In this document: positions 1-64,000 of the stretch, piece after piece
Numbering within the stretch: the first letter of the stretch is position 1
Layout of the letters: each line of letters begins with the position of its first letter
Assembly: GCA_902778105.1 (NCBI GenBank)
Contig: CACYWN010000021.1
Span: 1-64,000 of the forward strand
DNA length: 64,000 bases
Direction: 5' to 3'
Source of the DNA: an uncultured Bacteroidia bacterium
GTDB taxonomy: Bacteria; Bacteroidota; Bacteroidia; Bacteroidales; UBA932
Position numbers and translations under genes: made by a program
Notes under the pieces: generated by a model
Seen by the model: the letters and a program-made list of their open reading frames with translations, nothing else
Databases searched by the model: none
Told to the model about the DNA's origin: nothing

Positions 1-153
1 GCGTTCTTCTTGCAGGTAACATAGTTCAAAAACTTTAATCGTCCCGGTTTGGAGGCCCTCCAGCGGACCCTTATTCCCGGAGTTCCTTGTCGGAACCGCA
101 TAAGGGAATTGCAAACCCGGGACCAATGCCGGAAAAGTGGACAAAACGGCACG

Positions 154-236
154 CGAAGTGCCAGAAAGTCCATTTTCGAGTCAGAATGTCTGCTTTGGGG
201 CCGATGCGGCCGTGGGTTTCAGGGGTATGGAAGTGC
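154..236. repeat. 83-bp direct repeat, left copy
   Basis: Identical over all 83 bases to positions 2782-2864; the match stops sharply on both sides. The two copies enclose the Sel1-repeat gene and two fragments that look like one broken DUF4846 gene. Bases 1-153 to its left hold no gene I can recognise. Confidence 0.95.
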
Positions 237-405
237 ATAGCTTTGTGTACGCATCCCATGCGTACACAAAAGAAGGAGCGCCACTCGGATAAAACATGTA
301 CTCCTTGTCGTAAAGATACATCACTTCCGGAAAACGGATGATGCTGTAATAAAAGAAGCGTAAGAAAACATCCCAATTGAGTTTAACCCTCGCGGGGAGG
401 GTCAT
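237..405 (-). pseudogene. open fragment, possibly downstream part of a broken DUF4846 gene
   Basis: Read on the minus strand this stretch has the look of real protein (rich in F, Y, I, V and D, with FLRFFYYSII and VMYLYDKEYM) and runs straight into the 83-bp repeat. Its position and pattern would suit the FR.YL..VF.YAGT.SL region that follows the N-terminal half in DUF4846 proteins; the N-terminal half lies at about 2390-2781 on the same strand, on the other side of the Sel1 gene. No plausible start or complete domain is present. Assignment to DUF4846 is inference; being a non-functional remnant is more secure. Confidence 0.4.
242..270. repeat. perfect 12-bp inverted repeat, 5-base spacer
   Basis: TTTGTGTACGCA at 242-253 is matched exactly by TGCGTACACAAA at 259-270 around TCCCA. 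It starts five bases after the left 83-bp repeat. There is no T-run on either side, so it does not look like an intrinsic terminator; a protein-binding or recombination site is possible. Confidence 0.8.
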
Positions 406-460
406 GTTGAAAAAAAGTGTTAATTTTACGAAAACTTATCATTCTCGTCCCTGTTTATCT

Positions 461-2296
461 ATGAGTATTGTCGAGATTTTGTCCCTTGCCATCGGCGTGT
501 TGGGCCTTGTCGCCACCGTCGCCATCTTTGTCGTCACCTCGAAGAAAGAACGATTCGCCAAGGAGAGGGGCCTTCTGGATGAACTGATGAGGGCATGCAA
601 TGCCCTGGCCGGAAGCCTTTCTCCCGCGCCCTTGAACGATATCCTCTCGGAAATCGTCAAGTCTCCATCACAAGTGAATTCCTCGCAGCAGTACACTTTC
701 AGGAAAGATGTCACTGGAATTGTGAAGGGGGTGAACGAGCAGGCAGCCTCGATGAACCGCGCGATAGACAACCTACTTGATTTCAAAAGGAAGCATAGGA
801 AAGATACGTCCCGGTTGACACAATTCCGGGAGGATGCCCAGATTGTCTGCAACGAGTTCATTGCTTGCACCCGTGATGTACTGTTCCTCGTGAATATCTG
901 TAATCAGGACCCTATCCCTGAGGACATTGGGGACGTAGGCATCTCCGAAACGTTGCAGGATATACTCGCGGCGGAAAAAAAGGAGAAGGTCAGTAATGCC
1001 GTCGCGGACATGGTAAGCCAACGGTTCAGGGGAGATGAGATTCCGAACCTCAGCATCGAATTGAGCAAACTTTCAAAAGCCTTTGCCAAGGAAGAGGGGG
1101 AATCAATATCCGAGGATGAAATGTGGTGGGTGAATAAGCCTTTCTTCGGCAACGGCAGTCCCGAGGTTCAGGAATACTTGGGAATTAGATTATTCTTGGT
1201 AGAGCATAAGTATGAAAAAGGAGCGGATTGGTTTGAGCGTGCTGCAAATCAGGGCCTTGCATCATCCCAATGCTATATTGGATATTGTTACGAATATGGA
1301 CAGGGCCGTGAAAAAAATGAATCGGTGGCTGCGGATTGGTATGAAAAGGCTGCTCTTCAGAATGATCCCTCAGGTTTGTATTATCTCGGAAGTTGTTTTT
1401 ATAAGGGAATTGGAAGGCGTCAAGATTTCGCGAAGGGAGCAGACTTGTATGAAAAGGCTGCACTTTTAGGTGACAAGAGTGCACAATGTGAATTGGGACG
1501 GTGTTATGCGAATGGGATAGGGCGGGAGCAGGATGATAAAAAAGCTGCCGACTGGTTTGAGAAGGCGGCTCTTCAGGACGACGAGGACGCACAAGTAGAA
1601 CTTGGGATGTGTTATGCGAAAGGGAAAGGCAGGGAGATTGATTACAAGAGAGCTGCGGACTGGTATGAATTAGCCGCGCTTCATAATAATGTGGTGGCTC
1701 AGCGCAAATTAGGATATTGTTACGATAGTGGGAATGGCCGTGATGAGAACATTGTTGAGGCAGCAAACTGGTTCGAAAAAGCCGCGAATCAAGGAGATGC
1801 CTTTTCTCAAGGCAGAATGGGAGAGTATTATCTTCACGGTGTAGGACGTGAACAGGATTATGAGAAAGCAGCCGATTGGCTTGAGAAAGCAGCCGAGCAG
1901 GGTAATTCGATGGCCCAGAACAATCTGGGGACATGTTATTATCATGGTCAAGGCCGAAAAAAGGATGTAGTAAAAGCGGCAGAATGGTTCAAAAAATCAG
2001 CGGCTCAAGGGGAGCCTATCGCCTATTATAATATCGGTGTTTTGCTTTACAGTCAAGAGATTCCCGGGAATGCTCTTGGCTATTTTAAGAAAGCAGCCGA
2101 TAGCGGGTATCTGAAAGCTGTCCGCTTTGTAGGTAAATGCTACGAAACAGGCAATGGCATCCTGGCAAACCAGCAGAAAGCTCAAGCCTATTACGACATT
2201 GCGGATAGAATCGATGAAGCTTTGGCACGAGGTGTTTACCCGGAGCCTTATGTGGATCCATATCCGGAAGACAATGACACAGTCTTCCTCGATTGA
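461..2296 (+). CDS. membrane-anchored Sel1-repeat protein
   Basis: A 611-aa protein from the ATG at 461; the frame is open further upstream, but this start puts a transmembrane helix (residues about 5-25) at the N-terminus and is the most sensible. Residues about 30-230 are helical with no recognised domain. From about 240 to 590 there are nine or ten Sel1-like TPR repeats, each with the pattern LG.CY..G.GR followed by A.WFEKAA..G. Such repeats are protein-interaction scaffolds. The gene is visibly less GC-rich than its neighbours, is flanked by an 83-bp direct repeat and sits between pieces of a broken gene, all of which suggests acquisition. Partners and function are unknown. Confidence 0.85.
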   Translation: MSIVEILSLAIGVLGLVATVAIFVVTSKKERFAKERGLLDELMRACNALAGSLSPAPLNDILSEIVKSPSQVNSSQQYTFRKDVTGIVKGVNEQAASMNRAIDNLLDFKRKHRKDTSRLTQFREDAQIVCNEFIACTRDVLFLVNICNQDPIPEDIGDVGISETLQDILAAEKKEKVSNAVADMVSQRFRGDEIPNLSIELSKLSKAFAKEEGESISEDEMWWVNKPFFGNGSPEVQEYLGIRLFLVEHKYEKGADWFERAANQGLASSQCYIGYCYEYGQGREKNESVAADWYEKAALQNDPSGLYYLGSCFYKGIGRRQDFAKGADLYEKAALLGDKSAQCELGRCYANGIGREQDDKKAADWFEKAALQDDEDAQVELGMCYAKGKGREIDYKRAADWYELAALHNNVVAQRKLGYCYDSGNGRDENIVEAANWFEKAANQGDAFSQGRMGEYYLHGVGREQDYEKAADWLEKAAEQGNSMAQNNLGTCYYHGQGRKKDVVKAAEWFKKSAAQGEPIAYYNIGVLLYSQEIPGNALGYFKKAADSGYLKAVRFVGKCYETGNGILANQQKAQAYYDIADRIDEALARGVYPEPYVDPYPEDNDTVFLD

Positions 2297-2389
2297 ATGA
2301 GAGATGATTTTCTTATAGCCCTCTCCCCAACAATCCGGTATGGGAGAGAGGAGAAACCAACACGATAAAGTGATTTAAACGAATACCTG

Positions 2390-2781
2390 GAGGACGTGGA
2401 ATGAGAATCGAGGAAGCCATCGTATATGTCCTCTCCACTTAAGGCTACGGAATGAAAACGGAAAAGGATCGCCGAGGAGATCAACTCGCGCAGGCTGCAT
2501 GTCCGGAAGGACGGAAACAGGTACTCCGCTCGCATTCGCATGACCCCGTCTGCGCATTGCTCGATGCCGCTGATCATGGGAAGGTCCAGAACGGCGTAGC
2601 CGAAGTACTGTCCATAAGCCAATGAGCCGTCGTAGTAATGCATGTGGCTGCCCCTTTCCTTGAGCGGGAATTCACGGATGAATGCCCCGAAACTACCATT
2701 CGGCAGGTCAACCCTCTCGTACCCCAGGGGAGGACGGATGTCCCCGATCGTGTCCCTTCCTGCCGGATTGCTTACCCCGCC
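2390..2781 (-). pseudogene. remnant of a DUF4846 protein gene (N-terminal part)
   Basis: On the minus strand the frame from 2781 reads GYERVDLPNGSF, then FPLK, YYDGSL and QCADGVMRMRAEYLF, in the order seen in DUF4846 proteins (GY.RV...SF...LR.LPLK, LYDG, QCADAVMRLRAEYL). After the AEYLF motif at about 2517 the similarity breaks up and jumps between frames, and no start codon is found in the proper place. A downstream piece may lie at 237-405, with the Sel1 gene now in between. I read this as a gene inactivated by insertion and frameshift. Confidence 0.6.
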
Positions 2782-2864
2782 CGAAGTGCCAGAAAGTCCA
2801 TTTTCGAGTCAGAATGTCTGCTTTGGGGCCGATGCGGCCGTGGGTTTCAGGGGTATGGAAGTGC
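2782..2864. repeat. 83-bp direct repeat, right copy
   Basis: Perfect copy of 154-236. Its right end at 2864 touches the stop codon (2865-2867, minus strand) of the acetyltransferase gene, so the repeat begins exactly where that gene ends. Confidence 0.95.
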
Positions 2865-3446
2865 TTACCGGACGTAGCGGTCGCGGTCGTCGGGGGAGAG
2901 GGGGCGGATGACGCGGCAGGGGTTGCCGGCGGCGAGTACCCCGGGCGGGATGTCCTTGACGACGACGGAGCCTCCGGCGATGACGGAGCCGCTGCCGATG
3001 GTGACGCCGGGCATGACGCACACCATCCCGCCAATCCAGACATCGTCCCCGATGGTGATGGGCAGGGAGTATTCCAGTTTCCGGCGCCGGAGATCCTTGT
3101 CCAGAGGATGGCCCGCCGTGTAGAATCCGCACTGCGGGGCGATGAACACGTTGCTGCCGATGGTGATTTTCGCCTCGTCCAGGAAAACGCAATAGCCGTT
3201 GATGAAGACGTTGTCGCCGAATTCCAGGTTGGACCCGTAGTCGCAGAAGAAGGGCGGGACGATGGTAAGGCCGCTCCCTTTGTGGGGCAGCAGCTTGTCA
3301 AGGAGGGCGGCGCGGCCTTCGAAATCGGTGATGCGCAGGGCGTTGTACTCCTGGCAAAGTTCCTGGGCCCGGTACAGTTCGCCGAGGAGTTCCCCGCTCG
3401 AGGCGTCATACAGACGGCCGGACATCATTTCTTCCCGGATGTTCAT
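2865..3446 (-). CDS. sugar O-acetyltransferase (maltose/galactoside acetyltransferase family)
   Basis: A 193-aa left-handed beta-helix acyltransferase that would move acetyl from acetyl-CoA to a sugar. The N-terminal segment ([12 protein letters not shown]) is the maltose-acetyltransferase cap; hexapeptide repeats run from about residue 70, with the catalytic-site signature FYTAGHPLD near 110-118 and the closing [10 protein letters not shown] near 175-184. Full family length. Its stop codon abuts the right copy of the 83-bp repeat. Six bases separate it from pgeF upstream on the same strand, so they are probably co-transcribed. The sugar substrate cannot be deduced. Confidence 0.9.
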
Positions 3447-3452
3447 GGCAGA

Positions 3453-4133
3453 TTATCTATTTATCCTGATCGCGTTGATGATCCGTCCGCACTGGATGCC
3501 TTCCCGCCGGGCGGAGAAGAGATCGGCCGAGGTGTAGGTGTCGATGCCGCAGCAGCGGATGTTCCCGGCCGGGACGCCGGCGCTTTCCAGCAGCCACGCA
3601 TTGGCCTTCCAGAGGTCGATATGATGCCCTCCGGACATGGGCGATCCGTCTCCCGGACCCCGGAAAGACCAGATCTCTTCCATCGGGAATCCCGCGTCCT
3701 TGAATTGCATGGCCACCTCTTCGCCCACTTGGAAACTGTCCGGGCCGATGGAAGGTCCGATGACCGCTTGCAGGTCCCCGGCCTCGCACCCGAACTGCTG
3801 CTCCATGAAGTCGATGGCTCCCCGGACGATATGCAGGACTGTGCCTTTCCATCCGGAATGCACGGCCGCCACGACCTTCCGGACCGGATCGTGCAGCAGG
3901 ACGGGAACACAGTCGGCCGTCCGCACCCCGATTGCGACGCCGGGAAGGGCGGTCACGAAGGCATCGTATCCCTCCAGTTCCTCGCGGGTGTAATCCGGCC
4001 GGTCGATGACGGCGACTCTCGAACCGTGGACCTGATGTCCCTGGATGACGGGATACGGAAGCACGCTATCCCTTCGGGTGGAGAACGCCTCCACCCCCTT
4101 CCCAAGGTCATATTTGATCAACGCTGCATACAT
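3453..4133 (-). CDS. pgeF: peptidoglycan editing factor PgeF (YfiH/laccase-domain family)
   Basis: A 226-aa protein if the ATG at 4133 is used; the frame stays open upstream but runs into the divergent gene's leader. The metal-binding triad of the family is present: His36 in GHQVHGS, Cys75 in RTADCVPVLL and His92 in AVHSGWKGT. Family members act on wrongly built muramyl precursors (those with Ser in place of Ala at position 1) and also show purine-nucleoside phosphorylase or deaminase activity; older names call it polyphenol oxidase. A TATTTTTG box at 4141-4148 lies immediately upstream, implying a very short leader. Confidence 0.88.
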   Translation of the reverse strand: MYAALIKYDLGKGVEAFSTRRDSVLPYPVIQGHQVHGSRVAVIDRPDYTREELEGYDAFVTALPGVAIGVRTADCVPVLLHDPVRKVVAAVHSGWKGTVLHIVRGAIDFMEQQFGCEAGDLQAVIGPSIGPDSFQVGEEVAMQFKDAGFPMEEIWSFRGPGDGSPMSGGHHIDLWKANAWLLESAGVPAGNIRCCGIDTYTSADLFSARREGIQCGRIINAIRINR

Positions 4134-4140
4134 GGCCGTG

Positions 4141-4148
4141 CAAAAATA
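4141..4148 (-). promoter_or_regulatory. Bacteroidota -7 box of pgeF
   Basis: TATTTTTG on the minus strand fits the TAnnTTTG consensus. It lies only 7 bases from the proposed ATG, so the transcript would be almost leaderless, or the true start lies a little further in. Confidence 0.5.
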
Positions 4149-4227
4149 CCGATTTCTTTCCAAATATCGATACAGATTCCGGGGCGTCGAAACGAAAAAT
4201 CGAGTATATTCGCGTATCCAAAACTGG

Positions 4228-5259
4228 ATGGACATGAGGAAGGCCGATTTCATAGGACTGGCGCTGCTCGCTCTCGTCATCGGATGCCGCTATTCGGGGC
4301 CGATGGCGGACTTCTACGCGGAGCGCTGCTACCCGGTCATATCGGCAATCCTGTCCCGGGTCGCATCCATCTGCCCGGTCTCCCTGGAAGAGGTCGTCGT
4401 CATCTGTTTCATCATCGCCTTCCTGGTCGTGCTGATCGGATCCCTCATCCGGAAGAGGGGATTCTTCGGGTGGCTCGCCCGGACGTCCCGCGTGGCCATG
4501 TGGCTTGTCGTGTGGTTCTACCTGGGGTGGGGGAACAATTACTTCCGTACGCCGCTGTATCCCCGCATGGGCATTGAACGGGCGGCCTTCGACAAAACGG
4601 AATTCGAAGGCTTCCTTTCCGGCTATACGAGAGCCCTGAACGCCGTCTCCGGCAGCGCCGTTCCGGTGGACAGAAGCACGCTGGAAGCGGATGTGAAGGC
4701 CTTTTATTCGGACAAGGTCACCCGATTCGGATACGCGCCCATCCACCATTGGCAGCATGTCAAAGACCCGCTGCTGAATCCGCTGTATTCCTCCGTGCGG
4801 GTGCTGGGCTTCATGGGCCCGTTCTTCTGTGAATCCCAGTTGAACCTGGACCTTTTGGAAAACGAATACCCGTTCACGCTGGCGCATGAGCTGGCGCACC
4901 TCGCCGGGGTGACGAGCGAGGCCGAGGCCAACTACTGGGCCTACGCCTATTGCCGGCAGGCCTCGAGTCCTTTCGTCCGATACAGCGGCTATCTGGGCTT
5001 GCTCCCTTATGTGGCATCCAATGCGGCGGCGCTTCTCCCGGAAGAGGAATATACCGCCTGGGCAGGCAGGCTGGAACCCGTGGTAAAGGCCGATTATGCG
5101 ACCTCCCGGGACTACTGGGACGGGAAGAAAGTGAAAATCGTCGATGACATCCAGCGCTGGCTGATGGACGCATTCCTCAAGTCGAACCATGTGTCCGAGG
5201 GAGCGCAGGACTACGCCGGTGTGGTCGGGATGATCATGACCATGGATCGTACGTGGTGA
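4228..5259 (+). CDS. DUF3810 zinc-peptidase-like membrane protein
   Basis: A 343-aa protein from the ATG at 4228 (an alternative ATG is at 4234). Two or three hydrophobic segments fill the first 100 residues (around 8-24, 55-80 and 90-105), followed by a soluble domain with the zinc-protease motif HELAH at residues 220-224 and a nearby acidic residue in TSEAEANY. This is the pattern of DUF3810, a family common in Bacteroidales and Clostridia whose substrate is unknown. Divergent from pgeF; its stop overlaps the start of the downstream patatin gene (TGATG), so the two are translationally coupled. Confidence 0.85.
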   Translation: MDMRKADFIGLALLALVIGCRYSGPMADFYAERCYPVISAILSRVASICPVSLEEVVVICFIIAFLVVLIGSLIRKRGFFGWLARTSRVAMWLVVWFYLGWGNNYFRTPLYPRMGIERAAFDKTEFEGFLSGYTRALNAVSGSAVPVDRSTLEADVKAFYSDKVTRFGYAPIHHWQHVKDPLLNPLYSSVRVLGFMGPFFCESQLNLDLLENEYPFTLAHELAHLAGVTSEAEANYWAYAYCRQASSPFVRYSGYLGLLPYVASNAAALLPEEEYTAWAGRLEPVVKADYATSRDYWDGKKVKIVDDIQRWLMDAFLKSNHVSEGAQDYAGVVGMIMTMDRTW

Positions 5260-6263
5260 TGAAGTCAATGAAAAAGGTAGCATTGGTACTTTCCAGCGGG
5301 GGCCCCCGGGGCTTCGCTTATATCGGGGCCATCGAAGAGCTGGTCCGCCGTGGCTATGTCATATCGTCCGTTACCGGGACCTCCGCCGGTGCCCTCGTGG
5401 GGGGCATCTATGCGGCCGGAGGCTTGGCGTCGTTCAAGGAATGGATCACGGGCCTGACGCCCGCCCAGGTCATGACGCTGATGGATCCTGCGTTCAGCCG
5501 GACTGCCCTCGTGAAGGGAGAGCGGCTGATGCGGGAGATCCGGAAAAGGATCCCGGACGTACGGATCGAAGACCTTCCGGTTCCCTTCACCGCCGTGGCG
5601 ACGGACCTTTATACCGGGGAGGAAGTCCTTTTCCGGGAGGGACCGCTCATCGACGCCGTGCGGGCAAGCATCTCGATCCCGTCGATGTTCGTGCCGGTAC
5701 GCATGGGCATGCACACCCTGGTTGATGGCGGCATCTGCAACACTTTCCCGCTCAATCGGGCCATCCGGACAGAAGGCGACATCCTCATCGGCTTCAATGT
5801 GAACGAGATCGACGCGGTGGAAATCCGCTCCTTCCTCGAATCACGAAGGGAGCTTGACGACAGAGGTGCCGCGTTGAAGGAGGAAGCGCAGCATGTCTTC
5901 CGGGAGACGCTATCCGCTCCGGGAGCCGATTCCCTCCGGCGGGTGAAGGAACTGATCATGACCGGAGTAGAGACCCTCCAGGAGGACCACCAGCTGGAGC
6001 TGGACGGACGGGAGAAACGGATTCCGACAGGGGCCGATGACAACGTGGCGACCATCCTGGACCGGAGTTTCGGCATCATGAACTGCGCCATGGCGCGCCA
6101 GAGCATCGCCCTGAACCCACCCGACATCCTGGTGAGCCTCCCTTACGATTCTTACCAGGGAGTGGCCGCATACGCCCGGGCGGGGGAGATCATCAAGAAA
6201 GGCCGGGAACTGATGGGGCAGGCCCTGGACCGGTATGAAACAGGAACATCCGTGAAACCTTAG
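5259..6263 (+). CDS. patatin-like phospholipase
   Basis: A 334-aa cytoplasmic-looking patatin. The oxyanion loop SSGGPRGF is near residue 11, the nucleophile elbow GTSAG near 38-42 and the catalytic Asp in VDGGICN near 152, so the Ser/Asp dyad is intact. The ATG at 5259 overlaps the preceding stop. The last third has no clear domain. There is no signal peptide, unlike the large patatin at 39522, so the two probably act in different compartments. Lipid acyl hydrolysis is expected; the substrate is not known. Confidence 0.85.
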   Translation: MKSMKKVALVLSSGGPRGFAYIGAIEELVRRGYVISSVTGTSAGALVGGIYAAGGLASFKEWITGLTPAQVMTLMDPAFSRTALVKGERLMREIRKRIPDVRIEDLPVPFTAVATDLYTGEEVLFREGPLIDAVRASISIPSMFVPVRMGMHTLVDGGICNTFPLNRAIRTEGDILIGFNVNEIDAVEIRSFLESRRELDDRGAALKEEAQHVFRETLSAPGADSLRRVKELIMTGVETLQEDHQLELDGREKRIPTGADDNVATILDRSFGIMNCAMARQSIALNPPDILVSLPYDSYQGVAAYARAGEIIKKGRELMGQALDRYETGTSVKP

Positions 6264-6266
6264 CGC

Positions 6267-6584
6267 ATGGAACAGAGGGAAACCGTTTCAAAAGAGACAT
6301 TACAATACCGAGAAGACCTTCGGGAGCCGAAACGGTATCTGGTTTTCGTCATCAACGATGACATGACGACCTTCGAGTTTGTTGTAAACGTCATGATGGG
6401 CGTGTTCGGCAAAAGTGAGGAGGACGCCTGGATGATCGCGGACCGGACCCATCATCACGGGAAGGCCCTCGTGGGGACCTACACCTATGACATGGCCCAT
6501 ACCAAAGTCAGCAAGGCGGTCTCCCTGGCGCGGGAGAACGGTTTCCCGCTCAATTTCACCATCGTACCGGAAGAGAAGAAATGA
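6267..6584 (+). CDS. clpS: ClpS, adaptor of the ClpAP protease
   Basis: A 105-aa adaptor with the ClpS core: VFVINDDMTTFEFVV (N-degron pocket residues), the helix ending in THHHGKALVG and the closing TIVPE. It binds substrates with N-terminal Leu, Phe, Tyr or Trp and passes them to ClpA. The start lies three bases after the patatin stop and the stop overlaps clpA by ATGA, so this is one operon with clpA and aat. Confidence 0.95.
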   Translation: MEQRETVSKETLQYREDLREPKRYLVFVINDDMTTFEFVVNVMMGVFGKSEEDAWMIADRTHHHGKALVGTYTYDMAHTKVSKAVSLARENGFPLNFTIVPEEKK

Positions 6585-8794
6585 ACAGTGAGATAGCACC
6601 CAGCGTCCAGTTGGCGCTGAACAAGGCGGCGGGATTCGCCGGCAAATACCATACGCAGTATATCACCCCCGAGATCTTCCTGCAGGGGCTCCTTTCCCTG
6701 GAGCGGTTCCGCTCGGTACTCGAGGGATTCGCGACCTCGCTGGCGGAGGCCGGGAAGGACCTGGCCGGCTACATCGCCGCCAATGTCGAAAAGGCCGACG
6801 GCGAGATCAAGGAGCTGGAACTGTCCTACCAGCTGATGCAGGTCCTCCAGATGGCCGATGTTCAGGTGAGCCAGTCCGGCGCCGACCGGATCGCCGTCCC
6901 GCACATCATCTACGCCTTCTACCAGCTCGAGGACAGTTACGCCGCCTTCTGGCTGAAAAAGTATGTCACCCCGGCCCAGGGCGACCTACTCAGCGCCTTG
7001 AATGAGGCTTATGCCGACGAGCCCTCCGGAACGGAGGCCCAGGGCACAGGAGACGAATCGCAGAAAGCCTGGATGCGTTCCTGTCGTCCTTTGGTGACGG
7101 AGCCGGACTGGCGGCTCATCGGCCGGGAGAAAGAGATCGCCAGGGCCCTGCTGGTCCTTTGCCGGAAGCAGAAGGGCAACCCGGTCTTCGTCGGCGAGCA
7201 CGGGGTTGGGAAGACCGCCATCGTCCGCGGGCTTGCCACCCTGCTGGAGAAGGGGGATGTCCCCAAGCGCCTGCAGGGGAAGAAACTGTATTCGCTTGAT
7301 TTCTCATCCGTCATTTCCGGGACGCAGTTCCGGGGGGACCTCGAACGCAGGATGAAGGAGGTCCTGGACGGGGTGGCCGCCGAAGGGAACATCATCCTTT
7401 TCATTGACAATATCCATGAGATCGTCGGAGCGGGACGCACCGGCGACAGTGCCAGCGACGCGACGAGCCTCCTCGTCCCCTATATCGAGCGGCGCGACAT
7501 CGCCTTCATCGGGGCGACGACCTTCGAGGACTACAAGAAGAGCGTGAACCGCAGCAAGAGCCTGGAGCGGCTGTTCCAGAAGATCGAGGTCGAGGAACCT
7601 TCCAGGGACGAGGCCGTGGAGATCCTGGAGGGACTCCGGGGGCAGTTCGAGGCCTTCCACGGGGTCCGGTATGCGGACGGCGTCATCCGGTATGCCGTCG
7701 AAAGCAGCGACCGGTACGTCCACGGGCGCTTCCTTCCCGAGAAAGCCATCGACCTGCTGGACGAATCCGGGGCCTGGCTGGAGATGCACCCGTCCGAGGA
7801 TGGGGAACAGGTGGTGGACAAGTCCCTCGTCAAAGCGGTGCTGAGCCGGATCAGCGGGATCGACCTGACCGACAAGGGTGAGGACGAAGACGCCGTGTAC
7901 TCGCTCAAGGACGAACTGAAAAAGCGGATCTTCGGGCAGGACGGTGCCATCGACACGGTCTGCGATGCCGTCTATACGGCGAAGGCGGGCCTGTCCGACG
8001 CGCTGAAGCCGATGGCTTCGTTCCTTTTCGTGGGGCCGACAGGCGTGGGGAAGACCCAACTGGCGAAGGACCTCTCGGACCTCCTCCGGATGCCGCTCCT
8101 GCGTTATGACATGAGCGAATATGCGGAAAAACACACCGTTTCCAAGTTCATCGGCGCCCCGGCCGGGTATGTGGGCTACGAGGACGGAGGGATCCTGGTG
8201 GACGCGATCCGGCGTTCCCCGCACTGTGTCCTCCTGCTGGACGAGATCGAGAAGGCCCACCAGGACATCTATAACCTCCTGCTCCAGATCATGGACTACG
8301 GAACGCTGACGGATTCCCGCGGCCGGAAGGCCGATTTCCGGAATGCCATCATCATCCTGACGTCGAATGCCGGCGCCCGGTTCGCCAGCCGTCCCTCCAT
8401 CGGGTTCTCGCCTGAAATCCATGCCGGCGAGGCGATGGGAAAGGAGGTGCGGAACGTCTTCGCGCCCGAGTTCGTCAACCGCCTGTCGGCGACGGTCGTT
8501 TTCAACAACCTCTCCGAGGAGATGGCCCGTCTGATCGTCGGTGCCAAGATCCGGGAGTTCGACGCGCAGCTCCAGGTGAAGGGCATCCGCCTGACCTATT
8601 CCGACGAAGCCCGCGCCGGAATCCTCCGGAAAGGCTATTCACAGGAATACGGAGCCCGGGAGATCGAGAGAATCATCACACGGGACATCAAGCCGCTCGT
8701 GGTCAAGGAAATCCTGTTCGGCTTCCTCAAGGACGGAGGGGAGGCTGAGGTAGCCTGTACGGCCGACGGCTTCATCCTGAAGAATAAATCATGA
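6581..8794 (+). CDS. clpA: ClpA, AAA+ unfoldase of the Clp protease
   Basis: A 737-aa class I Hsp100 protein: Clp N-domain (residues 1-145), AAA domain 1 with Walker A GEHGVGKTA at 205-213, AAA domain 2 with Walker A GPTGVGKT at 485-492 and the matching VLLLDEIEKAH Walker B. There is no long ClpB-type coiled coil between the domains, and the ClpP-docking tripeptide IGF is present at 607-609, so it should work with ClpP (not in this window). Overlaps clpS and aat by four bases each. Confidence 0.95.
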   Translation: MNSEIAPSVQLALNKAAGFAGKYHTQYITPEIFLQGLLSLERFRSVLEGFATSLAEAGKDLAGYIAANVEKADGEIKELELSYQLMQVLQMADVQVSQSGADRIAVPHIIYAFYQLEDSYAAFWLKKYVTPAQGDLLSALNEAYADEPSGTEAQGTGDESQKAWMRSCRPLVTEPDWRLIGREKEIARALLVLCRKQKGNPVFVGEHGVGKTAIVRGLATLLEKGDVPKRLQGKKLYSLDFSSVISGTQFRGDLERRMKEVLDGVAAEGNIILFIDNIHEIVGAGRTGDSASDATSLLVPYIERRDIAFIGATTFEDYKKSVNRSKSLERLFQKIEVEEPSRDEAVEILEGLRGQFEAFHGVRYADGVIRYAVESSDRYVHGRFLPEKAIDLLDESGAWLEMHPSEDGEQVVDKSLVKAVLSRISGIDLTDKGEDEDAVYSLKDELKKRIFGQDGAIDTVCDAVYTAKAGLSDALKPMASFLFVGPTGVGKTQLAKDLSDLLRMPLLRYDMSEYAEKHTVSKFIGAPAGYVGYEDGGILVDAIRRSPHCVLLLDEIEKAHQDIYNLLLQIMDYGTLTDSRGRKADFRNAIIILTSNAGARFASRPSIGFSPEIHAGEAMGKEVRNVFAPEFVNRLSATVVFNNLSEEMARLIVGAKIREFDAQLQVKGIRLTYSDEARAGILRKGYSQEYGAREIERIITRDIKPLVVKEILFGFLKDGGEAEVACTADGFILKNKS

Positions 8795-9471
8795 GCCGTA
8801 TCGTCGTGGAAGAGGGTCTTTTCCCGAAACCTACGAAGGGGAATGGCTACGGTCTGATAGCCGTCGGTGGCGACCTGTCCCCGGAAATCCTCGTGGAAGC
8901 CTACTCCCACGGTGTTTTCCCCTGGTTCGACTTCCGGGAGGGAACCATCATGTGGTACTGTCCCTATGACCGTTTCGTCATCTTCCCGGCCGAGGTCCAC
9001 GTCTCCCACTCGACACGGAACCTTTTCAACAAGGGAATTTACCGGATCAGTTTCAACACGGCGTTCCGGGAGGTCATCCGGCATTGCAGCGAGCTCCGGA
9101 TCGACGAGGAAGGCGCCTGGCTCGGCCCCCAGATGGTCGAGGCCTATACCCGGCTGCACGACCTTGGCATTGCCCGGAGCGTCGAGGTCTGGAAAGGAGA
9201 GGACCTTGTCGGCGGACTGTACGGTGTCCATATGAACGGGATCTTCGCCGGGGAAAGCATGTTCTCCCTGGAACCGGGCACCTCCAAGCTCGCCCTGGTC
9301 AGCCTGGCCCGGAAGATGGAAGCGGACGGCGAGAAACTGATTGACTGCCAGTTCCATACCGACCACCTCGCATCCATGGGCGGAAGGACGATCCCCTACG
9401 ACGAATACATGCGCATCGTCCAGGACGGTGACACCGGCCACGACCTGGAAGGATGGCCGTCGGATGCATAG
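8791..9471 (+). CDS. aat: leucyl/phenylalanyl-tRNA--protein transferase
   Basis: A 226-aa aminoacyl transferase. Family motifs are present in order: YGLIAVGGDLSPE, YSHGVFPWF, WYCPYDRFVI, GGLYGVHMNG, FAGESMFS and the closing DCQFHTDHLASMGGR. It adds Leu or Phe to proteins with N-terminal Arg or Lys and so creates the degrons that ClpS recognises. The overlap with clpA joins substrate marking and destruction in one transcript. Confidence 0.95.
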   Translation: MSRIVVEEGLFPKPTKGNGYGLIAVGGDLSPEILVEAYSHGVFPWFDFREGTIMWYCPYDRFVIFPAEVHVSHSTRNLFNKGIYRISFNTAFREVIRHCSELRIDEEGAWLGPQMVEAYTRLHDLGIARSVEVWKGEDLVGGLYGVHMNGIFAGESMFSLEPGTSKLALVSLARKMEADGEKLIDCQFHTDHLASMGGRTIPYDEYMRIVQDGDTGHDLEGWPSDA

Positions 9472-9497
9472 AAGTACAATCCTCAAGTTTTTCAACG

Positions 9498-10148
9498 ATG
9501 AAAGCACTTGTCATAGGCGCCACCGGCGCCGTAGGGAAAGACCTTGTCGAACAGCTGCTTAAGGATGACTCTTTCGAAAGGGTCGATGTCTTTGTGAGAA
9601 GGGAGATGCCCCTCCTTTCCTCCAAGCTGGTCTCCCATATGGTTGATTTCGACCGTCCGGAGGGGTGGACCGGCCTTCTTACGGGCGACGTCCTCTTCTC
9701 CTGCCTGGGCACCACCATCAAGGCGGCCGGCAGCCAGGATGCGCAGTGGAAGGTGGACTACACGTATCAGTATGATGCGGCCAAGGCCGCACGGGTGAAC
9801 GGCGTCCAGCAGTACATCCTCGTCTCCTCCGTCGGGGCCGACGCCCATTCCAAGATATTCTATTCCAGGATGAAAGGCCAGCTGGACGAAGACGTGGCGA
9901 AACTCGGTTTCCCGGGCTGTTTCATCCTCCGTCCTCCGTCCCTGATCCGGAAGGGGAGCAACCGGTTCGGAGAGAAAGCCGGCGTGGTTGTCCTGAAGGC
10001 GCTGAATGCCATCGGCCTCATGCGCTCCTGGACACCGATGCCCACGGAAGATGTGGCAGCCGCCATGGTCCGCCTCGCCAAATCCGGGAAAACCGGACAC
10101 AACATCATTACCTCGCAGGAAATCCGTATATTCGCATATTCAAAGTGA
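9498..10148 (+). CDS. NAD(P)-binding Rossmann protein (atypical SDR, TIP30/YbjT-like)
   Basis: A 216-aa protein from the ATG at 9498. The dinucleotide-binding motif GATGAVGKDL is at residues 7-16 and SSVGAD marks the fifth strand; the family's usual Tyr-x-x-x-Lys appears as YSRMK. Such proteins (HTATIP2-like) have no firmly known reaction in bacteria. It follows aat after 26 bases and could be read from the same transcript. Confidence 0.75.
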   Translation: MKALVIGATGAVGKDLVEQLLKDDSFERVDVFVRREMPLLSSKLVSHMVDFDRPEGWTGLLTGDVLFSCLGTTIKAAGSQDAQWKVDYTYQYDAAKAARVNGVQQYILVSSVGADAHSKIFYSRMKGQLDEDVAKLGFPGCFILRPPSLIRKGSNRFGEKAGVVVLKALNAIGLMRSWTPMPTEDVAAAMVRLAKSGKTGHNIITSQEIRIFAYSK

Positions 10149-10155
10149 TTTGTTC

Positions 10156-10638
10156 ATGATTCTTTCCTCAACCCCGACCATGGAAGAGCCCGTACTCAAC
10201 CCGCATAACAAGGAAGAGTATCCGCCCATGCACACGGCGGAGCATATCCTCAATGCGACAATGGTGCGCTTGTTCGGCTGCCCCAGGTCCAGGAACGCCC
10301 ACATCGAACGGAAGAAGTCCAAGTGTGACTATGAATTGGCAGAGGCTCCGTCAGATGAGCAGATAGCCCTTATCGAAAGGACCGTCAACGATGTTATCGC
10401 CAGGGACCTTCCCGTTACGGTGGAGTTTCTCCCCAGGGATAAAGCTGCCGGGATCGTGGACCTGAGCAAGCTCCCGGAGGGCGTATCCGACACGCTCCGG
10501 ATTGTCAGGGTAGGGGACTACGATGCCTGTGCCTGCGCCGGTGCCCATGTGAAAAGCACCTCGGAAATCGGGACGTTCAGGATCCTCAGCCACGATTACG
10601 GGAACGGACGCTGGCGTGTCAGATGGAAAGTTCAATGA
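10156..10638 (+). CDS. AlaX-like aminoacyl-tRNA editing protein
   Basis: A 160-aa protein (start at 10156; 10180 is an alternative) related to the second additional domain of threonyl- and alanyl-tRNA synthetases. The zinc and catalytic pattern is intact: HTAEH near residues 31-35 and CACAGAH near 127-133. Free-standing members remove Ser or Gly from mischarged tRNA-Ala, or Ser from tRNA-Thr. No synthetase domain is attached. Seven bases separate it from the Rossmann-protein stop. Confidence 0.75.
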   Translation: MILSSTPTMEEPVLNPHNKEEYPPMHTAEHILNATMVRLFGCPRSRNAHIERKKSKCDYELAEAPSDEQIALIERTVNDVIARDLPVTVEFLPRDKAAGIVDLSKLPEGVSDTLRIVRVGDYDACACAGAHVKSTSEIGTFRILSHDYGNGRWRVRWKVQ

Positions 10639-10642
10639 GACA

Positions 10643-10750
10643 ATGAAACCGAAGAAGAAACTCCACATCACCGAGGCCGACTTCATGCTGGCCAACCGCC
10701 GTGCGGCACGGCTGGAAGAGACCTTCGGGCGATGGGTGCAACCCATGTGA
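10643..10750 (+). CDS. 35-aa basic conserved-looking small protein
   Basis: The frame starts four bases after the AlaX-like stop and encodes 35 residues beginning MKPKKKLHITEADFMLANRR and ending with RLEETFGRWVQPM. The KKK-(x)-H-x-x-EADFMxANRRAAR pattern resembles small unannotated Bacteroidales proteins that I have seen, but I cannot name a family. A lysine-rich head and an arginine-rich amphipathic helix suggest nucleic-acid or ribosome binding; this is inference. Confidence 0.55.
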   Translation: MKPKKKLHITEADFMLANRRAARLEETFGRWVQPM

Positions 10751-10770
10751 CGGTCCGCTGATTCCGGCCC

Positions 10771-11877
10771 TCAGCAGTATTCGCCGTATTCGCAGCCGAT
10801 ATTTTCGGCATGGATCCGGTCGATGAGTTTTCCTTTCCGGTCGAACAGTTGGATGGTTCCCGTCCCGTTGCCTCCGTTCCAGAGGCGGTTGTGCCGTTTC
10901 TGACCATCCGGGGCCTCATAGTTCACCAGGAGCATGTCCCTCTTCTCGCAGGTGATGTCCGTGACCATCCGCCCGGAAGTAGACGACTGCTCCACGTGCC
11001 AGATAATCTGCGTGTCGGTTTCCCGGCAGTCGAACTTCGTCCGCACCCGCGTCCAGAACTTCGAGAAATTGAACTCGAAGGGTTTCCCCTCATACCAGAA
11101 GGCGGAGAGCAGCTGTCTGGGGAGGGCGACGGGGCCGACCTTGGGACAGCCTCCGCCGATGTCGAAGACGCTGTCGGTCAGCTTCTTCCCCGTAATCTCG
11201 CTCGTGAGGTTGTTCGATGACAGCCATACCCAGGGCGACGTGAAGTCTTTTCCCCAGTTCTTGTCGGCATACCCGAAGCAGTCTTCCGGGCGGACGACGT
11301 ACCGCCTGCCGTTCCAGACCACTTCCCCTTCGAAGCGGGACTTCATCCCCTCGGCGTGCCAGAACATCTCGAAGGCCTGCATCTTCCGGAAGAGACTGCC
11401 GGCGCCGTAGCCGACGTTGAAGGCCGTGACCTTGTCGATGCGGAGATTCCACGACATTTCACCGTCCTGGCACATCCACTCCGGATGGGCGGCGGAACCC
11501 TCGACCTGGACATGGCCCCGGGTGGCCGTTTCCGTCAGGATGCAGTCTCCGGCCGTGATGGAGAAGGGAATATCCATGCCGACCTTTATCTCCTTCCAGC
11601 CGAAGAACCGATGGAGCTGCGCGGCATCATCGCCCCAGGCGCCGCACTTGACCATCAGGTAGGACGGCTTCCGATGCTCGCCGGGAAACTGGCCGAAGAC
11701 CGGGACGGCCTGGCCGAGGTCTGGGTTGCAGGTGAAGAATTCAATGAAGAAGGGCTTGGACGCTCCGGTTTCGGCATCATGGGCGGTGAAGGAGTGCCAC
11801 CACCAGTCGTATCCCTTGCGGGCCTGGCCGCCGTAGAGCTGGCAGGCGTCCCGCGAAATGTCATGCTTGTTGAACAT
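10771..11877 (-). CDS. tocopherol-cyclase-like beta-barrel protein
   Basis: A 368-aa protein without a signal peptide. The opening YGGQARKGYDWWWHSF, then FFIEFFTCNP, and the late YADKNWGKDFTSPWVWL match the tocopherol cyclase/lipocalin-like family (PF14249), whose bacterial members in non-photosynthetic anaerobes have no known substrate. The ligand could be a prenyl or lipid compound; tocopherol itself is unlikely here. It is convergent with the AlaX operon and separated by 138 bases of gene-free DNA from the SDR gene, which lies upstream of it on the same strand. Confidence 0.6.
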   Translation of the reverse strand: MFNKHDISRDACQLYGGQARKGYDWWWHSFTAHDAETGASKPFFIEFFTCNPDLGQAVPVFGQFPGEHRKPSYLMVKCGAWGDDAAQLHRFFGWKEIKVGMDIPFSITAGDCILTETATRGHVQVEGSAAHPEWMCQDGEMSWNLRIDKVTAFNVGYGAGSLFRKMQAFEMFWHAEGMKSRFEGEVVWNGRRYVVRPEDCFGYADKNWGKDFTSPWVWLSSNNLTSEITGKKLTDSVFDIGGGCPKVGPVALPRQLLSAFWYEGKPFEFNFSKFWTRVRTKFDCRETDTQIIWHVEQSSTSGRMVTDITCEKRDMLLVNYEAPDGQKRHNRLWNGGNGTGTIQLFDRKGKLIDRIHAENIGCEYGEYC

Positions 11878-12015
11878 CGTCGTTTTCAGTTTTTGTTCAG
11901 GTCACGCCCCCACGGCGGGTCAGGCCAACGGGAGAATAAAGATACGAAAAAAGGATTATTTCTTAACAGGGTATGATACGCTCAGGAAGAAGGTAGTGTG
12001 ATGGAGTGCGTAACG

Positions 12016-12792
12016 TCAGGAATCTTTCCGAATCCATTTTAATCCCAGGTAATCGATAAGCCTGGCCGGAAGGAGGGCGATGAGGGGAGGAAGAAGGGCG
12101 TTTGTCAGTCCGGGAGAGAAGGTACGGCGGCCGTGGAACAGGGCTCTCAGGGAACGGCGGACAAGCCATTCGGGGGTGCGGATGAGGCCGATGCGGCGGA
12201 GGAACCGGCGCAGGCGGTCGGGGAGCGGGTAGAGTCCGGTGTCGACAGCAGCGGGACAGACGGTGGTCACGGTTACGCCGAAGGGGCGCAGCTCGTAGGA
12301 GAGGCTTTTGCCGAAGCTTTTCAGGTAGGCTTTCGTGGCCGAATAAATGGCGATGCCCGGTGCCGGGATCCGGGCGGTCATGGAGGATATGTTGAGGATG
12401 CGGCCGCCTTTCTCCTTCATCTGCGTTCCGGCAAGGATGCTGAGTTCCGTCACCGTTTCCATATGGAGCGCCATCATGGTCCGGACCTTTCCCAGGTTTT
12501 CCGGTCCCAGGTATTCCATGAAGAACATGCCGGCGTTGTTGATGAGGATGTCCGGAGCGGGGCACCATGCGAGCACCTTTTCAGCGATACCATGTTGAGC
12601 CAGATCGATGCACAGGGACTGTACGGGTACGCCGAATTCAGTGCGGATGCTCTCCGCGGCATCGGCCAGTTCCTTCTCCTGGTTGCTCACGATGGCAAGG
12701 GCATATCCCTTCTGCGCCAGCTGACGGGCGAACTCGAGTCCCATCCCGGAGCTGGCTCCGGTGACGAGGGCTGTTTTCTGCAGGTCGGGCAT
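12016..12792 (-). CDS. short-chain dehydrogenase/reductase
   Basis: A 258-aa classical SDR (start at 12792; the frame extends eight codons further). The cofactor loop is TGASSGMG, NNAG follows, and the catalytic set is Ser in ISSM plus YSATK. The C-terminal 50 residues include a hydrophobic stretch (ALLPPLIALLPARLI) seen in membrane-associated lipid-type SDRs. Substrate unknown. Confidence 0.82.
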   Translation of the reverse strand: MPDLQKTALVTGASSGMGLEFARQLAQKGYALAIVSNQEKELADAAESIRTEFGVPVQSLCIDLAQHGIAEKVLAWCPAPDILINNAGMFFMEYLGPENLGKVRTMMALHMETVTELSILAGTQMKEKGGRILNISSMTARIPAPGIAIYSATKAYLKSFGKSLSYELRPFGVTVTTVCPAAVDTGLYPLPDRLRRFLRRIGLIRTPEWLVRRSLRALFHGRRTFSPGLTNALLPPLIALLPARLIDYLGLKWIRKDS

Positions 12793-12829
12793 GGGGTCGA
12801 AGGATTGTCTATACAATGAAAATGATTCC

Positions 12830-13621
12830 TTAAATAGCCGTCCCTGTCTCTGACGGCAGGGTAGGGAAGGCTTCCCTCAGAACATCCGATCGGTTGGCCT
12901 GGGAGGAGGCGATGAACCGCCCGTCGCGGGTGAGGGCGAAGACCCGGTCGGCCACTTGCAGGGCGTCATGCAGGTCGTGGCTGGAGAACAGGATCGCCAT
13001 CCCGGTCTTCTGGGCGACATCGCGAAGCGTCCGCAGGACTTCGATGCGGTTCTCCACGTCCAGATGCGCTGTGGGCTCGTCCAGCAGCAGCACATCCGCC
13101 TGCCTGGTGAGGCCGACGGCCAGGCACGCCTTCTGGAATTCTCCGTCACTCAAGGTAGAGATATCGCGTTTGCGGAACGCCTGGATACCAAGCAGTTCCA
13201 GCGCTTGCTCCATTCGCCCGGCCGTCTCGGCCGAAATCCTTCCCCGCCAGTCGCTCTCCTGGTAGCATCCCGTCTCGATGAACCCCTCGACCGTGAATCC
13301 TTTGACTTTGGGGATGTTGGTAGGGATGAGGATGATTCGGGCGGAAGGAGGGAAGGGGGCATTTTCCTTTCGGGGAGAGCCGAGGGTGGCACAGTTTTCA
13401 GACCCCTTCCCGCCTTCCGCCAAAGCCTTCAACAGGGTGGTTTTGCCCGTTCCGTTGGGGCCGGCAAGCAGGACGAGTTCGCCCGGAGCCAACTCGAAGG
13501 AGATGTCCCGGACGAGAAAGCGGTCGCCGTAGCCGATAGCTGGGATCTGAATCTGAAGGACCGTCGAATGTATATTTTTGATTATCAAGTCTTTATAAAA
13601 TAATGCCCGGATACTTTTCAC
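12830..13621 (-). CDS. ABC transporter ATP-binding protein, FecE/BtuD type
   Basis: A 263-aa ATPase: Walker A GPNGTGKTT near residue 54, signature LSDGEFQKA (a variant of LSGGE), Walker B VLLLDEPTAHLD and the switch His in SSHD. It follows a FecCD-type permease by 28 bases, so the pair should import a ferric siderophore, heme or cobalamin. The true start may be internal because the first 20 residues do not resemble the family. Confidence 0.88.
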   Translation of the reverse strand: MKSIRALFYKDLIIKNIHSTVLQIQIPAIGYGDRFLVRDISFELAPGELVLLAGPNGTGKTTLLKALAEGGKGSENCATLGSPRKENAPFPPSARIILIPTNIPKVKGFTVEGFIETGCYQESDWRGRISAETAGRMEQALELLGIQAFRKRDISTLSDGEFQKACLAVGLTRQADVLLLDEPTAHLDVENRIEVLRTLRDVAQKTGMAILFSSHDLHDALQVADRVFALTRDGRFIASSQANRSDVLREAFPTLPSETGTAI

Positions 13622-13649
13622 CAGGCAATAATTGGTAAATTATTGTGTA

Positions 13650-14603
13650 TTAATATTTTGCATTCGACGACTGATTGCAGAGCAAGAGGACGAGGATGAG
13701 GGGAATGCCGACGAGGGCGAGGGTGGAGCCGACGGGGAGGGGGATCGGCCAGAGGTTCGCCAGGATATCGGCGGCGAGGGCAAGGGTGGCACCGGTCGCG
13801 AGGGACCAGGGCAGAACCTGCCGATGGGCCGATGAACCTGTGATGCGCCGGGCGATATGCGGAGCGACGATACCTACGAAACCGAGCGGCCCGCAGAAGG
13901 CCGTGACCATACCGGTCATCAGGCAGGCGGAGAGCATCGACAGGACAAGGATCCGCCTTGTCGATGCGCCCGAAAGGGTGGCATACTCTTCTCCGAACAG
14001 GATGAGGTCCAGGCCTTTTCCGTTGGCCATGGCCAGGATCAGCCCAATCAGGAGCGCCACGGCCATCAGGGCGGTCTCGAAGTAGCGGTTGCCGGAAAAG
14101 CTTCCTGCCATCCAGCTGTAGAACAGTTTCAGGCTCTCTTCGCCGGCCGTGTACTGCAGGATGGAACTCAGGGCGCTGAAGATGAATCCCAGCATGACGC
14201 CGAATACCAGCAGTGTCGTCGCGGACCGGAACCGGGCTGAGACGAGGACCACGAGGGCGGCAGCCAGGAACGCCCCCAGGAAAGCGGCCAGTGCTACGGT
14301 AAAGCCCGTAAAAAAGCCCGTCGAAACGCCCAGGGCCATTGTGGCGATGGCTGCCCCGAGCCCCGCTCCGCCGCTCACGCCCATGATGTGCGGATCGGCC
14401 AGTGGATTGCGGAAGACAGCCTGCATCTGTGCGCCGGACAGGGCCAGCGCCCCTCCGGCAAGGACCGCCGTCAGCACCCTCGGCACCCGCAGCTTCCACA
14501 GCACCGCCCCCGTCGCCCACGAAATCCCACCTCCACCGACCATAAGGTCTACAAGGAGAAGACAGGTCAAAACAATGCAGGCGACAAGAGAGCGATTCAT
14601 CAC
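13650..14603 (-). CDS. FecCD-type ABC transporter permease
   Basis: A 317-aa inner-membrane permease with about nine to ten hydrophobic segments and the family signatures FRNPLADPHIMGVSGGAGLGA and, near the C-terminus, GFVGIVAPHIAR (coupling helix region). Works as a homodimer with the neighbouring ATPase. Neither a periplasmic binding protein nor a TonB receptor gene is nearby, so the substrate cannot be set. Confidence 0.9.
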   Translation of the reverse strand: MMNRSLVACIVLTCLLLVDLMVGGGGISWATGAVLWKLRVPRVLTAVLAGGALALSGAQMQAVFRNPLADPHIMGVSGGAGLGAAIATMALGVSTGFFTGFTVALAAFLGAFLAAALVVLVSARFRSATTLLVFGVMLGFIFSALSSILQYTAGEESLKLFYSWMAGSFSGNRYFETALMAVALLIGLILAMANGKGLDLILFGEEYATLSGASTRRILVLSMLSACLMTGMVTAFCGPLGFVGIVAPHIARRITGSSAHRQVLPWSLATGATLALAADILANLWPIPLPVGSTLALVGIPLILVLLLCNQSSNAKY

Positions 14604-14655
14604 GGTGGTGTTTGTCGCGGGAAGGTTGTATTCTGAAAACCCAAATATTACTCCA

Positions 14656-16035
14656 TTATTCCTCCGGCAGGAACATCGGATCCCAGGCGGGGAGCAGGAT
14701 CGGTTTCTGGTCCAGGTACTTCATCAGGGAAGCGGGAACGTATTTCTTGTCCACGACGAGGCGGAACATGTACTCGTCGAACCAATCGTCGGTCATGATG
14801 ATGTTGCCCTGATAGCCGGAGTTGGCGCCCCAGCTGTTCTCCACCATCCATTTGACCGGCTTCCCGTCCTTCAGGTCCACGGCGATGAGCGTCATCGCGT
14901 GCGTGGAACCGCTGGCGTGGGTATAGACGCGTTCTTTCTTGTTCATACCGAAGGTAACTCCCATCAGCGATTCGTAGTCGAAGTTCCCGAGGTCGGCGAA
15001 CCCCTTGTCGCGCAGCAGGAACTTGCCCACGTCGCAGGAGAAGTACATGGCGGTGTTGTCCTTGATGGAGGCGATGGCCATCTGCTTGATGTCTTCGATC
15101 GGAAGATTCAGGTAGACCCAGTTCTCACCGTCGTAGACGTGACGGTCGTACTCGATCTCGTAGACCTTGTAGAACTCGCGGCACGGGTCGTTCATCACCA
15201 TCACGTAGTTGTTCTCGAGATCGGTGCCGATATACTTGTCATAGAAGGACTTGGGCGTGTATTTCTCGGTAGAGACCACATTGCCTTTAGCGTCGGTGCG
15301 GGTCCAGGTGAACTCGGTGGGCGGGACGCCCAGGCACAGGGCCAGGATACGGTAGATTTCCTTGAGCTGCTCCACCTTCATCTTCTGGAGGTCGGTGCCC
15401 TTGGGCGCCTGGCGGAGCCGCAGGCCGTCCTCACGGAGCTTGAGGGCGAGCTGGGCGCGCATCTGGCTGGTATTGTTCGCATTCAGGCTCTCTGGGAAGA
15501 CCTCGGCGGGAACCACGCCGTATTTCATGATCAGGTTGGAGACGCCGGTGAACTGGCCGCCGTCACCGATCGGGTTGGAGAAGAGCCAGTCGACCTTGCG
15601 GTCGTCGTCGGGCAGATTTTTCGTGTCGATGATCCCCTGCAGGAAAAGATTGGCCTTCTCCAGCTGGTCGTAGAAGAATACATAGTTCTGGGACAGCATC
15701 ACGGGGCCCATGTCGAACTTCTCGATCATCTTGGCACGGAGGACGTTCAGGCCGGTGAACAGCCAGCAGCGTCCGGAAGAAAGCTGGTTGGTGCGGCCCT
15801 TCGTGGTGACCATGTCGGAGAACCGGGTATCCACCGGGAGATTGTCCGCATTCAGGGCCAGGGTGTTGATCGGTGTGGTATTCAGGGCGTTCCGGAGGGC
15901 TTTGTCGGCAGCCGTCCCTTCATATCCTTTGCTGATTTCGCCGAGCAGGTCGGCGGAAATGCCGCCCTTGTTCTGGGCGTTCAGGGCCAGGGCGCCGACT
16001 AGCATGGCGACCGCCAGGAGGGTTGTCTTCTTCAT
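14656..16035 (-). CDS. exported C1-type aminopeptidase (PepC/bleomycin hydrolase family)
   Basis: A 459-aa protein with a signal peptide (MKKTTLLAVAMLVGALALNA) and the papain-fold catalytic set: Gln and Cys90 in NQLSSGRCWLF, His in GSTHAM and Asn in VENSWG. The long insert between Cys and His is typical of bleomycin hydrolase. Cytosolic PepC lacks a signal peptide, so this one acts in the periplasm or outside. Starts four bases after, and is probably co-transcribed with, the LolE-like gene. Confidence 0.9.
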   Translation of the reverse strand: MKKTTLLAVAMLVGALALNAQNKGGISADLLGEISKGYEGTAADKALRNALNTTPINTLALNADNLPVDTRFSDMVTTKGRTNQLSSGRCWLFTGLNVLRAKMIEKFDMGPVMLSQNYVFFYDQLEKANLFLQGIIDTKNLPDDDRKVDWLFSNPIGDGGQFTGVSNLIMKYGVVPAEVFPESLNANNTSQMRAQLALKLREDGLRLRQAPKGTDLQKMKVEQLKEIYRILALCLGVPPTEFTWTRTDAKGNVVSTEKYTPKSFYDKYIGTDLENNYVMVMNDPCREFYKVYEIEYDRHVYDGENWVYLNLPIEDIKQMAIASIKDNTAMYFSCDVGKFLLRDKGFADLGNFDYESLMGVTFGMNKKERVYTHASGSTHAMTLIAVDLKDGKPVKWMVENSWGANSGYQGNIIMTDDWFDEYMFRLVVDKKYVPASLMKYLDQKPILLPAWDPMFLPEE

Positions 16036-16039
16036 GGTG

Positions 16040-17260
16040 CTATGGATTATCGTGGGTTTTCAGGAAAGAGGGGAGGAGGGCGATGAGGTAGCCGACCAGG
16101 GCGACGCCGACCGCCGTCCACAGGATGTCCGCCCCTTGCAGGATGACGGGATAGGAACTGATAATGTAGTTCCCGGGCATCCGGATGAGGCCGAACCGCT
16201 GCTGCAGGAGTACGAGGACGACGCCGAGGACGAGGCCGATCGCCAGTCCGAGGAGCGAGATCAGCCAGCCTTCCAGAAGGAAGATCCGCCGGGTCATCGA
16301 TTCCGGGGCCCCGAGGCTGTGGAGGGTGTCGATGTCCCCGCGCTTCTCGATGATCAGCATCGTCAGGGAACTGTAGATGTTGAGGGCGATGATGATGACG
16401 ATGAAGATCAGGATCATGTAGATGGCGAGCTTCTCGTAGCGCATCATCTTGTAGAGGGCCTCGTTCTGGCGGTAGCGGTCCAGGACGGAATAATCCGCCC
16501 CGAGCCGGTCCTCCAGTTCCCGGACCAGTTTCTGGGCGTCCTTGTCCGATGTTCCCTTGGCCAGGCGGATTTCCACGGCCGAGACTTCGTCGTCATAGTC
16601 CATCAGTTCCCGCATCGTCTCGATGGGGACCAGGACCAGTTCTGCGTCCAGTTCTGCGTTGATGGCGAAAAGGCCGGCGACCGAGACTTTCGTGCTTCGC
16701 AGCGAAGCCGTGGGGTTGGAAAGGGAGACGGTACCTTCCCGGTCGGGATAATAGATTTCGAGCGGGGCGATGAAGCGGGGATTGATGTCCAGCGACCAGG
16801 CCAGGGCGCTGCCCACGACCGCCAGGGGCCGGGTTCCGCGATGGAGCGCGAATACGCCGTCGGTGATGTGGTCCTGGATGGGACTCTCCTCTTCGAAGAC
16901 GCTGTCTACGCCCTTGACCCGGGCCAGGCTCTGCTTTCCGTCAAAGGAGATGAAAGCCTGCTCCTCGATGACGCTGGACATGTTGAACACCATCTCCTGG
17001 TCATACAGCCAGGAGAAAGCGGTGCTGTCGGGAATGAAGGCCTTGCCCGCAGCCGGCCGGACGACGAGGTCCGGCTGCGCGTCGGAAAGGCTGTCGGACA
17101 CCAGCTTGTTGAATCCGTTGAAAACGGAGAGGATGATGACGAGCGCCGCCGTTCCGATGGCCATCCCAGCCACGCTGATGCCCGAAATGATGTTGATCAC
17201 GTTGTGTGACTTCCGGGCGAACAGGTAGCGAAGGGCGAATCTGAGCGGCAAGTTACTCAT
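16040..17260 (-). CDS. LolC/LolE-like FtsX-family ABC permease
   Basis: A 406-aa protein with one N-terminal transmembrane helix (about 25-48, containing SGISVAGMAIGTAALV), a long periplasmic domain, and three C-terminal helices (about 275-300, 320-350, 375-395). This is the MacB-PCD plus FtsX arrangement of LolC/LolE, which pull lipoproteins from the inner membrane. No ATPase gene adjoins it. Its start lies one base after the rbfA stop. Confidence 0.85.
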   Translation of the reverse strand: MSNLPLRFALRYLFARKSHNVINIISGISVAGMAIGTAALVIILSVFNGFNKLVSDSLSDAQPDLVVRPAAGKAFIPDSTAFSWLYDQEMVFNMSSVIEEQAFISFDGKQSLARVKGVDSVFEEESPIQDHITDGVFALHRGTRPLAVVGSALAWSLDINPRFIAPLEIYYPDREGTVSLSNPTASLRSTKVSVAGLFAINAELDAELVLVPIETMRELMDYDDEVSAVEIRLAKGTSDKDAQKLVRELEDRLGADYSVLDRYRQNEALYKMMRYEKLAIYMILIFIVIIIALNIYSSLTMLIIEKRGDIDTLHSLGAPESMTRRIFLLEGWLISLLGLAIGLVLGVVLVLLQQRFGLIRMPGNYIISSYPVILQGADILWTAVGVALVGYLIALLPSFLKTHDNP

Positions 17261-17261
17261 C

Positions 17262-17609
17262 TTATTTCTTCAACAGCTCCTCGATATGCTCCGCGTAATC
17301 CAGGCTCGTGTCCAGGTAGAACACGATCTCCGGAACGATGCGGAGCTGCTTCCGCACCGTGCGGCCGAGCTCGCCGCGGAGGGCCTTGTTGTTCTCCTCC
17401 AGGAGGGCCATCACGGCTTCCTGCTTGTCGGACGGGAAGATGCTCACGTAGGCCTTCGCCACCGAAAGGTCCGGGCTTACGCGGACTTCGCTCACCGTGA
17501 CCAGGGCACCGCCGAAAGCGGCCATGCCCTTGGCCCGGATGATCTCGGCGAGGTCCTTCTGGATCTCGCGGCCCACCTTCAACTGTCTTGTGCTAGCCGG
17601 TTTTTCCAT
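17262..17609 (-). CDS. rbfA: ribosome-binding factor A
   Basis: A 115-aa KH-like protein with the family pattern RVGREIQKDLAEII, VTVSEVRVSPDLSVAKAYVS and LRIVPEIVFYLDTSLDYAEHIEELL. It helps mature the 5' end of 16S rRNA in 30S subunits. A short interspersed repeat (17616-17649) fills the gap to tyrS, which lies downstream... upstream order on this strand is tyrS, rbfA lolE-like is not implied: rbfA is transcribed towards lower coordinates, after tyrS is excluded because tyrS lies at higher coordinates and ends just before it. Confidence 0.9.
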   Translation of the reverse strand: MEKPASTRQLKVGREIQKDLAEIIRAKGMAAFGGALVTVSEVRVSPDLSVAKAYVSIFPSDKQEAVMALLEENNKALRGELGRTVRKQLRIVPEIVFYLDTSLDYAEHIEELLKK

Positions 17610-17615
17610 ACTTCT

Positions 17616-17649
17616 GTCATTCTGAGACCGTAGGTCGAAAGAATCTAAA
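17616..17649 (-). repeat. short interspersed repeat, GATTCTTTCG...CAGAATGACAG type
   Basis: On the minus strand: TAGATTCTTTCGAC, then CTACGGTCTCAGAATGACAG. Its first three bases are the TAG stop of tyrS. Related copies are at about 62202-62273 and 63342-63370. The centre is partly self-complementary. Confidence 0.65.
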
Positions 17650-18934
17650 TGATATTGACAATGAAATAATTCTTCTTCCCCTTCTGCGCCAGGACATAGT
17701 GCCCGTTGATCACATCGGCCTCCGTTACATCATAATTGATGTCACCCACCTTGCCCTTGTTCAGGGAGACGCCGCCGCCCTGGAGCATCTTGCGGGCCTC
17801 GCCCTTGGAGGGGAAGACGGCCGTCTTGACGGCGAGGAAGTCGAGGATGTTGCAGGGGAGTTCATCGGCCTTCACCTCGAAGGAGGGAACGTTCGCGAAC
17901 ACCTCGCGGACGGTGCGCTCGTCCATCTTGCGGAACACCTCGGCGGAGACGTTGCCGAACAGCAGCTGGGAGGCCGCGACGGCATTGTCGTAGGCTTCCT
18001 GCCCATGGACCATGATGGTGATCTCGCGGGCAAGGACCTTCTGGAGCTTGCGCTGGCCCGGGTCCTCGCGGTGCTCGGCGATAAGGCCCTCGATGGTCGG
18101 GCGGTCCAGCATGGTGAAGATCTTGATGTAGCGCTCGGCGTCGTCATCGGCCACGTTCAGCCAGAACTGGTAGAACTCGTACGGGGAGGTGCGCTCGGCG
18201 TCCAGCCAGATGTTGCCCTTCTCGGTCTTGCCGAACTTGGTGCCGTCGGCCTTGCGGATGAGGGGGCAGGTGAGGGCGAAGGCCTCGCCGCCGTCGATGC
18301 GGCGGATGAGCTCGGTGCCGGTGGTGATGTTGCCCCACTGGTCCGATCCGCCCAGCTGCAGCACGCAGCCCTTGTTCTTCCACAGCCAGTAGAAGTCGTA
18401 ACCCTGCATGAGCTGGTAGCTGAACTCGGTGAAGGACATGCCCTCGGAAGAGTCGCGCTGGAGGCGCTTCTTCACGGAATCCTTCGCCATCATGTAATTG
18501 ACGGTGATGTGCTTGCCGATGTCGCGGATGAAGTTGATGAAGCTGTAGTCCTTCATCCAGTCGTAGTTGTTCACGAGCTCGGCCTTGTTGGGGGCGTCGG
18601 ACTCGAAGTCCAGGAAGCGGGCGAGCTGCGCCTTGATGCAGGCGACGTTGTGGTTGAGGGTTTCCTCGTCCAGGAGGTTGCGCTCGGCGGACTTCATGGA
18701 CGGGTCGCCGATCATGCCGGTGGCCCCGCCCACGAGGGCGAAGGGCTTGTGCCCGCAGTTCTGGAAGTGTTTGAGGATCATCACGCTAACGAGATGTCCG
18801 ATATGCAGGGAGTCGGCCGTGGGGTCGATGCCTACGTAGGCAGCCTTGGGGCCTTCCATGAGTTTCTCTTCCGTACCCGGCATGATGTCCTGGATCATGC
18901 CTCTCCAAGTGAGTTCTTCAACAAAATTCTTCAT
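17645..18934 (-). CDS. tyrS: tyrosyl-tRNA synthetase
   Basis: A 429-aa class I synthetase (start at 18934; a second ATG lies at 18946). The HIGH motif is HIGH in [11 protein letters not shown], the KMSKS loop appears as KFGKTE, and GGSDQWGNI binds tyrosine and tRNA. The last 60 residues form an S4 RNA-binding domain. A TATATTTG promoter box lies 27 bases upstream of the start and the asnA terminator sits just before it, so this is the first gene of its transcript, with rbfA, the LolE-like permease and the C1 peptidase following. Confidence 0.95.
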
Positions 18935-18960
18935 TGTATGGTTCACAAATTCTTAATCCG

Positions 18961-18968
18961 CAAATATA
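18961..18968 (-). promoter_or_regulatory. -7 box of tyrS
   Basis: TATATTTG on the minus strand fits TAnnTTTG, 27 bases before the tyrS ATG. Confidence 0.6.
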
Positions 18969-18974
18969 AGTAAA

Positions 18975-19001
18975 AAACCGCCCTTCTCCAAAGGACGGTT
19001 T
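18975..19001 (-). terminator. intrinsic terminator of asnA
   Basis: AAACCG (18975-18980) pairs with CGGTTT (18996-19001) and CCTT with AAGG across one mismatch, loop of five; a run of T follows on the minus strand. It ends asnA 12 bases after its stop. Confidence 0.85.
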
Positions 19002-19012
19002 CAGGGATCGGC

Positions 19013-20050
19013 CTAGGCGAGCTCGATGCCCGCGGCGTGGCATTTCGCCCGCATCTCCTCCGGCCAGATGGAGGACTGGATTTCGCCGATATGGGCCTTG
19101 CGCAGCAGGTACATGCACAGGCGGGACTGGCCGATGCCGCCGCCGATGGTCTGCGGGAGTTCGCCCGCAAGGAGCCGGCGGTGGAAATACAGGTCCGCCT
19201 TCTCTTCCTGCCCGCGTTCCCTGAGCTGGCGCCGCATGGCTTCCGGGTTCACGCGGATACCCATGCTGGAAATCTCGAAAGCGCTTTCCAGCACCGGATT
19301 CCACAGCAGGATGTCGCCGTTCAGGCCTTCGTACCCGTCGCTGTTCGGCGTGCTCCAGTCATCGTAGTCCGCGGCGCGGCCGTCGTGGATGCTCCCGTCG
19401 GAGAGTTTCCCGCCGATGCCGATGATGAAAACAGCCTTGTGTTCCTTTACGATGGCGTTTTCGCGTTCCTTGGGGGTGAGGTTCGGATACCGCTGCAGGA
19501 GTTCTTCCGCATGGATGAAGAAGATCTCGTCCGGGAGGGCGGGCACCAGTTGCGGGAATTCCACATACAGTTTGTTCTCCGTCACCTTCACCGCTTCATA
19601 GATGCGGCGGACGGTGCGCTTCAGGAAGTCCAGGTTCCGGTCTTCCTCCCGGATGACCTTCTCCCAGTCCCACTGGTCCACATAGATAGAATGGAGGTTG
19701 TCCAGGTCCTCGTCGGGACGCAGGGCGTTCATGTCGGTATAGATGCCGCGGCCAGGGGTGATGCCGAGCTCGGCCAGTTTCAGCCGCTTCCACTTCGCGA
19801 GGGAATGGACCACTTCCGCCGGACGCTCGTCCAGGCTCCGGACAGGGAAGCGGACCGGGCGCTCCACGCCGTTCAGGTCATCGTTGATACCCGTTCCGGA
19901 CAGGACCGTCATCGGAGCCGTCACGCGCAGCAGCGCGAGCTGGGCGGACAGGTTGTCCTGGAACATGTCCTTGACGGACTTGATGGCTTTTTCCGTCTGC
20001 TCGGTGCTGCCAAGCAGGTTGCGGTAATGCTGGGGAAGATACAGGGACAT
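19013..20050 (-). CDS. asnA: aspartate--ammonia ligase
   Basis: A 345-aa ammonia-dependent asparagine synthetase of the class II aminoacyl-tRNA synthetase fold. Motifs include GTGINDDLNGVERPV, SLAKWKR, IYTDMNALR, VDQWDWEKVI and the closing QTIGGGIGQSRLCM. The ATG at 20050 was chosen because the upstream extension lies beyond the promoter box. Monocistronic: own promoter (20077-20084) and terminator. Confidence 0.95.
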   Translation of the reverse strand: MSLYLPQHYRNLLGSTEQTEKAIKSVKDMFQDNLSAQLALLRVTAPMTVLSGTGINDDLNGVERPVRFPVRSLDERPAEVVHSLAKWKRLKLAELGITPGRGIYTDMNALRPDEDLDNLHSIYVDQWDWEKVIREEDRNLDFLKRTVRRIYEAVKVTENKLYVEFPQLVPALPDEIFFIHAEELLQRYPNLTPKERENAIVKEHKAVFIIGIGGKLSDGSIHDGRAADYDDWSTPNSDGYEGLNGDILLWNPVLESAFEISSMGIRVNPEAMRRQLRERGQEEKADLYFHRRLLAGELPQTIGGGIGQSRLCMYLLRKAHIGEIQSSIWPEEMRAKCHAAGIELA

Positions 20051-20076
20051 ACGCGTTTTCGTTCGTTTCAATCCTG

Positions 20077-20084
20077 CAAAGATA
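20077..20084 (-). promoter_or_regulatory. -7 box of asnA
   Basis: TATCTTTG on the minus strand, 26 bases before the asnA ATG. Confidence 0.6.
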
Positions 20085-20250
20085 CTCCGCATGCACGAAA
20101 TATCCAACTCTGCTCCCCTTTAAGTCTGATTTGTTCCACATAAAAAAGGACGAATCAAATGGGTCAACTGCATCAGATAATGACTTACAATTCCGAAGCA
20201 TCAAAACAAACGAGAATAGAACAGCGAGAATAAGAACTGTTGCAAAGATC

Positions 20251-20376
20251 AAAAGCGGATAAACTGGCCCTGGAAAGCAGATAAGCCATGTCAATCCGCT
20301 TTTCCCTATTTCTAAACTGCCTCAAAAGCGGAGAGGAATGGCCTGGAGACCGTACAGGGACGATGGACCCGCTTTT
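20251..20376. repeat. 126-bp REP doublet, class 1 (53-20-53)
   Basis: Two 53-base units: 20251-20303 begins AAAAGCGGAT and ends ATCCGCTTTT; 20324-20376 begins AAAAGCGG and ends CCGCTTTT. The space between them is exactly 20 bases. The inner 33 bases of each unit differ, but can partly fold. The same geometry is seen around the RAYT gene at 36174. The rest of the 469-base gap between asnA and tpiA holds only the two promoters. Confidence 0.85.
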
Positions 20377-20479
20377 CCTTTTCATTAGTAGTCCGGGAAT
20401 ACTTTCGCTGGTACCCCCGCATCCCTATGGTTTCAAAATAAGGGCGTCCCGTCTTCTTGATTATTTCTCCCGGAATGAC

Positions 20480-20487
20480 TAAATTTG
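20480..20487 (+). promoter_or_regulatory. -7 box of tpiA
   Basis: TAAATTTG, 32 bases before the tpiA ATG. Confidence 0.6.
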
Positions 20488-20519
20488 CGGATTGGAAACA
20501 TCTAACAAACATCCATAAA

Positions 20520-21275
20520 ATGAGAAAGTACATCGTTGCAGGAAACTGGAAAATGAACACCACAGTTCCTGAAGGCGTCGAACTCGCCAAGGCCGTCGTG
20601 GAGAAGGGCAAGGACCTTCCCGCCAATGTTGAACTCGTCGTGGCTCCGCCGTTCACGCACCTTGCTTGCGTCGCCGACGTCCTGAAGGGTTCCCAGGTCG
20701 CCCTCTCCGCCCAGAACTGCGCCGACCACGAGAAGGGTGCCTATACCGGCGAGATTGCCGTGAACATGCTCACTTCCCTCGGCTGCAAGTACACGATCCT
20801 CGGTCACTCCGAGCGCCGTCAGTACTACGGCGAGACCGACGAGAAGCTCGTCGTCAAGACGAAGCTCGCCCTGGAGGCTGGCCTGAAGGTCATCCTGTGC
20901 GTCGGCGAGAACCTCGACGAGCGTGAGGCCGGCAAACATTTCCAGGTGGTGACGGACCAGACCAAGGCTGTCCTGTACAATTTCACCGCCGAGGACCTGA
21001 AGAATGTCGTGATCGCCTATGAGCCCGTCTGGGCCATCGGTACCGGCAAGACTGCGACCGCGGAACAGGCCCAGGAAATCCATGCCTGCATCCGTACCGT
21101 CATCGCCGAGAAGTTCGGCCTGGAAGTGGCTGACGACATGACCATCCTGTACGGTGGCTCCTGCAAGCCTTCCAACGCGAAGGAACTCTTCGCCCAGAAG
21201 GACATCGACGGCGGCCTCATCGGTGGCGCCGCCCTGAAGGCGGACGACTTCATCGGAATCGCCCGCTCGTTCTAA
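20520..21275 (+). CDS. tpiA: triosephosphate isomerase
   Basis: A 251-aa TIM barrel. Catalytic residues: Asn and Lys in AGNWKMN (residues 7-13), His in LGHSERR and Glu in AYEPVWAIGTGK; the phosphate loop is YGGSCKPSNA and GGLIGGAAL. It interconverts dihydroxyacetone phosphate and glyceraldehyde 3-phosphate. Codon use is strongly biased to C-ending codons, as expected of a highly expressed gene. Confidence 0.97.
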   Translation: MRKYIVAGNWKMNTTVPEGVELAKAVVEKGKDLPANVELVVAPPFTHLACVADVLKGSQVALSAQNCADHEKGAYTGEIAVNMLTSLGCKYTILGHSERRQYYGETDEKLVVKTKLALEAGLKVILCVGENLDEREAGKHFQVVTDQTKAVLYNFTAEDLKNVVIAYEPVWAIGTGKTATAEQAQEIHACIRTVIAEKFGLEVADDMTILYGGSCKPSNAKELFAQKDIDGGLIGGAALKADDFIGIARSF

Positions 21276-21685
21276 TTCAGGATCTTGACTACCGCACCGG
21301 TCTTGTCTTCTGCACACCAGAGCCAGACAAGGCCGGTGTCTTCGTATTTCTCCACCTTGAAGGGAATGCCGGAGGCGGTTTTTTCGGAACTGCCGGACCG
21401 CCACTTGACTTCGGCCCTGATCTCCTGCCCGACGGTCGTCGGAAGGTCGCTGCACGTAATGACGAAGTAGGAGGACATGTCGTCATTCCCGGCGCGGAAC
21501 TGCCGGAGCGACCGGTTGAAGCCGAGTTGCATCGTGCCTTCCGTGAAGGTGAAGACTTTCTTGCCTTTGAACATCAGGCCGACCTGGTCGGAATTGTACA
21601 GCTCCGGGTCCATCTCGACCTTCTTCTCGCAGGCGGTCAGGACGGAAAGCGTCGTCAGCAGGATGATATAGAGGAGCTTTCTCAT
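21272..21685 (-). CDS. small lipoprotein of unknown function
   Basis: A 137-aa protein with a lipoprotein signal (lipobox LTAC, Cys19) followed by about 115 residues predicted to be mostly beta strands. Its start overlaps the stop of the M6 protease gene and its end overlaps the tpiA stop in convergent orientation. Co-expression with the protease suggests an accessory or inhibitor role; nothing in the sequence proves this. Confidence 0.75.
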   Translation of the reverse strand: MRKLLYIILLTTLSVLTACEKKVEMDPELYNSDQVGLMFKGKKVFTFTEGTMQLGFNRSLRQFRAGNDDMSSYFVITCSDLPTTVGQEIRAEVKWRSGSSEKTASGIPFKVEKYEDTGLVWLWCAEDKTGAVVKILN

Positions 21686-23904
21686 TTCACGGTGACTTGT
21701 TTGGTGAGGATGTCGGTCGTACCGTCCGGATAGGATATCACGGCCTTCAGGAGGCCGGAACGGGTCAGGTGGTAGTATCCGTCGGCTCCGGGGGTGATGG
21801 ACCGTCCGTCAAGAGACCACCGTACGCCCTCGGCATCCGGTGCGTTGTAAACACGGAGGGAGAGGGGAGTGTCAGCCGCGAAAGAGCCGTCGCCGCCCCG
21901 TTCCACGTCCTTCAGATAAATATAAGGATAGGAATCGGCCTTCCTGCCGGACTTGGTCGTGAAGGAAGCGTTGCTGTTCACCGGGCCGGGAATGTTGCCC
22001 CGCTTGCACAGGAGCTGGACCTTGTAGGCGGTCGTCGGCGTGAGCCCTTCCAGCACGTAGGCGTATTTCCCGGGTTCATAGGCCGTTACTTCCACTTCCT
22101 GCAGCTGGGTTGCGTCGGCCAGGCCGAAGCGGATGATGCTCTTTCCGGTAAAGGACGGGTCCAGGCTGCTCCACTGGATGATGGAGGCGTCCTGGAAGAC
22201 GGTCTGACGGTCGATTTTCACGGCGGGGGCCTTTTCCTCCAGGTCGTTGAAGACCGTAAAGGTTACGCTGCCGTCGGCATTCGTGCGGATGTCGGCGAGT
22301 CCCAGCGGAGAGTTCGCCCCGCTCCAGAAGACGAGGGCGGGATCGGTGTCGCAGGTGAGGGTGGCGATGTCACCATAGGGCCAGAATGCGTGGGAGGCCA
22401 GGGTGTAGATGGCGTCGTAGTTCCGGTTCTTGACGGCGGCCTGATAACGTTCCCGCGCCCGGGGATCGGGTTCGATGAGGTCCACGCACTGGTGGTCGGG
22501 GCGGGCGTTGACCTCATTCAGGTCCCAGCGCTCATCCGCCCGGAGTTCCCGCTTGGCTCCCGTCGACTGCCCGGACGGGCGTTCCGACAGGTCGATGTGA
22601 TAGATCAGGAGGCCGTTCCCGCCGATGTGGGCGTCCCAGCCCTTTGCCTGCCGGCATTCCAGCAGGTAAAACTCCTTTTCATCTTCCGTCGGGAGCATGA
22701 AATAATCCCCGTTTTCCTGGATGGGGCGAAGGGTGTGCGTGCCTTCTGCAAGTTCCCGGCCTTCGCTCATCCCGAAGAACCAGCGTTCCACCACGCTGTA
22801 GTTCGGGGGTGTCCTTCCCTTGTCGTTGTGGTTGCCCGCATCCATCAGGTCGATGCAGTTCCACTCCGCCTCCGCATAGCCTCCGCTATCTTCGTTGTCG
22901 GTATCGTACAGGTCGGGAATGCCGAACGTGTGGGTATACTCGTGGCAGAACGTGCCGATGGTGGCCAGCGTCGTATAGGTGGTCAGGTTCTCATCCAGTC
23001 GCAGTTCCGATGTGCAGGCGTAGTTGTCGATGAGGACCCCGTCCAGCCGGCAGGTCTGCCCGGCACCGCTCCGCACATACCACATATGGGGCCAGACATA
23101 TTTCTCTCCCGCCCCTTCGGATTCGTTGGGACCGGCGTAGAAGACGAAGACGTTGTCCGCCTCGCCGTCGCCGTCGTTGTCATAGATGGAAAAGTCGATG
23201 TCCGGATCCACGGCATGGCAGGCGTCCATGATCATTTCGGCCGCATGTTCATCCTGCCCGTCCTCGTCGTTGGTCCCGTAGAAGGCGTAGTTCTCCGGCA
23301 GGGTGATGATGTCGGTGATGTCGAACCGGAAGGTGTATCCGTCCTTCCACTGGTCCTTGAAGTAGGAGAGGGCGGTTTCGGGGCCGCTCCCGTTGATGAT
23401 CCGCTCGAAATCGTCCCGCGTAAACCGGAAGGGAAGGTCCTGGAACTGGGCGAGGATGATGAGGCCGTGCCGGATGCCGCCGGTCTCTTCGGAACTCCGG
23501 GTCCTGGTCAGCTCACGGGCCTGGAGCGGAGCGAGCCGGCGCAACCGCTGGATGCGACGCTGCCTCAGCAAGGCATGGGGGATGTTCCGGCTGGCGGCGA
23601 TGACTTCGCCGGGGGCTTCGGGATCGCCGGCATGTACGCCCGAATTCAGGCGGTTTCCGTAAAAATCATAGAAAGCGTAGCACCACCAGCCATCCGCATC
23701 CTGCAGCAGGACGCAGCCGTCCGCGGTGGTGAGCAGGTGGCCGTGTTCGTCTCCGGTGAGAAAAGCCTGGACCAGACTACCGTCGGGTTGGGTAAGATAG
23801 GAAACCCCTTTGCGCGCAGGTGCGCCGGCGAGGGACGCCGGAGCGATGAGGAATATGGTCAAAATCAGCGGCAGGAGCCACTGACGGACGGGTTTCGGTT
23901 TCAT
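21682..23904 (-). CDS. secreted M6-family metalloprotease
   Basis: A 740-aa protein with a signal peptide (hydrophobic 9-25). A propeptide-like region with the YLTQPDGS and LTTADGC pattern precedes the M6 domain; the zinc motif is HEYTH at 321-325, followed by FGIPDLYD. The region 540-740 has an Fn3-like domain (AYKVQLLCKRGNIPG) and a final bacterial Ig-like or PKD-type segment; the usual T9SS C-terminal sorting signature is not obvious. Probably cell-surface or secreted, degrading host or dietary proteins. ATG 23904 was preferred since it directly precedes the signal peptide. Confidence 0.88.
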   Translation of the reverse strand: MKPKPVRQWLLPLILTIFLIAPASLAGAPARKGVSYLTQPDGSLVQAFLTGDEHGHLLTTADGCVLLQDADGWWCYAFYDFYGNRLNSGVHAGDPEAPGEVIAASRNIPHALLRQRRIQRLRRLAPLQARELTRTRSSEETGGIRHGLIILAQFQDLPFRFTRDDFERIINGSGPETALSYFKDQWKDGYTFRFDITDIITLPENYAFYGTNDEDGQDEHAAEMIMDACHAVDPDIDFSIYDNDGDGEADNVFVFYAGPNESEGAGEKYVWPHMWYVRSGAGQTCRLDGVLIDNYACTSELRLDENLTTYTTLATIGTFCHEYTHTFGIPDLYDTDNEDSGGYAEAEWNCIDLMDAGNHNDKGRTPPNYSVVERWFFGMSEGRELAEGTHTLRPIQENGDYFMLPTEDEKEFYLLECRQAKGWDAHIGGNGLLIYHIDLSERPSGQSTGAKRELRADERWDLNEVNARPDHQCVDLIEPDPRARERYQAAVKNRNYDAIYTLASHAFWPYGDIATLTCDTDPALVFWSGANSPLGLADIRTNADGSVTFTVFNDLEEKAPAVKIDRQTVFQDASIIQWSSLDPSFTGKSIIRFGLADATQLQEVEVTAYEPGKYAYVLEGLTPTTAYKVQLLCKRGNIPGPVNSNASFTTKSGRKADSYPYIYLKDVERGGDGSFAADTPLSLRVYNAPDAEGVRWSLDGRSITPGADGYYHLTRSGLLKAVISYPDGTTDILTKQVTVK

Positions 23905-24074
23905 ATACAATACAAATGACGGCATTTTTTCGTTCATTCGCAAGGGTATATGCAAAAAACCGGCCCCAATGGCTGGGAACCGATTCTTTGACGTGTACTA
24001 AAACCTAAACCTGTACTAAAGATGCAATGCAGGGGACGTTCGTTGCAAAAGAATGCAAAAAAATGCTAAAAAAA

Positions 24075-24102
24075 TAACCGGCCACCCAAAAGCAGCCGGT
24101 TA
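24075..24102 (-). terminator. intrinsic terminator of the histone-like gene
   Basis: TAACCGGC (24075-24082) and GCCGGTTA (24095-24102) form an 8-bp stem; on the minus strand a run of seven or more T follows. Confidence 0.85.
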
Positions 24103-24120
24103 ACGGAATGGAGTGTCTGC

Positions 24121-24294
24121 TTACTTCGCGGCATCGACGGAAACCTTGCGGAACTCCTTCATGTCTTTCATAAGCTCCAGGGCAGCCTTACGGGCACGGG
24201 CACCGGCAGCCTTGTTACCCTTTACAACCTGCGCCTCAGCGTTCTTGGCGAACTCGGCAAACTCAGCATTGATCTTTTCAACAAGCTCTTTCAT
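24121..24294 (-). CDS. histone H1-like DNA-binding protein
   Basis: A 57-aa lysine- and alanine-rich protein starting MKELVEKINAEFAEFAKN and containing KGNKAAGARARKAALEL, then MKEFRKVSVDAAK. This is the pattern of the small histone H1/Hc1-like proteins found throughout Bacteroidetes, which bind and compact DNA. Own terminator 19 bases downstream. Confidence 0.85.
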   Translation of the reverse strand: MKELVEKINAEFAEFAKNAEAQVVKGNKAAGARARKAALELMKDMKEFRKVSVDAAK

Positions 24295-24393
24295 GATGAT
24301 AGGTTTTATATTAGTTCGTTAAATGTTGGTAGTCATAACTTTGTGCAAGATAAGAATAAAAACGCGAATAATCCAAAAAAAACGCTAAAAAAA

Positions 24394-24999
24394 TTAATTT
24401 TCAGCCTCTTTGGATGGCGTTTGAGGGTCTTTGGGCCTGGCATTGACGTAATTCATCGCCCGCTGGGGACCGATGGTGGAAAAGTCCTTGATGCCCCGGA
24501 TAATCCTATCGGCAAGCTCAGGAATCTGTTCCAGTTCTTCCGGCGACAGGTTGCCGAGCACATAGTCGACCTGTCCTCCGCGCGAAAAACCGTTGCCGAT
24601 CCCGACGCGGATCCGGGCCCACTGGTCGGATTCCAGGGTCCAGATGATGTTTTCGAGTCCGTTGTGTCCTCCGTCGCTTCCGCTGAGGCGCATCCTCAGC
24701 GTACCGAAGGGAAGGTTGAGATCGTCGGAGATGACGATGAGGTTTTCCAGCGGGAGGTCCAGTTTCTGCATCCAGTAGCGGACGGCGTTCCCGCTCAGGT
24801 TCATGTAGGTCGAGGGCTTGAGGAGCGTGAAATGGCGTCCCTTGAAGGAAATCTCGGCGACCGCACCGTACCGCTGCACGGAGAAAACGACATTGGATGC
24901 CTGGGCCCAGGCATCCAATATCATAAATCCCATGTTGTGGCGGGTCGATGCGTATTCGGCACCGATGTTCCCGAGCCCGACAACGAGGTAGTCCGCCAT
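24394..24999 (-). CDS. pth: peptidyl-tRNA hydrolase
   Basis: A 201-aa enzyme that frees peptides from peptidyl-tRNA. Motifs: VGLGNIGAEYASTRHNMGF with the catalytic His in RHNMGF, KPSTYMNLSG, SDDLNLPFG with Asp, and GGHNGLENI. Directly follows the L25 gene (two bases), a pairing seen in many bacteria. Confidence 0.95.
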   Translation of the reverse strand: MADYLVVGLGNIGAEYASTRHNMGFMILDAWAQASNVVFSVQRYGAVAEISFKGRHFTLLKPSTYMNLSGNAVRYWMQKLDLPLENLIVISDDLNLPFGTLRMRLSGSDGGHNGLENIIWTLESDQWARIRVGIGNGFSRGGQVDYVLGNLSPEELEQIPELADRIIRGIKDFSTIGPQRAMNYVNARPKDPQTPSKEAEN

Positions 25000-25001
25000 C
25001 T

Positions 25002-25589
25002 TTACTTCGCGGCCTTCGCGGCATCAGCGGCGGCCTGCTGCATGGCGCGGGTGGCGTTCACGCGGCAGATGATCGTGTTCTTGTCGGAAACGATCTGGAG
25101 GTTGTCGTACTTGAGGTCGCCGGCCACCATCCGCTTCTCGATGTCGAGCGGAGTGACGTCGATGTCAAGCTGGTCGGGGAGGTCCTTCATGAGGGCCTTG
25201 ACCTTCAGGGAGCGGGAAAGCTGGGTGAACTTACCACCGGCCTGGACGCCCACCGGATGACCGTAGATGTTGAGGGGGACGCTGATGACGATCGGCTTCT
25301 CCTCGTTCACGGCGAGGAAGTCCACGTGCAGGCAGTTGTCGTCCACCGGGTGCCACTGATATTCGTGGGCGACAGCGGTGTACATCTTGCCGTCGAGGTT
25401 GAGGTCCACGATGTAGGAGGCGGGGGTGTGGGTCAGGCCCATCAGCTCCTTCTCATTGACGGTGAACAGGATGTTCTCCATACCCAGACCATAGAGGTTG
25501 CAGGGGACGAGACCCTGGCGGCGGAACGCCTTGAGGACGGCCTTGTTGCCCTTCTCGCGGATCTGGCCGTTCAGCTGAAAATGCTTCAT
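25002..25589 (-). CDS. rplY: 50S ribosomal protein L25 (general stress CTC form)
   Basis: A 195-aa protein: L25 5S-rRNA-binding domain (RRQGLVPCNLYG, then HEYQWHPVDDNCLHVDFL) and the C-terminal TL5/CTC domain, as in most Bacteroidetes. Ends in an Ala-rich tail. A promoter box at 25674-25681 gives a leader of about 80 bases. Confidence 0.95.
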   Translation of the reverse strand: MKHFQLNGQIREKGNKAVLKAFRRQGLVPCNLYGLGMENILFTVNEKELMGLTHTPASYIVDLNLDGKMYTAVAHEYQWHPVDDNCLHVDFLAVNEEKPIVISVPLNIYGHPVGVQAGGKFTQLSRSLKVKALMKDLPDQLDIDVTPLDIEKRMVAGDLKYDNLQIVSDKNTIICRVNATRAMQQAAADAAKAAK

Positions 25590-25673
25590 TGCAGTTAAAT
25601 TTAAAAATGTGTTACTCAGTCTTCTGTTTCAAAGACCCCATTGCACCAAAAAGCCTTGCGCTTTTTAAGCGCG

Positions 25674-25681
25674 CAAAGATA
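25674..25681 (-). promoter_or_regulatory. -7 box of the rplY-pth operon
   Basis: TATCTTTG on the minus strand. Next to it GCGCTT (25658-25663) and AAGCGC (25667-25672) form a hairpin that may end xerD or sit in the rplY leader. Confidence 0.5.
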
Positions 25682-25709
25682 AGGAGAAATATTTTGATTT
25701 CCAAAAGTT

Positions 25710-26585
25710 TTACCGCCTCGGATGATGCGCGAGCACGGCCGCCTGCCAGGTGGAGGAGTCGATGTGGGTGTATATCTCGGTGGTGAGGATGGATTCGTGG
25801 CCGAGCATCTCCTGGACGATCCTGAGGTCCGCCCCGCCTTCGATCAGGTGGGTGGCGAAGGAATGGCGGAAGGTGTGCGGGGAAATCTCCTTGTGGATGC
25901 CGGCGGCCATCGCCTGGTTTTTCACGACGTTGAACACGTAGACGCGGCTGAGCGGGCGGCCGGCACGGTTGAGGAACAGGACGTCCTCGAAGGAACGGGC
26001 CGCCGGTTCCGGCCTGGAGGGCAGATAGTTCCGGATGGCTTCCGCGGCCATTTCCCCCAAGGGGACGATCCGTTGTTTGTTCCCTTTGCCGATGACGTCG
26101 ACATAGCCCTCGTCCAGATGGACATGCGAGATCCGCAGGCCGGTGCACTCGCTTACGCGGAGGCCGCAGCCGTACAGCACTTCCAGGATGGCGCGGTCGC
26201 GGGGACCGGAGGGTTTCCGGAGGTCCACCGAACGGATGATGGCATCGACCTCCTCCACCGACAGGACGGCGGGGAGGTATTTCCCCAGCTTGGGGGCGTC
26301 GATGCGGTCACAGGGGTTGTCCTTCAGGTCGCCTTCCTCGATGCACCAGTTGAAAAAGGAGCGGAAGGAACTGAGCATCCGGGCCTGGGAGCGCTTGGAA
26401 AGCCCTTTTTCGATCCGTTCCGACAGGTATCGCTCCAACTCCGGCGTCCCGATGTCGGCCGGACGGTACCCTTCGAAGGCTTCCAGCAACCCTTCCACGT
26501 CCCGGGAGTAGGATGCCACCGTGTTCGGCGACATCCCCCTCTCGATCCGCAGGTAGTTGCGGAAGTCCTCGGCGATGCGGCCCAT
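25710..26585 (-). CDS. xerD: tyrosine recombinase XerD/XerC
   Basis: A 291-aa site-specific recombinase with an intact active site: Arg in GLRVSE, Lys in GKGNKQR, HTFRHSFATHL (His, Arg), LGHESI (His) and the nucleophile Tyr in EIYTHID. The N-terminal SAM-like domain begins FRNYLRIERGMSPNT. It resolves chromosome dimers at dif. The start overlaps the DPP III stop by one base. Confidence 0.92.
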   Translation of the reverse strand: MGRIAEDFRNYLRIERGMSPNTVASYSRDVEGLLEAFEGYRPADIGTPELERYLSERIEKGLSKRSQARMLSSFRSFFNWCIEEGDLKDNPCDRIDAPKLGKYLPAVLSVEEVDAIIRSVDLRKPSGPRDRAILEVLYGCGLRVSECTGLRISHVHLDEGYVDVIGKGNKQRIVPLGEMAAEAIRNYLPSRPEPAARSFEDVLFLNRAGRPLSRVYVFNVVKNQAMAAGIHKEISPHTFRHSFATHLIEGGADLRIVQEMLGHESILTTEIYTHIDSSTWQAAVLAHHPRR

Positions 26586-28579
26586 CAGAGCGTGCCGTAC
26601 TTCCTGCCGTACGCGAGCATCTGCCCGATGTAGTCGTCGGAGTAGACGATTTCGTAGTCCACCACCTTCCCATCCTTTTCGACGGGACGGATTTCCGGGT
26701 TGATGAATCCGCCGTAGGGCTTCAGCTCCAGGGCGTCATAGCGCTCCTTCACTTCCTTGTGGAGGGTCGGGTCGATGTGGACGGCATAGGTCTCGATGAG
26801 ATGCTTGCCGGCGGCGTAGTCGCCTTCGGACTTGATGCGCTGGATCTCGGCCAGCAGCTGGGCGAACAGGCCGCGGAGCTTCCCGTAGTCATTGACTACG
26901 AAATAGGTCTTGCCGTCACGGACTTTCTTTTCGATGACGTTGTCGGCGGCACCCTTCTCATAGCACCACTCGGCGACGAGTTTGCGGTTCTGCATGTGGG
27001 CCTCGGTGTTGGGGCGGCCCAGCTCCACGCGGTTGAACTGTACCATCAGGCCATTGCGGATGTAGCTGTCGTATTCCGCCTTGTAGGCTTCCGGGTCGGG
27101 CATGATGCCCAGCTCGACCATCTTGGGATCGGCCGTGTAGTAGAGTCCGAACAGGTCGGCGCGGGCTTCCTCCAAGGCGGAGGCGTATTCGCCCATCGCC
27201 GTGGTGGACACGCCGGGCAGGAGCTGTCCGGAGCCGTGGCCCAGGCACTCGTGGAGGTCGGTGTGGATCTCATCGGCGACGGTGCCCCATTTCCTGGAGC
27301 GCTCGACTTCCGCCTCGTCCCAGGCGAATTCGCTGAGGACGCTCTTCGGGAATTCCTGTGCGGAATAGTCGTAGGTATGGGTGATGTTCGCGATGGTCAC
27401 GCTCTTGGAGCCGTGCTCCTTGCGGATCCAGTCGGCGTTCGGGAGGTTGATGCCGATCGGGGTGGACGGATAGCTGTCACCGGCGAGGCACACGGCGTTG
27501 ATGACCTTGGCGGAAACGCCCTTGACCACAGCCTTGCGGAAACGCGGGTCCACGGGAGAATGGTCCTCGAACCACTGGGCGTTGGCGCTGAGTTTCTCCG
27601 TGCGGGCCGATGCCTCGAAGTCCTTGATATTCACGTAGCCTTCCCAGGAACCCTTGCGGCCCAGCGGGTCATTGTAGTCCTCGACGAAGCCGTTGATGAA
27701 ATCCACGGTGCCGATGGTATCCTTGACCCATTCGATGTTGAATTCGTCCCACTTGCGGAGGTCGCCGGTGCGGTAGTAGTCCACCAGGAGGCCCAGGGCG
27801 CGGGCCTGGATGTCGTTCTCGGCCACTTCCTTCGCCTTCAGGAGCTCGTCGCAGATCTTTTCGAGGGCGGGGGAGTAGATGCCGCCGACCTTCCAGGGCA
27901 TTTCACGGACGATGCCGTCCGGGCCCTTGACGACCTTGGTGTTGAGGCCGTAGGAGATGGGACAGGGGTCCTTCGGGTCCACGATGCCGGCATAGTATTT
28001 CTCCACTTCGTCCCGGGTGACCCCGTCATAGAAGTTCACGGCGGACAGGGCGACGATGTCGCCGGAAGTCTCGGTGGACCGGCGCTGGGGATATCTTTCC
28101 GGGTTGTAGATGACGTCCAGCAGGTCCGCGTCCTCGATGCCGACGGCTTTCAGCAGGCCAGCGAAGTAATCCTGGGGGCAGGCCGGGAAGAACTTGTCCT
28201 CGGCATAGTGGTGGTGCATGCCGTTGGAAAAGAACAGACGCTTGGCGTAGACGAGGAAGTTCTGGAAATCAGCACCTTCCCGGTCTCCCTGGTAGTTTTC
28301 CAGGATGCTTTCCACGGCGTGGCGCACGCGGAGGTTCTCCTTGCAGTTCTGGTCCCAGAGGATGTCCCGGCCGAACTTGGCGGCTTCGGCCAGGTGGTAG
28401 GCATATTCTTTCTGCTTGAGCGTCAGGCTGTCCCAGCCGGGGACCTGGTAACGCATCACCTTGAGGTCGGCGAAGGTGTCGACTGTATAGCGGAAGGGCT
28501 CTTCCGACTTCTTTTCCGAGCAGGCGCCGACGGCGGCCACGGCTCCGATTGTCATCATCATCTTGAAGAAACGTTTCAT
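26585..28579 (-). CDS. dipeptidyl-peptidase III-type lipoprotein (M49)
   Basis: A 664-aa protein with a lipoprotein signal (GAVAAVGACSEKK). The M49 zinc motif is HECLGH at 443-448 (the family has HExxxH), with the second zinc ligand in LEEARADLFGLY. Removes dipeptides from the N-terminus of short peptides; the lipid anchor places it in the periplasm or at the surface. Own promoter box at 28597-28604. Confidence 0.9.
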   Translation of the reverse strand: MKRFFKMMMTIGAVAAVGACSEKKSEEPFRYTVDTFADLKVMRYQVPGWDSLTLKQKEYAYHLAEAAKFGRDILWDQNCKENLRVRHAVESILENYQGDREGADFQNFLVYAKRLFFSNGMHHHYAEDKFFPACPQDYFAGLLKAVGIEDADLLDVIYNPERYPQRRSTETSGDIVALSAVNFYDGVTRDEVEKYYAGIVDPKDPCPISYGLNTKVVKGPDGIVREMPWKVGGIYSPALEKICDELLKAKEVAENDIQARALGLLVDYYRTGDLRKWDEFNIEWVKDTIGTVDFINGFVEDYNDPLGRKGSWEGYVNIKDFEASARTEKLSANAQWFEDHSPVDPRFRKAVVKGVSAKVINAVCLAGDSYPSTPIGINLPNADWIRKEHGSKSVTIANITHTYDYSAQEFPKSVLSEFAWDEAEVERSRKWGTVADEIHTDLHECLGHGSGQLLPGVSTTAMGEYASALEEARADLFGLYYTADPKMVELGIMPDPEAYKAEYDSYIRNGLMVQFNRVELGRPNTEAHMQNRKLVAEWCYEKGAADNVIEKKVRDGKTYFVVNDYGKLRGLFAQLLAEIQRIKSEGDYAAGKHLIETYAVHIDPTLHKEVKERYDALELKPYGGFINPEIRPVEKDGKVVDYEIVYSDDYIGQMLAYGRKYGTL

Positions 28580-28596
28580 AGGGTTTTAATTTGGTG

Positions 28597-28604
28597 CAAA
28601 AATA
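28597..28604 (-). promoter_or_regulatory. -7 box of the M49 gene
   Basis: TATTTTTG on the minus strand, 17 bases before the ATG; divergent from the box at 28618. Confidence 0.5.
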
Positions 28605-28617
28605 TGAAATTAATCAT

Positions 28618-28625
28618 TAACTTTG
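28618..28625 (+). promoter_or_regulatory. -7 box of the C11 protease gene
   Basis: TAACTTTG, 9 bases before the ATG at 28635; a TTTG at 28590-28593 may be the -33 element, though the space is slightly long. Confidence 0.5.
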
Positions 28626-28634
28626 CCAAGATAT

Positions 28635-29918
28635 ATGAGAAAAGTCCGGCTCATACTGATGTCTCTCCTTCTCCTGCTGTTCGCTTCCTGCGAGCGGGAA
28701 GGAACCGACGTGACCCTCTCCGTGGGCCCTTTCGGGGCGGAGACCCGGAAGGTGCTGCTGCTGTATGAAGCGGGTTTCAATTCCCTGGGTACGGACATCC
28801 GCCGCAATATCGAGACGCTGAAGGAGGGATATCTCCCCGGTAAAGGCCGTCACGACGATGTCCTTCTCGTCTTCAGCCATCTTCCCGTCAAGAGCCGGGC
28901 CTATACCCAGGCTACCGCTCCTGCCCTGGTCCGGATGTACCGGGCGAACGATATCATCGTGACGGATACCCTCAAGGTCTGGCCGGAAGGGACGGTGGCA
29001 GCGGATGCCGCCTTGGTGAACGAAGTGTTCACCACCGTCAGGGACCTGTTCCCGGCGGCGGGTTACGGCGCCGTCCTTTCTTCCCATGCGACAGGCTGGC
29101 TTCCGGAAGGCTATTTCAGCAATCCCAAGCCGTATGAGGGCAATGACCGGGGCGGCGGGAGCATCGACATATGGAGCGCATCCCGGAAGAAGACTTTCGG
29201 ACAGGAGTATTATACCGACGGCAAGAAAACCAAGGAAATCGAACTGAAGGACCTTGCCGCCGCCATTCCCTACCACCTGGACTACATCCTTTTCGACGCC
29301 TGCCTGATGGCTTCGGTGGAAGTGGCCTGGGAACTGCGGAACGTATGCACCTATCTTGCCGCCGCTCCCTGTGAAATCCCGGCGGCCGGATTCAACTACA
29401 AGACGTTGACCCAGCATCTGCTCGAGCCGGAGGTTCCTGACCTGAAAGGAGCCTGCGAGGACTATTTTTCCCAGTACGAGCACGATACCACTTACGGTGC
29501 TGCCATCACCATGCTGGACTGCCGCGCCCTGGATCCCCTGGCTTCCGTGTGCAGGGACCTTTTCTCCCGGTATCGGGATGCCATCCGCAACGTCTCCGGC
29601 AAAAACGTCCAGGTTTACGACCGTATTTCGGGCGGCAAGAATTACCTGGCCTTCTTCGACTTGAAGGATCTTCTCCGGGAAGCGGGCGCCTCCCCGTCCG
29701 ATCTGCAGGACCTGCAGGACGCCCTGGACGCCGCCACCGTGTACGAGGCCCATACCGCCCAATTCATCAACATCTCCCTGACGCGCTGCTGCGGCCTGTC
29801 CGTGTATCTCCCTTCCTATCCGGATTACAGGAAGGACACTTATCACGGGACGGAGTTCCTGGACGGTTTCTATAAAGAAAATGTTGCCTGGAACCAGGCT
29901 ACGATGCTCGTGGAATAA
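28635..29918 (+). CDS. clostripain-family (C11) cysteine peptidase lipoprotein
   Basis: A 427-aa lipoprotein (lipobox FASC). The caspase-like catalytic dyad is His151 in LSSHATGW and Cys223 in LFDACLMAS, the typical C11 pattern. Family members cut after Arg or Lys. The C-terminal half lacks a known domain. Divergent from DPP III, so an endopeptidase and a dipeptidase may share regulation. Confidence 0.88.
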   Translation: MRKVRLILMSLLLLLFASCEREGTDVTLSVGPFGAETRKVLLLYEAGFNSLGTDIRRNIETLKEGYLPGKGRHDDVLLVFSHLPVKSRAYTQATAPALVRMYRANDIIVTDTLKVWPEGTVAADAALVNEVFTTVRDLFPAAGYGAVLSSHATGWLPEGYFSNPKPYEGNDRGGGSIDIWSASRKKTFGQEYYTDGKKTKEIELKDLAAAIPYHLDYILFDACLMASVEVAWELRNVCTYLAAAPCEIPAAGFNYKTLTQHLLEPEVPDLKGACEDYFSQYEHDTTYGAAITMLDCRALDPLASVCRDLFSRYRDAIRNVSGKNVQVYDRISGGKNYLAFFDLKDLLREAGASPSDLQDLQDALDAATVYEAHTAQFINISLTRCCGLSVYLPSYPDYRKDTYHGTEFLDGFYKENVAWNQATMLVE

Positions 29919-29961
29919 GTCCGGGCCGGTTCCAGGCTCTCATTGCCCCTTCTAAAAAAGA

Positions 29962-30087
29962 AAAAGCACACCCATTCCTGAATGATAGAGCTGAGCGCAT
30001 GCGCTTGTTCGTTTCCTTCATTCTGAAAACGGGGAAAAGAACATGAATAGATGAAATACTGTCTCTGACTCGTTCTAATGCTCTTTT
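29962..30087. repeat. 126-bp REP doublet, class 2, downstream of RAYT 1
   Basis: Units 29962-30014 (AAAAGCAC...GTTCGTTT) and 30035-30087 (AAAAGAAC...GCTCTTTT) are each 53 bases with exactly 20 bases between them. The central GTTCGTTT-20-AAAAGAAC recurs at 31313-31348. Confidence 0.7.
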
Positions 30088-30174
30088 GTTTTTGTCTATC
30101 AGGTTCCCAAGACAGCTCTTTTTGCAGATTTCGATGAAGGGGTACGGACCGTCCCTGGTTCGCAAAACACTGAC

Positions 30175-31074
30175 TCAGTGGAATACTGCCTCTATGATGG
30201 CCGGATTCATCTTGACGGCCCGGGCCAGCTGCTTTCGGGACAATGTTCGACGGTTCTGCCACAGTATTTTTGCAACCTCAATGCGTTCCGCTTGGGTCAG
30301 TTTCGGAATGCGGCGTCCGAACCGCCGTTCGCTTTCTGAATTGGCTTCCTCATTCAGTTCGGAATCGCCCCTTTTTTCAAGAAATACCCTTGCGTCGTGA
30401 GCTTCCTGCTCCGCCAAGTCCTTTTTCCTGACAAACAGGAAAGAAATGAACCTTTTGGGAGAGCCGAATAGCCTCTGGACAGCATCGGCATCCACAAAGC
30501 AGCGGGGAAGGACCATTCCGTTTTCATCTAACTGCCAGTCGTCCGGAATCGCTATCCGGGTGCGGAATAGCATCCATTTTTGGCGGACGGTCAAGTCACC
30601 GACCCGCTTCACCGGGCGATCGGAAGCCGGATGAAAAAACAGCCGGCCCACGCCCCAGGGATAATCCTCAGGCAAGAACGGATACCCGGCGTCCATGGGA
30701 TTCCGGAAAACGTAGATGATTTTTTGCATCAGTTCGATGTCGTCCCGAATGGGTTCCGGGTGGATCCAGATCCCATCATTCAACAGGTAGTCCCTTCCGG
30801 TACGATGGAAATACATGGTCAACAACCTTTTCATTTGGATTGTGAACGAGGCGATGTCTTCCGCCTTGCCTTGGGTGATGAGATGGAAATGGGTATCCAT
30901 TACAACAGGACAATATACACGGAGTTTGTATCTGTGGGCCAGTACGGCGATCAGATTCATTGCAAAAACCTTGTCTTTCGGTAATTCGAATAGGACGGAC
31001 ACCCGGGTCCCATCCGAACAGATGTGGTAGCAATCCTGAACAGGATGCCGTTCCCACTGCACATAACTCTCCAT
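30175..31074 (-). CDS. REP-associated tyrosine transposase (RAYT 1, Y1/IS200-like)
   Basis: A 299-aa HUH-type transposase-like protein. The metal-binding HUH motif is His62-Phe-His64 in MDTHFHL and the nucleophile is probably Tyr121 in YVFRNPMDAGY. The C-terminus has a helix-turn-helix (TLSRKQLARAVKMNPAII). The ATG at 31074 was chosen because the same MES...VQWERHPVQ start is conserved in the paralogue at 36174, which has the same length and aligns along its whole length. Doublet repeats lie 87 bases after the stop and 193 bases before the start. RAYTs nick and mobilise REP elements rather than their own gene. Confidence 0.9.
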   Translation of the reverse strand: MESYVQWERHPVQDCYHICSDGTRVSVLFELPKDKVFAMNLIAVLAHRYKLRVYCPVVMDTHFHLITQGKAEDIASFTIQMKRLLTMYFHRTGRDYLLNDGIWIHPEPIRDDIELMQKIIYVFRNPMDAGYPFLPEDYPWGVGRLFFHPASDRPVKRVGDLTVRQKWMLFRTRIAIPDDWQLDENGMVLPRCFVDADAVQRLFGSPKRFISFLFVRKKDLAEQEAHDARVFLEKRGDSELNEEANSESERRFGRRIPKLTQAERIEVAKILWQNRRTLSRKQLARAVKMNPAIIEAVFH

Positions 31075-31117
31075 CACAAATCGTTTTTGCAAAGATCGGA
31101 AGAAAAAACCGGACGAG

Positions 31118-31134
31118 CCGTTTTTAAACGTTTA
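31118..31134 (-). promoter_or_regulatory. 17-base motif shared by both RAYT leaders
   Basis: On the minus strand TAAACGTTTAAAAACGG, identical to 36107-36123 before the second RAYT gene and 43 bases from the ATG (50 in the other gene). It contains the palindrome TAAACGTTTA. Could be a promoter-operator or a binding site of the RAYT protein itself. Confidence 0.6.
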
Positions 31135-31267
31135 TCTGAAAAAACGCCATCTGAACTGTATTCCATGGACATTTTATCAACAAATGGCTGGAATAACATG
31201 TTAAAACAATCGGCACGATAAGGCAAGGCAGTTATCAGTTGCCCTTTTGCTCCTTTTTTGAGAAAGG

Positions 31268-31393
31268 GAGCGAACGCCAAGTGGCAAATAATGCACTATG
31301 ATTAAGCATTGTGTTCGTTTCCCCCAAATTAAAAACGGGGAAAAGAACACGAGATATAGATATGGGCCAAGAATCACAACTCCCTGTGCGTTT
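31268..31393. repeat. 126-bp REP doublet, class 2, upstream of RAYT 1
   Basis: The central palindrome GTGTTCGTTTCCCC (31311-31324) and GGGGAAAAGAACAC (31337-31350) pairs with one mismatch; GTTCGTTT and AAAAGAAC are exactly 20 bases apart. The right unit ends near GTGCGTTTT (31386-31394); the left unit is more degenerate. The rest of 31075-31441 holds no gene. Confidence 0.6.
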
Positions 31394-31441
31394 TGTTTGG
31401 ACAAAAGTTCAGGGAGCCGTTCAATTCGAAGTTGCTGAGCG

Positions 31442-32026
31442 CTAGAACCGCAGCGCCATGCCCACACCGGAAGGTGTCGGGCCGAAGGTGAGTTCGGCCG
31501 CAGGGGTGACGGGAGGAAGACCGGCCGCATCGCAGGATGCGGCAAGGTTGCGGAGACGGTGGTTCCCGACACAGAGAAGGACGACGCCGGTCGTGCCGAC
31601 AGCGATGCCGGCCAGCATCGCCGCACCGCCGATCTGGACCCGGGGACCCATGTCGTCCCACATCTTGTCCACGGCCTCCTGGCCGCCGATGGCGGCGAAA
31701 ATCGAACCGACCACACCGGCCAGCAGATAGACTCCGCCATAACAGAGTCCGGCGACGGCCAGGGTATAGCCGCCGGCCGTGAGTCCGATTCCCCAGCCCC
31801 GCTGGTCTACGTACCGGTCCCATTCGGCGACCATTTCCGCACCGCCGACCTGGTCCAGCAGGGCGCGCGTCGTTTCCTGGTCCAGTTTTTCTCCCAGGAC
31901 GGCGATTCGCGCCCCTTTCATTTTCAGGTCACCCTGATGCCATTCGGGAACATACTGGGCATGGCCATTCAGGCAGGCCAGGGAAAAGACGAAGACGATC
32001 AGCAGGATCCGTAAAAATGGTTTCAT
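31442..32026 (-). CDS. exported protein of unknown function
   Basis: A 194-aa protein from the ATG at 32026 with a signal peptide ending near GHAQ. A soluble stretch (residues 25-80) is followed by two glycine-rich hydrophobic segments (about 82-110 and 128-152) and a final TFGPTPSGVGMALRF, a Phe-terminated end like those of outer-membrane proteins. I do not recognise the family. A TATTTTTG box lies 24 bases upstream. Confidence 0.65.
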   Translation of the reverse strand: MKPFLRILLIVFVFSLACLNGHAQYVPEWHQGDLKMKGARIAVLGEKLDQETTRALLDQVGGAEMVAEWDRYVDQRGWGIGLTAGGYTLAVAGLCYGGVYLLAGVVGSIFAAIGGQEAVDKMWDDMGPRVQIGGAAMLAGIAVGTTGVVLLCVGNHRLRNLAASCDAAGLPPVTPAAELTFGPTPSGVGMALRF

Positions 32027-32050
32027 CGACGCAAGCAGTTGGTTCTTTCG

Positions 32051-32058
32051 CAAAAATA
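32051..32058 (-). promoter_or_regulatory. -7 box of the 194-aa exported protein
   Basis: TATTTTTG on the minus strand, overlapping the gene-free space just before the ATG. Confidence 0.5.
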
Positions 32059-32066
32059 GGAAATTA

Positions 32067-32984
32067 TCACGGGTCGGCAAGCAGGCAGCGGGATAATTTC
32101 GCATAATGGTCTTCCGAAAGGATGCCGGCCTTGTGCAGTCCCTCGACCGTCCAGGCTTCCCTGGGTTGGTGGGCGCGGTACAGGACGACCGAATGCGCTT
32201 CTTCCTTCGAAAGATAGGGATGGCGGGCCAAATCGGCCTCGGAGAGTGTCCAGAGGGGGTAAGGTGTCGGTTTTGAACAGGCGATCAGGTCTTTCAGCCC
32301 GTCATATTTCTCCTGGTCGAAATGATAGATGTCCATCAGCTGCTCCGGGTGGGAATAGCCGCCGAGTTCCTTCCGGTAGGAGACCATCTTCGCGGCGAAA
32401 TACGGCCCGATGCCCGGAAGTGTCTCGAAGGCGGCGCTGTCGGCCCGGTTGATGTCGATCCGGGGAATGTCGATATAAGGCTGCAGCCGCTCAAAGACGG
32501 AATCGGCTACCACATAGGATCTGGCGAAATCCGACGGACGGCGGAAACGGCCGCCTTTGGCCCGGTAGTTCAGGATGGACTGCGCCTGCTTCTCGGAGAA
32601 GCCCAGCCGCATCAAGTCCTCCAGCGAAGCCGTGTTCGGATTGAACCGGAAGGACTCCACCCGGCGGGGGGACGCTTTCTCCCGGATGCGGACGGCTTCG
32701 GGCGCGTGCTCCGACTGTTTCCGGACCGTAACCATGCCCTGGACCGGCTCCGAAGGCCGTCCGGAGGGATGGCTCCCCGCATCCTGCCCGGACAGGATTT
32801 CCTCCGCCAGGGCCCGGTCCACGACGTACACCGTGTCCGGCCGGTCCCGGTCCGCTACGATACGGGTCACGGCCGCCTTGTGGACGAACAGGGCGACTTG
32901 ATAACCGATGATCAGGAAAACGAGCGCGATGGCGCCTACCGTGAAACTACGAGTCGGATTCTTCTGTCTCTTCCCCTCTTCCAT
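32067..32984 (-). CDS. membrane-anchored helix-hairpin-helix protein (ComEA-like)
   Basis: A 305-aa protein: cytoplasmic basic tail, one transmembrane helix (about 15-35), a variable linker, then repeated HhH motifs: FNPNTASLEDLMRLGFS (about 118), INRADSAAFETLPGIGPYFA (about 190) and a weaker one near 265-295. The arrangement resembles ComEA, which binds DNA during uptake, but three HhH units and length make it a distinct Bacteroidetes type. Overlaps rsmI by 38 bases. Confidence 0.8.
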   Translation of the reverse strand: MEEGKRQKNPTRSFTVGAIALVFLIIGYQVALFVHKAAVTRIVADRDRPDTVYVVDRALAEEILSGQDAGSHPSGRPSEPVQGMVTVRKQSEHAPEAVRIREKASPRRVESFRFNPNTASLEDLMRLGFSEKQAQSILNYRAKGGRFRRPSDFARSYVVADSVFERLQPYIDIPRIDINRADSAAFETLPGIGPYFAAKMVSYRKELGGYSHPEQLMDIYHFDQEKYDGLKDLIACSKPTPYPLWTLSEADLARHPYLSKEEAHSVVLYRAHQPREAWTVEGLHKAGILSEDHYAKLSRCLLADP

Positions 32985-33684
32985 AGCGCTTCTTTTTGAC
33001 AGGTTTTACCGGCTCCGCGCCGGCGACGACAAGGACGATTTCGCCTTTGGGTTCATGCTCCCGGAACCAGGCGGCGACTTCCTGGAGGGAGCCCCTGCGA
33101 TGCTCCTCGTGCATTTTGGATATCTCTCGGGCGACAGAACAACGGCGATCCGGTCCGAAATGCTCCGCCAGCTGTTCCAGCGTCTTGACGAGCCGGTATG
33201 GCGATTCATAGAAAACCATCGTGCGGGTCTCCGCCTCCAGCGCGGTCAGGAGCGTCTGCCGTCCCTTTTTCTGCGGAAGGAAGCCCTCGAAGCAGAAACG
33301 GTCGCAGGGCAGGCCGGAGGAAACGATGGCCGGGATGCAGGCCGTCGCTCCGGGAAGGGTCTGCACCTCGATTCCTTCCTCCGCACACGTGCGGGCCAGC
33401 AGGAAACCGGGATCGGAGATGCCGGGCGTGCCGGCATCGCTGATGAGGGCGACGTTCAGTCCCCCCAGGATGCGTTCCTTCACCAGCTGGACGGTCTGGT
33501 GCTCGTTGAACTTGTGATGCGACTGCAAGGGCCGCCGGATGTCATAATGATGCAGGAGGACCGAGCTCGTACGCGTGTCCTCCGCCAGGATCAGGTCGGC
33601 TTCCTTCAGGACCTGGACCGCCCGGAAGGTCATGTCTTCGAGATTCCCGACCGGCGTCGGGACGATATACAGCTTTCCCGCCAT
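32947..33684 (-). CDS. rsmI: 16S rRNA (cytidine-1402 2'-O)-methyltransferase
   Basis: A 245-aa member of the tetrapyrrole-methylase fold. Signatures: YIVPTPVGNLEDMTFRA, LAEDTRTSSVLL, HEHQ-like FNEHQT, ALISDAGTPGISDPG and FEGFLPQKKGRQ. It methylates C1402 in 16S rRNA. Start overlaps the stop of the upstream gene, and its own end overlaps the HhH gene. Confidence 0.95.
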   Translation of the reverse strand: MAGKLYIVPTPVGNLEDMTFRAVQVLKEADLILAEDTRTSSVLLHHYDIRRPLQSHHKFNEHQTVQLVKERILGGLNVALISDAGTPGISDPGFLLARTCAEEGIEVQTLPGATACIPAIVSSGLPCDRFCFEGFLPQKKGRQTLLTALEAETRTMVFYESPYRLVKTLEQLAEHFGPDRRCSVAREISKMHEEHRRGSLQEVAAWFREHEPKGEIVLVVAGAEPVKPVKKKRYGRGEETEESDS

Positions 33685-34370
33685 CAGCCCAGTTTCTTGC
33701 GGATGGCCATCATGAAGTTGTAGACGATGTCGGACTTGAAGTTCCAGTCCGGGAAGGTCTCCACCAGATAGTCGACGGCTTCGTCCAGGGTGCCCATGGC
33801 ATTGAGGGTGCCGATCGTCTGGTCATAGAGGGCGTAGTCTTCCTTGAACAGGGTGCCGATGAAAAGGGCTCTGTCATACAGGGAGATGCCGCTGCGGATG
33901 TTCTTGACCGCCACGCCGGGTTTGTCCAGCCGCCACGCCATCCTTTCCGTATCCGGTTTCGGGGCAGCCGGCTTCACCGGTGGAACGGGTGCCGGTTCCT
34001 CCGGATCGGGCGCAGGTACTTCGAACACGCGCACGGGCTGCTCAGGTGCCGGTTCCACAGGCAGATCCTCGACAACCGGCCCGGGCTCGACCGGCAGGTC
34101 CTCCGGAACCAGGTCGGGCTCCTCCGGAAGGGGTGCAGGCTCTTCCGGCTGGGATGCAGGTTCTTCCGGCAGGTCGGCCACGCCGATTTCCATGTCCGTG
34201 AAATCAACTTCGTCCGGCGCGGGTTCCGGGGCAGGTTCCGCCGCGGCCTCTTCCTCGGCGGCAAGCCGCTGGTACGCAGCGAGCTGGTCCTCCAGCCCCC
34301 GGATCTGGTCCTTGAGCGAAGCGATGGCCGCTTCGATTTCTCTCAAGATTTCTGTGCTGTTTTTCTCCAT
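33684..34370 (-). CDS. coiled-coil, Pro/Glu-linker protein of unknown function
   Basis: A 228-aa protein in three parts: a coiled coil (residues 5-40), a very acidic Pro-Glu-Ala repeat-like linker (about 40-130) and a compact C-terminal domain (about 140-228) with SGISLYDRALFIGTLF and FPDWNFKSDIVYNFMMAI. I believe the last domain is conserved in Bacteroidales but know no function. Linker length is probably variable. Divergent from tdk; first gene before rsmI. Confidence 0.75.
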   Translation of the reverse strand: MEKNSTEILREIEAAIASLKDQIRGLEDQLAAYQRLAAEEEAAAEPAPEPAPDEVDFTDMEIGVADLPEEPASQPEEPAPLPEEPDLVPEDLPVEPGPVVEDLPVEPAPEQPVRVFEVPAPDPEEPAPVPPVKPAAPKPDTERMAWRLDKPGVAVKNIRSGISLYDRALFIGTLFKEDYALYDQTIGTLNAMGTLDEAVDYLVETFPDWNFKSDIVYNFMMAIRKKLG

Positions 34371-34377
34371 AAATGAC

Positions 34378-34385
34378 TATCTTTG
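34378..34385 (+). promoter_or_regulatory. -7 box of tdk
   Basis: TATCTTTG, 28 bases before the tdk ATG. Confidence 0.6.
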
Positions 34386-34413
34386 TCCAAGTCAACATTA
34401 GCAAAGTAAGGAA

Positions 34414-34992
34414 ATGTTTTTGGAAAACACAAGAAAATCGGGCTGCATTGAAGTGATCTGCGGTTCGATGTTCTCCGGCAAGACGGAGGAACTCATCCGG
34501 AGGCTCAAGCGCGCCCAGTTCGCCAAGCAGAAAATCGCCACGTTCAAGCCCACCATCGACAAGCGCTATTCGGACCTGGATGTCGTCTCGCACGATTCCC
34601 ACAGCATTTCCTGCACCCCCATCAAGTCTCCTTCCCGGATGCTCCAGATCGACCCGGACGTGGAGGTCGTCGGAATCGACGAAGCCCAGTTCTTCGACGA
34701 GAGCATCATCTCCGTCGCCCAGGAACTGGCCGGCCGCGGCATCCGTGTGATCATCGCCGGACTGGACACCGACTTCCTGGGGAAGCCCTTCGGCCCGATG
34801 CCCGGTCTCATGGCCATCGCCGAGGACGTCCAGAAGGTCCATGCCATCTGCGTCCGCTGCGGCTCCCTTGCGAACCATTCCCACCGTCTGTCCGCCAGCA
34901 AGAAACTGGTCGTCCTGGGAGAAAAGGACACCTATGAGCCACTCTGCCGCGATTGCTACAACAAGGCGCTGAAGGAAGACCAGGAGGGATAG
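34414..34992 (+). CDS. tdk: thymidine kinase
   Basis: A 192-aa type II thymidine kinase. P-loop [14 protein letters not shown] near residue 17, DEAQFFDE with the catalytic Glu near 90, and zinc-binding cysteine pairs in CVRCG and CRDCY. Phosphorylates thymidine for salvage. The next gene starts two bases after its stop. Confidence 0.95.
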
Positions 34993-34994
34993 CT

Positions 34995-35669
34995 ATGAGA
35001 AGGTTTCATTGTTCGATACTTCTGATCATCGCCTTTGCGATGTCCTCCTGTGGAACGGCACGGTATTATGCCGGATTCACCCCGGCGACCGCCTCGGAAG
35101 GGATGGTCCTGCTGGGCCCCAGTTCTGTCCAGTTCTATCTGGACGACAAGAACGTGGAGTCCTATGACGATTCCCTTTCCACGGTTTCCGAAGCGTTGAT
35201 CGCCACGCTGGTCAATGACATGCCCCTCCCCATCACAGGGCGGATTCAACTGGATTCCCTCCGGAAAGAGGAGGCGGTGGGTTTCATGCGGTTCCTGAAT
35301 ACCAAGGACGCCAAGGTCAGGGGAGAGTATCCGATTCCGGACTTGCTGGACGAAATCCTCGAAGCGGAAGGCCGGCGCTACGGCCTGCTCATCTATGCCG
35401 ATGGCATGAGCCGGGATACGAAAGGCTATGCGAAGGAAGTGGCCAAGGATGTCCTCCTGGGAGTAGCCACCGCCGTGCTCACGATGGGAATGGCCTCCAT
35501 CTACGGCACCTCGGTCTACTGCGTCTCCCACATCTATGCCGCCATCCTGGATTCCGAAACGGACCGTATCGTCTTCTACAACATGTCCGTTCCCACGGAA
35601 AGTCACCCGCTCAAAATCGGCCCTGTCCGCAAGCAGCTGGACGGCATCTTCCGCGATTTCCTGAAATAA
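34995..35669 (+). CDS. lipoprotein of unknown function
   Basis: A 224-aa protein with lipobox MSSC (Cys15). The middle is soluble with RYGLLIYADGMSRD; residues about 150-175 form a hydrophobic, glycine-rich segment that could insert in a membrane. No family recognised. Its stop lies five bases before a REP doublet. Confidence 0.7.
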   Translation: MRRFHCSILLIIAFAMSSCGTARYYAGFTPATASEGMVLLGPSSVQFYLDDKNVESYDDSLSTVSEALIATLVNDMPLPITGRIQLDSLRKEEAVGFMRFLNTKDAKVRGEYPIPDLLDEILEAEGRRYGLLIYADGMSRDTKGYAKEVAKDVLLGVATAVLTMGMASIYGTSVYCVSHIYAAILDSETDRIVFYNMSVPTESHPLKIGPVRKQLDGIFRDFLK

Positions 35670-35674
35670 AAACG

Positions 35675-35800
35675 AAAAGCGTATTACTGCTCAACGTAGA
35701 GCTCCTGAATGTGTTCTGCCCGCTTTTGCCTGCTTTAAAAGTATGGGAAAAGCGGGCAGATCATTGACTGGCTGCGTGAGATTGCTGTTCATCCGCTTTT
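35675..35800. repeat. 126-bp REP doublet, class 1, upstream of RAYT 2
   Basis: Units 35675-35727 (AAAAGCGT...CCGCTTTT) and 35748-35800 (AAAAGCGG...CCGCTTTT), 53 bases each, 20 bases apart. Across the gap a perfect 13-bp inverted repeat is present (TCTGCCCGCTTTT 35715-35727 and AAAAGCGGGCAGA 35748-35760). Confidence 0.85.
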
Positions 35801-35947
35801 CCTTTGGTAAGCATAATCAATGGTGTTTTCATCAAACTCACCCCAAGAAGGATTCCACGCATCTTTCCACGACTGATATTCCCAACCTGCCTCGTTTTTC
35901 ATATAGTCATAGACATTCTTGTAATTTTTAGTGGTAATAATGTGTAA
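35789..35947 (-). pseudogene. C-terminal remnant of an unidentified gene
   Basis: A minus-strand frame without an in-frame start at its head, rich in W, Y, D and N (KNVYDYMKNEAGWEYQSWKD, then WNPSWGEFDENTIDYAY), composition typical of real protein. Its stop TGA overlaps the end of the REP unit (AGC GGA TGA). Probably the tail of a lost gene. The AT-rich rest of the gap (35948-36173) has only the RAYT leader. Confidence 0.4.
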
Positions 35948-36106
35948 TCATCAGAAGCGCTTTTTAATATAAATATTCGCAATTGTTTGGTATTTAGTTA
36001 TTTGTTCTTGTTCATTGGACAACTGATACAGGGCTCCCTTTTCTTTTTACGTTAAAATAGTGCGTTTCATTCCGTGTAAAAAGCTGGATCAGAGCAATTT
36101 ATAACT

Positions 36107-36123
36107 TAAACGTTTAAAAACGG
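36107..36123 (+). promoter_or_regulatory. 17-base motif shared by both RAYT leaders
   Basis: TAAACGTTTAAAAACGG, identical to the minus strand of 31118-31134. Here the palindrome extends to 12 bases, TTAAACGTTTAA (36106-36117). Confidence 0.6.
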
Positions 36124-36173
36124 ATTAATTGGAAAATACTCCCCATCTTTATCCGGAACAAGTGACGTTGATT

Positions 36174-37073
36174 ATGGAGAGTCAAGTGCAGTGGGAAAGG
36201 CATCCGGTCCAAAATTGCTTCCACGTATTCTCGGACGGAACGGTTGTTTCCGTCCTGTTTGAAACCCCTCGCGACAAGGTGTTCGCCATCAACCTGATGG
36301 CCATCCTTGCCTGGATGTATCATCTCAGGGTGTATTGCGATGTGGTGATGGATACACATTTCCATATTGTCGTGCAGGGACTGCCGGAAGACGTCGCCCG
36401 TTTCGAGATGCAGATGAAGCGGCAGTTGACCATGTATTTCCGTCGCACGGGGCGTCCGGAACTGCTGAAGGCCGGGATCTGGATTGACCACGAAGTGATC
36501 AAAGACGATGTGGAACTGATGCAGAAGATCATTTATGCCTTCCGGAATCCGATGGATGCCGGGTATCCGTATCTTCCTGAAGATTATCCTTGGGGCGCAG
36601 GGCGTTCATTTTTCCATCGGGAAGAAATGATGGCGGCACGTAGGATAGGGGATATGACACAGGACGAGAGGAGGGCGTGGTTTCACACGCGGGAGAAGCT
36701 GCCGGAGGATTGGCTGGTAGATCGTGAGGGAATGATTTTGCCTTGTTGCCGGATAGACCTGAAAGCAGTTCATCGCCTGTTCGGTTCTCCCCGCCGTTAC
36801 ATCTCCTTCCTATTCGTGAGGAAGAAGGATTTGGCCGAACAGGATGCGAAATGCGCCAGCATCTTCCTGGAGAAACATGGAGATACGGAACTGCGTTCGG
36901 AAGCAGATGAGGAAGGAAAGCGCCTTTTTGGTCGCAAGGTTTCCAAACTGTCCCTGGCGGAACGGATTCAAGTGGCAAAAGTCCTGTGGCAGAACCGAAG
37001 GACGCTCTCCCGCAAGCAACTTGCTCGCGCCGTCCGGATGGCCCCGGCCGTCATCGAATCGATTTTCCATTGA
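36174..37073 (+). CDS. REP-associated tyrosine transposase (RAYT 2, Y1/IS200-like)
   Basis: A 299-aa paralogue of the protein at 30175-31074, with His62-Phe-His64 in MDTHFHI, Tyr121 in YAFRNPMDAGY and the same C-terminal helix-turn-helix (TLSRKQLARAVRMAPAVI). The central stretch after residue 165 is the most divergent. It is bracketed by class 1 doublets (35675-35800 and, 13 bases after the stop, 37086-37211). It probably acts on class 1 elements, including the distant ones at 20251 and 61678. Confidence 0.9.
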   Translation: MESQVQWERHPVQNCFHVFSDGTVVSVLFETPRDKVFAINLMAILAWMYHLRVYCDVVMDTHFHIVVQGLPEDVARFEMQMKRQLTMYFRRTGRPELLKAGIWIDHEVIKDDVELMQKIIYAFRNPMDAGYPYLPEDYPWGAGRSFFHREEMMAARRIGDMTQDERRAWFHTREKLPEDWLVDREGMILPCCRIDLKAVHRLFGSPRRYISFLFVRKKDLAEQDAKCASIFLEKHGDTELRSEADEEGKRLFGRKVSKLSLAERIQVAKVLWQNRRTLSRKQLARAVRMAPAVIESIFH

Positions 37074-37085
37074 TTTTTGCAAAGG

Positions 37086-37211
37086 AAAAGCGGATAACCA
37101 TGCTTTTGAGAGTGTCTGTGGCATGTCAATCCGCTTTTGTCGGGTTTTAAAATAAGGGAAAAGCGGATGAAAGGAGTTCAGAAAGCGTATATCCGATGTT
37201 CATCCGCTTTT
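37086..37211. repeat. 126-bp REP doublet, class 1, downstream of RAYT 2
   Basis: Units 37086-37138 and 37159-37211, both starting AAAAGCGGAT and ending ATCCGCTTTT; 20 bases apart. In the second unit the complementary arms reach 13 bases (AAAAGCGGATGAA and TTCATCCGCTTTT). Confidence 0.88.
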
Positions 37212-37373
37212 CCTTTATAAAAAGGGAACGGTCAAATAGTTCTAGCGCGGAACGGAGTCCTCCGGGTGGGTGCTCCTTTCCTTGAAATAAACAAAAATAA
37301 ACGGAGCTGGCTCAAGGCGAGTCGGATCCGTTTGTCAGTGTACGGCCAGGCGATGCAAGGAGATTGTTCCCCG

Positions 37374-37475
37374 TCAGTAGACTATGTCCATGTCGGCGAG
37401 GTCGAAACTGCCGGAGCCGTCGATGGGGACTCCGTAGGTTCCATTCCTCCGTTTCCCGTTGCTGTCAATAGGCAG
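37374..37475 (-). other. in-frame open stretch after the recA stop
   Basis: After the TAA of recA the same frame stays open for 33 codons (starting LPIDSNGKRRNGTYGVPIDG, ending FDLADMDIVY) and then meets TGA. The composition is protein-like. It could be the remnant of a longer recA tail or chance. The rest of 37212-37373 shows nothing I can name. Confidence 0.3.
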
Positions 37476-38450
37476 TTAGTCCTGGACCTGCTGCATGGCG
37501 GCCCGGATCTTGGCCTCGATTTCGTCGGCGAGTTCGGGATTGTCCTGCATCACTTTCTTGGCTCCTTCGCGCCCCTGGGCGAGCCGGGAGTCGTTGTAGC
37601 TGAACCAGGAACCGGACTTCTGGATGATGCCGAGCTCAACGCCCAGGTCCACCAGTTCGCTGGAGTGCGAGATGCCCTCGCCGAAGACGATGTCGAACTC
37701 GGCCTTCTTGAACGGCGGGGCCATCTTGTTCTTGACCACTTTCACCTTCACGTGGTTGCCGAGGGCTTCCTCGCCGTCCTTGATCTGGGTGGTACGGCGG
37801 ATGTCCAGGCGCACGGAGGCGTAGAACTTGAGGGCGTTGCCGCCGGTGGTGGTTTCGGGGTTGCCGAACATGATGCCGATCTTCTCGCGGAGCTGGTTGA
37901 TGAAGATGCAGCAGGTGTTCGTCTTGCTGATGTTCGCGGTGAGCTTGCGGAGGGCCTGGGACATCAGGCGGGCCTGGAGGCCGACCTTGTTCTCGCCCAT
38001 TTCCCCTTCGATCTCCGCCTTCGGGGTGAGGGCGGCGACGGAGTCGATCACCACGATGTCGATGGCGCCGCTCCGGATGAGGTTGTCCGCGATTTCGAGG
38101 GCCTGCTCGCCGTTGTCGGGCTGCGAGATCAGGAGGGTCTCGAGGTCCACGCCGAGGGATTTCGCATAGGTCCTGTCGAAAGCGTGTTCTGCGTCGATGA
38201 TGGCAGCGATGCCCCCTGCCTTCTGGGCCTGGGCAATCGCGTGGATGGCGAGGGTCGTCTTGCCGCTGGATTCGGGGCCGTAGATCTCGATGATCCTTCC
38301 TTTCGGATAGCCGCCGATCCCGAGGGCGTGGTCCAGGGCGATGGAACCGCTCGGAATGACCTGCGCCGCATCCCATTCTGGCTGATCTCCCAACTTCATG
38401 ATGGTACCTTTCCCGTAATCCTTCTCGATCTTGTCGATCGTCGCCTGCAA
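37476..38450 (-). CDS. recA: recombinase RecA
   Basis: A 324-aa RecA if translation starts at TTG 38450. All core motifs are present: Walker [10 protein letters not shown], the MAW region, Walker [10 protein letters not shown], loop 1 [18 protein letters not shown], loop 2 [17 protein letters not shown] and the C-terminal domain ending [11 protein letters not shown]. No ATG lies upstream of the conserved [15 protein letters not shown], so either TTG is used or the N-terminal residues are lost. The start is 37 bases from the divergent rlmN ATG. Confidence 0.93.
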
Positions 38451-38471
38451 TGCCTTATGAAAATAAAATGT

Positions 38472-38479
38472 TATTTTTG
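38472..38479 (+). promoter_or_regulatory. -7 box of rlmN
   Basis: TATTTTTG, eight bases before the rlmN ATG. On the other strand TATTCTTTG (38480-38488) is a near-match that may serve recA. Confidence 0.5.
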
Positions 38480-38487
38480 CAAAGAAT

Positions 38488-39516
38488 ATGGAAAAGACCA
38501 GGCTCCTGGGGATGACCCCCGACCAGTTGAAGGAAATAGCCCTCGAGGCGGGGCTGCCGGGATTTGCGGGCAAGCAGATCGCCCAGTGGATCTACGGCCG
38601 CCGTGTCCGTACCATCGCGGAAATGACCAATCTTTCGAAGGCGGGCCGCGAGCGGCTTTCGGAGCGGTATGAAGTGGGCGTCGCCGAACCGGTAGGCAAG
38701 GCCGACTCGTCCGACGGTACCCGCAAATACCTGTTTCCGGTCAACGGCGACCCCGGCAATGCCGTGGAGGCCGTGATGATTCCTGACGGCGACCGGAAAA
38801 CCCTCTGCGTCTCTTCCCAGGCGGGCTGCAAGATGGGGTGCAAGTTCTGCATGACAGGCCGCCAGGGATTCCACGGCAGTCTCTCCGCCGCGGACATCCT
38901 GTCCCAGTTCTTCGGGATCGACGAAGCGGGGGAACTTACGAATACGGTCTTCATGGGTATGGGCGAGCCCCTGGACAACTGGGAGGAGGTGAAACGCGTC
39001 ATCGAAGTCCTTACCGCCCCCTGGGGCTTTGCCTGGAGTCCCAAGCGGATCACGCTGTCCACCATCGGTGTCCTGCCCAACCTGAAGCGCTTCCTGGATG
39101 AGTGCAGGTGCCACCTGGCCGTGAGTCTCCACGACCCTTTCCCGGAGGAAAGGGCGACCCTTATGCCGGTCGAGAAGGCATACCCCATCCGGGATGTCAT
39201 CTCCCTGGTCCGGAAATACGACTTCACCGGCCAGCGGCGGGTGAGTTTCGAATATACCATGTTCGCCGGCCATAACGATACGCCGCGCCATGCCGATGCC
39301 CTTCTCCGCCTGCTGCAGGGCCTGGAGTGCCGGGTGAACCTGATCCGCTTCCACCGGATTCCCGATTTCCCGTACGGAACCAGCTCCCAGGCGGCGATGG
39401 AGGCTTTCCGGGACCGGCTCGCCCGCGGCGGTCTCACCGCCACGATCCGCGCTTCCCGCGGGGAGGATATCCTGGCGGCCTGCGGGCTCCTGGCCGGCCT
39501 GCATAACCATGCTTGA
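38488..39516 (+). CDS. rlmN: 23S rRNA (adenine-2503 C2)-methyltransferase
   Basis: A 342-aa radical-SAM methylase. The cluster cysteines are Cys114, Cys118 and Cys121 in [17 protein letters not shown] follows, and VSLHDP and the late Cys in [14 protein letters not shown] fit the family. It methylates A2503 of 23S rRNA and A37 of some tRNAs. Confidence 0.95.
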
Positions 39517-39521
39517 ATACT

Positions 39522-41915
39522 ATGAAACGATTCCTTCTGCTCCTGTCCATGCTTGTCCCTGCGGTTCTTTCGGCGCAGGACGAAAAATCATCCGGATTCG
39601 GTCTGGACCCTTCCGATGCGGAATCTGTCCAGGAAATGAAGGACCGGATGGCTGAGATCCGGAAACACCGTCCTACCGTTGCCCTGGTCCTCAGCGGCGG
39701 TGGTGCCAAGGGAGCGGCTACGGTAGGCGCCCTCAAGTATCTGGAAAAGTACAAGTTCCCCGTGGATATGGTCGTGGGCACGAGTATCGGCGGACTGATC
39801 GGCGGCGTGTATGCGATGGGATATACCCCCGAGTTCCTGGATTCCCTGATGCGCAACCTCGATTGGGACCGGACGATGAGCGACAAGGTAGACTGGGATT
39901 ACATTCCTTACGGACGACGCAAATACAAGGAAAAATTCGCGCTTTCCTTCCCTTTCTTCTACAGTGTCAAGGACTATCAGAACCAGTTGGAAGAGGATGT
40001 CCGCTATGCGAATTCCAGTGACGGCAAGCTGCACCTTGCCGCCAATGACGGTGATGCCGACGGAATGGTGCGCAGGAGCCTGATGAGCAGCCTCCCGTCC
40101 GGTTTTATCTTCGGCCAGAACGTACAGTACCTGATTTCCAGCCTCACGCCCGGTTATGCCGACTCCACCGATTTCCTCCGTCTTCCGGTCCCGTTCGCCT
40201 GCGTGGCAACGGATATCGTTTCCGGTCGTGCCAAAGTATGGCACAGTGGGAATTTGAACACGGCAATGCGCTCCACGATGTCCATTCCCGGCCTCTTCGC
40301 CCCGGTCCGGACACGCGGCATGGTGCTGGTGGACGGCGGGATGCGCAACAATTTTCCGGTGGACCTGGCGCGTCAGATGGGCGCCGATGTCGTGATCGGC
40401 ATCGAACTGTCCGATTCCAAGTCGGGCTATGAGGATATCCACAATCTCGCCGACATCCTCTGGCGGGGCATCGACATGTTCGCGGAGGACTCCTTCGACC
40501 GGAATGTCAACAATGTCGACGTGCGCATCAAGCCGGACCTGACCGGTTTCGGGATGATGAGCTTCGACGCCGTTTCCATCGACACGATGCTGAACCGCGG
40601 GTACAAGGCCGCGGTGGAGAAGACGGAGGAACTGGAGGCCATCCGCCGCTGGGTGGGGACCGACACGCTCCGGCTGGCGGGGCCGCCGGCCGTCGACATC
40701 AACCGGACAGCGGTCCTGATCGACAGCGTGGAGGTGGCAGGAGTCTCCGGCAAGGATGCCGCGTATATCCGGGCCAAACTGAAGGTCCATGCCGGAGACC
40801 GGGTGTCCCGGGCCGAAGTGGAGGATGCCGTGAATACGATCTACGGCCAGGGAGCCTATGAGTACGTCACCTATGACCTGTTGGGGAAAGGGGAGCCCTT
40901 CCACTTGAGAATCAATTGCAAGCGGGGCCCGAAGCACTTGCTGGGCGTGGGTTTCCGCCTGGATACGGAGGAACTGGTCTCCCTGCTGCTCAATGTCGGG
41001 CTCAACACGACGGCGATGCGCGGTTCTTCCCTGGACATGACGGCCCGTATCGGTGCGAACCCTTTCCTGGACCTTCACTACGCGTACGAAACGCCCCAAT
41101 GGCCCACCCTGAATATCCGGACGGACCTCCACTGGACCGACCACAACAATTTCCTGATGGGGGAGAACCGCTTCAATGTCGCCTATCTTTCCACAGCCCA
41201 GGAAGTTTACGCCTCCAATATGGAATGGTCGGCCTTCGATGTCAAGGGCGGTTTCCGGAACATGTTCTACAGCATTGCCCACCTGCTGGCAAGCGATGTC
41301 ATCGGCGACTATGACCGGTCGTTGTGGAAGATGGATTACCCCGGTGTCTTCGTGGATGCTACCGCTTATACGCTGGACAACGGGTATTTCCCGCGGCAGG
41401 GCTTCTCCGCCAATCTGCGGTACGACCTTGTCTCCCGTGTCTTTGACGGCCCGGCCTACCCCGGTTTCTTCGGCATCGTGAGCGGTTCCGGCAAGATGCC
41501 CGTCCCGATCGGCCGCCGGTTCACCCTCATCCCGCAGGGTGGTTTCCGCCTCATCTTCGGTGACGACATCCCCATCCCTTTCGCCAATATCCTGGGCGGG
41601 GACATGCCCGGCCGGTATGTGGACCACCAGCTTCCGTTCATCGGTATCAACAGTGCCGCCTTCCGGCGCAACAACGTCATCGTCGCACGGGCGGACCTGC
41701 GCTTTGAACTGGCCCGGAACAATTATCTGACGGCGATGGCCAACTACTCCCGTGACTTCTACAGTTTCGACAAGTTCGAAAACGGTGAGAACCTGTGGGG
41801 GGTCGGCCTCGGCTATGCCTATGATACCATTGTCGGCCCGGTCAAGGCCATTGTCCACTGGTCTACGCTGACCCGCAAGGTCGGGGCCTATTTCTCGTTC
41901 GGTTTCGATTTCTGA
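39522..41915 (+). CDS. patatin phospholipase fused to an outer-membrane barrel
   Basis: A 797-aa exported protein (signal peptide ends LSAQ). Patatin domain (about 55-400): SGGGAKGA oxyanion loop, GTSIGG nucleophile elbow and VDGGMRNNFP with the Asp. Then a POTRA-like segment (about 400-475) and a C-terminal 16-strand-type BamA/D15 barrel ending FSFGFDF. This is the PlpD type of architecture, in which the barrel brings the lipase to the cell surface. ATG 39522 was chosen; it follows the rlmN stop by five bases. Confidence 0.9.
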   Translation: MKRFLLLLSMLVPAVLSAQDEKSSGFGLDPSDAESVQEMKDRMAEIRKHRPTVALVLSGGGAKGAATVGALKYLEKYKFPVDMVVGTSIGGLIGGVYAMGYTPEFLDSLMRNLDWDRTMSDKVDWDYIPYGRRKYKEKFALSFPFFYSVKDYQNQLEEDVRYANSSDGKLHLAANDGDADGMVRRSLMSSLPSGFIFGQNVQYLISSLTPGYADSTDFLRLPVPFACVATDIVSGRAKVWHSGNLNTAMRSTMSIPGLFAPVRTRGMVLVDGGMRNNFPVDLARQMGADVVIGIELSDSKSGYEDIHNLADILWRGIDMFAEDSFDRNVNNVDVRIKPDLTGFGMMSFDAVSIDTMLNRGYKAAVEKTEELEAIRRWVGTDTLRLAGPPAVDINRTAVLIDSVEVAGVSGKDAAYIRAKLKVHAGDRVSRAEVEDAVNTIYGQGAYEYVTYDLLGKGEPFHLRINCKRGPKHLLGVGFRLDTEELVSLLLNVGLNTTAMRGSSLDMTARIGANPFLDLHYAYETPQWPTLNIRTDLHWTDHNNFLMGENRFNVAYLSTAQEVYASNMEWSAFDVKGGFRNMFYSIAHLLASDVIGDYDRSLWKMDYPGVFVDATAYTLDNGYFPRQGFSANLRYDLVSRVFDGPAYPGFFGIVSGSGKMPVPIGRRFTLIPQGGFRLIFGDDIPIPFANILGGDMPGRYVDHQLPFIGINSAAFRRNNVIVARADLRFELARNNYLTAMANYSRDFYSFDKFENGENLWGVGLGYAYDTIVGPVKAIVHWSTLTRKVGAYFSFGFDF

Positions 41916-41916
41916 G

Positions 41917-42369
41917 ATGGAAGAGAAGAAGGTCCTGGAACGCCTGCAACGCCAGTGTGCGCGGATGGAGTACTGCTCCTCCGATATTTACCGGAAAGCC
42001 TTGAAGGCGATGGAAGGGGATGAGGAAGCGGCGGCGCGGATCACGGGCTCCCTCGTGGAAGACCGGTTCGTGGATGACCGGCGGTATGCCGCGGCTTTCG
42101 CCCGCGAAAAATCCTCCCTGCAGGGGTGGGGAGCGGTCAAGATCCGCTTCCAGCTCCGGGGGAAGGGGATTGCCGACGGAATCATCGCCGAAGCCTTGCA
42201 GGAGATCGATCCGGCGAAAGCGGCCTCGAAGCTGGACAAACTGGCGGCCGACAGGTACCGGTTGCTCAAGGACGATCCCCAGTGCCGGTTGAAAATGCTC
42301 AAGGCGCTCCTGTCTCGGGGATATTCATATGACGAGGTGGAAGACGCCGTAAAACGTGTAATGCAATGA
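41917..42369 (+). CDS. recX: regulatory protein RecX
   Basis: A 150-aa three-helix-repeat protein: YCSSDIYRKALK (domain 1), EDRFVDDRRYAAAFAREK (signature) and SRGYSYDEVEDAVKRV (domain 3). RecX blocks RecA filament growth. Here it is not beside recA but 3.4 kb away on the other strand. It starts one base after the patatin stop and overlaps the M64 gene by ATGA. Confidence 0.88.
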   Translation: MEEKKVLERLQRQCARMEYCSSDIYRKALKAMEGDEEAAARITGSLVEDRFVDDRRYAAAFAREKSSLQGWGAVKIRFQLRGKGIADGIIAEALQEIDPAKAASKLDKLAADRYRLLKDDPQCRLKMLKALLSRGYSYDEVEDAVKRVMQ

Positions 42370-43697
42370 AAAGGTTTCTTATGACGGCCACGGCTTTTCT
42401 GGTGGCTATCTCCGGCTTGAAGGCCCAGGATTTCGACGCCTGTTTCGAAGATGCCACTCTCCGGCTGGACTATGTCTTCTGCGGGGACAACGCCCATCAG
42501 GCCATCTACTTCCAGCAGGCCCTGCGGACCTCCGCCTGGGCAGGACGGCGGAGCAACCTGTCCGCGCCGCTGCTGGAGGGAAACGGACAGGTCCGCGTTC
42601 TGGATCCGGAGACGGGGGACTGTCTCTATGCGAATTCCTTCTCCACCCTTTTTCAGGAATGGCAGGTGACGGAGGAGGCTACGCGTGTCCAGAAAGCCTT
42701 TGAGAACTGCTTCCAGGTTCCCTTCCCCAAGCGTCCGGTGGATATCGAGGTCTTCCTGATGGACACGCACCGGAAGCGGACTTCCTATCTGAAGCACCGG
42801 GTCGATCCGGCCGATATCCTGATCCGGAAGACAGCGGATAACGGCTATTCCTCAGCCGTGGTATGGCAGGGCGGTTCCCTGGCGGAAACCATTGACATCG
42901 TGGTTGTTTCGGAAGGGTATGACGCTTCGCAGAAGGCCAAGTTCTACCAGGATGCAGAGCGCGTGGCGCAGGCGCTGTTCGGCCACGAGCCTTTCGCCAG
43001 CCGCCGGGGCCGCTTCTCCGTCCGGGCGGTGTTCGCTCCTTCGATGGACTCCGGCGTCAGCGTCCCGCGTCGGGGCGAGTGGCTCCGCACCGTGGCGGAC
43101 AGCCATTTCGACACGTTCTATACGGAGCGGTACCTGACTTCTTCTTCCATGCAGAAAGTGTATGACCTGATCGGCACGGTCCCTTTCGAACATATCGTGC
43201 TGCTGGTCAATACGCCCATCTACGGCGGGGGCGGCATCTACAATTCCCTGACCATCATGAACAGCGACCATCCCACCTTCATCCCGGTGATGGTCCACGA
43301 ATTCGGTCACGCATTCGGCGGCCTGGCCGACGAGTACGCCTATGGCGACCAGGTGGAGACCTCCTATCCCGCCGATACCGAACCGTGGGAACCGAATATC
43401 ACGACGCTCCACGACTTCGCGTCCAAATGGCAGGATATGCTGCCGGGGGGTACGGCCGTTCCTACGGAAACGGACGCCCTGGACAAGCAGGACGTCCGCC
43501 GTATCTGGCATACGTTCACCCAGGAGCAAAAGGATCTGCTGAACCTGAAGGTGGGTGTCTATGAAGGCGCCGGCTACCAGACGAAGGGCGTCTACCGCCC
43601 GGTCCAGGAGTGCCGGATGCGCATCAACGAGTGCGAGGAGTTCTGCCCCGTGTGCACCCGTGCCATCGTCCGGATGATCGAGTACTACACCCGCTAG
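42366..43697 (+). CDS. exported M64 (IgA peptidase) metallopeptidase
   Basis: A 443-aa protein with a signal peptide, the M64 N-terminal beta domain (about 25-145) and the peptidase domain with HEFGH at 311-315 followed by GGLADEY (third ligand Asp/Glu). Three late cysteines (CRMRINECEEFCPVC) are typical of the family. The founder cuts human IgA; others have no known target. Its TAG stop overlaps the TAG of the convergent gene (CTAG). Confidence 0.9.
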   Translation: MKRFLMTATAFLVAISGLKAQDFDACFEDATLRLDYVFCGDNAHQAIYFQQALRTSAWAGRRSNLSAPLLEGNGQVRVLDPETGDCLYANSFSTLFQEWQVTEEATRVQKAFENCFQVPFPKRPVDIEVFLMDTHRKRTSYLKHRVDPADILIRKTADNGYSSAVVWQGGSLAETIDIVVVSEGYDASQKAKFYQDAERVAQALFGHEPFASRRGRFSVRAVFAPSMDSGVSVPRRGEWLRTVADSHFDTFYTERYLTSSSMQKVYDLIGTVPFEHIVLLVNTPIYGGGGIYNSLTIMNSDHPTFIPVMVHEFGHAFGGLADEYAYGDQVETSYPADTEPWEPNITTLHDFASKWQDMLPGGTAVPTETDALDKQDVRRIWHTFTQEQKDLLNLKVGVYEGAGYQTKGVYRPVQECRMRINECEEFCPVCTRAIVRMIEYYTR

Positions 43698-45709
43698 CGT
43701 TCCCAGAGGATTTCACGCACCAGGGCGGGATTGTTCGTCGTGATCTGGTCCACACCCAGGTCGCGCATGGCTTCGATATCCTTGCGGTCATCCACGGTCC
43801 ATGCATTGACGGTCATTCCCAGGTCGTGCGCTTCCTGCACCCATTCCGGGTGCTTGTAGAACACGCTGTAGTGATAGTCGATGCCGTTGATCCCTTCCGC
43901 GTGCAGTTGGGCGGGGGCGATATCTCCCTCCAGGTACTGGACCATGTAACCGGGTGCCCGGCGTGAGAGTTCCTGGCAGATATGGTGACTGAAGGAGATG
44001 AAGACGACCTTGGCGGGTTCCTGCCGGCGGGCGAAAGCGGCAAATTCCGGGGGAACATTGCGCGCCGGGGCAGGTTGCAGGGCCTGGAGGCACTTCTCGA
44101 CCAGTTCGTCTTCCCGCTCGGCCGTCGACTGCGGCTTCAGTTCCAGCACGGCCATGCATTCCCGGTTCCTCGCCACCTGACCCATGTATTCCGCAAGCGT
44201 AGGTACAGGTTCGCCGTTGGCCAGCCGGTTCGCCCGGACATCCTCGAAAGCACTGGTCTGGATGTCCAGTTCGCCGATATGCCGGTCATGATGGATGACG
44301 GGAACCCCGTCGGCCGTCAGGTGGATGTCGAACTCGCTGCCCCAGCAGCCGAACTCCTGGGCCTTGCGGAGGGAGGCGATGGAATTCTCCGCGTTGCCAT
44401 CCCAGTAGCCACGGTGGGCGACGATCTGCGTCCTGGGTATCCGGTTTTCGCACCAGGCCTTCACGTCGTTCCAGCGGTAATATGGCCCCTGGACCGCTTC
44501 CAGGGCCGGGAGTTTCGCCTCGCGTTCATTCATCAGGAACTTGACGAGGACTTCGTCGGATTTCTTGCTCCGGTAGAAGATCATCTGCAGGTTCGCCGCG
44601 AAGGGGCAGTACCAGGAAGGGAGCCAGTTGTCGGCCGCTTCCTCCAGGGTGTAACGCTCGCTCACGCCTTCCAGGCCCAGATAGCAGACCAGCCCCAGGT
44701 ACGGCCAGTCGTGTCCGAAGCAGAGGTCGGCGGCCTTCCGGACTTTCCCGGAAATGACCGCGTCCGCCTGGCTGATCAGGGTGTCGATGAGTTCCTGTGC
44801 ACGCGGGAGGCGGAGTTCGCCGTTCAGTTTGGAATCGCACTGGTTCAGGTAGGCCGACAGGAAGTTCAGTTCATGGAACTTGACCACGTTCCCGAAAGGA
44901 AGGTACCGGTACATGTTGTCCGGGATGTCGAAGGGATCCGATACCCGGGCGCAGTCGTAGATGGCGTTCTGGAACGCGACAGCGTCAGGGATGAGCTTGC
45001 GGGCCTCGGCCGGGTCGGTGAACAGGGTCCGGTACACGGAAACCGTGTCCCACTGGATCGTTTTCCGGTATGCTGCCAGCGCTTGGCCGGTACGCGCGGA
45101 AATAGTGCTGTTTTCGCCCCGGGCGATATAGGCGTAATACTTCTCGCCCGTGTCCAGGTCGAAGTCCAGGTCCGGCTGCAGGGACATCAGGCGGCCGGTG
45201 AATCCGTTCATCGACACGATGCAGCGCGGCGTGGTGCTGGATACGGCGCGGATGTGCTTGCAGCCCTTCCTGAACACTTCCGGGAACCGGTGGTACATCC
45301 GCTCGGCCAGTTGTGCGTGCTCGCGGACTCCGCGGGGCGTCAGGCGCCCGTCCATCCCGTTGTGCAGTTCGTAGATGACGGCCGCCTCGTGCATCAGGGA
45401 ATCTCCGGCCGGCGTCAGGAGATGCTGCTCGCTGGCTTTGGCCAGGAGGTCGCGGACCAGCCTGTACTGCGGCCCGCCCCAGTCGGACCGGGAACCATGC
45501 CGTCCGTAATGGCTGATGTAGAAGGGCTTGTAACCCTTTGGCGCCGGCGTGTCCTGGATGGGCAGGAATTCATAGGAGTGCGTATTGAACGCAGCCCGGC
45601 GCGGGTTTTCCCGCAGGAAGCGCACCACCGGCGTATCGGGAACCGCATTTTGCGCCACGGCGGTCCCGACGGAGAGGACCAGCAGGGCCCAGGTAAAGAA
45701 TCGTTTCAT
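43694..45709 (-). CDS. exported histidine phosphatase fused to glycerophosphodiester phosphodiesterase
   Basis: A 671-aa protein with a signal peptide (ends AVAQ). Residues 25-415 are a clade 2 histidine phosphatase (acid phosphatase/multiple inositol polyphosphate phosphatase type): RHGSR at 70-74 with the nucleophile His71 and the proton-donor region FGHDWPYLGL. Residues 425-671 are a GDPD barrel: His432-Arg433 in VAHRGYW, ENSIASL, EFDIHLTADGVPVIHHD and the closing VNAWTVDD. The fusion would take phosphate and alcohol from glycerophosphodiesters or phytate-like esters in the periplasm. Six bases follow the upstream aldo-keto reductase stop. Confidence 0.88.
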   Translation of the reverse strand: MKRFFTWALLVLSVGTAVAQNAVPDTPVVRFLRENPRRAAFNTHSYEFLPIQDTPAPKGYKPFYISHYGRHGSRSDWGGPQYRLVRDLLAKASEQHLLTPAGDSLMHEAAVIYELHNGMDGRLTPRGVREHAQLAERMYHRFPEVFRKGCKHIRAVSSTTPRCIVSMNGFTGRLMSLQPDLDFDLDTGEKYYAYIARGENSTISARTGQALAAYRKTIQWDTVSVYRTLFTDPAEARKLIPDAVAFQNAIYDCARVSDPFDIPDNMYRYLPFGNVVKFHELNFLSAYLNQCDSKLNGELRLPRAQELIDTLISQADAVISGKVRKAADLCFGHDWPYLGLVCYLGLEGVSERYTLEEAADNWLPSWYCPFAANLQMIFYRSKKSDEVLVKFLMNEREAKLPALEAVQGPYYRWNDVKAWCENRIPRTQIVAHRGYWDGNAENSIASLRKAQEFGCWGSEFDIHLTADGVPVIHHDRHIGELDIQTSAFEDVRANRLANGEPVPTLAEYMGQVARNRECMAVLELKPQSTAEREDELVEKCLQALQPAPARNVPPEFAAFARRQEPAKVVFISFSHHICQELSRRAPGYMVQYLEGDIAPAQLHAEGINGIDYHYSVFYKHPEWVQEAHDLGMTVNAWTVDDRKDIEAMRDLGVDQITTNNPALVREILWER

Positions 45710-45717
45710 CATGAAGG

Positions 45718-46725
45718 CTAGGCTTTATTCGTAATCCGGTTGATCTCTTCCAGTTCTTCCGCCGTGAAGGAAATGTTCTCCAGCGCCTTGAAGTCATCCT
45801 CCAGCTGGGACACGCGGCTTGCCCCCACGATGACGCTGGTTACCTTGTCATCCTTGAGGCACCAGGCGAGGGCCATTTCGGCGAGGGTCTGTCCGCGCCG
45901 GGCGGCGATTCCGTTCAGCTGCTCGAGCGTCCTGTGCATTTCGGGCGTAAGGACCGATGACTTGAGGAAATGCTCCTTCGCCATCCGGGAATCGGCGGGG
46001 ATGCCCTCCAGATAGCGGTTGGTCAGCAGCCCCTGAGCGAGCGGGGAGAAGGCGATGAAGCCTGCGCCGTTCTCCTTCGCCTGGTCCAGGATGCCCTGCT
46101 CTTCCGGCTCCCGGTTCAGGATGTTGTACCTGCCCTGGTAGATCAGGCAGGGAACATCCCGCTCCCGTAGGTACCGATAGGAGAAGGCGGCCGCTTCCGG
46201 CGGATATTTGGAAATGCCGATGTACAGCGCCTTCCCGGCCCGGACGATGTCCACGAGGGCCTGAAGCGTTTCCTCCAGCGGCGTTTCCGGGTCGAAACGG
46301 TGGGAATAGAACAGGTCCACGTAGTCCAGGTTCATCCGCTTGAGGCTCTGGTCCAGGCTGGCCATCAGGTACTTCCGGGACCCCCATTCCCCGTAGGGCC
46401 CTGGCCACATGTCGTGTCCCGCCTTGCTGGAGATGAACATTTCATCCCGGAAAGGGGCGAAGGACTTTTTCATCATCTGTCCGAAGGTCTCCTCGGCGGA
46501 GCCGTAGGAGGGACCGTAATTGTTGGCCAGATCGAAGTGGACGATGCCGTGGTCGAAGGCATAATGGGCCATCTCCAGGGAGTTCGCAAAGGGGTTCACA
46601 TCTCCGAAATTGTGCCAGAATCCCAGGGCGATTTCGGGAAGCAGGACACCGCTCCGGCCGCATCGGCGGTACCGGATTCCGCTTTCATAGCGGGTGGGGG
46701 AAGGGGAGTAGACGGGATTGATCAT
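45718..46725 (-). CDS. aldo/keto reductase (YghZ-like)
   Basis: A 335-aa NADPH-dependent reductase of the L-glyceraldehyde-3-phosphate reductase subgroup. Catalytic Tyr in NNYGPSYGSAEE, Asp in HFDLANNYG, Lys in SSKAGHDMWPGPYG and His in DLFYSHRFD are all present. Could act on glyceraldehyde phosphate or methylglyoxal; it precedes the phosphatase-GDPD gene in one transcript. Confidence 0.88.
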   Translation of the reverse strand: MINPVYSPSPTRYESGIRYRRCGRSGVLLPEIALGFWHNFGDVNPFANSLEMAHYAFDHGIVHFDLANNYGPSYGSAEETFGQMMKKSFAPFRDEMFISSKAGHDMWPGPYGEWGSRKYLMASLDQSLKRMNLDYVDLFYSHRFDPETPLEETLQALVDIVRAGKALYIGISKYPPEAAAFSYRYLRERDVPCLIYQGRYNILNREPEEQGILDQAKENGAGFIAFSPLAQGLLTNRYLEGIPADSRMAKEHFLKSSVLTPEMHRTLEQLNGIAARRGQTLAEMALAWCLKDDKVTSVIVGASRVSQLEDDFKALENISFTAEELEEINRITNKA

Positions 46726-46809
46726 GGATTGGTGTGCTTTTCAGACCGCAAGTTAGTCAAACGGATTGGAAATGGCAAGCGTGATCTTTTTTTACGGCGT
46801 AGGGAATAA

Positions 46810-46817
46810 TAATTTTG
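46810..46817 (+). promoter_or_regulatory. -7 box of the pnt operon
   Basis: TAATTTTG, about 85 bases before pntAA, in an AT-rich leader. Confidence 0.45.
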
Positions 46818-46901
46818 TTGAAAGAGTACAACGAATGATTAAAATGTTTAACTTTATCGGCGCATTTTGCTTAAACTACATTATTACTAACACGTATAGC
46901 T

Positions 46902-48059
46902 ATGATCATTGGTATTCCCAAGGAAATCATGCACGACGAAGCTCGTGTAGCCGCCACACCCGAAACGGTGGGGAAGTTTGTCCAGGATGGTTTTGAGGTG
47001 CTCGTGGAGCGCCACGCCGGCGACGGCGCCCTCTATCACGACGAGGATTACATCAAGGCCGGTGCGAAGATCATTGACAATCCGCAGGAGATTTACGACC
47101 GCGCGGAGATGATCCTCAAGGTCAAGGAACCCTTGATGAATGAGGCCCTGGGCAAGCATGAAGTGGATATGATGCATAAAGGCCAGCTGCTGATCACCTT
47201 CATCCATCCGGCTTCCCCGGTGAACCACGGGATGGTGAAGGCCCTTTCGGCCAAAGGCGTTACCGCCATCACCCTGGACGGCATTCCGCGCATCTCCCGT
47301 GCCCAGAGCATGGATGCGCTTACTTCCATGAGCACCTGCGCCGGATACAAGGGTATCCTGATGGCGGCCAACATGCTCAAGACCTTCGTCCCGCAGATGT
47401 TCACGGCCGTCGGCCAGATCAAGCCGGCCAAGGTCATGGTCATCGGCGTGGGCGTCGCCGGCCTGCAGGCACTGGCTACCGCCAAGCGGTTGGGTGCGAT
47501 CACCTATGCCGCCGATATCCGCCCCATGGCCTCCGAAAACGCCATGTCCCTGGGTGCGAAGGTGGTGGATACCACGGTTCCGCCGGAACTGGCCATTGCG
47601 GAAGGCGGGTATGCCAACCGGCTCCCGGCCGATGTCCTGATTAAGGAACAGGAGGCCCTGAAGGCGACCATCCAGGAAATGGACATCGTGTTCTGCTCCG
47701 CCCTCATCCCCGGCAAGATCGCTCCGATCATCATCACGGAAGAGATGGTGAAGGGCATGAAGAAGGGATCCGTCATCGTGGACATCTCCATCGACCAGGG
47801 CGGCAACTGTGAGCTCACCCCGAAGGGGGACATCGAGACCAAGTACGGCGTGACGCTGATGGGTGTCAAGAATATCCCCGGTCTCCTTCCGACAAGCTCC
47901 ACCTGGATGTTCTCCAACAATCTGTACAACCTCGTGAGCTACCTGGTCAAGGACGGCAAACTGGTCCTGGACCGCAGTGATGAGATCATCCAGAAGTCGC
48001 TGGTCTGCATTGACGGCGAGCTGGTCCATCAGGGCGCCCGCGAAGCCATGGGTTTATGA
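46902..48059 (+). CDS. pntAA: NAD(P) transhydrogenase alpha subunit, NAD-binding part
   Basis: A 385-aa domain I protein. GIPKEIMHDEARVAATPETV opens it, and the NAD site is VIGVGVAGLQA near residue 185. It resembles alanine dehydrogenase, but the following membrane and domain III genes settle the role. Overlaps the next gene by ATGA. Confidence 0.92.
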   Translation: MIIGIPKEIMHDEARVAATPETVGKFVQDGFEVLVERHAGDGALYHDEDYIKAGAKIIDNPQEIYDRAEMILKVKEPLMNEALGKHEVDMMHKGQLLITFIHPASPVNHGMVKALSAKGVTAITLDGIPRISRAQSMDALTSMSTCAGYKGILMAANMLKTFVPQMFTAVGQIKPAKVMVIGVGVAGLQALATAKRLGAITYAADIRPMASENAMSLGAKVVDTTVPPELAIAEGGYANRLPADVLIKEQEALKATIQEMDIVFCSALIPGKIAPIIITEEMVKGMKKGSVIVDISIDQGGNCELTPKGDIETKYGVTLMGVKNIPGLLPTSSTWMFSNNLYNLVSYLVKDGKLVLDRSDEIIQKSLVCIDGELVHQGAREAMGL

Positions 48060-48352
48060 TTCATCCGCTGATTCTTATCGCAGTTTTCCTCGTGAGCGCG
48101 GTCCTGGGATATTTCATCATCAGGACCGTGCCCAGTCTGCTCCATACGCCGCTGATGTCCGGCATGAACGCCCTGTCCGGGGTGACGATCGTCGGCGCCA
48201 TCGTGGCGACGGGCGTCGCTTTCCTCGCAGGGGACGGCCTGCTGGCGCAACTCGCGGGAGGCCTTGCCATCGTGCTCGCGGCGGTCAATGTGTTCGGCGG
48301 TTTCGGGGTCACGCACCGGATGCTGAAGATGTTTGACAAGAAAAAGAAATAG
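48056..48352 (+). CDS. pntAB: NAD(P) transhydrogenase alpha subunit, membrane part
   Basis: A 98-aa protein with three to four transmembrane helices and the motif VPSLLHTPLMSGMNALSGV typical of domain II-alpha; ends in a lysine cluster. Split alpha subunits are common in Bacteroidetes. Confidence 0.92.
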   Translation: MIHPLILIAVFLVSAVLGYFIIRTVPSLLHTPLMSGMNALSGVTIVGAIVATGVAFLAGDGLLAQLAGGLAIVLAAVNVFGGFGVTHRMLKMFDKKKK

Positions 48353-48354
48353 GG

Positions 48355-49839
48355 ATGCCGGCGTTGCAAATCATAATCAGTGCGGTTCTGGCGGTGCTCG
48401 TGCTCGCCGGAATCTCCATGATGAGCAGGGTCAGGACGGCCGTCGCAGGCAATCTGTTGTCGGCCTTCGCCATGCTTTGCGGCATCGTGGCCACGCTGCT
48501 GTTTGCCGGTGTCGTTTCGGTCTGGACCATCTACGTATCCATCCTCATCGGAGCGCTGGTCGGCAGCCTGCTGGCGGTCCGGGTCCAGATGATCCAGATG
48601 CCGCAGACGGTAGCCCTGTTCAACGGCCTCGGCGGCGGCGCATCGGCCCTGGTGGGCCTCCTGTCCGTCCAGGGAGACGCTCCCTTTGTCCGGTTCACCG
48701 CGCTCCTGGCGGTGGCGGTGGGCATGGTGACCCTGGTGGGCAGCCTGGTCGCAGCCGGAAAACTGCACCGGGTACTCCCGCAGAAGCCGGTCGTCTGGAA
48801 AGGCCATGCCCTGTGCACCTTGCTGTTCCTGGTGCTTACGCTGGTCTTTGTGGTGGTTGGCACCTTTGCCCAGGGTGCCGGCCTGACGGTGTGCATCGCA
48901 GGCGCTTTTGTGGCCGCTTCCCTTTTCGGCCTCTGGTTCTCCCTCCGCGTCGGGGGAGCGGACATGCCCATCACCATCTCCCTGCTCAACTCGCTTTCGG
49001 GGGTGGCCGGGTCCATCGCCGGCATGGCTGTCGGTGACGTCTTCCTGGTTGCCGTGGGCGGTATCGTCGGCGCCTCCGGCCTCCTGCTTACCCAGATCAT
49101 GTGCCGGGCGATGAACCGCAAGCTGATGAGCATCCTTATGGGCGGCACGATGACTCCGTCCGTCCCCACCCCTGTCATTGATGAAAACGAAAACGAAGAA
49201 CTGGTTCAACGAATTATGGATTTAGAGAAGAAAATCAAGGAACTGGAGGCGATGGTCGCCGACCTCGAAGCCCGCGTCAAAGTGCTGGACGGCCAGCTGA
49301 ATGCAGCCGCTCCCGCCCCTGTGGAAGAAGCGCCCACCGCTGCATCCGTCCTCTCAAAGGCCAAGGATGTCATCATCGTTCCGGGTTACGGCATGGCGTT
49401 GGCGCAGGCCCAGCATCAGGTGCGCCAGCTGGCGGACAAGCTGGAGAGCCGCGGCGCCCGCGTCCGTTTCGCCATCCACCCGGTCGCCGGACGTATGCCG
49501 GGGCACATGAATGTGCTGCTGGCCGAGGCGGATGTCGATTATGAGAAACTGTATGAGATGGAGGCCATCAACGACGACTTCAAGAATGCGGATGCCGTCG
49601 TGGTCATCGGCGCCAACGATGTCCTCAATCCGGCAGCCCGCAATGCCGTGGGAACCCCCATCTACGGCATGCCGGTCCTCAATGTGGACCAGGCTCCGGA
49701 AGTGATCGTGTGCAACTACGACCTCAAGCCGGGTTACGCCGGCGTGGAGAATCCGATCTACAGCCGCGGAAAAGGCGTCTATCTGGAGCTCGGCGATGCC
49801 AAGGAAACCCTCATGCGCCTGATGGCCGGGATCGCCTGA
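48355..49839 (+). CDS. pntB: NAD(P) transhydrogenase beta subunit
   Basis: A 494-aa protein: about nine transmembrane helices (1-265), a charged coiled coil (about 280-315, heptads of L, I, V and A), and the NADP-binding domain III (about 325-494) with GYGMALAQAQH, HPVAGRMPGHMNVLLAEA, GANDVLNPAA and the closing GDAK. With the other two subunits it makes NADPH at the expense of the proton gradient. The coiled-coil linker is longer than in the E. coli protein. Ends at a clear terminator. Confidence 0.92.
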   Translation: MPALQIIISAVLAVLVLAGISMMSRVRTAVAGNLLSAFAMLCGIVATLLFAGVVSVWTIYVSILIGALVGSLLAVRVQMIQMPQTVALFNGLGGGASALVGLLSVQGDAPFVRFTALLAVAVGMVTLVGSLVAAGKLHRVLPQKPVVWKGHALCTLLFLVLTLVFVVVGTFAQGAGLTVCIAGAFVAASLFGLWFSLRVGGADMPITISLLNSLSGVAGSIAGMAVGDVFLVAVGGIVGASGLLLTQIMCRAMNRKLMSILMGGTMTPSVPTPVIDENENEELVQRIMDLEKKIKELEAMVADLEARVKVLDGQLNAAAPAPVEEAPTAASVLSKAKDVIIVPGYGMALAQAQHQVRQLADKLESRGARVRFAIHPVAGRMPGHMNVLLAEADVDYEKLYEMEAINDDFKNADAVVVIGANDVLNPAARNAVGTPIYGMPVLNVDQAPEVIVCNYDLKPGYAGVENPIYSRGKGVYLELGDAKETLMRLMAGIA

Positions 49840-49879
49840 CCGGCGTTTCACCGGATGCAGCCGTTGAGCATTTAGCATC

Positions 49880-49906
49880 GGGACCCTTGCGGGGGTCCCT
49901 TTTTTA
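49880..49906 (+). terminator. intrinsic terminator of the pnt operon
   Basis: GGGACCC (49880-49886) and GGGTCCC (49893-49899) with a six-base loop, followed by seven T. Confidence 0.92.
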
Positions 49907-49951
49907 TATTTGTTTTGCAGAATAATCCTTGGAAAACCGGGTGAATATCCG

Positions 49952-49959
49952 TATTTTTG
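49952..49959 (+). promoter_or_regulatory. -7 box before the fimbrillin/BACON locus
   Basis: TATTTTTG. Transcription from here would give a leader of about 210 bases containing a G10 tract and a strong hairpin before the 50-aa gene. Confidence 0.45.
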
Positions 49960-50020
49960 CAAGTTGAAATGACTCGAGTAGCTACATATATGACACGCTC
50001 AACCACCGCCGTTATTGTTC

Positions 50021-50030
50021 GGGGGGGGGG
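50021..50030 (+). repeat. homopolymer of ten G in the leader
   Basis: A run of exactly ten G. A short frame from ATG 49990 (MTRSTTAVIV) reads through the run; with ten G it ends at TAG 50038, while a change to nine or twelve would open it for about 30 more codons. Candidate site of slipped-strand variation. Confidence 0.7.
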
Positions 50031-50065
50031 TAGAAAGTAGCTCTATATCAATAGGTTATACAGTT

Positions 50066-50101
50066 AATCCTTGCTTTTCCATCTCTGGAGAGGCAAGGAT
50101 T
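50066..50101 (+). promoter_or_regulatory. leader hairpin, possible attenuator
   Basis: AATCCTTGC (50066-50074) pairs perfectly with GCAAGGATT (50093-50101). A loose T-rich stretch follows. Lies 71 bases before the 50-aa gene. Confidence 0.5.
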
Positions 50102-50172
50102 TCCGTTTTGTGTCCGTATCTCGGAAACAACTGAATCACAAATGAATATACACAAACAAAATCAATAAAGCT

Positions 50173-50325
50173 ATGAAGAAAAAGTATTATGAAAATCCTG
50201 AATCGGAGCTGATTACGGTTCGGTTTGAGGAGAACATTATGTCTGATGGGACATGGGACAATTCCATCAAGAAAGGGTCCACATGGTCCTCTGACGACCC
50301 TGAAGATGGTTATGGACTTGAATAA
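50173..50325 (+). CDS. 50-aa acidic peptide of unknown function
   Basis: Starts MKKKYYENPESELITVRFEE and ends in a Ser/Asp/Gly-rich tail (SSDDPEDGYGLE). The basic head, YENPE motif, an amphipathic strand and a small-residue tail recur in many unannotated Bacteroidales peptides found before surface lipoproteins. No signal peptide. Its stop leads directly into a strong Shine-Dalgarno (GGAGG, 50326-50330) for the next gene, so translation of the two is linked. Confidence 0.65.
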   Translation: MKKKYYENPESELITVRFEENIMSDGTWDNSIKKGSTWSSDDPEDGYGLE

Positions 50326-50330
50326 GGAGG
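50326..50330 (+). promoter_or_regulatory. strong ribosome binding site
   Basis: GGAGG seven bases before ATG 50338. Strong Shine-Dalgarno sequences are unusual in Bacteroidota and favour 50338 over the ATG at 50332. Confidence 0.7.
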
Positions 50331-50337
50331 AATGGCC

Positions 50338-52770
50338 ATGAGAAAGATTTACACTACTTTGATGGTCCTTGCCGCAGTGGCAACGGCCTTAGTTTCCTGC
50401 TCCAAGGAAGTTGACGTCCAGAAGGACGAGCAGGTTTCCGGTAAGATGAAGACCATCACGGTCAAGACCGATATTGAGACCCGTACGACTCTTGATGCTG
50501 ACCATGCCAATCTCGTTTGGAGCAGTGGTGACCAAATTAGCATCTTCAACGATGTTAATCAGGCGAATTCGGCATTGACTTACGAGGCCGGTGGTGATTT
50601 GATAGTTGAAGTCCCGGAAGAGACTGAAGAAATCTTTGCTCATTATCCGTACTATAATGGAAACACGAGCGGGCCTGAAAGCGTAAGCGTTTATATCAGC
50701 AATAAACAGACTCAGGTGAATCCGGGTGTGCTTGCAGGTAAGTATTATCCTATGGTTGCAAAGGGTACCGTTTCTGCTGACAATAAGGCGCTGATTTCTC
50801 TTTATCCGGTGGCTTCTGCTTTAGCTCTTAACATCTACCATACTGGCCTTTCTGGAGAAGAAACCGTTAAGTCCGTTAAGGTAACACCTACTGCTAATAC
50901 TGGTTTTATTGGCCGTCAGATGACTGATTTGACTGGGGATAATATCCAGTATACCTCTACTGAGTCATCAGATCCCATTACTGTTACTTTGACTAATCCG
51001 CTCACCCTTGGTAATACAAAGCCTACAGATAAGCAAAAGTTTGCAGGACAGATCTATGTCTGCCTTGCCAAGCAGAGCTATTCGAAAGTGAAGTTTGAAA
51101 TTGAAACCAATAAGAGTACTTACGTAATCACGTCCAATGACACTCCTTTTGATTGCGAAAACAATGATTTTGTTCCTGTCAACATCAATCTGGCTAAGGC
51201 TGTCGCTGTGAAGGAAATCTATTCCACGGCGTTTGATTATGCAATCGAAGGAACTTCATATTCGTTGGAAACCCCTATTATTGGAACTGACGCAGGTGCA
51301 ACCACCAGTTGGAGTATTGTCTACGGAAACTGGAATGGGAGCGAGTGCGCACAAATGAGAGTTTATTCAGCTGGTAACTTTGGCTACTTGTACAATAATT
51401 TCGATTGTTCCAATGTAACATCTGTTTCCTATTCAGCCAAAGTTAGCAATACTGCTTTGAAACTTAACACGTATTATTCAACAGATAGTGGTAATACATG
51501 GACTAAGGTCGACAATGCTTTGGCATTGACAACTAGTGCTAAAGATTATTCTTTTGTCGTCAGTGAAACTGGCGAATATGATGCAGTGCGGATTAAATTT
51601 GAAGTTACCGGTACAAAGCCGTCTTCCAGTAATTACTCGCTTACTATTGATAATGTGAAGATTTATGGTTTCGGCGAGGTGCTCCAGGATGCTTCGATTG
51701 CTCTTTCAGCGAATGAAGTTACTTTGCCTTATCAGGGTACTGCACAAACAATTAGTGTCACATCCAACTATCAGTGGCTTGCGGAGTTTGTACCGAATGG
51801 TTCCAATGCATTGACTATTACTCCTGACACGGGCAATAATGCAAATAACACAGGTGATGTGACCTCTGTTACCTTGTCTGCATCCGAGAATAGCTCAAAT
51901 GAAGAGATTACTCTTGGCACAGTTAACTTCTACGATTATGCCACCAGTAAAGTCAAGGCTACGTGTACTGTGAAACAGGCCGCTCGTCCAATTAATGGTA
52001 TTAGTGTAGATAATGCCACTCCGCAATTGGCATCTGGTACTGGGGAAACTGTTACCGTAAATGTCACGTGCAATTGGGCATGGGAGGCGGCTCTCACTTC
52101 TGGTAGTGGATTTACTTTCTCGCCCGCAAGTGGTACTGGAAATGGTACTATTACCATTACTTCTACCGTTGATACAGGCGCCGCCGGTGTGATTACCCTC
52201 ACTGATAAGGATGACAACACTAGCACATGCACTATCACTGTTTCACAGGCAGAGGCTGGAACAATAGCTGTTGGTACCGTTCTTTGGAAGGATACATTTG
52301 GTGACTATGGTGGAACTGGGACGGCTTTCGCAAATCAAAGTCTGCTGAGTGGTTATACATACACAGGGCGTTCTGGATATAAAGAGAATGCTTCGAGTGT
52401 TACTCTAACAGCGTCAAATGATAATGTTCGTGCGACGACTTCAAATGGTGGGAATTGCACGAGTGGCCACTTATGGTTTAATAAGAGTACTGATGCTACT
52501 GTGACTAGCTCTGCCATTATGCTTTATGGCGCCACCTCTCTTGAATTGTCTTATGACCAAGGGACCTCTGGCTCTGCTATTATTGCAGGATACAGTGTTG
52601 ATGGAGGAACTACATGGACTGACTTTGACTCTACTAGCCCTAGTGCTAATATCAAGCATTCCTTTACTGTGGCTCAGGGGACAAAGTCTGTACTCGTTCG
52701 GTTCAACCATCCAGATACAAACGCCAAAAATACCCGCTTTGATAATCCGACATTAACAGTCGGTGAATGA
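50338..52770 (+). CDS. fimbrillin-like, BACON-domain lipoprotein (ends at an in-frame TGA)
   Basis: An 810-aa surface lipoprotein (lipobox VSCS, about Cys21). Residues 30-290 look like a fimbrillin-type (FimA/Mfa) beta domain (ETRTTLD, LVWSSGDQISIF, FAHYPY). Then a jelly-roll domain (about 290-445), two BACON domains (about 448-546 and 550-637) and a second jelly-roll (about 640-808) like those next to nucleases in Bacteroidetes. The frame stops at TGA 52768-52770, but continues open into an Fn3 and nuclease module. The gene is clearly AT-richer than its surroundings, including the part after the TGA. Confidence 0.8.
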   Translation: MRKIYTTLMVLAAVATALVSCSKEVDVQKDEQVSGKMKTITVKTDIETRTTLDADHANLVWSSGDQISIFNDVNQANSALTYEAGGDLIVEVPEETEEIFAHYPYYNGNTSGPESVSVYISNKQTQVNPGVLAGKYYPMVAKGTVSADNKALISLYPVASALALNIYHTGLSGEETVKSVKVTPTANTGFIGRQMTDLTGDNIQYTSTESSDPITVTLTNPLTLGNTKPTDKQKFAGQIYVCLAKQSYSKVKFEIETNKSTYVITSNDTPFDCENNDFVPVNINLAKAVAVKEIYSTAFDYAIEGTSYSLETPIIGTDAGATTSWSIVYGNWNGSECAQMRVYSAGNFGYLYNNFDCSNVTSVSYSAKVSNTALKLNTYYSTDSGNTWTKVDNALALTTSAKDYSFVVSETGEYDAVRIKFEVTGTKPSSSNYSLTIDNVKIYGFGEVLQDASIALSANEVTLPYQGTAQTISVTSNYQWLAEFVPNGSNALTITPDTGNNANNTGDVTSVTLSASENSSNEEITLGTVNFYDYATSKVKATCTVKQAARPINGISVDNATPQLASGTGETVTVNVTCNWAWEAALTSGSGFTFSPASGTGNGTITITSTVDTGAAGVITLTDKDDNTSTCTITVSQAEAGTIAVGTVLWKDTFGDYGGTGTAFANQSLLSGYTYTGRSGYKENASSVTLTASNDNVRATTSNGGNCTSGHLWFNKSTDATVTSSAIMLYGATSLELSYDQGTSGSAIIAGYSVDGGTTWTDFDSTSPSANIKHSFTVAQGTKSVLVRFNHPDTNAKNTRFDNPTLTVGE

Positions 52771-52872
52771 AGCGAATCCGGAGAGGGAGACTCCGGGGAT
52801 GGAAACATCACAACAGTTTCTTCCTCTAACGTAAGCGCGACAGGGGCAACCCTGTCCGCTTCGTTTGAAGGA

Positions 52873-53919
52873 GTGAGGACGGACTTCGCCCCGCAGGCGG
52901 CGTGGTTCAAGTACGGAAAGAGCGAAAGCGCGCTGAACAGCACCGTCAACACGACGGACATCCTGGCAGGCCCTTCCGGGTCGTTCACGGCTCAGGTCGG
53001 CGGCCTGGAGGAGAATTCGACCTACTACTACAAGGCCTACATGAAAGTCTGGAACGGATCGACCTATGTCGAAATCGAGAGCCCGATGGTCGGGACCTTC
53101 ACGACATCTGCATCGACCGTGCCCTCCGGGGAGACCCTGAACGCCGACTGGATGGAACTTCCGGCATCACCGTCATCATTGGGAAATCGAAAGCTGGTGA
53201 CGATGCGGGGTACCATGAATGGCAAGGACACTCGAAACTACTCGATTCTGTACGACCCTCAGTATTATGCCGCAACGTGGGTAGCATTCAACTACTGTAA
53301 GGCCCATCGGGGAAGCGGGAGTTTGTCCTCCTGGAGTGTCAACCCCCAGATTGCGTCGAACCTCCAGGTTGAACCTTCCTACCCCAGCGGCTATGACCGC
53401 GGACACCAGATTCCCAATGCGCTTCGAAACGGTGAGACCTCCATGCAGAAACAGACGTACTACTACACGAACAGTACGCCTCAGTTGAAGGATTTCAACC
53501 AGAAAATCTGGGCGAATCTGGAAACGGCGGAACGGAATATCATCGACAACAGTTCGGCGTCGGCAACGGATACATTGTATGTGGTTACGGGACCGGTTTA
53601 CAAGACCTTGAACGGGAATGAAACGGTTACGACCATTTCGAGCAGTGGCAAGAACGTTCCGGTTCCCAATTACTATTACCGGGTTATCCTGAAAGTCCGC
53701 CGGAATGCTTCCGGTACCGTGACAGCCGCCTCGGCTATCGGTTTCTGGATGCCGCATGATAACAGTATTGCGACGGAAGATTATGCCGGTTATGCATGTA
53801 GTGTAGATAGTATTGAGAAAAAGACCGGCTTTGATTTCTTTGCCAATCTGCCGTCCTCGGTAGAAAGTTCGGCAGAAGCTAACACCTCATGGACAACCTT
53901 CAAAAACTTTAGTTTTTAA
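52873..53919 (+). CDS. Fn3 plus DNA/RNA non-specific endonuclease module
   Basis: From GTG 52873 this is 348 aa, but the same frame is open back to 52771, directly after the TGA of the lipoprotein gene, and the Fn3 domain clearly begins in that part (ITTVSSSNVSATGATL). Fn3 runs to about residue 75; the nuclease domain carries the DRGH motif at 175-178 (GYDRGHQIP) and a later Asn-containing helix near NQKIWANLE. There is no signal peptide of its own, so it probably was, or still is by read-through, the C-terminal half of the upstream lipoprotein. Confidence 0.75.
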   Translation: MRTDFAPQAAWFKYGKSESALNSTVNTTDILAGPSGSFTAQVGGLEENSTYYYKAYMKVWNGSTYVEIESPMVGTFTTSASTVPSGETLNADWMELPASPSSLGNRKLVTMRGTMNGKDTRNYSILYDPQYYAATWVAFNYCKAHRGSGSLSSWSVNPQIASNLQVEPSYPSGYDRGHQIPNALRNGETSMQKQTYYYTNSTPQLKDFNQKIWANLETAERNIIDNSSASATDTLYVVTGPVYKTLNGNETVTTISSSGKNVPVPNYYYRVILKVRRNASGTVTAASAIGFWMPHDNSIATEDYAGYACSVDSIEKKTGFDFFANLPSSVESSAEANTSWTTFKNFSF

Positions 53920-53925
53920 TCACCC

Positions 53926-53955
53926 AGGGGCCCCGCTCGCGAGGCCCCTTTTTCT
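53926..53955 (+). terminator. intrinsic terminator of the nuclease gene
   Basis: AGGGGCC (53926-53932) and GGCCCCT (53943-53949) with a GC-rich loop, followed by a T-run. Confidence 0.85.
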
Positions 53956-54229
53956 CCTTCAAATGCCGTCAGTCCTCACTTTCATAGACATCTCCTCCCA
54001 TCGGCTCTCCGTGAGTGCCGGTCTGCTGAACCCTGCAACCGTAGCAAGTGAGGGAGCATGGACGATAGGACACCCCATGCCGCATTTGCGGCAAATCGGC
54101 CTTGGAAGGCCATCGGGCTGCCGACGCGGCAGGCATTCGGCCCGAAAACGGCGTTTCCGTGGCCGCGTCGGCACGTGGACCGCTCTCCAGAGCCGTTTTT
54201 CTGCATTTGCGTCCGCATCCCGAAAGAAC

Positions 54230-54346
54230 CTACTGCCCTTCCGGCACAGAGATGGCTTTGGCAAGGATGTCTTCGGGGACACCCTGGCTCCGGAGGGCTT
54301 CCAGGATGCGCTGCGGCGTAAAGGTAGCAATTTCAGCGGAATCGAA
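54230..54346 (-). pseudogene. 38-codon start-less fragment
   Basis: Between two stops on the minus strand, a frame reads TFTPQRILEALRSQGVPEDI and LAKAISVPEGQ, which looks like the C-terminal helix pair of a real protein. It has no methionine. The surrounding 53957-54378 region is otherwise without a recognisable gene; part of it (54060-54220) has the look of a dispersed GC-rich repeat, which I cannot verify. Confidence 0.35.
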
Positions 54347-54378
54347 CTAGAGAACATCTTGCCCTTACCTTGACGGCC

Positions 54379-55803
54379 ATGTCCCCATCCACCCCCACCT
54401 TCCAGGCAGTCGCCTCCCGCTGGCTCTCCGAACTGGCCGGGAACGTGGACCCCAAGACCATTGAGCATTATCAGTGGTCCCTGGAGAATTATGTCTATCC
54501 GGAGCTTGGGGAGAAGGCGCTGCAGGATGTCACGGAGGAAGACGCGCGGAATCTGTTGGAGAAGAAGCGTGCGGAGGGGTTGTCTGAAGGATCGGTCTAC
54601 ATCATCCCGAAACTGATCGGACGGATCCTGAGCTATGCGTCGGCGGAGGGCTTGTGCGAAGCACCGGAGTGGAACATCGCGATGGGTAAACCGAAGAGAA
54701 TGACTCCGCCGGTTATTCTCACTTACGACCAGGAAAATCGGCTGTTGACCTACCTCAGTGAGAATCCGAAGCCAAAGTATGTCGCTATCTATCTCTCCTT
54801 GACGACGGGAATCAGCATCGGTGAGTTGCAGAAACTCACCTGGGCCGATGTCTCCCTATACCAGAAACGGATCCGGGTGTTGAAGGAAGCTGCGGGAACA
54901 TCGGATGCCAGGAATCAGTTCCGGATTATCCCCATCAACGAGCGGCAGCGGATTTTCCTGAAGAAAGTGGCGTCCCTTCCGACGGTCTATGTGGCCAGCG
55001 GAAAACCCAAACCCGCATCGCCCTATGCCATCAGGGATCATTTCATCCGGGTGCTGAAGGCATTGGATCTGCCGGACATGCCGTTCTCGGACTTGCGCCG
55101 TACTTTCGCTGTCCATTGTCTGGAAGGAGGAATGGGCTATGAGAAGCTGAGCCAGGTTCTTGGCCAGAAACACACCCCTGACTTCCGCGCCAACTTCCGC
55201 GGACTCGTTTCCCCCGGGACAAGGGAGCGCCTGGAACAGGAATTACTCGCAGCGAGAAAGGTCCGCCAGGCTCCGGAGCACACTAATTGTATCGGCCCCG
55301 ACCTGTCCCCGGAGGTGGTCGCGCTCAGGCAGAAGGTGGAAGCGAAGAAGCGGCAGCTCAGCGATGCGCTCGCTGCACTGGATGGCGACTTGGAAATCAT
55401 CCACACCCTGCGGAAAAGCAATCTCGCCGGTCTCGGCAGACCCAGGGAAGGCCTGTATCGGTTCATCGAGAAAGTTTTGGGTGACGATCGCGACGGAAAG
55501 ATGCTGGTGGAGTACCTCCGCTGTAACATGCGGGTGGCCGACATGCCTTCGCAGAAAGACGTCACCGTCCAGACCATCCGTTCACGTGTGGCCCGGGGCT
55601 TTTCTAAGCTCACAGAGCGCCTGGATGCCATCTATGCCGTGGAAGGGTTCGACATCCTTGACATGTTCCATAAGCTTACCGCCCGGATTCAAGAGATTGC
55701 CCCGCCGGAACCTAAGCGCCCCGGCCGTAAGTTCAATCCTACGGTCGAAAATGAATTCAAGAAGGCGATGGAGGCACTGGACAGAATAGGGGACAAAAAG
55801 TGA
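54379..55803 (+). CDS. tyrosine-recombinase-like protein lacking catalytic residues
   Basis: A 474-aa protein with the SAM-like N-terminal DNA-binding domain (8-95) and a recombinase catalytic fold (110-285). At the positions of the active site I read Ser146 instead of the first Arg (TGISIGEL for TGxRxSEL), Ser237 instead of His with Arg240 kept (FSDLRRTF), Gln263 instead of His (LGQ) and Phe273 where the Tyr nucleophile should be. A C-terminal extension (about 300-474) has coiled-coil and helical segments, with no known domain. Likely a DNA-binding protein derived from an integrase. It sits 46 bases from tRNA-Arg. Confidence 0.75.
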   Translation: MSPSTPTFQAVASRWLSELAGNVDPKTIEHYQWSLENYVYPELGEKALQDVTEEDARNLLEKKRAEGLSEGSVYIIPKLIGRILSYASAEGLCEAPEWNIAMGKPKRMTPPVILTYDQENRLLTYLSENPKPKYVAIYLSLTTGISIGELQKLTWADVSLYQKRIRVLKEAAGTSDARNQFRIIPINERQRIFLKKVASLPTVYVASGKPKPASPYAIRDHFIRVLKALDLPDMPFSDLRRTFAVHCLEGGMGYEKLSQVLGQKHTPDFRANFRGLVSPGTRERLEQELLAARKVRQAPEHTNCIGPDLSPEVVALRQKVEAKKRQLSDALAALDGDLEIIHTLRKSNLAGLGRPREGLYRFIEKVLGDDRDGKMLVEYLRCNMRVADMPSQKDVTVQTIRSRVARGFSKLTERLDAIYAVEGFDILDMFHKLTARIQEIAPPEPKRPGRKFNPTVENEFKKAMEALDRIGDKK

Positions 55804-55809
55804 CAATAG

Positions 55810-55845
55810 AAAAACCCCGCTGGAACTCATTCCAACGGGGTTTTT
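55810..55845. terminator. bidirectional terminator
   Basis: AAAACCCCG and TGGAA pair with TTCCA and CGGGGTTTTT around CTCA; T-runs lie on both sides. It ends the recombinase-like gene on the plus strand and the rplS-tRNA transcript on the minus strand. Confidence 0.9.
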
Positions 55846-55848
55846 CAG

Positions 55849-55922
55849 TGACTCCAACAGGACTCAAACCTGTAACCTTTTGATCCGTAGTCAAATGCTC
55901 TATTCAATTGAGCTATGGAGCC
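55849..55922 (-). tRNA. tRNA-Arg (anticodon ACG)
   Basis: A 74-base cloverleaf: acceptor GGCTCCA with TGGAGTC, D-stem GCTC/GAGC, anticodon stem TTTGA/TCAAA with loop CTACGGA (anticodon ACG), T-stem ACAGG/CCTGT and discriminator A. CCA is not encoded. The first ten bases overlap the 3' end of rplS. Confidence 0.93.
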
Positions 55923-56290
55923 ATTCGCCTTGCGGCTGCAGTGTAGACCTTTTCCTTGATGCGGGCCTTCTTACCGGTCAGATCGCGGAGGTAGAAGATA
56001 CGTGCGCGACGCACTTTACCATGCTTGTTCACCTCGATCTTGTCAATGAAAGGGGACTGGAACGGGAAGATTCTCTCAACTCCGATACCGCCGGAAACCT
56101 TGCGGATGGTGAAGGTCTTGGTGAAAGGATCAGCACCCTTCATCTGGATGACGACACCGCGGAACTTCTGGTCACGCTCCTTGTCTCCTTCCTTGATCCG
56201 GTAGGTCACGGTGATCGTGTCACCTGCCTTGAACTCCGGGAATTCAGCGGCCTTGCCACCGGCAAAAGCCTGCTCTGCTACTTTAATCAA
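55913..56290 (-). CDS. rplS: 50S ribosomal protein L19
   Basis: A 125-aa protein with the L19 core ([41 protein letters not shown] and [10 protein letters not shown]). The start appears to be TTG 56290: the codon where relatives have ATG is GGG here. The tail is about ten residues longer than usual and ends RRMAP with its TAG inside the tRNA-Arg gene. Promoter box TACATTTG at 56355-56362. Confidence 0.92.
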
Positions 56291-56322
56291 ATCCCCGTCT
56301 TTAGCGCAACTTTGCCGTTCAT
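56287..56322 (-). other. possible 11-aa leader peptide of rplS
   Basis: ATG 56322 opens [11 protein letters not shown] and ends at TGA 56289-56287, which overlaps the TTG start of rplS (TTGA). Reinitiation or coupling would explain the weak start codon. It could also be chance. Confidence 0.3.
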
Positions 56323-56354
56323 ACCCTTGACAAGAGGTTGCTGAATCGGGATTG

Positions 56355-56362
56355 CAAATGTA
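56355..56362 (-). promoter_or_regulatory. -7 box of rplS
   Basis: TACATTTG on the minus strand, about 65 bases before the TTG start. Confidence 0.55.
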
Positions 56363-56392
56363 GGAAGTTTTTTTTAATTCACCAAATATTTT

Positions 56393-57580
56393 TTAGAAAA
56401 TGTTCTTTTCCTTGTCGAACAGGGCCTTGTCCTCCCGGCTGAGGTCGGGGGTGAAGGTGGAATTGTTGCGGATGGACTCCATCATCTCCTTTTCGGAGCG
56501 GGAGAGTTTGCGCGGAATCCATACGAGGACCTTCACGTACAGGTCGCCGGTTCCACGGCCATAGCCCTGGACAGACGGAAGGCCTTTGCCCCGCAGCTTG
56601 ATCACGGTGCCGGACTGGGTGCCGGCGTCCAGTTTGACCCTGTAGCTGCCGTCCAGGCAGGGAACGGAGATCTCGCAGCCCAGCATCGCATCCATCACGG
56701 AGATGATCCGGGTGTAGAACAGGTTGTTCCCGTCCCGGCGGAGATTGGAATGGGGTTCCTCCTTGATGACGACCAGAAGGTCGCCGTTCGTGCCGCCACG
56801 CATGGCGGAGTGTCCCTCGCCGCGTACGGTTACCTGCATGCCTTCCTCCACGCCGGCCGGGATCTTCACGCGTACGGTCTCGCGGCGGCGCTCCAGGCCG
56901 GTGCCGTTGCAGCGGCGGCAGGGATTGGTGATGATCTTTCCCTCTCCACCGCACTGGGGGCAGGTTTCGTAGGAAACGGCGCGTCCGAAAAGGCTGTTGA
57001 CCACCCGCTGGACCTGGCCGCGTCCGTTACAGTTCGGACACGTCTTGACGTCCGAGGAATTCTTGGTACCCATTCCCTGACAGTCGGGGCAGGGACGGTT
57101 GCGCTCGATGCTCACTTCCTTTTCACACCCCGTGGCTATCTCCTCCAGGGTGAGTTTTACGCTGGTGCGGATGTCGCGGCCGCGGTAGGTCCGCGTCTGC
57201 GCACCCCCTTGGGAGGATCCGCCGCCGAAACCGAAGTCGAATCCGCCGCCACCGAAGTTGAACCCGCCGCCGAACACGTTCCGGAGGATGTCGTTGAGGT
57301 CGAATCCGCCGAAGTCGAATCCGCCACCGCCGCCCATCTGGTCGCCGGCGAAGCCGTACTGGTCGTACCGGGCCTTCTTGTCGGGGTCGCTCAGCACCGA
57401 ATACGCCTCGGCCGCCTCCTTGAAGTTCTCTTCGGCAGTCTTCTTCTCGGCGTCGGTGCCGTTCACCCAGCGGTCCGGGTGCCATTTCAGCGCCAGTTTG
57501 CGGTACGCGGACTTGATCTCGTCGGCCGATGCCGACTTGGTCACGCCGAGTACCTCGTAGTAATCCCTTTTCTGTGCCAT
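56393..57580 (-). CDS. dnaJ: chaperone DnaJ
   Basis: A 395-aa type I J-protein: J domain with HPD (about residue 34), a Gly/Phe-rich linker (about 80-125), four CxxCxGxG zinc repeats ([32 protein letters not shown]) and the substrate-binding C-terminal domain. Stimulates DnaK. Lies four bases after grpE. Confidence 0.96.
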
Positions 57581-57584
57581 ATCC

Positions 57585-58172
57585 TTATGCTCCTACGATC
57601 ACTTTGGCGTACCGGAGGACCTTCCCGCCCAGGGTGTAACCGGTCTGGGCGACGTCGATGACCTTTCCCTTGAGGTCCTCGCTGGGGGCGGGGAACATCG
57701 TCACGGCCTCGTGGAATTCGGTGTCGAACACTTCGCCTTTGGCTTCGATGCGCTCCAGGCCCTTGGTCTTGAGATAAGTCATCATCTTGTTGAAAATGAG
57801 CTGGACGCCTTCCATCGCAGCCTCGTTTCCTTCGGTTTTTTCCAACTGGGACAGGGCGATCTCACAGTCGTCCAGGACCGGAAGCAGTCCCTTGATGGTG
57901 TCGGCGGATGCCGACTTCACCAGTTCCAGTTTCTCTTCGGCGGTCCGGCGCCGGAACGTGTCAAACTCCGCCATCAGGCGCAGGTAGTCGTTCTTCCGGT
58001 CCGCTTCCTTGGCGGCGGCATCGGCTGCTTTCTGCGCGGCTTCCCCGGCCGCCTTTTCCGCTTCTTCCGCCCTCTTGAGGGCGTCGGCGAGCTGCTGTTT
58101 CAGGGTTTCCACATCTTCCAGGGCGGTTCCCGCCTCCTGATTCTCCATATTCATTCTCTTTTTCTTTGCCAT
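57585..58172 (-). CDS. grpE: nucleotide exchange factor GrpE
   Basis: A 195-aa protein: long Ala/Glu-rich coiled coil (20-85), [21 protein letters not shown] and the C-terminal beta wing with [10 protein letters not shown] and [16 protein letters not shown]. Releases ADP from DnaK. DnaK itself is not in this window. Confidence 0.95.
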
Positions 58173-58225
58173 AGTGCAGTCAGTTCAATCAAATTATCTG
58201 CCAGAGGAAAACCTCTGCCAAAGTG

Positions 58226-59626
58226 TCAGTCTTTCTTCTCCTTCTTCACGAGATACTGCTCCTCCTTATAGGTAAGTCCCATGAACAGGATGGCGAGGAG
58301 GCAGGCCGCAAGCAGCAGGGTGAAGGTCGCTCCCCAGCCCATGTTCTGGGCGATGAGGCCGATGAGCCAGTTCGCCAGGATGAAAGTCCCGAAGAAGTAT
58401 CCGAAGAACCCCGTGAGGCCGGCGGCCGTGCCGGAGGCATTCTTCGGGGCGAGGTCCAGGGCCTGCACGCCGATGAGCATCACCGGTCCGTAGATGAAGA
58501 AACCGATGCCGATGAGGGCGATGATGACGACCGTAAGGTTGTCGATGTACGCCCAGTACAGGGCGATGAATACGGCCACGAGGGCCATGAAGATCATCGT
58601 GGGAAGGGCCCGGCGGCCGTGGAACAGCTTGTCGGACAGCCAGCCGCAGAGAAGGGTGCCCGGGATGGCGGCGAATTCGTAGGCGAAATAGGCCCAGCCG
58701 GCGCTCTTGAGGTCGATGCCCTTTTCCGTGAGAATGGTGGGGGCCCAGTCCAGGCAGCCGTAGCGGACCATGTATACGAAGGCGTTCGCCAGGGCGATGT
58801 ACCAAAGGAATTTGTTGTTCAGCACGTGCTGGAAGAAAATCTCCTTGGCGGAGATGGAGGTTTCCTGTTTTTCGGAGTAGTTCTTGGGATAGTCGTTCCG
58901 CCATTTCTCCACGGACGGGAGTCCGCAGGACTGCGGCGTGTCCCTCAGGAGGATATAGGCCAGCAGGGCGATGAAAAGGGCGACGGCCGCGGGGAAGGCG
59001 AATGTGCCGATAAGGAAATACAGCTCCTCGTGCGTTCCGTAGAACCAGCTGCCGAACCAGGCGGCACCGTAGGTGGCCATCGGGCCGACCAGGGCCCCGC
59101 CCACATTATGGGCGCAGTTCCAGATGGACATCATCGTGCCGCGTTCGCTGACCGAGAACCAGTGCGTCATCACGCGGCCGCATGGAGGCCAGCCCATTCC
59201 GTTGAACCAGCCTACGAGGGCGTTCAGGATGCCCATCACCGCGATGGCGAGCGTTTTGTGCTCAGCCCCGATCAGCTGGATCGGGACGATCATGAAGCAC
59301 ATCGAGATGGCGGTGAGCACGAGCCCCAGCGGCAGGAATACCCGGGCGTTGGATCGGTCGGAGACGCTGCCCATCAGGAATTTCGAGAGGGCGTAGGCGG
59401 CCGCGTTGAGTCCCAGGACGAATCCCAGTTCGGTCTTGTCGAAGCCGAGCGGAGCCATGGCCGGGATGGCCATCGACAGGTTCTTCCGGACCAGGTAGAA
59501 ACCGGCGTAACCGATGAAGGCGCCGATGAACACCTGCAGCCGCAGGTGCTTGTATTTCTGATCGGCCTCGGGGCCGGTTTCGACCGGTTTGTGAGGGGGC
59601 TGTTGCAGGAATTTGAGCATTTCCAT
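58226..59626 (-). CDS. glpT: glycerol-3-phosphate transporter (GlpT/OPA family)
   Basis: A 466-aa MFS antiporter with 12 helices. Organophosphate:phosphate antiporter signatures: GYAGFYLVRKNLSMA, GWPPCGRVMTHWF and RYGCLDWAPTIL. Would take up glycerol 3-phosphate in exchange for phosphate. Divergent from the YkvA-GDPD pair, with back-to-back promoter boxes (59640-59656). Confidence 0.88.
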   Translation of the reverse strand: MEMLKFLQQPPHKPVETGPEADQKYKHLRLQVFIGAFIGYAGFYLVRKNLSMAIPAMAPLGFDKTELGFVLGLNAAAYALSKFLMGSVSDRSNARVFLPLGLVLTAISMCFMIVPIQLIGAEHKTLAIAVMGILNALVGWFNGMGWPPCGRVMTHWFSVSERGTMMSIWNCAHNVGGALVGPMATYGAAWFGSWFYGTHEELYFLIGTFAFPAAVALFIALLAYILLRDTPQSCGLPSVEKWRNDYPKNYSEKQETSISAKEIFFQHVLNNKFLWYIALANAFVYMVRYGCLDWAPTILTEKGIDLKSAGWAYFAYEFAAIPGTLLCGWLSDKLFHGRRALPTMIFMALVAVFIALYWAYIDNLTVVIIALIGIGFFIYGPVMLIGVQALDLAPKNASGTAAGLTGFFGYFFGTFILANWLIGLIAQNMGWGATFTLLLAACLLAILFMGLTYKEEQYLVKKEKKD

Positions 59627-59639
59627 ATGGTTTAGTGCG

Positions 59640-59647
59640 CAAATTTA
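59640..59647 (-). promoter_or_regulatory. -7 box of glpT
   Basis: TAAATTTG on the minus strand, 14 bases before the first ATG. Confidence 0.55.
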
Positions 59648-59648
59648 C

Positions 59649-59656
59649 TAATTTTG
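59649..59656 (+). promoter_or_regulatory. -7 box of the ykvA-like gene
   Basis: TAATTTTG, 18 bases before ATG 59674; one base from the glpT box on the other strand, so the two promoters must exclude each other or be co-regulated. Confidence 0.55.
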
Positions 59657-59673
59657 CAGAAATATATAACGAA

Positions 59674-60069
59674 ATGGAAGACGGATACGACTCCTACAAG
59701 CAGCATTACGACGAGAATGATTTCTGGGAGAAACTGCGCAGGTTCGCCCGGAAGGCCGGCATCAAGGTGAGTTATGCCGCCCTGCTGCTTTTCTATGTGC
59801 TCAAGAGTCCGATGACTACCTCCAAGGACCGGGCCAAGATCATCGGCGCCCTGGGCTATTTCATCCTGCCCATCGACCTGATCCCGGATTTCATTCCTGT
59901 CGCCGGTTATACGGACGACCTGGCCGCCCTGGTCTGGGGCGTGTACTGCGTCATCAAGAGCATCACCCCGGAGGTGAAGGCACAGGCGGCGGAGAAACTG
60001 CACGAATGGTTCGGCGATTTCGACGACCATATGCTGGACCTCTTCTTTGAAAAGAAAGACTGGCAATGA
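59674..60069 (+). CDS. DUF1232 (YkvA family) membrane protein
   Basis: A 131-aa protein with the DUF1232 core: ALGYFILPIDLIPDFIPV followed by GYTDDLAALVWG. Two hydrophobic segments. Function unknown. Stop overlaps the GDPD gene by ATGA. Confidence 0.88.
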   Translation: MEDGYDSYKQHYDENDFWEKLRRFARKAGIKVSYAALLLFYVLKSPMTTSKDRAKIIGALGYFILPIDLIPDFIPVAGYTDDLAALVWGVYCVIKSITPEVKAQAAEKLHEWFGDFDDHMLDLFFEKKDWQ

Positions 60070-60944
60070 AAAAGACTGTTTTCGGAGCGATGCTCCTGCT
60101 GGCCGTTTCCTGCGGCCAGGAAAAGGAAAAACCATTCATCGACGTCCAGGCCCACCGCGGCGGTGCGGGCCTGATGCCGGAAAATACCATCCCGGCGATG
60201 AAAAATGCCATCGACCTGGGTGTGAACACGGTCGAGTTCGACCTGCAGGTCACCTCCGACGGCATGGTCGTCGTAAACCACGACGCTTATTTCCACCCTC
60301 GGTATGCCACCCGTCCCGACGGCAGCCTCATCCGGGAGGAGGACCCGAAGGAATATATCTATACGATGCCCTACGACAGCGTCATGAAGTATGACGTGGG
60401 GCTCCGGGTGAATGACCGCTGGCCCACGCAGCGGCATTGCGCCGTCCACCGCCCGCTCCTCACCGACCTGATCGACTTCGTGGAGGACTATGGGAAGCAT
60501 GCGCTGAACTATAATGTCGAGATCAAGTCGATGGAGGGCGAGCTGGAAGGGACGGCCTGGCCGGAATACCACGAATTCGTGGATGCCTGCGTGCAGGTCC
60601 TGCTCGAGAAGAAGTTGGGCAGCCGCCTCATCGTACAGAGCTTTGATACCCGCGCCCTGGAGTATATGCATGAAAGGTACCCGCAGCTCACGCTTTCCTA
60701 CCTGACGGAAGGGGAGGGCACGGATGTGGAAGCCTGGATGTCCAGACTCAGCTTCAAGCCGGTGTGGTGGAGTCCCGAAAGCATCGAGGTGACCCCCGAA
60801 AACGTGAAATGGTGCCATGAGAACGGCATCATGGTCGTTCCCTGGACCGTCGACGAACCGGAGGAGATGCGCCGCCTGGTCCAATGTGGCGTGGAGGCCA
60901 TCATCTCCAATTATCCCGACCGCCTGATCGAGGTCGTCCGTTGA
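60066..60944 (+). CDS. glycerophosphodiester phosphodiesterase lipoprotein
   Basis: A 292-aa lipoprotein (lipobox AVSC). GDPD catalytic set: His-Arg in QAHRGGAGLMPENT, EFDLQVTSDGMVVVNHD with Glu, Asp and the second His, and the C-terminal PWTVDEPEE. Releases glycerol 3-phosphate, which GlpT encoded next door could import. Confidence 0.9.
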   Translation: MKKTVFGAMLLLAVSCGQEKEKPFIDVQAHRGGAGLMPENTIPAMKNAIDLGVNTVEFDLQVTSDGMVVVNHDAYFHPRYATRPDGSLIREEDPKEYIYTMPYDSVMKYDVGLRVNDRWPTQRHCAVHRPLLTDLIDFVEDYGKHALNYNVEIKSMEGELEGTAWPEYHEFVDACVQVLLEKKLGSRLIVQSFDTRALEYMHERYPQLTLSYLTEGEGTDVEAWMSRLSFKPVWWSPESIEVTPENVKWCHENGIMVVPWTVDEPEEMRRLVQCGVEAIISNYPDRLIEVVR

Positions 60945-60965
60945 TTCCTGTTCATAAAATACCTA

Positions 60966-61658
60966 GTGATGAAAAAACTGTTTTTTGCATTCCTGACTGC
61001 CCTTCTGGTGGGCGTTCCGGCTTTTGCCGATGAAGAAGGTACCACCTTGTACACTTCCTCCGACGGAAAGGTGTCCTTCGATATGTTATCCCATATCGGC
61101 TACGGCTATCATTTTGTCAGTTCCGCCGATTTCAAGTCCAACTGGTCCGGCGAAGTCTTCTTCAATATCCTGAAGGTGGAGGTCCGTCCGGCCGAGGTCC
61201 TGGGTCTCAGCCTGGGCCTGGACGCCCGCTTCAACAATTTCAACTCCAAGAATACGGTCTTCGCCCTGGGAAATGATGACCATCTCATCAAGGCGTTCGA
61301 TTTCGGCAAGTTCGTCGAGGGCAGCTTTGACAAGTCCCGCGGCGGATTCAATGTCTTCACCCTGGACACTCCTTTCCTGGTGAAGGGCCTCTTCGGCGAG
61401 TTCCAACTGGGTGTCGGTGCTTTCGCCGCCTTCAACCTGTCCGGTAATACCTACTATTATTTCAGGCAGGACAACAAGCGGACCGAGGTGTCCGAGACCA
61501 AGGCGAAGGTCAATACCTTCAACTATGGCCTGCTCGCATCCTTATCCTACAATGATTTGGGTGTGTATTTCAGGTACTATCCGAAGTCTTCCAAACTTCT
61601 TCCCGACGGCAGCGTGGACCTCAGTTACATGACGCTGGGCATCGCGGTTAACTTCTGA
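60966..61658 (+). CDS. outer-membrane beta-barrel-like protein
   Basis: A 230-aa exported protein (signal peptide ends VPAFA). Alternating hydrophobic strands with aromatic girdles (GYGYHF, LGLDARF, LGVGAFAAFNL, YGLLASL) and a final GIAVNF suggest an 8- to 10-strand barrel. No named family. A second ATG follows the first at once (60969). Confidence 0.75.
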   Translation: MMKKLFFAFLTALLVGVPAFADEEGTTLYTSSDGKVSFDMLSHIGYGYHFVSSADFKSNWSGEVFFNILKVEVRPAEVLGLSLGLDARFNNFNSKNTVFALGNDDHLIKAFDFGKFVEGSFDKSRGGFNVFTLDTPFLVKGLFGEFQLGVGAFAAFNLSGNTYYYFRQDNKRTEVSETKAKVNTFNYGLLASLSYNDLGVYFRYYPKSSKLLPDGSVDLSYMTLGIAVNF

Positions 61659-61677
61659 TCTATCGTACTTGCGGATT

Positions 61678-61730
61678 AAAAGCGGATAAACTGGCCCTGG
61701 AAAGCTTGTATGCCAGGCCAATCCGCTTTT
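61678..61730. repeat. solo 53-bp REP unit, class 1
   Basis: AAAAGCGGAT ... ATCCGCTTTT, 53 bases. The inner part also pairs (TGGCC.TGG with CCAGGCCA). The first 27 bases equal those of the unit at 20251. No second unit at the 20-base distance. It lies 20 bases after the barrel gene and, with the T-run that follows, may end its transcript. Confidence 0.85.
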
Positions 61731-61818
61731 CTTTTTTATAGAATACGATTTGCCGAATGAAAACGGAAGACACAAGGGGGCGGCCCCTTTATTCCGTATG
61801 TTCATTGTCTAACAACCA

Positions 61819-61850
61819 AAGAAGTCCCGCCCTATTGGGCGAGACTTCTT
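61819..61850 (-). terminator. hairpin terminator of rpmE2
   Basis: AAGAAGTC and CGCCC pair with GGGCG and GACTTCTT; on the minus strand TTTGGTTGTT follows. Confidence 0.65.
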
Positions 61851-61873
61851 GTAACCTTTTGTAACAGAAATAA

Positions 61874-62125
61874 TTATTTCTTTCTGTTCTTGTATCTCTG
61901 GTAGAACATATCGACGCGACCGGCGGTGTCCACGAGCTTCACCTTGCCCGTATAGAACGGGTGGGAAGTGTTGGAAATCTCCAGCTTCACCAGCGGATAC
62001 TCGACGCCTTCGACCTCGATGGTCTCCTTGGAAGGGGCGCAGGAACGCGTGACGAAGATGGTGTCATTCGACATATCCTTGAAAGCTACAAGACGGTAGG
62101 TTTCGGGATGGATTCCTTTCTTCAT
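61874..62125 (-). CDS. rpmE2: 50S ribosomal protein L31, type B
   Basis: An 83-aa L31 without the zinc cysteines of type A: MKKGIHPETYRLVAFKDM at the start, ISNTSHPFYTGK in the middle and RVDMFYQRYKNRKK at the end. Promoter TATCTTTG at 62162-62169. Confidence 0.95.
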   Translation of the reverse strand: MKKGIHPETYRLVAFKDMSNDTIFVTRSCAPSKETIEVEGVEYPLVKLEISNTSHPFYTGKVKLVDTAGRVDMFYQRYKNRKK

Positions 62126-62161
62126 TTTACGTAAAAACTAATTGTTAACAATTTCGGACGG

Positions 62162-62169
62162 CAAAGATA
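62162..62169 (-). promoter_or_regulatory. -7 box of rpmE2
   Basis: TATCTTTG on the minus strand, 36 bases before the ATG. Confidence 0.6.
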
Positions 62170-62201
62170 GGAATTATTGCAGACACATCCAAATCTTTTT
62201 C

Positions 62202-62273
62202 AGATTCTTTCGTCGGTCTCCGACCTCCTCAGAATGACAGGGGACCCAATCTCCGACCTCCTCAGAATGACAG
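62202..62273 (+). repeat. interspersed repeat with a tandem 24-bp unit
   Basis: AGATTCTTTCG opens it; the 24 bases starting TCTCCGACCTCCTCAGAATG occur at 62217-62240 and again at 62250-62273. Same family as 17616-17649. Touches the stop of the DUF1343 gene. Confidence 0.7.
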
Positions 62274-63341
62274 TCATTTCATGCGGTACGGCTGGTCGTC
62301 GTACAGGAGGTAGCGCTTGGCCTTGCGAATCCATTTCTGCTCTTCCAGCTTGATGTGCTCGCGGGCGACATCGAAGGGAATGGACCCTTTGAGGTACTCC
62401 TCCAGCACCGGGTCGGCCAGCTTGGTCCAGAAGGCGTCTTCGAACTCGAAGGCGGAATAATGCTCCGTGAACCAGCGCATCAGGCGGAGGGTGTGCATCA
62501 GGCTGTGATAGTCCTCACCCGGAGAGAGCATGATCTGGAAACCATAGCAACGCTCTCCGGCATACTTGCCGGCGGCCGGCGTGAAAGAGCAAGGGCGCAT
62601 CAGGGCGCCTTCCACGACGGGAAGGTCCACGGGAAGTCCCGGATGCACGAAGGGCGCGCCAATGTACTCGTAAGGACGGGCCGTGCCGATACCGGGGGTG
62701 ATTGTCGTATTGTTCCACAACCCTCCTCCGCTGTATAGGTAGGAGCTGAACAGTCCGGGGATGTCGGAGGCGGGCGCGATGGTCCAGGGCAGCAGCTGTC
62801 GGTTGGAATCCGTAGCCCGGGCGGAGATGATGTGGATGGGAAACTTCGCGCCGATCTCGGAGGCATACAGGTTCACGAGTTCCCCGAGGGTGAGCCCGTG
62901 CCGGTGCGCCACCTTGGGAACGAACATTTCGCCCACCACGGAAGGGATCGTCCCTTCGACCACGCGGCCGGAAGGATTGATATGGTCCACGACATACAGT
63001 GACGGAGCATCCTCCCCCAGCAGGAGGAGCATCTCCATCAGCCGCATTACATCCTTCGTATAGTTGAAATAGCGGACACCCACGTCCTGGATCTCGACGA
63101 CGACGGCATTCAGCCCGGACAAGCGTTCCAGGTCGAAGTCGATGTGGTTCGTGCCCGGAGTGAGTTCAGCGTCGCGGGGGGTAAAGACCACCTCCAGGTT
63201 GCCCCGGCTGCGGAAGATGTCGTACATCCACCGCGTCCGGGCCGTATCCCAGCAGTTCTGGGTGCAGAAACATCCCACCTTGCCTTCGCGGAGGGCCTTG
63301 TCCAACTGGTCCTCGAGGGGAGTAGTGCGGAAGGAGAACAT
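62274..63341 (-). CDS. DUF1343 protein (NamZ-type exo-muramidase family)
   Basis: A 355-aa protein with the DUF1343 pattern: CFCTQNCWDTARTRWMYD, VVVEIQDVGVRYFNYT (catalytic region), VVDHINPSGRVVEG, SYLYSGGGLWNNTTITPGIG and the C-terminal GFQIMLSP. The founding enzyme NamZ removes MurNAc from peptidoglycan fragments. No signal peptide, and the usual EHG motif of the family near residue 50 is replaced by RDAEL, so activity is open. It follows the GlmM-type gene, with a short repeat between them. Confidence 0.75.
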   Translation of the reverse strand: MFSFRTTPLEDQLDKALREGKVGCFCTQNCWDTARTRWMYDIFRSRGNLEVVFTPRDAELTPGTNHIDFDLERLSGLNAVVVEIQDVGVRYFNYTKDVMRLMEMLLLLGEDAPSLYVVDHINPSGRVVEGTIPSVVGEMFVPKVAHRHGLTLGELVNLYASEIGAKFPIHIISARATDSNRQLLPWTIAPASDIPGLFSSYLYSGGGLWNNTTITPGIGTARPYEYIGAPFVHPGLPVDLPVVEGALMRPCSFTPAAGKYAGERCYGFQIMLSPGEDYHSLMHTLRLMRWFTEHYSAFEFEDAFWTKLADPVLEEYLKGSIPFDVAREHIKLEEQKWIRKAKRYLLYDDQPYRMK

Positions 63342-63370
63342 AGATTTCTCGACTACGCTCGAAATGACAG
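63342..63370. repeat. short interspersed repeat
   Basis: Plus strand AGATTTCTCGACTACGCTCG, then AAATGACAGG. Related to the elements at 17616 and 62202; it fills the whole space between two genes. Confidence 0.6.
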
Positions 63371-63371
63371 G

Positions 63372-64000
63372 TTAACCGATGATACGCTGGGCCACGGTAA
63401 TCACCTCGTTGCCCAGGGCCTCCGCGCGCTCCATCGTGCCGGCTTCCGCATAGATGCGGATGATCGGCTCCGTATTGGATTTGCGGAGATGGACCCACTC
63501 CTTCTTAGCCTCGAAGATGATCTTCACGCCGTCGATGTCGTTGATATCCTCGCTGGCGTAGACCTTCTTGAGTTCCCCGAGGATCCGGTCGATCAGGGCG
63601 GGATCACTGACCATCATCTTGTTCTTCGCGATGAAATACTGCGGGTAGGTCTTCTTGAGTTCACTGACCTTCATCTTCTTGTGGGCCAGGTTCGACAGGA
63701 ACAGGGCGACGCCGACCATCGCGTCGCGGCCCGCGTGAATGGCGGGATAGATGACACCTCCGTTGCCTTCGCCGCCGATGAGGGCGCCTACCTTGTGCAT
63801 CAGGGTGGTGACGTTCACTTCACCCACCGCCGAGGCGTAATAGGTGCCGCCATGGGCCTCCGTCACGTCGCGGAGGGCACGGGTGGAGGAAAGGTTGGAG
63901 ACCGTAGCGATGGGCTTTCCTTCCTTCTCCGCCAGCTCACACAGATAATCGGCAACGCTGACAAGGGTATACTCTTCCACGAAAGGCTCCCCGTTCTCGC
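63372..64000 (-). CDS. glmM: phosphoglucosamine mutase-type phosphohexomutase (5' end outside the window)
   Basis: The last 209 or so residues of a phosphohexomutase; the frame is open through the window edge. The sugar-binding loop GGEGNGGV, the LSNLAHKKMKVSEL helix and the phosphate-binding domain IV (RKSNTEPIIRIYAE) are present; SNTEPIIR fits the glucosamine/mannose mutase subgroup. GlmM makes glucosamine 1-phosphate for peptidoglycan. The N-terminal active-site Ser is not visible, so the subgroup is not certain. Confidence 0.8.
   Translation of the reverse strand, partial: ENGEPFVEEYTLVSVADYLCELAEKEGKPIATVSNLSSTRALRDVTEAHGGTYYASAVGEVNVTTLMHKVGALIGGEGNGGVIYPAIHAGRDAMVGVALFLSNLAHKKMKVSELKKTYPQYFIAKNKMMVSDPALIDRILGELKKVYASEDINDIDGVKIIFEAKKEWVHLRKSNTEPIIRIYAEAGTMERAEALGNEVITVAQRIIG

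Follow-up and report, generated by a model that had tools for sequence, protein, structure and literature searches.

Paired hairpins beside RAYT homologues of Bacteroidales and a candidate rule of whole helical turns in their spacing

Background

The window, by which we mean the whole 64,000-nucleotide stretch of Bacteroidales DNA analysed here, contains two RAYT genes, each bracketed by pairs of hairpins in a rigid arrangement, and the question it raises is what this geometry consists of and whether the hairpins belong to the genes that they flank. RAYT/REP work to date has centred on single-stranded hairpins. An earlier note on this DNA had described rigid RAYT-flanking doublets, an observation that the present analysis partly confirmed, and had interpreted the genes as RAYTs with their own repeat classes, which is supported by the results given below.

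Results and discussion

Two distant RAYT homologues

RAYT 1 (30175..31092, minus strand) encodes a HuH Y1 transposase homologue with the motifs THFH and YVFRNP, and its homology to RAYT 2 starts at the ATG at 31074. RAYT 2 (36174..37073, plus strand), with the motifs THFH and YAFRNP, encodes 299 aa from its ATG, and its open frame starts upstream, at TTG 36129. As judged from a profile model and a predicted fold, both products, each of about 300 aa, are RAYT homologues, so that the identity proposed earlier holds as distant homology. The NCBIfam model REP_Tyr_transpos (NF047646) gives E-values of 1.1e-6 and 6.7e-10, at 28.6 and 39 bits, both short of the curated threshold of 80 bits; Pfam Y1_Tnp recognises 8 of 49 relatives (best E-value 7.8e-5) and leaves RAYT 2 itself unmatched. 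H62, H64, Y121 and N125 are invariant across 49 sequences, the P that follows N being variable; two loci were left out of the protein alignment, L123 and L144 (a stop; a length not divisible by three). The predicted model of RAYT 2 (pLDDT 85.4) has as its top PDB fold match 4er8, a RAYT on a REP hairpin, with an E-value of 4.7e-4, the sole one below 1e-3 (TM 0.61 and 0.36, normalised to target and query length respectively). The C-terminal end of the model comprises helices 261-273, 280-286 and 291-297, and Pfam HTH_22 is matched, weakly, in only two of the 49 relatives (best E-value 0.0043).

Hairpin doublets of the window

All four 126-bp doublets described previously are present where they had been placed, each with a 53-20-53 layout. 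RAYT 1 has one on its 3' side (29962..30087), with a centre-to-centre distance of 73 bp and found at the same place in the sister species G093, and a partly decayed one on its 5' side (31268..31393), a near-identical copy of which adjoins the RAYT 1 orthologue of G093. The doublets of RAYT 2 lie at 35675..35800 (5' side) and 37086..37211 (3' side), the outer arms of the latter reaching AAAGGAAAAGCGGAT / ATCCGCTTTTCCTTT. The two classes had, however, been swapped: the AAAAGCG...CCGCTTTT doublets (35675 and 37086) adjoin RAYT 2, and the AAAAGAAC/GTTCGTTT type (29962 and 31268), the more decayed of the two, adjoins RAYT 1. Two further members of the RAYT 2 (AAAAGCG) class had been overlooked, namely a dispersed perfect doublet between asnA and tpiA (20251..20376) and a solo unit (61678..61730), around which the order is not the same as in G093.

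Inside the window the unit length is exactly 53 bp, as stated; dispersed copies on contigs C4 and C18 measure 53+54. Similarly, the inner 33 bases are unshared among the RAYT-flanking units, as claimed, but a common interior is visible in the solo unit and in the second unit of each of these dispersed copies. That the interiors fold anyway is true in part: when the arms of 11 window units were kept and the interiors shuffled, the mean z was -0.76, and for the RAYT 1 units z was at least -0.02 in three cases out of four. The four doublets reach four-way arm-pairing scores of 26, 24, 30 and 32 (maximum 32), against a top of 22 in three shuffled windows, and CCGCTTTT-N20-AAAAGCGG occurs 6 times in the window's genome versus 0 for the reversed control. 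A strict 53-bp pattern with at most two mismatches finds 11 AAAAGCG-class units in this genome (10 with at most one mismatch, one chance-like); nine relatives have between 0 and 4 apiece, every one with two mismatches (reversed control 0 to 2). This tally is incomplete because the pattern misses 54-bp units such as a remnant in G093. The orientation of the eight doublets of the AAAAGCG and RAYT 1 classes is ambiguous, direct identity being higher in five. As one fixed geometry the 53-20-53 layout was dropped: units may be 42, 43, 53 or 54 bp long, hairpins come in many lengths, and the centre distance alone is regular.

The RAYT family and its matched hairpin classes

The bearers of this RAYT family are a group of gut bacteria. 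Matches to the family were found in 30 of 36 same-genus genomes and in none of the 24 genomes from other families, and the window's genome has 15 divergent members, 23-67% identical to RAYT 2. The claim of class-specific repeats beside each gene extends to the whole family, according to both left-right 9-mer matching and doublet scans of the flanks, many family genes having their own hairpin class, the same on the left and on the right. Left and right flanks have on average 25.6 9-mers in common within a gene and 3.1 between genes, and in 17 of 44 cases the within-gene sharing exceeds the between-gene maximum (19, in 1892 pairs). Doublets were detected in 41/86 flanks of the first set and 82/159 held-out flanks, as opposed to 4/301 control tiles of the same genomes, and among the genes with both flanks significant, 36 of 37 have left and right periods that agree within 1 bp. 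The scan detected no doublet in 24 of 80 held-out genes and in 4 of 15 genes of the window's own genome.

Centre-to-centre spacing in whole helical turns

The distance between hairpin centres is quantised near 52, 62-63, 73 and 84 bp, which corresponds to 5, 6, 7 and 8 helical turns; the rigid geometry, in a form unseen by the earlier note, is a ladder of whole turns rather than one number. The spacing hypothesis was frozen first and then confronted with 80 new, held-out genes; of the 56 among them that have a doublet, 51 agree with it, with a periodicity R of 0.80 at 10.5 bp versus 0.044 for shuffles. At a score of at least 30 all 53 of 53 flanks fall into whole-turn windows (35/35 among the held-out ones), and off-ladder genes number 4/79 at a score of at least 28 and 0/50 at one of at least 30, with the cut-offs picked afterwards. 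In 59 five-turn doublets the centre distance has an SD of 0.77 and the unit length one of 3.8, the anti-correlation of unit and spacer lengths being partly due to construction, because arms were extended symmetrically. Arrays of 50 bp at L012 and L303 lie about 2.5 bp away from the 52.5-bp optimum, and the formal significance of the quantisation is weakened because related genes share spacing by descent. Hairpins a whole number of turns apart suggest recognition of the pair on double-stranded DNA. Our literature search on RAYT/REP systems, with subscription papers outside its scope, found no report of whole-turn hairpin spacing.

The same values could have arisen in an ordinary RAYT/REP(IN) system acting purely on single-stranded hairpins, whose whole-turn spacings would be a frozen accident passed down in a handful of successful repeat lineages. 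On the gene tree, genes of one spacing class group strongly together (18 changes needed versus a shuffled mean of 44), many 5-turn classes have spacers that look similar by eye, and the E. coli RAYT is described, in the sections covered of PMC8266576, as acting on single-stranded REPs. However, the ladder has four values, more than one or two; the ranges of 55-60 and 67-71 bp are empty among 101 genes, a set from which L078, L092, L094, L096 and L097, five of the 28 loci L071-L098, had been dropped (near contig ends or incomplete); and spacing switches among closely related genes despite the same arms, e.g. from 62-64 to 75 bp with TAAAGCAC arms unchanged, although 8 of the 18 changes involve off-ladder values and the change-by-change test therefore gives p = 0.12 only. 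We regard a frozen accident as unlikely, though still deserving serious attention.

Repeat copy number, the spreading unit and mobility

The check proposed earlier, of repeat copy number against RAYT presence, bears out the proposal, with the TAAAGCAC class tracking its own RAYT. With RAYT presence per genome scored from the best five first-look candidates, the TAAAGCAC/GTGCTTTA class (up to 56 copies per genome) occurs in 15/16 genomes with a closely related RAYT versus 8/384 others (Fisher 1e-20). The AAAAGCG-class core is found in one of 400 genus genomes, the window's own, the sole one with RAYT 2 detected; against this link, G093 retains one AAAAGCG-class remnant, and RAYT 2 was not found there.

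Modal base frequency in 18 of 27 doublets (nine of other lengths being left out) is 0.56-0.60 in unit interiors and 0.41-0.42 in flanks. Since similarity drops to background beyond the outer arms, the doublet itself seems to be the unit that spreads. The geometry of the TAAAGCAC class was taken from 40 of 290 core places, among those listed, none of them from G061 or G263, which have the highest copy number; these 40 stretches contain 41 clusters, of which 29 are doublets, 3 single, 8 triple and 1 quintuple, as found with a pattern that required two adjacent arms.

The corresponding place in G093 and in G003 lacks RAYT 2 and both its doublets, and in G093 the RAYT 1 doublets enclose an additional open frame, as might be expected if an autonomous transposon (TIRtron) carried the RAYT gene as one unit, with the flanking doublets as its terminal inverted repeats and dispersed doublets as its deletion derivatives. 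This we consider improbable: the divergence of the 15 RAYT genes leaves no fresh near-identical gene copies, and the RAYT 2 insert includes a gene outside the doublets, a putative lipoprotein gene (34996..35669, plus strand) being missing along with RAYT 2 in both genomes. The asnA-tpiA interval measures about 370 bp in the window's genome versus about 35 bp in G093 (BLAST), and the solo unit at 61678 sits at a rearrangement breakpoint relative to G093. No precise empty site, single-doublet insertion or target duplication was found in the tpiA and recA intervals compared with G093 or G003, and between-species interval differences exceed the doublet size. A role at the RNA level (as terminators or 3' stabilisers) for these intergenic repeats, many of which do form hairpins, with repetition by chance and no relation to RAYT, is very improbable in view of the same repeats on either side of each RAYT, their rarity in control stretches, their co-occurrence with one RAYT clade and a whole-turn spacing that RNA does not need.

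Comparison with known systems

RAYT/TnpA-REP REPtrons and the REPINs of Pseudomonas and E. coli resemble the present system in having a HuH Y1 nuclease gene between its own palindromes, dispersed genomic copies and a doublet that spreads. REPIN doublets are inverted according to the sections covered of PMC3116915, whereas those of the TAAAGCAC class have higher direct than inverted identity in 24/28 cases (on average 61% versus 36%). Unlike canonical REPs, none of the five window doublets has GT[AG]G at a unit foot, on either strand. PMC8049555 (sections covered) describes RAYTs as genes present in one copy and passed on vertically, while here one genome holds 15 divergent copies and presence varies between sister species. 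The REP centres of E. coli rayT, a single gene, are 45.5 and 55.5 bp apart, off whole turns; helical quantisation was not seen in its flanks, whose REPs the scan used here does not register.

TIRYTs of TIRtrons are long relatives of RAYTs with non-REP inverted repeats beside them, some in dimers or clusters (PMC3733652, as far as covered), and TnpAY1 of subclass 2.1 have C-terminal helix-turn-helix-like domains, with REP-like sequences not found adjoining their genes (PMC6006769, sections covered), whereas palindrome pairs adjoin most genes here. In contrast to both groups, GGGGWSAS is absent from all five window doublets and from within 60 bp of four of them, with one match 44 bp outside the fifth; helical spacing is unreported for either in the covered sections of PMC3733652 and PMC6006769. 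The same sections of PMC6006769 present subclass 2.6 as Bacteroidetes RAYTs whose flanks contain 'atypical secondary structures' that lack GT[AG]G, with a median of 179 aa compared with about 300 aa here, and leave doublet geometry undescribed. The IS200/IS605 elements (IS608, ISDra2) are alike in the HuH Y1 fold (2vic and 2xma being among the PDB fold matches) and in mobile units that have hairpins at either end, but in the window's genome no near-identical mobile gene copies were found, and the proteins here are twice as long.

Proposed mechanism

The reading that we prefer, with a probability of roughly 0.6, is that of REPtron-like units of a Bacteroidales RAYT lineage, in which each RAYT has its own palindrome class and the substrate is a doublet or short array phased by whole turns. 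Each RAYT, homologous to HuH Y1 nucleases and extended by helices at its C-terminus, would recognise its own class of imperfect palindromes, and the functional, spreading substrate would be the pair or short array rather than the single palindrome. Both palindromes would have to face the same side of the double helix for joint engagement by a RAYT oligomer, perhaps via the C-terminal domain or via a pair of hairpins that the duplex extrudes. By analogy with IS200/IS605, the AAAG/CTTT feet would then be nicked and the doublet copied through single-strand transfer, and co-resident family members would diverge in arm sequence and turn number. A bolder form of this reading, in which HuH nucleases recognise hairpin pairs on duplex DNA from their helical phase, and arm sequence and turn number (5, 6, 7 or 8) jointly set the identity of each nuclease with its repeat, so that a dozen or more RAYT systems share a genome without cross-talk, we put forward tentatively, as somewhat more doubtful than not.

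Conclusions

As far as sequence comparison can tell, the system appears to be of a known kind, RAYT/REP, and the new element would be the whole-turn ladder of paired-hairpin spacing. The rule predicts that 5-bp insertions abolish function and that 10- or 11-bp insertions are tolerated. If it is true, site pairing on duplex DNA would be a part of recognition. A genus in which many RAYTs coexist, each with repeats of its own, also offers natural specificity pairs for deciphering a recognition code.

Palindrome doublets and the RAYT family

The earlier note described four doublets, i.e. pairs of palindromic units with a 53-20-53 bp unit-spacer-unit layout, and all are indeed present in the window: at 29962-30087 and 31268-31393 around RAYT 1 (30175..31092, minus strand), and at 35675-35800 and 37086-37211 around RAYT 2 (36174..37073, plus strand). 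Their arm-pairing scores are 26, 24, 30 and 32, respectively (the maximum is 32), compared to a best score of 22 in three shuffled windows. The AAAAGCG class (class 1), however, had been assigned to the wrong gene, as it is RAYT 2 that is flanked by AAAAGCG doublets. Two more elements of this class lie in the same window: a third doublet, which is perfect (20251-20376), and a solo unit (61678-61730).

RAYT 1 and RAYT 2 are 67% identical, and the RAYT 2 query matched 15 places in its own genome, including itself, the other matches being 23-67% identical. Both proteins match the NCBIfam RAYT model, but below its cut-off. The AlphaFold model (pLDDT 85.4) has a single match in the PDB under 1e-3, namely 4er8, the E. 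coli RAYT in complex with a REP hairpin, and the HuH histidines, Tyr121 and Asn125 are invariant across 49 sequences. Among 61 genomes searched, matches at E of 1e-10 or better were found in the window's own genome and in 30 of 36 others of its genus, presumably Cryptobacteroides, and in none of 24 from the order's other families. Named relatives across 50 loci all come from Bacteroidales or Bacteroidia assemblies and, where a source is given, nearly all from rumen, ruminant stomach or other animal gut.

Class-specific flanks

In 44 RAYT loci, the upstream and downstream flanks share on average 25.6 9-mers within a gene and 3.1 between genes; the between-gene maximum (19 in 1892 pairs) is exceeded by a gene's own two flanks in 17 loci, while at least one gene has no 9-mer common to both flanks. 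Paired palindromes were detected in 41 of 86 flanks of the same loci, in 82 of the 159 flanks from another 80 RAYT genes and in 18 of 45 flanks of the RAYT 2 clade, compared to 4 of 301 control tiles of unrelated same-genus DNA, one of which resembles a dispersed RAYT-type doublet. At least one significant doublet accompanies 11 of the 15 RAYT genes of the own genome.

Several other repeats were observed. One RAYT gene of the own genome (contig C18, L012:860-1314 and 2313-3185) has long arrays of 50-bp palindromic units on both sides, with 13 register positions on one side; their regularity is CRISPR-like, yet the units are palindromic and separate spacers are absent. Short direct repeats beginning with TGTCATTCCGAGCG, close to RAYT genes (L013:277-340, L014:517-615), apparently form a separate intergenic family. 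A perfect solo doublet with a 51-bp period (GCGTCCC/GGGACGC) lies away from the RAYT matches of its stretch (L058:3154, genome G028).

Spacing in whole helical turns

The centre-to-centre periods first noticed in the initial RAYT flanks were 50-53, 62-64, 72-74 and 83 bp, and the spacing hypothesis and its test were fixed in writing before 80 more RAYT loci were fetched. In this held-out set 56 of 80 loci have a significant doublet, with 51 periods within 50-54, 61-65, 71-75 or 82-86 bp (the rest being 42, 44, 45, 66 and 87). For a turn of 10.5 bp these periods give a Rayleigh R of 0.80 (mean phase -0.84 bp), compared to 0.044 for the 1908 best hits after shuffling; the resampled p is 5e-5. 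At scores of at least 30, all 53 flanks (37 genes; 35 flanks held-out) fall on the ladder of five to eight turns. In 59 five-turn doublets the SD is 3.8 for unit length and 0.77 for centre-to-centre distance. Quantisation of the spacing in whole helical turns is well supported.

Its significance across independent lineages is moderate. On a tree of 101 genes, spacing class changed 18 times if off-ladder values are counted and 10 times within the ladder, e.g. from 62-64 to 75 bp inside the TAAAGCAC clade and from 61-62 to 84 bp in another. With each change taken as one draw, p is only 0.12, because nine weak matches, scoring 26-28, lie outside the ladder; at scores of at least 30 (50 genes) there are five changes, none of them off the ladder.

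T-tracts often occur as a pair in the spacers of many five-turn doublets (L013, L016, L265, L284, L291, L292), roughly one helical turn from each other; this points to shared ancestry or to an intrinsic bend.

The probable mobile unit and its copy number

Repeat copy number tracks the RAYT. The class 1 core CCGCTTTT-N20-AAAAGCGG occurs in one of 400 genus genomes, the own one, in six copies. RAYT 2 itself is likewise confined to it, the next protein (66% identical) coming from the sister species G093, where it occupies the RAYT 1 position. The core of a separate class, GTGCTTTA-N19-22-TAAAGCAC, was found at 290 places in 23 of 400 genomes (56 copies in G061 alone), and its reversed control in 7 genomes. 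It is present in 15 of 16 genomes with a RAYT of the related clade (39-43% identical) versus 8 of 384 others (Fisher 1e-20, a value that overstates independence because the genomes are related). As counter-evidence, G093 retains one class 1 unit (54 bp plus spacer), and class 1 therefore predates the split from G093.

Two class 1 doublets of the own genome (L001/L002, C4:45158 and 46355), 1.2 kb apart around an outer-membrane-protein-like gene, are probably a local duplication, with similarity reaching past the doublets.

In 40 fetched stretches with the GTGCTTTA/TAAAGCAC core, 29 of 41 clusters are doublets. Unit length, left free between 30 and 64 bp, was 42 (63 units), 43 (17), 53 (1), 54 (8) or 60 bp (1), and the spacer, restricted by the search, 20 (13) or 21 bp (36). 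Across 18 equal-length doublets, unit interiors have a mean modal base frequency of 0.56 and 0.60, versus 0.41 and 0.42 for the 30 bases beyond the units; the arms were set by the way the doublets were selected and are hence no evidence. Unit interiors are direct, not inverted, repeats in 24 of 28 doublets.

Comparison with the sister species

Across the compared stretch, G093 and the window share 91-93% identity, and RAYT 1 with both its doublets occupies the same position in G093. Between tdk and recA, G093 has about 450 bp, compared to about 2,490 bp in the window, where a putative lipoprotein gene, RAYT 2 and doublets lie; between asnA and tpiA, G093 lacks a segment of about 340 bp that includes the 20251 doublet. 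Another same-genus genome, G003, has neither RAYT 1 nor RAYT 2 at the corresponding places, and a different RAYT adjoins recA in 2 of 20 recA-downstream stretches (G028, G009).

In G093 (L181/L182, contig C76; window equivalent 30153-30154), RAYT 1 is separated from its left doublet by about 940 bp more than in the window; this extra DNA has an open frame that by eye resembles an S41-type peptidase and is absent from the window's genome. Adjoining recA, a gene for a small secreted protein is apparently present only as a shortened remnant (37280-37475), its counterparts in G093 and G003 being longer.

Relation to known RAYT/REP systems

REPINs are inverted, whereas the GTGCTTTA/TAAAGCAC doublets are mostly direct repeats; the five doublets of the window also lack the GT[AG]G foot motif of known RAYT/REP relatives, from which the number of RAYTs per genome differs as well. 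The REPs of E. coli rayT are 45.5 and 55.5 bp apart, which are not whole turns; therefore whole-turn spacing may be a peculiarity of the present lineage, the comparison being with this one gene. Judging from the sequences, the simplest account would be a RAYT/REP system acting on palindromes in pairs, with both members of a pair kept to the same face of the helix.
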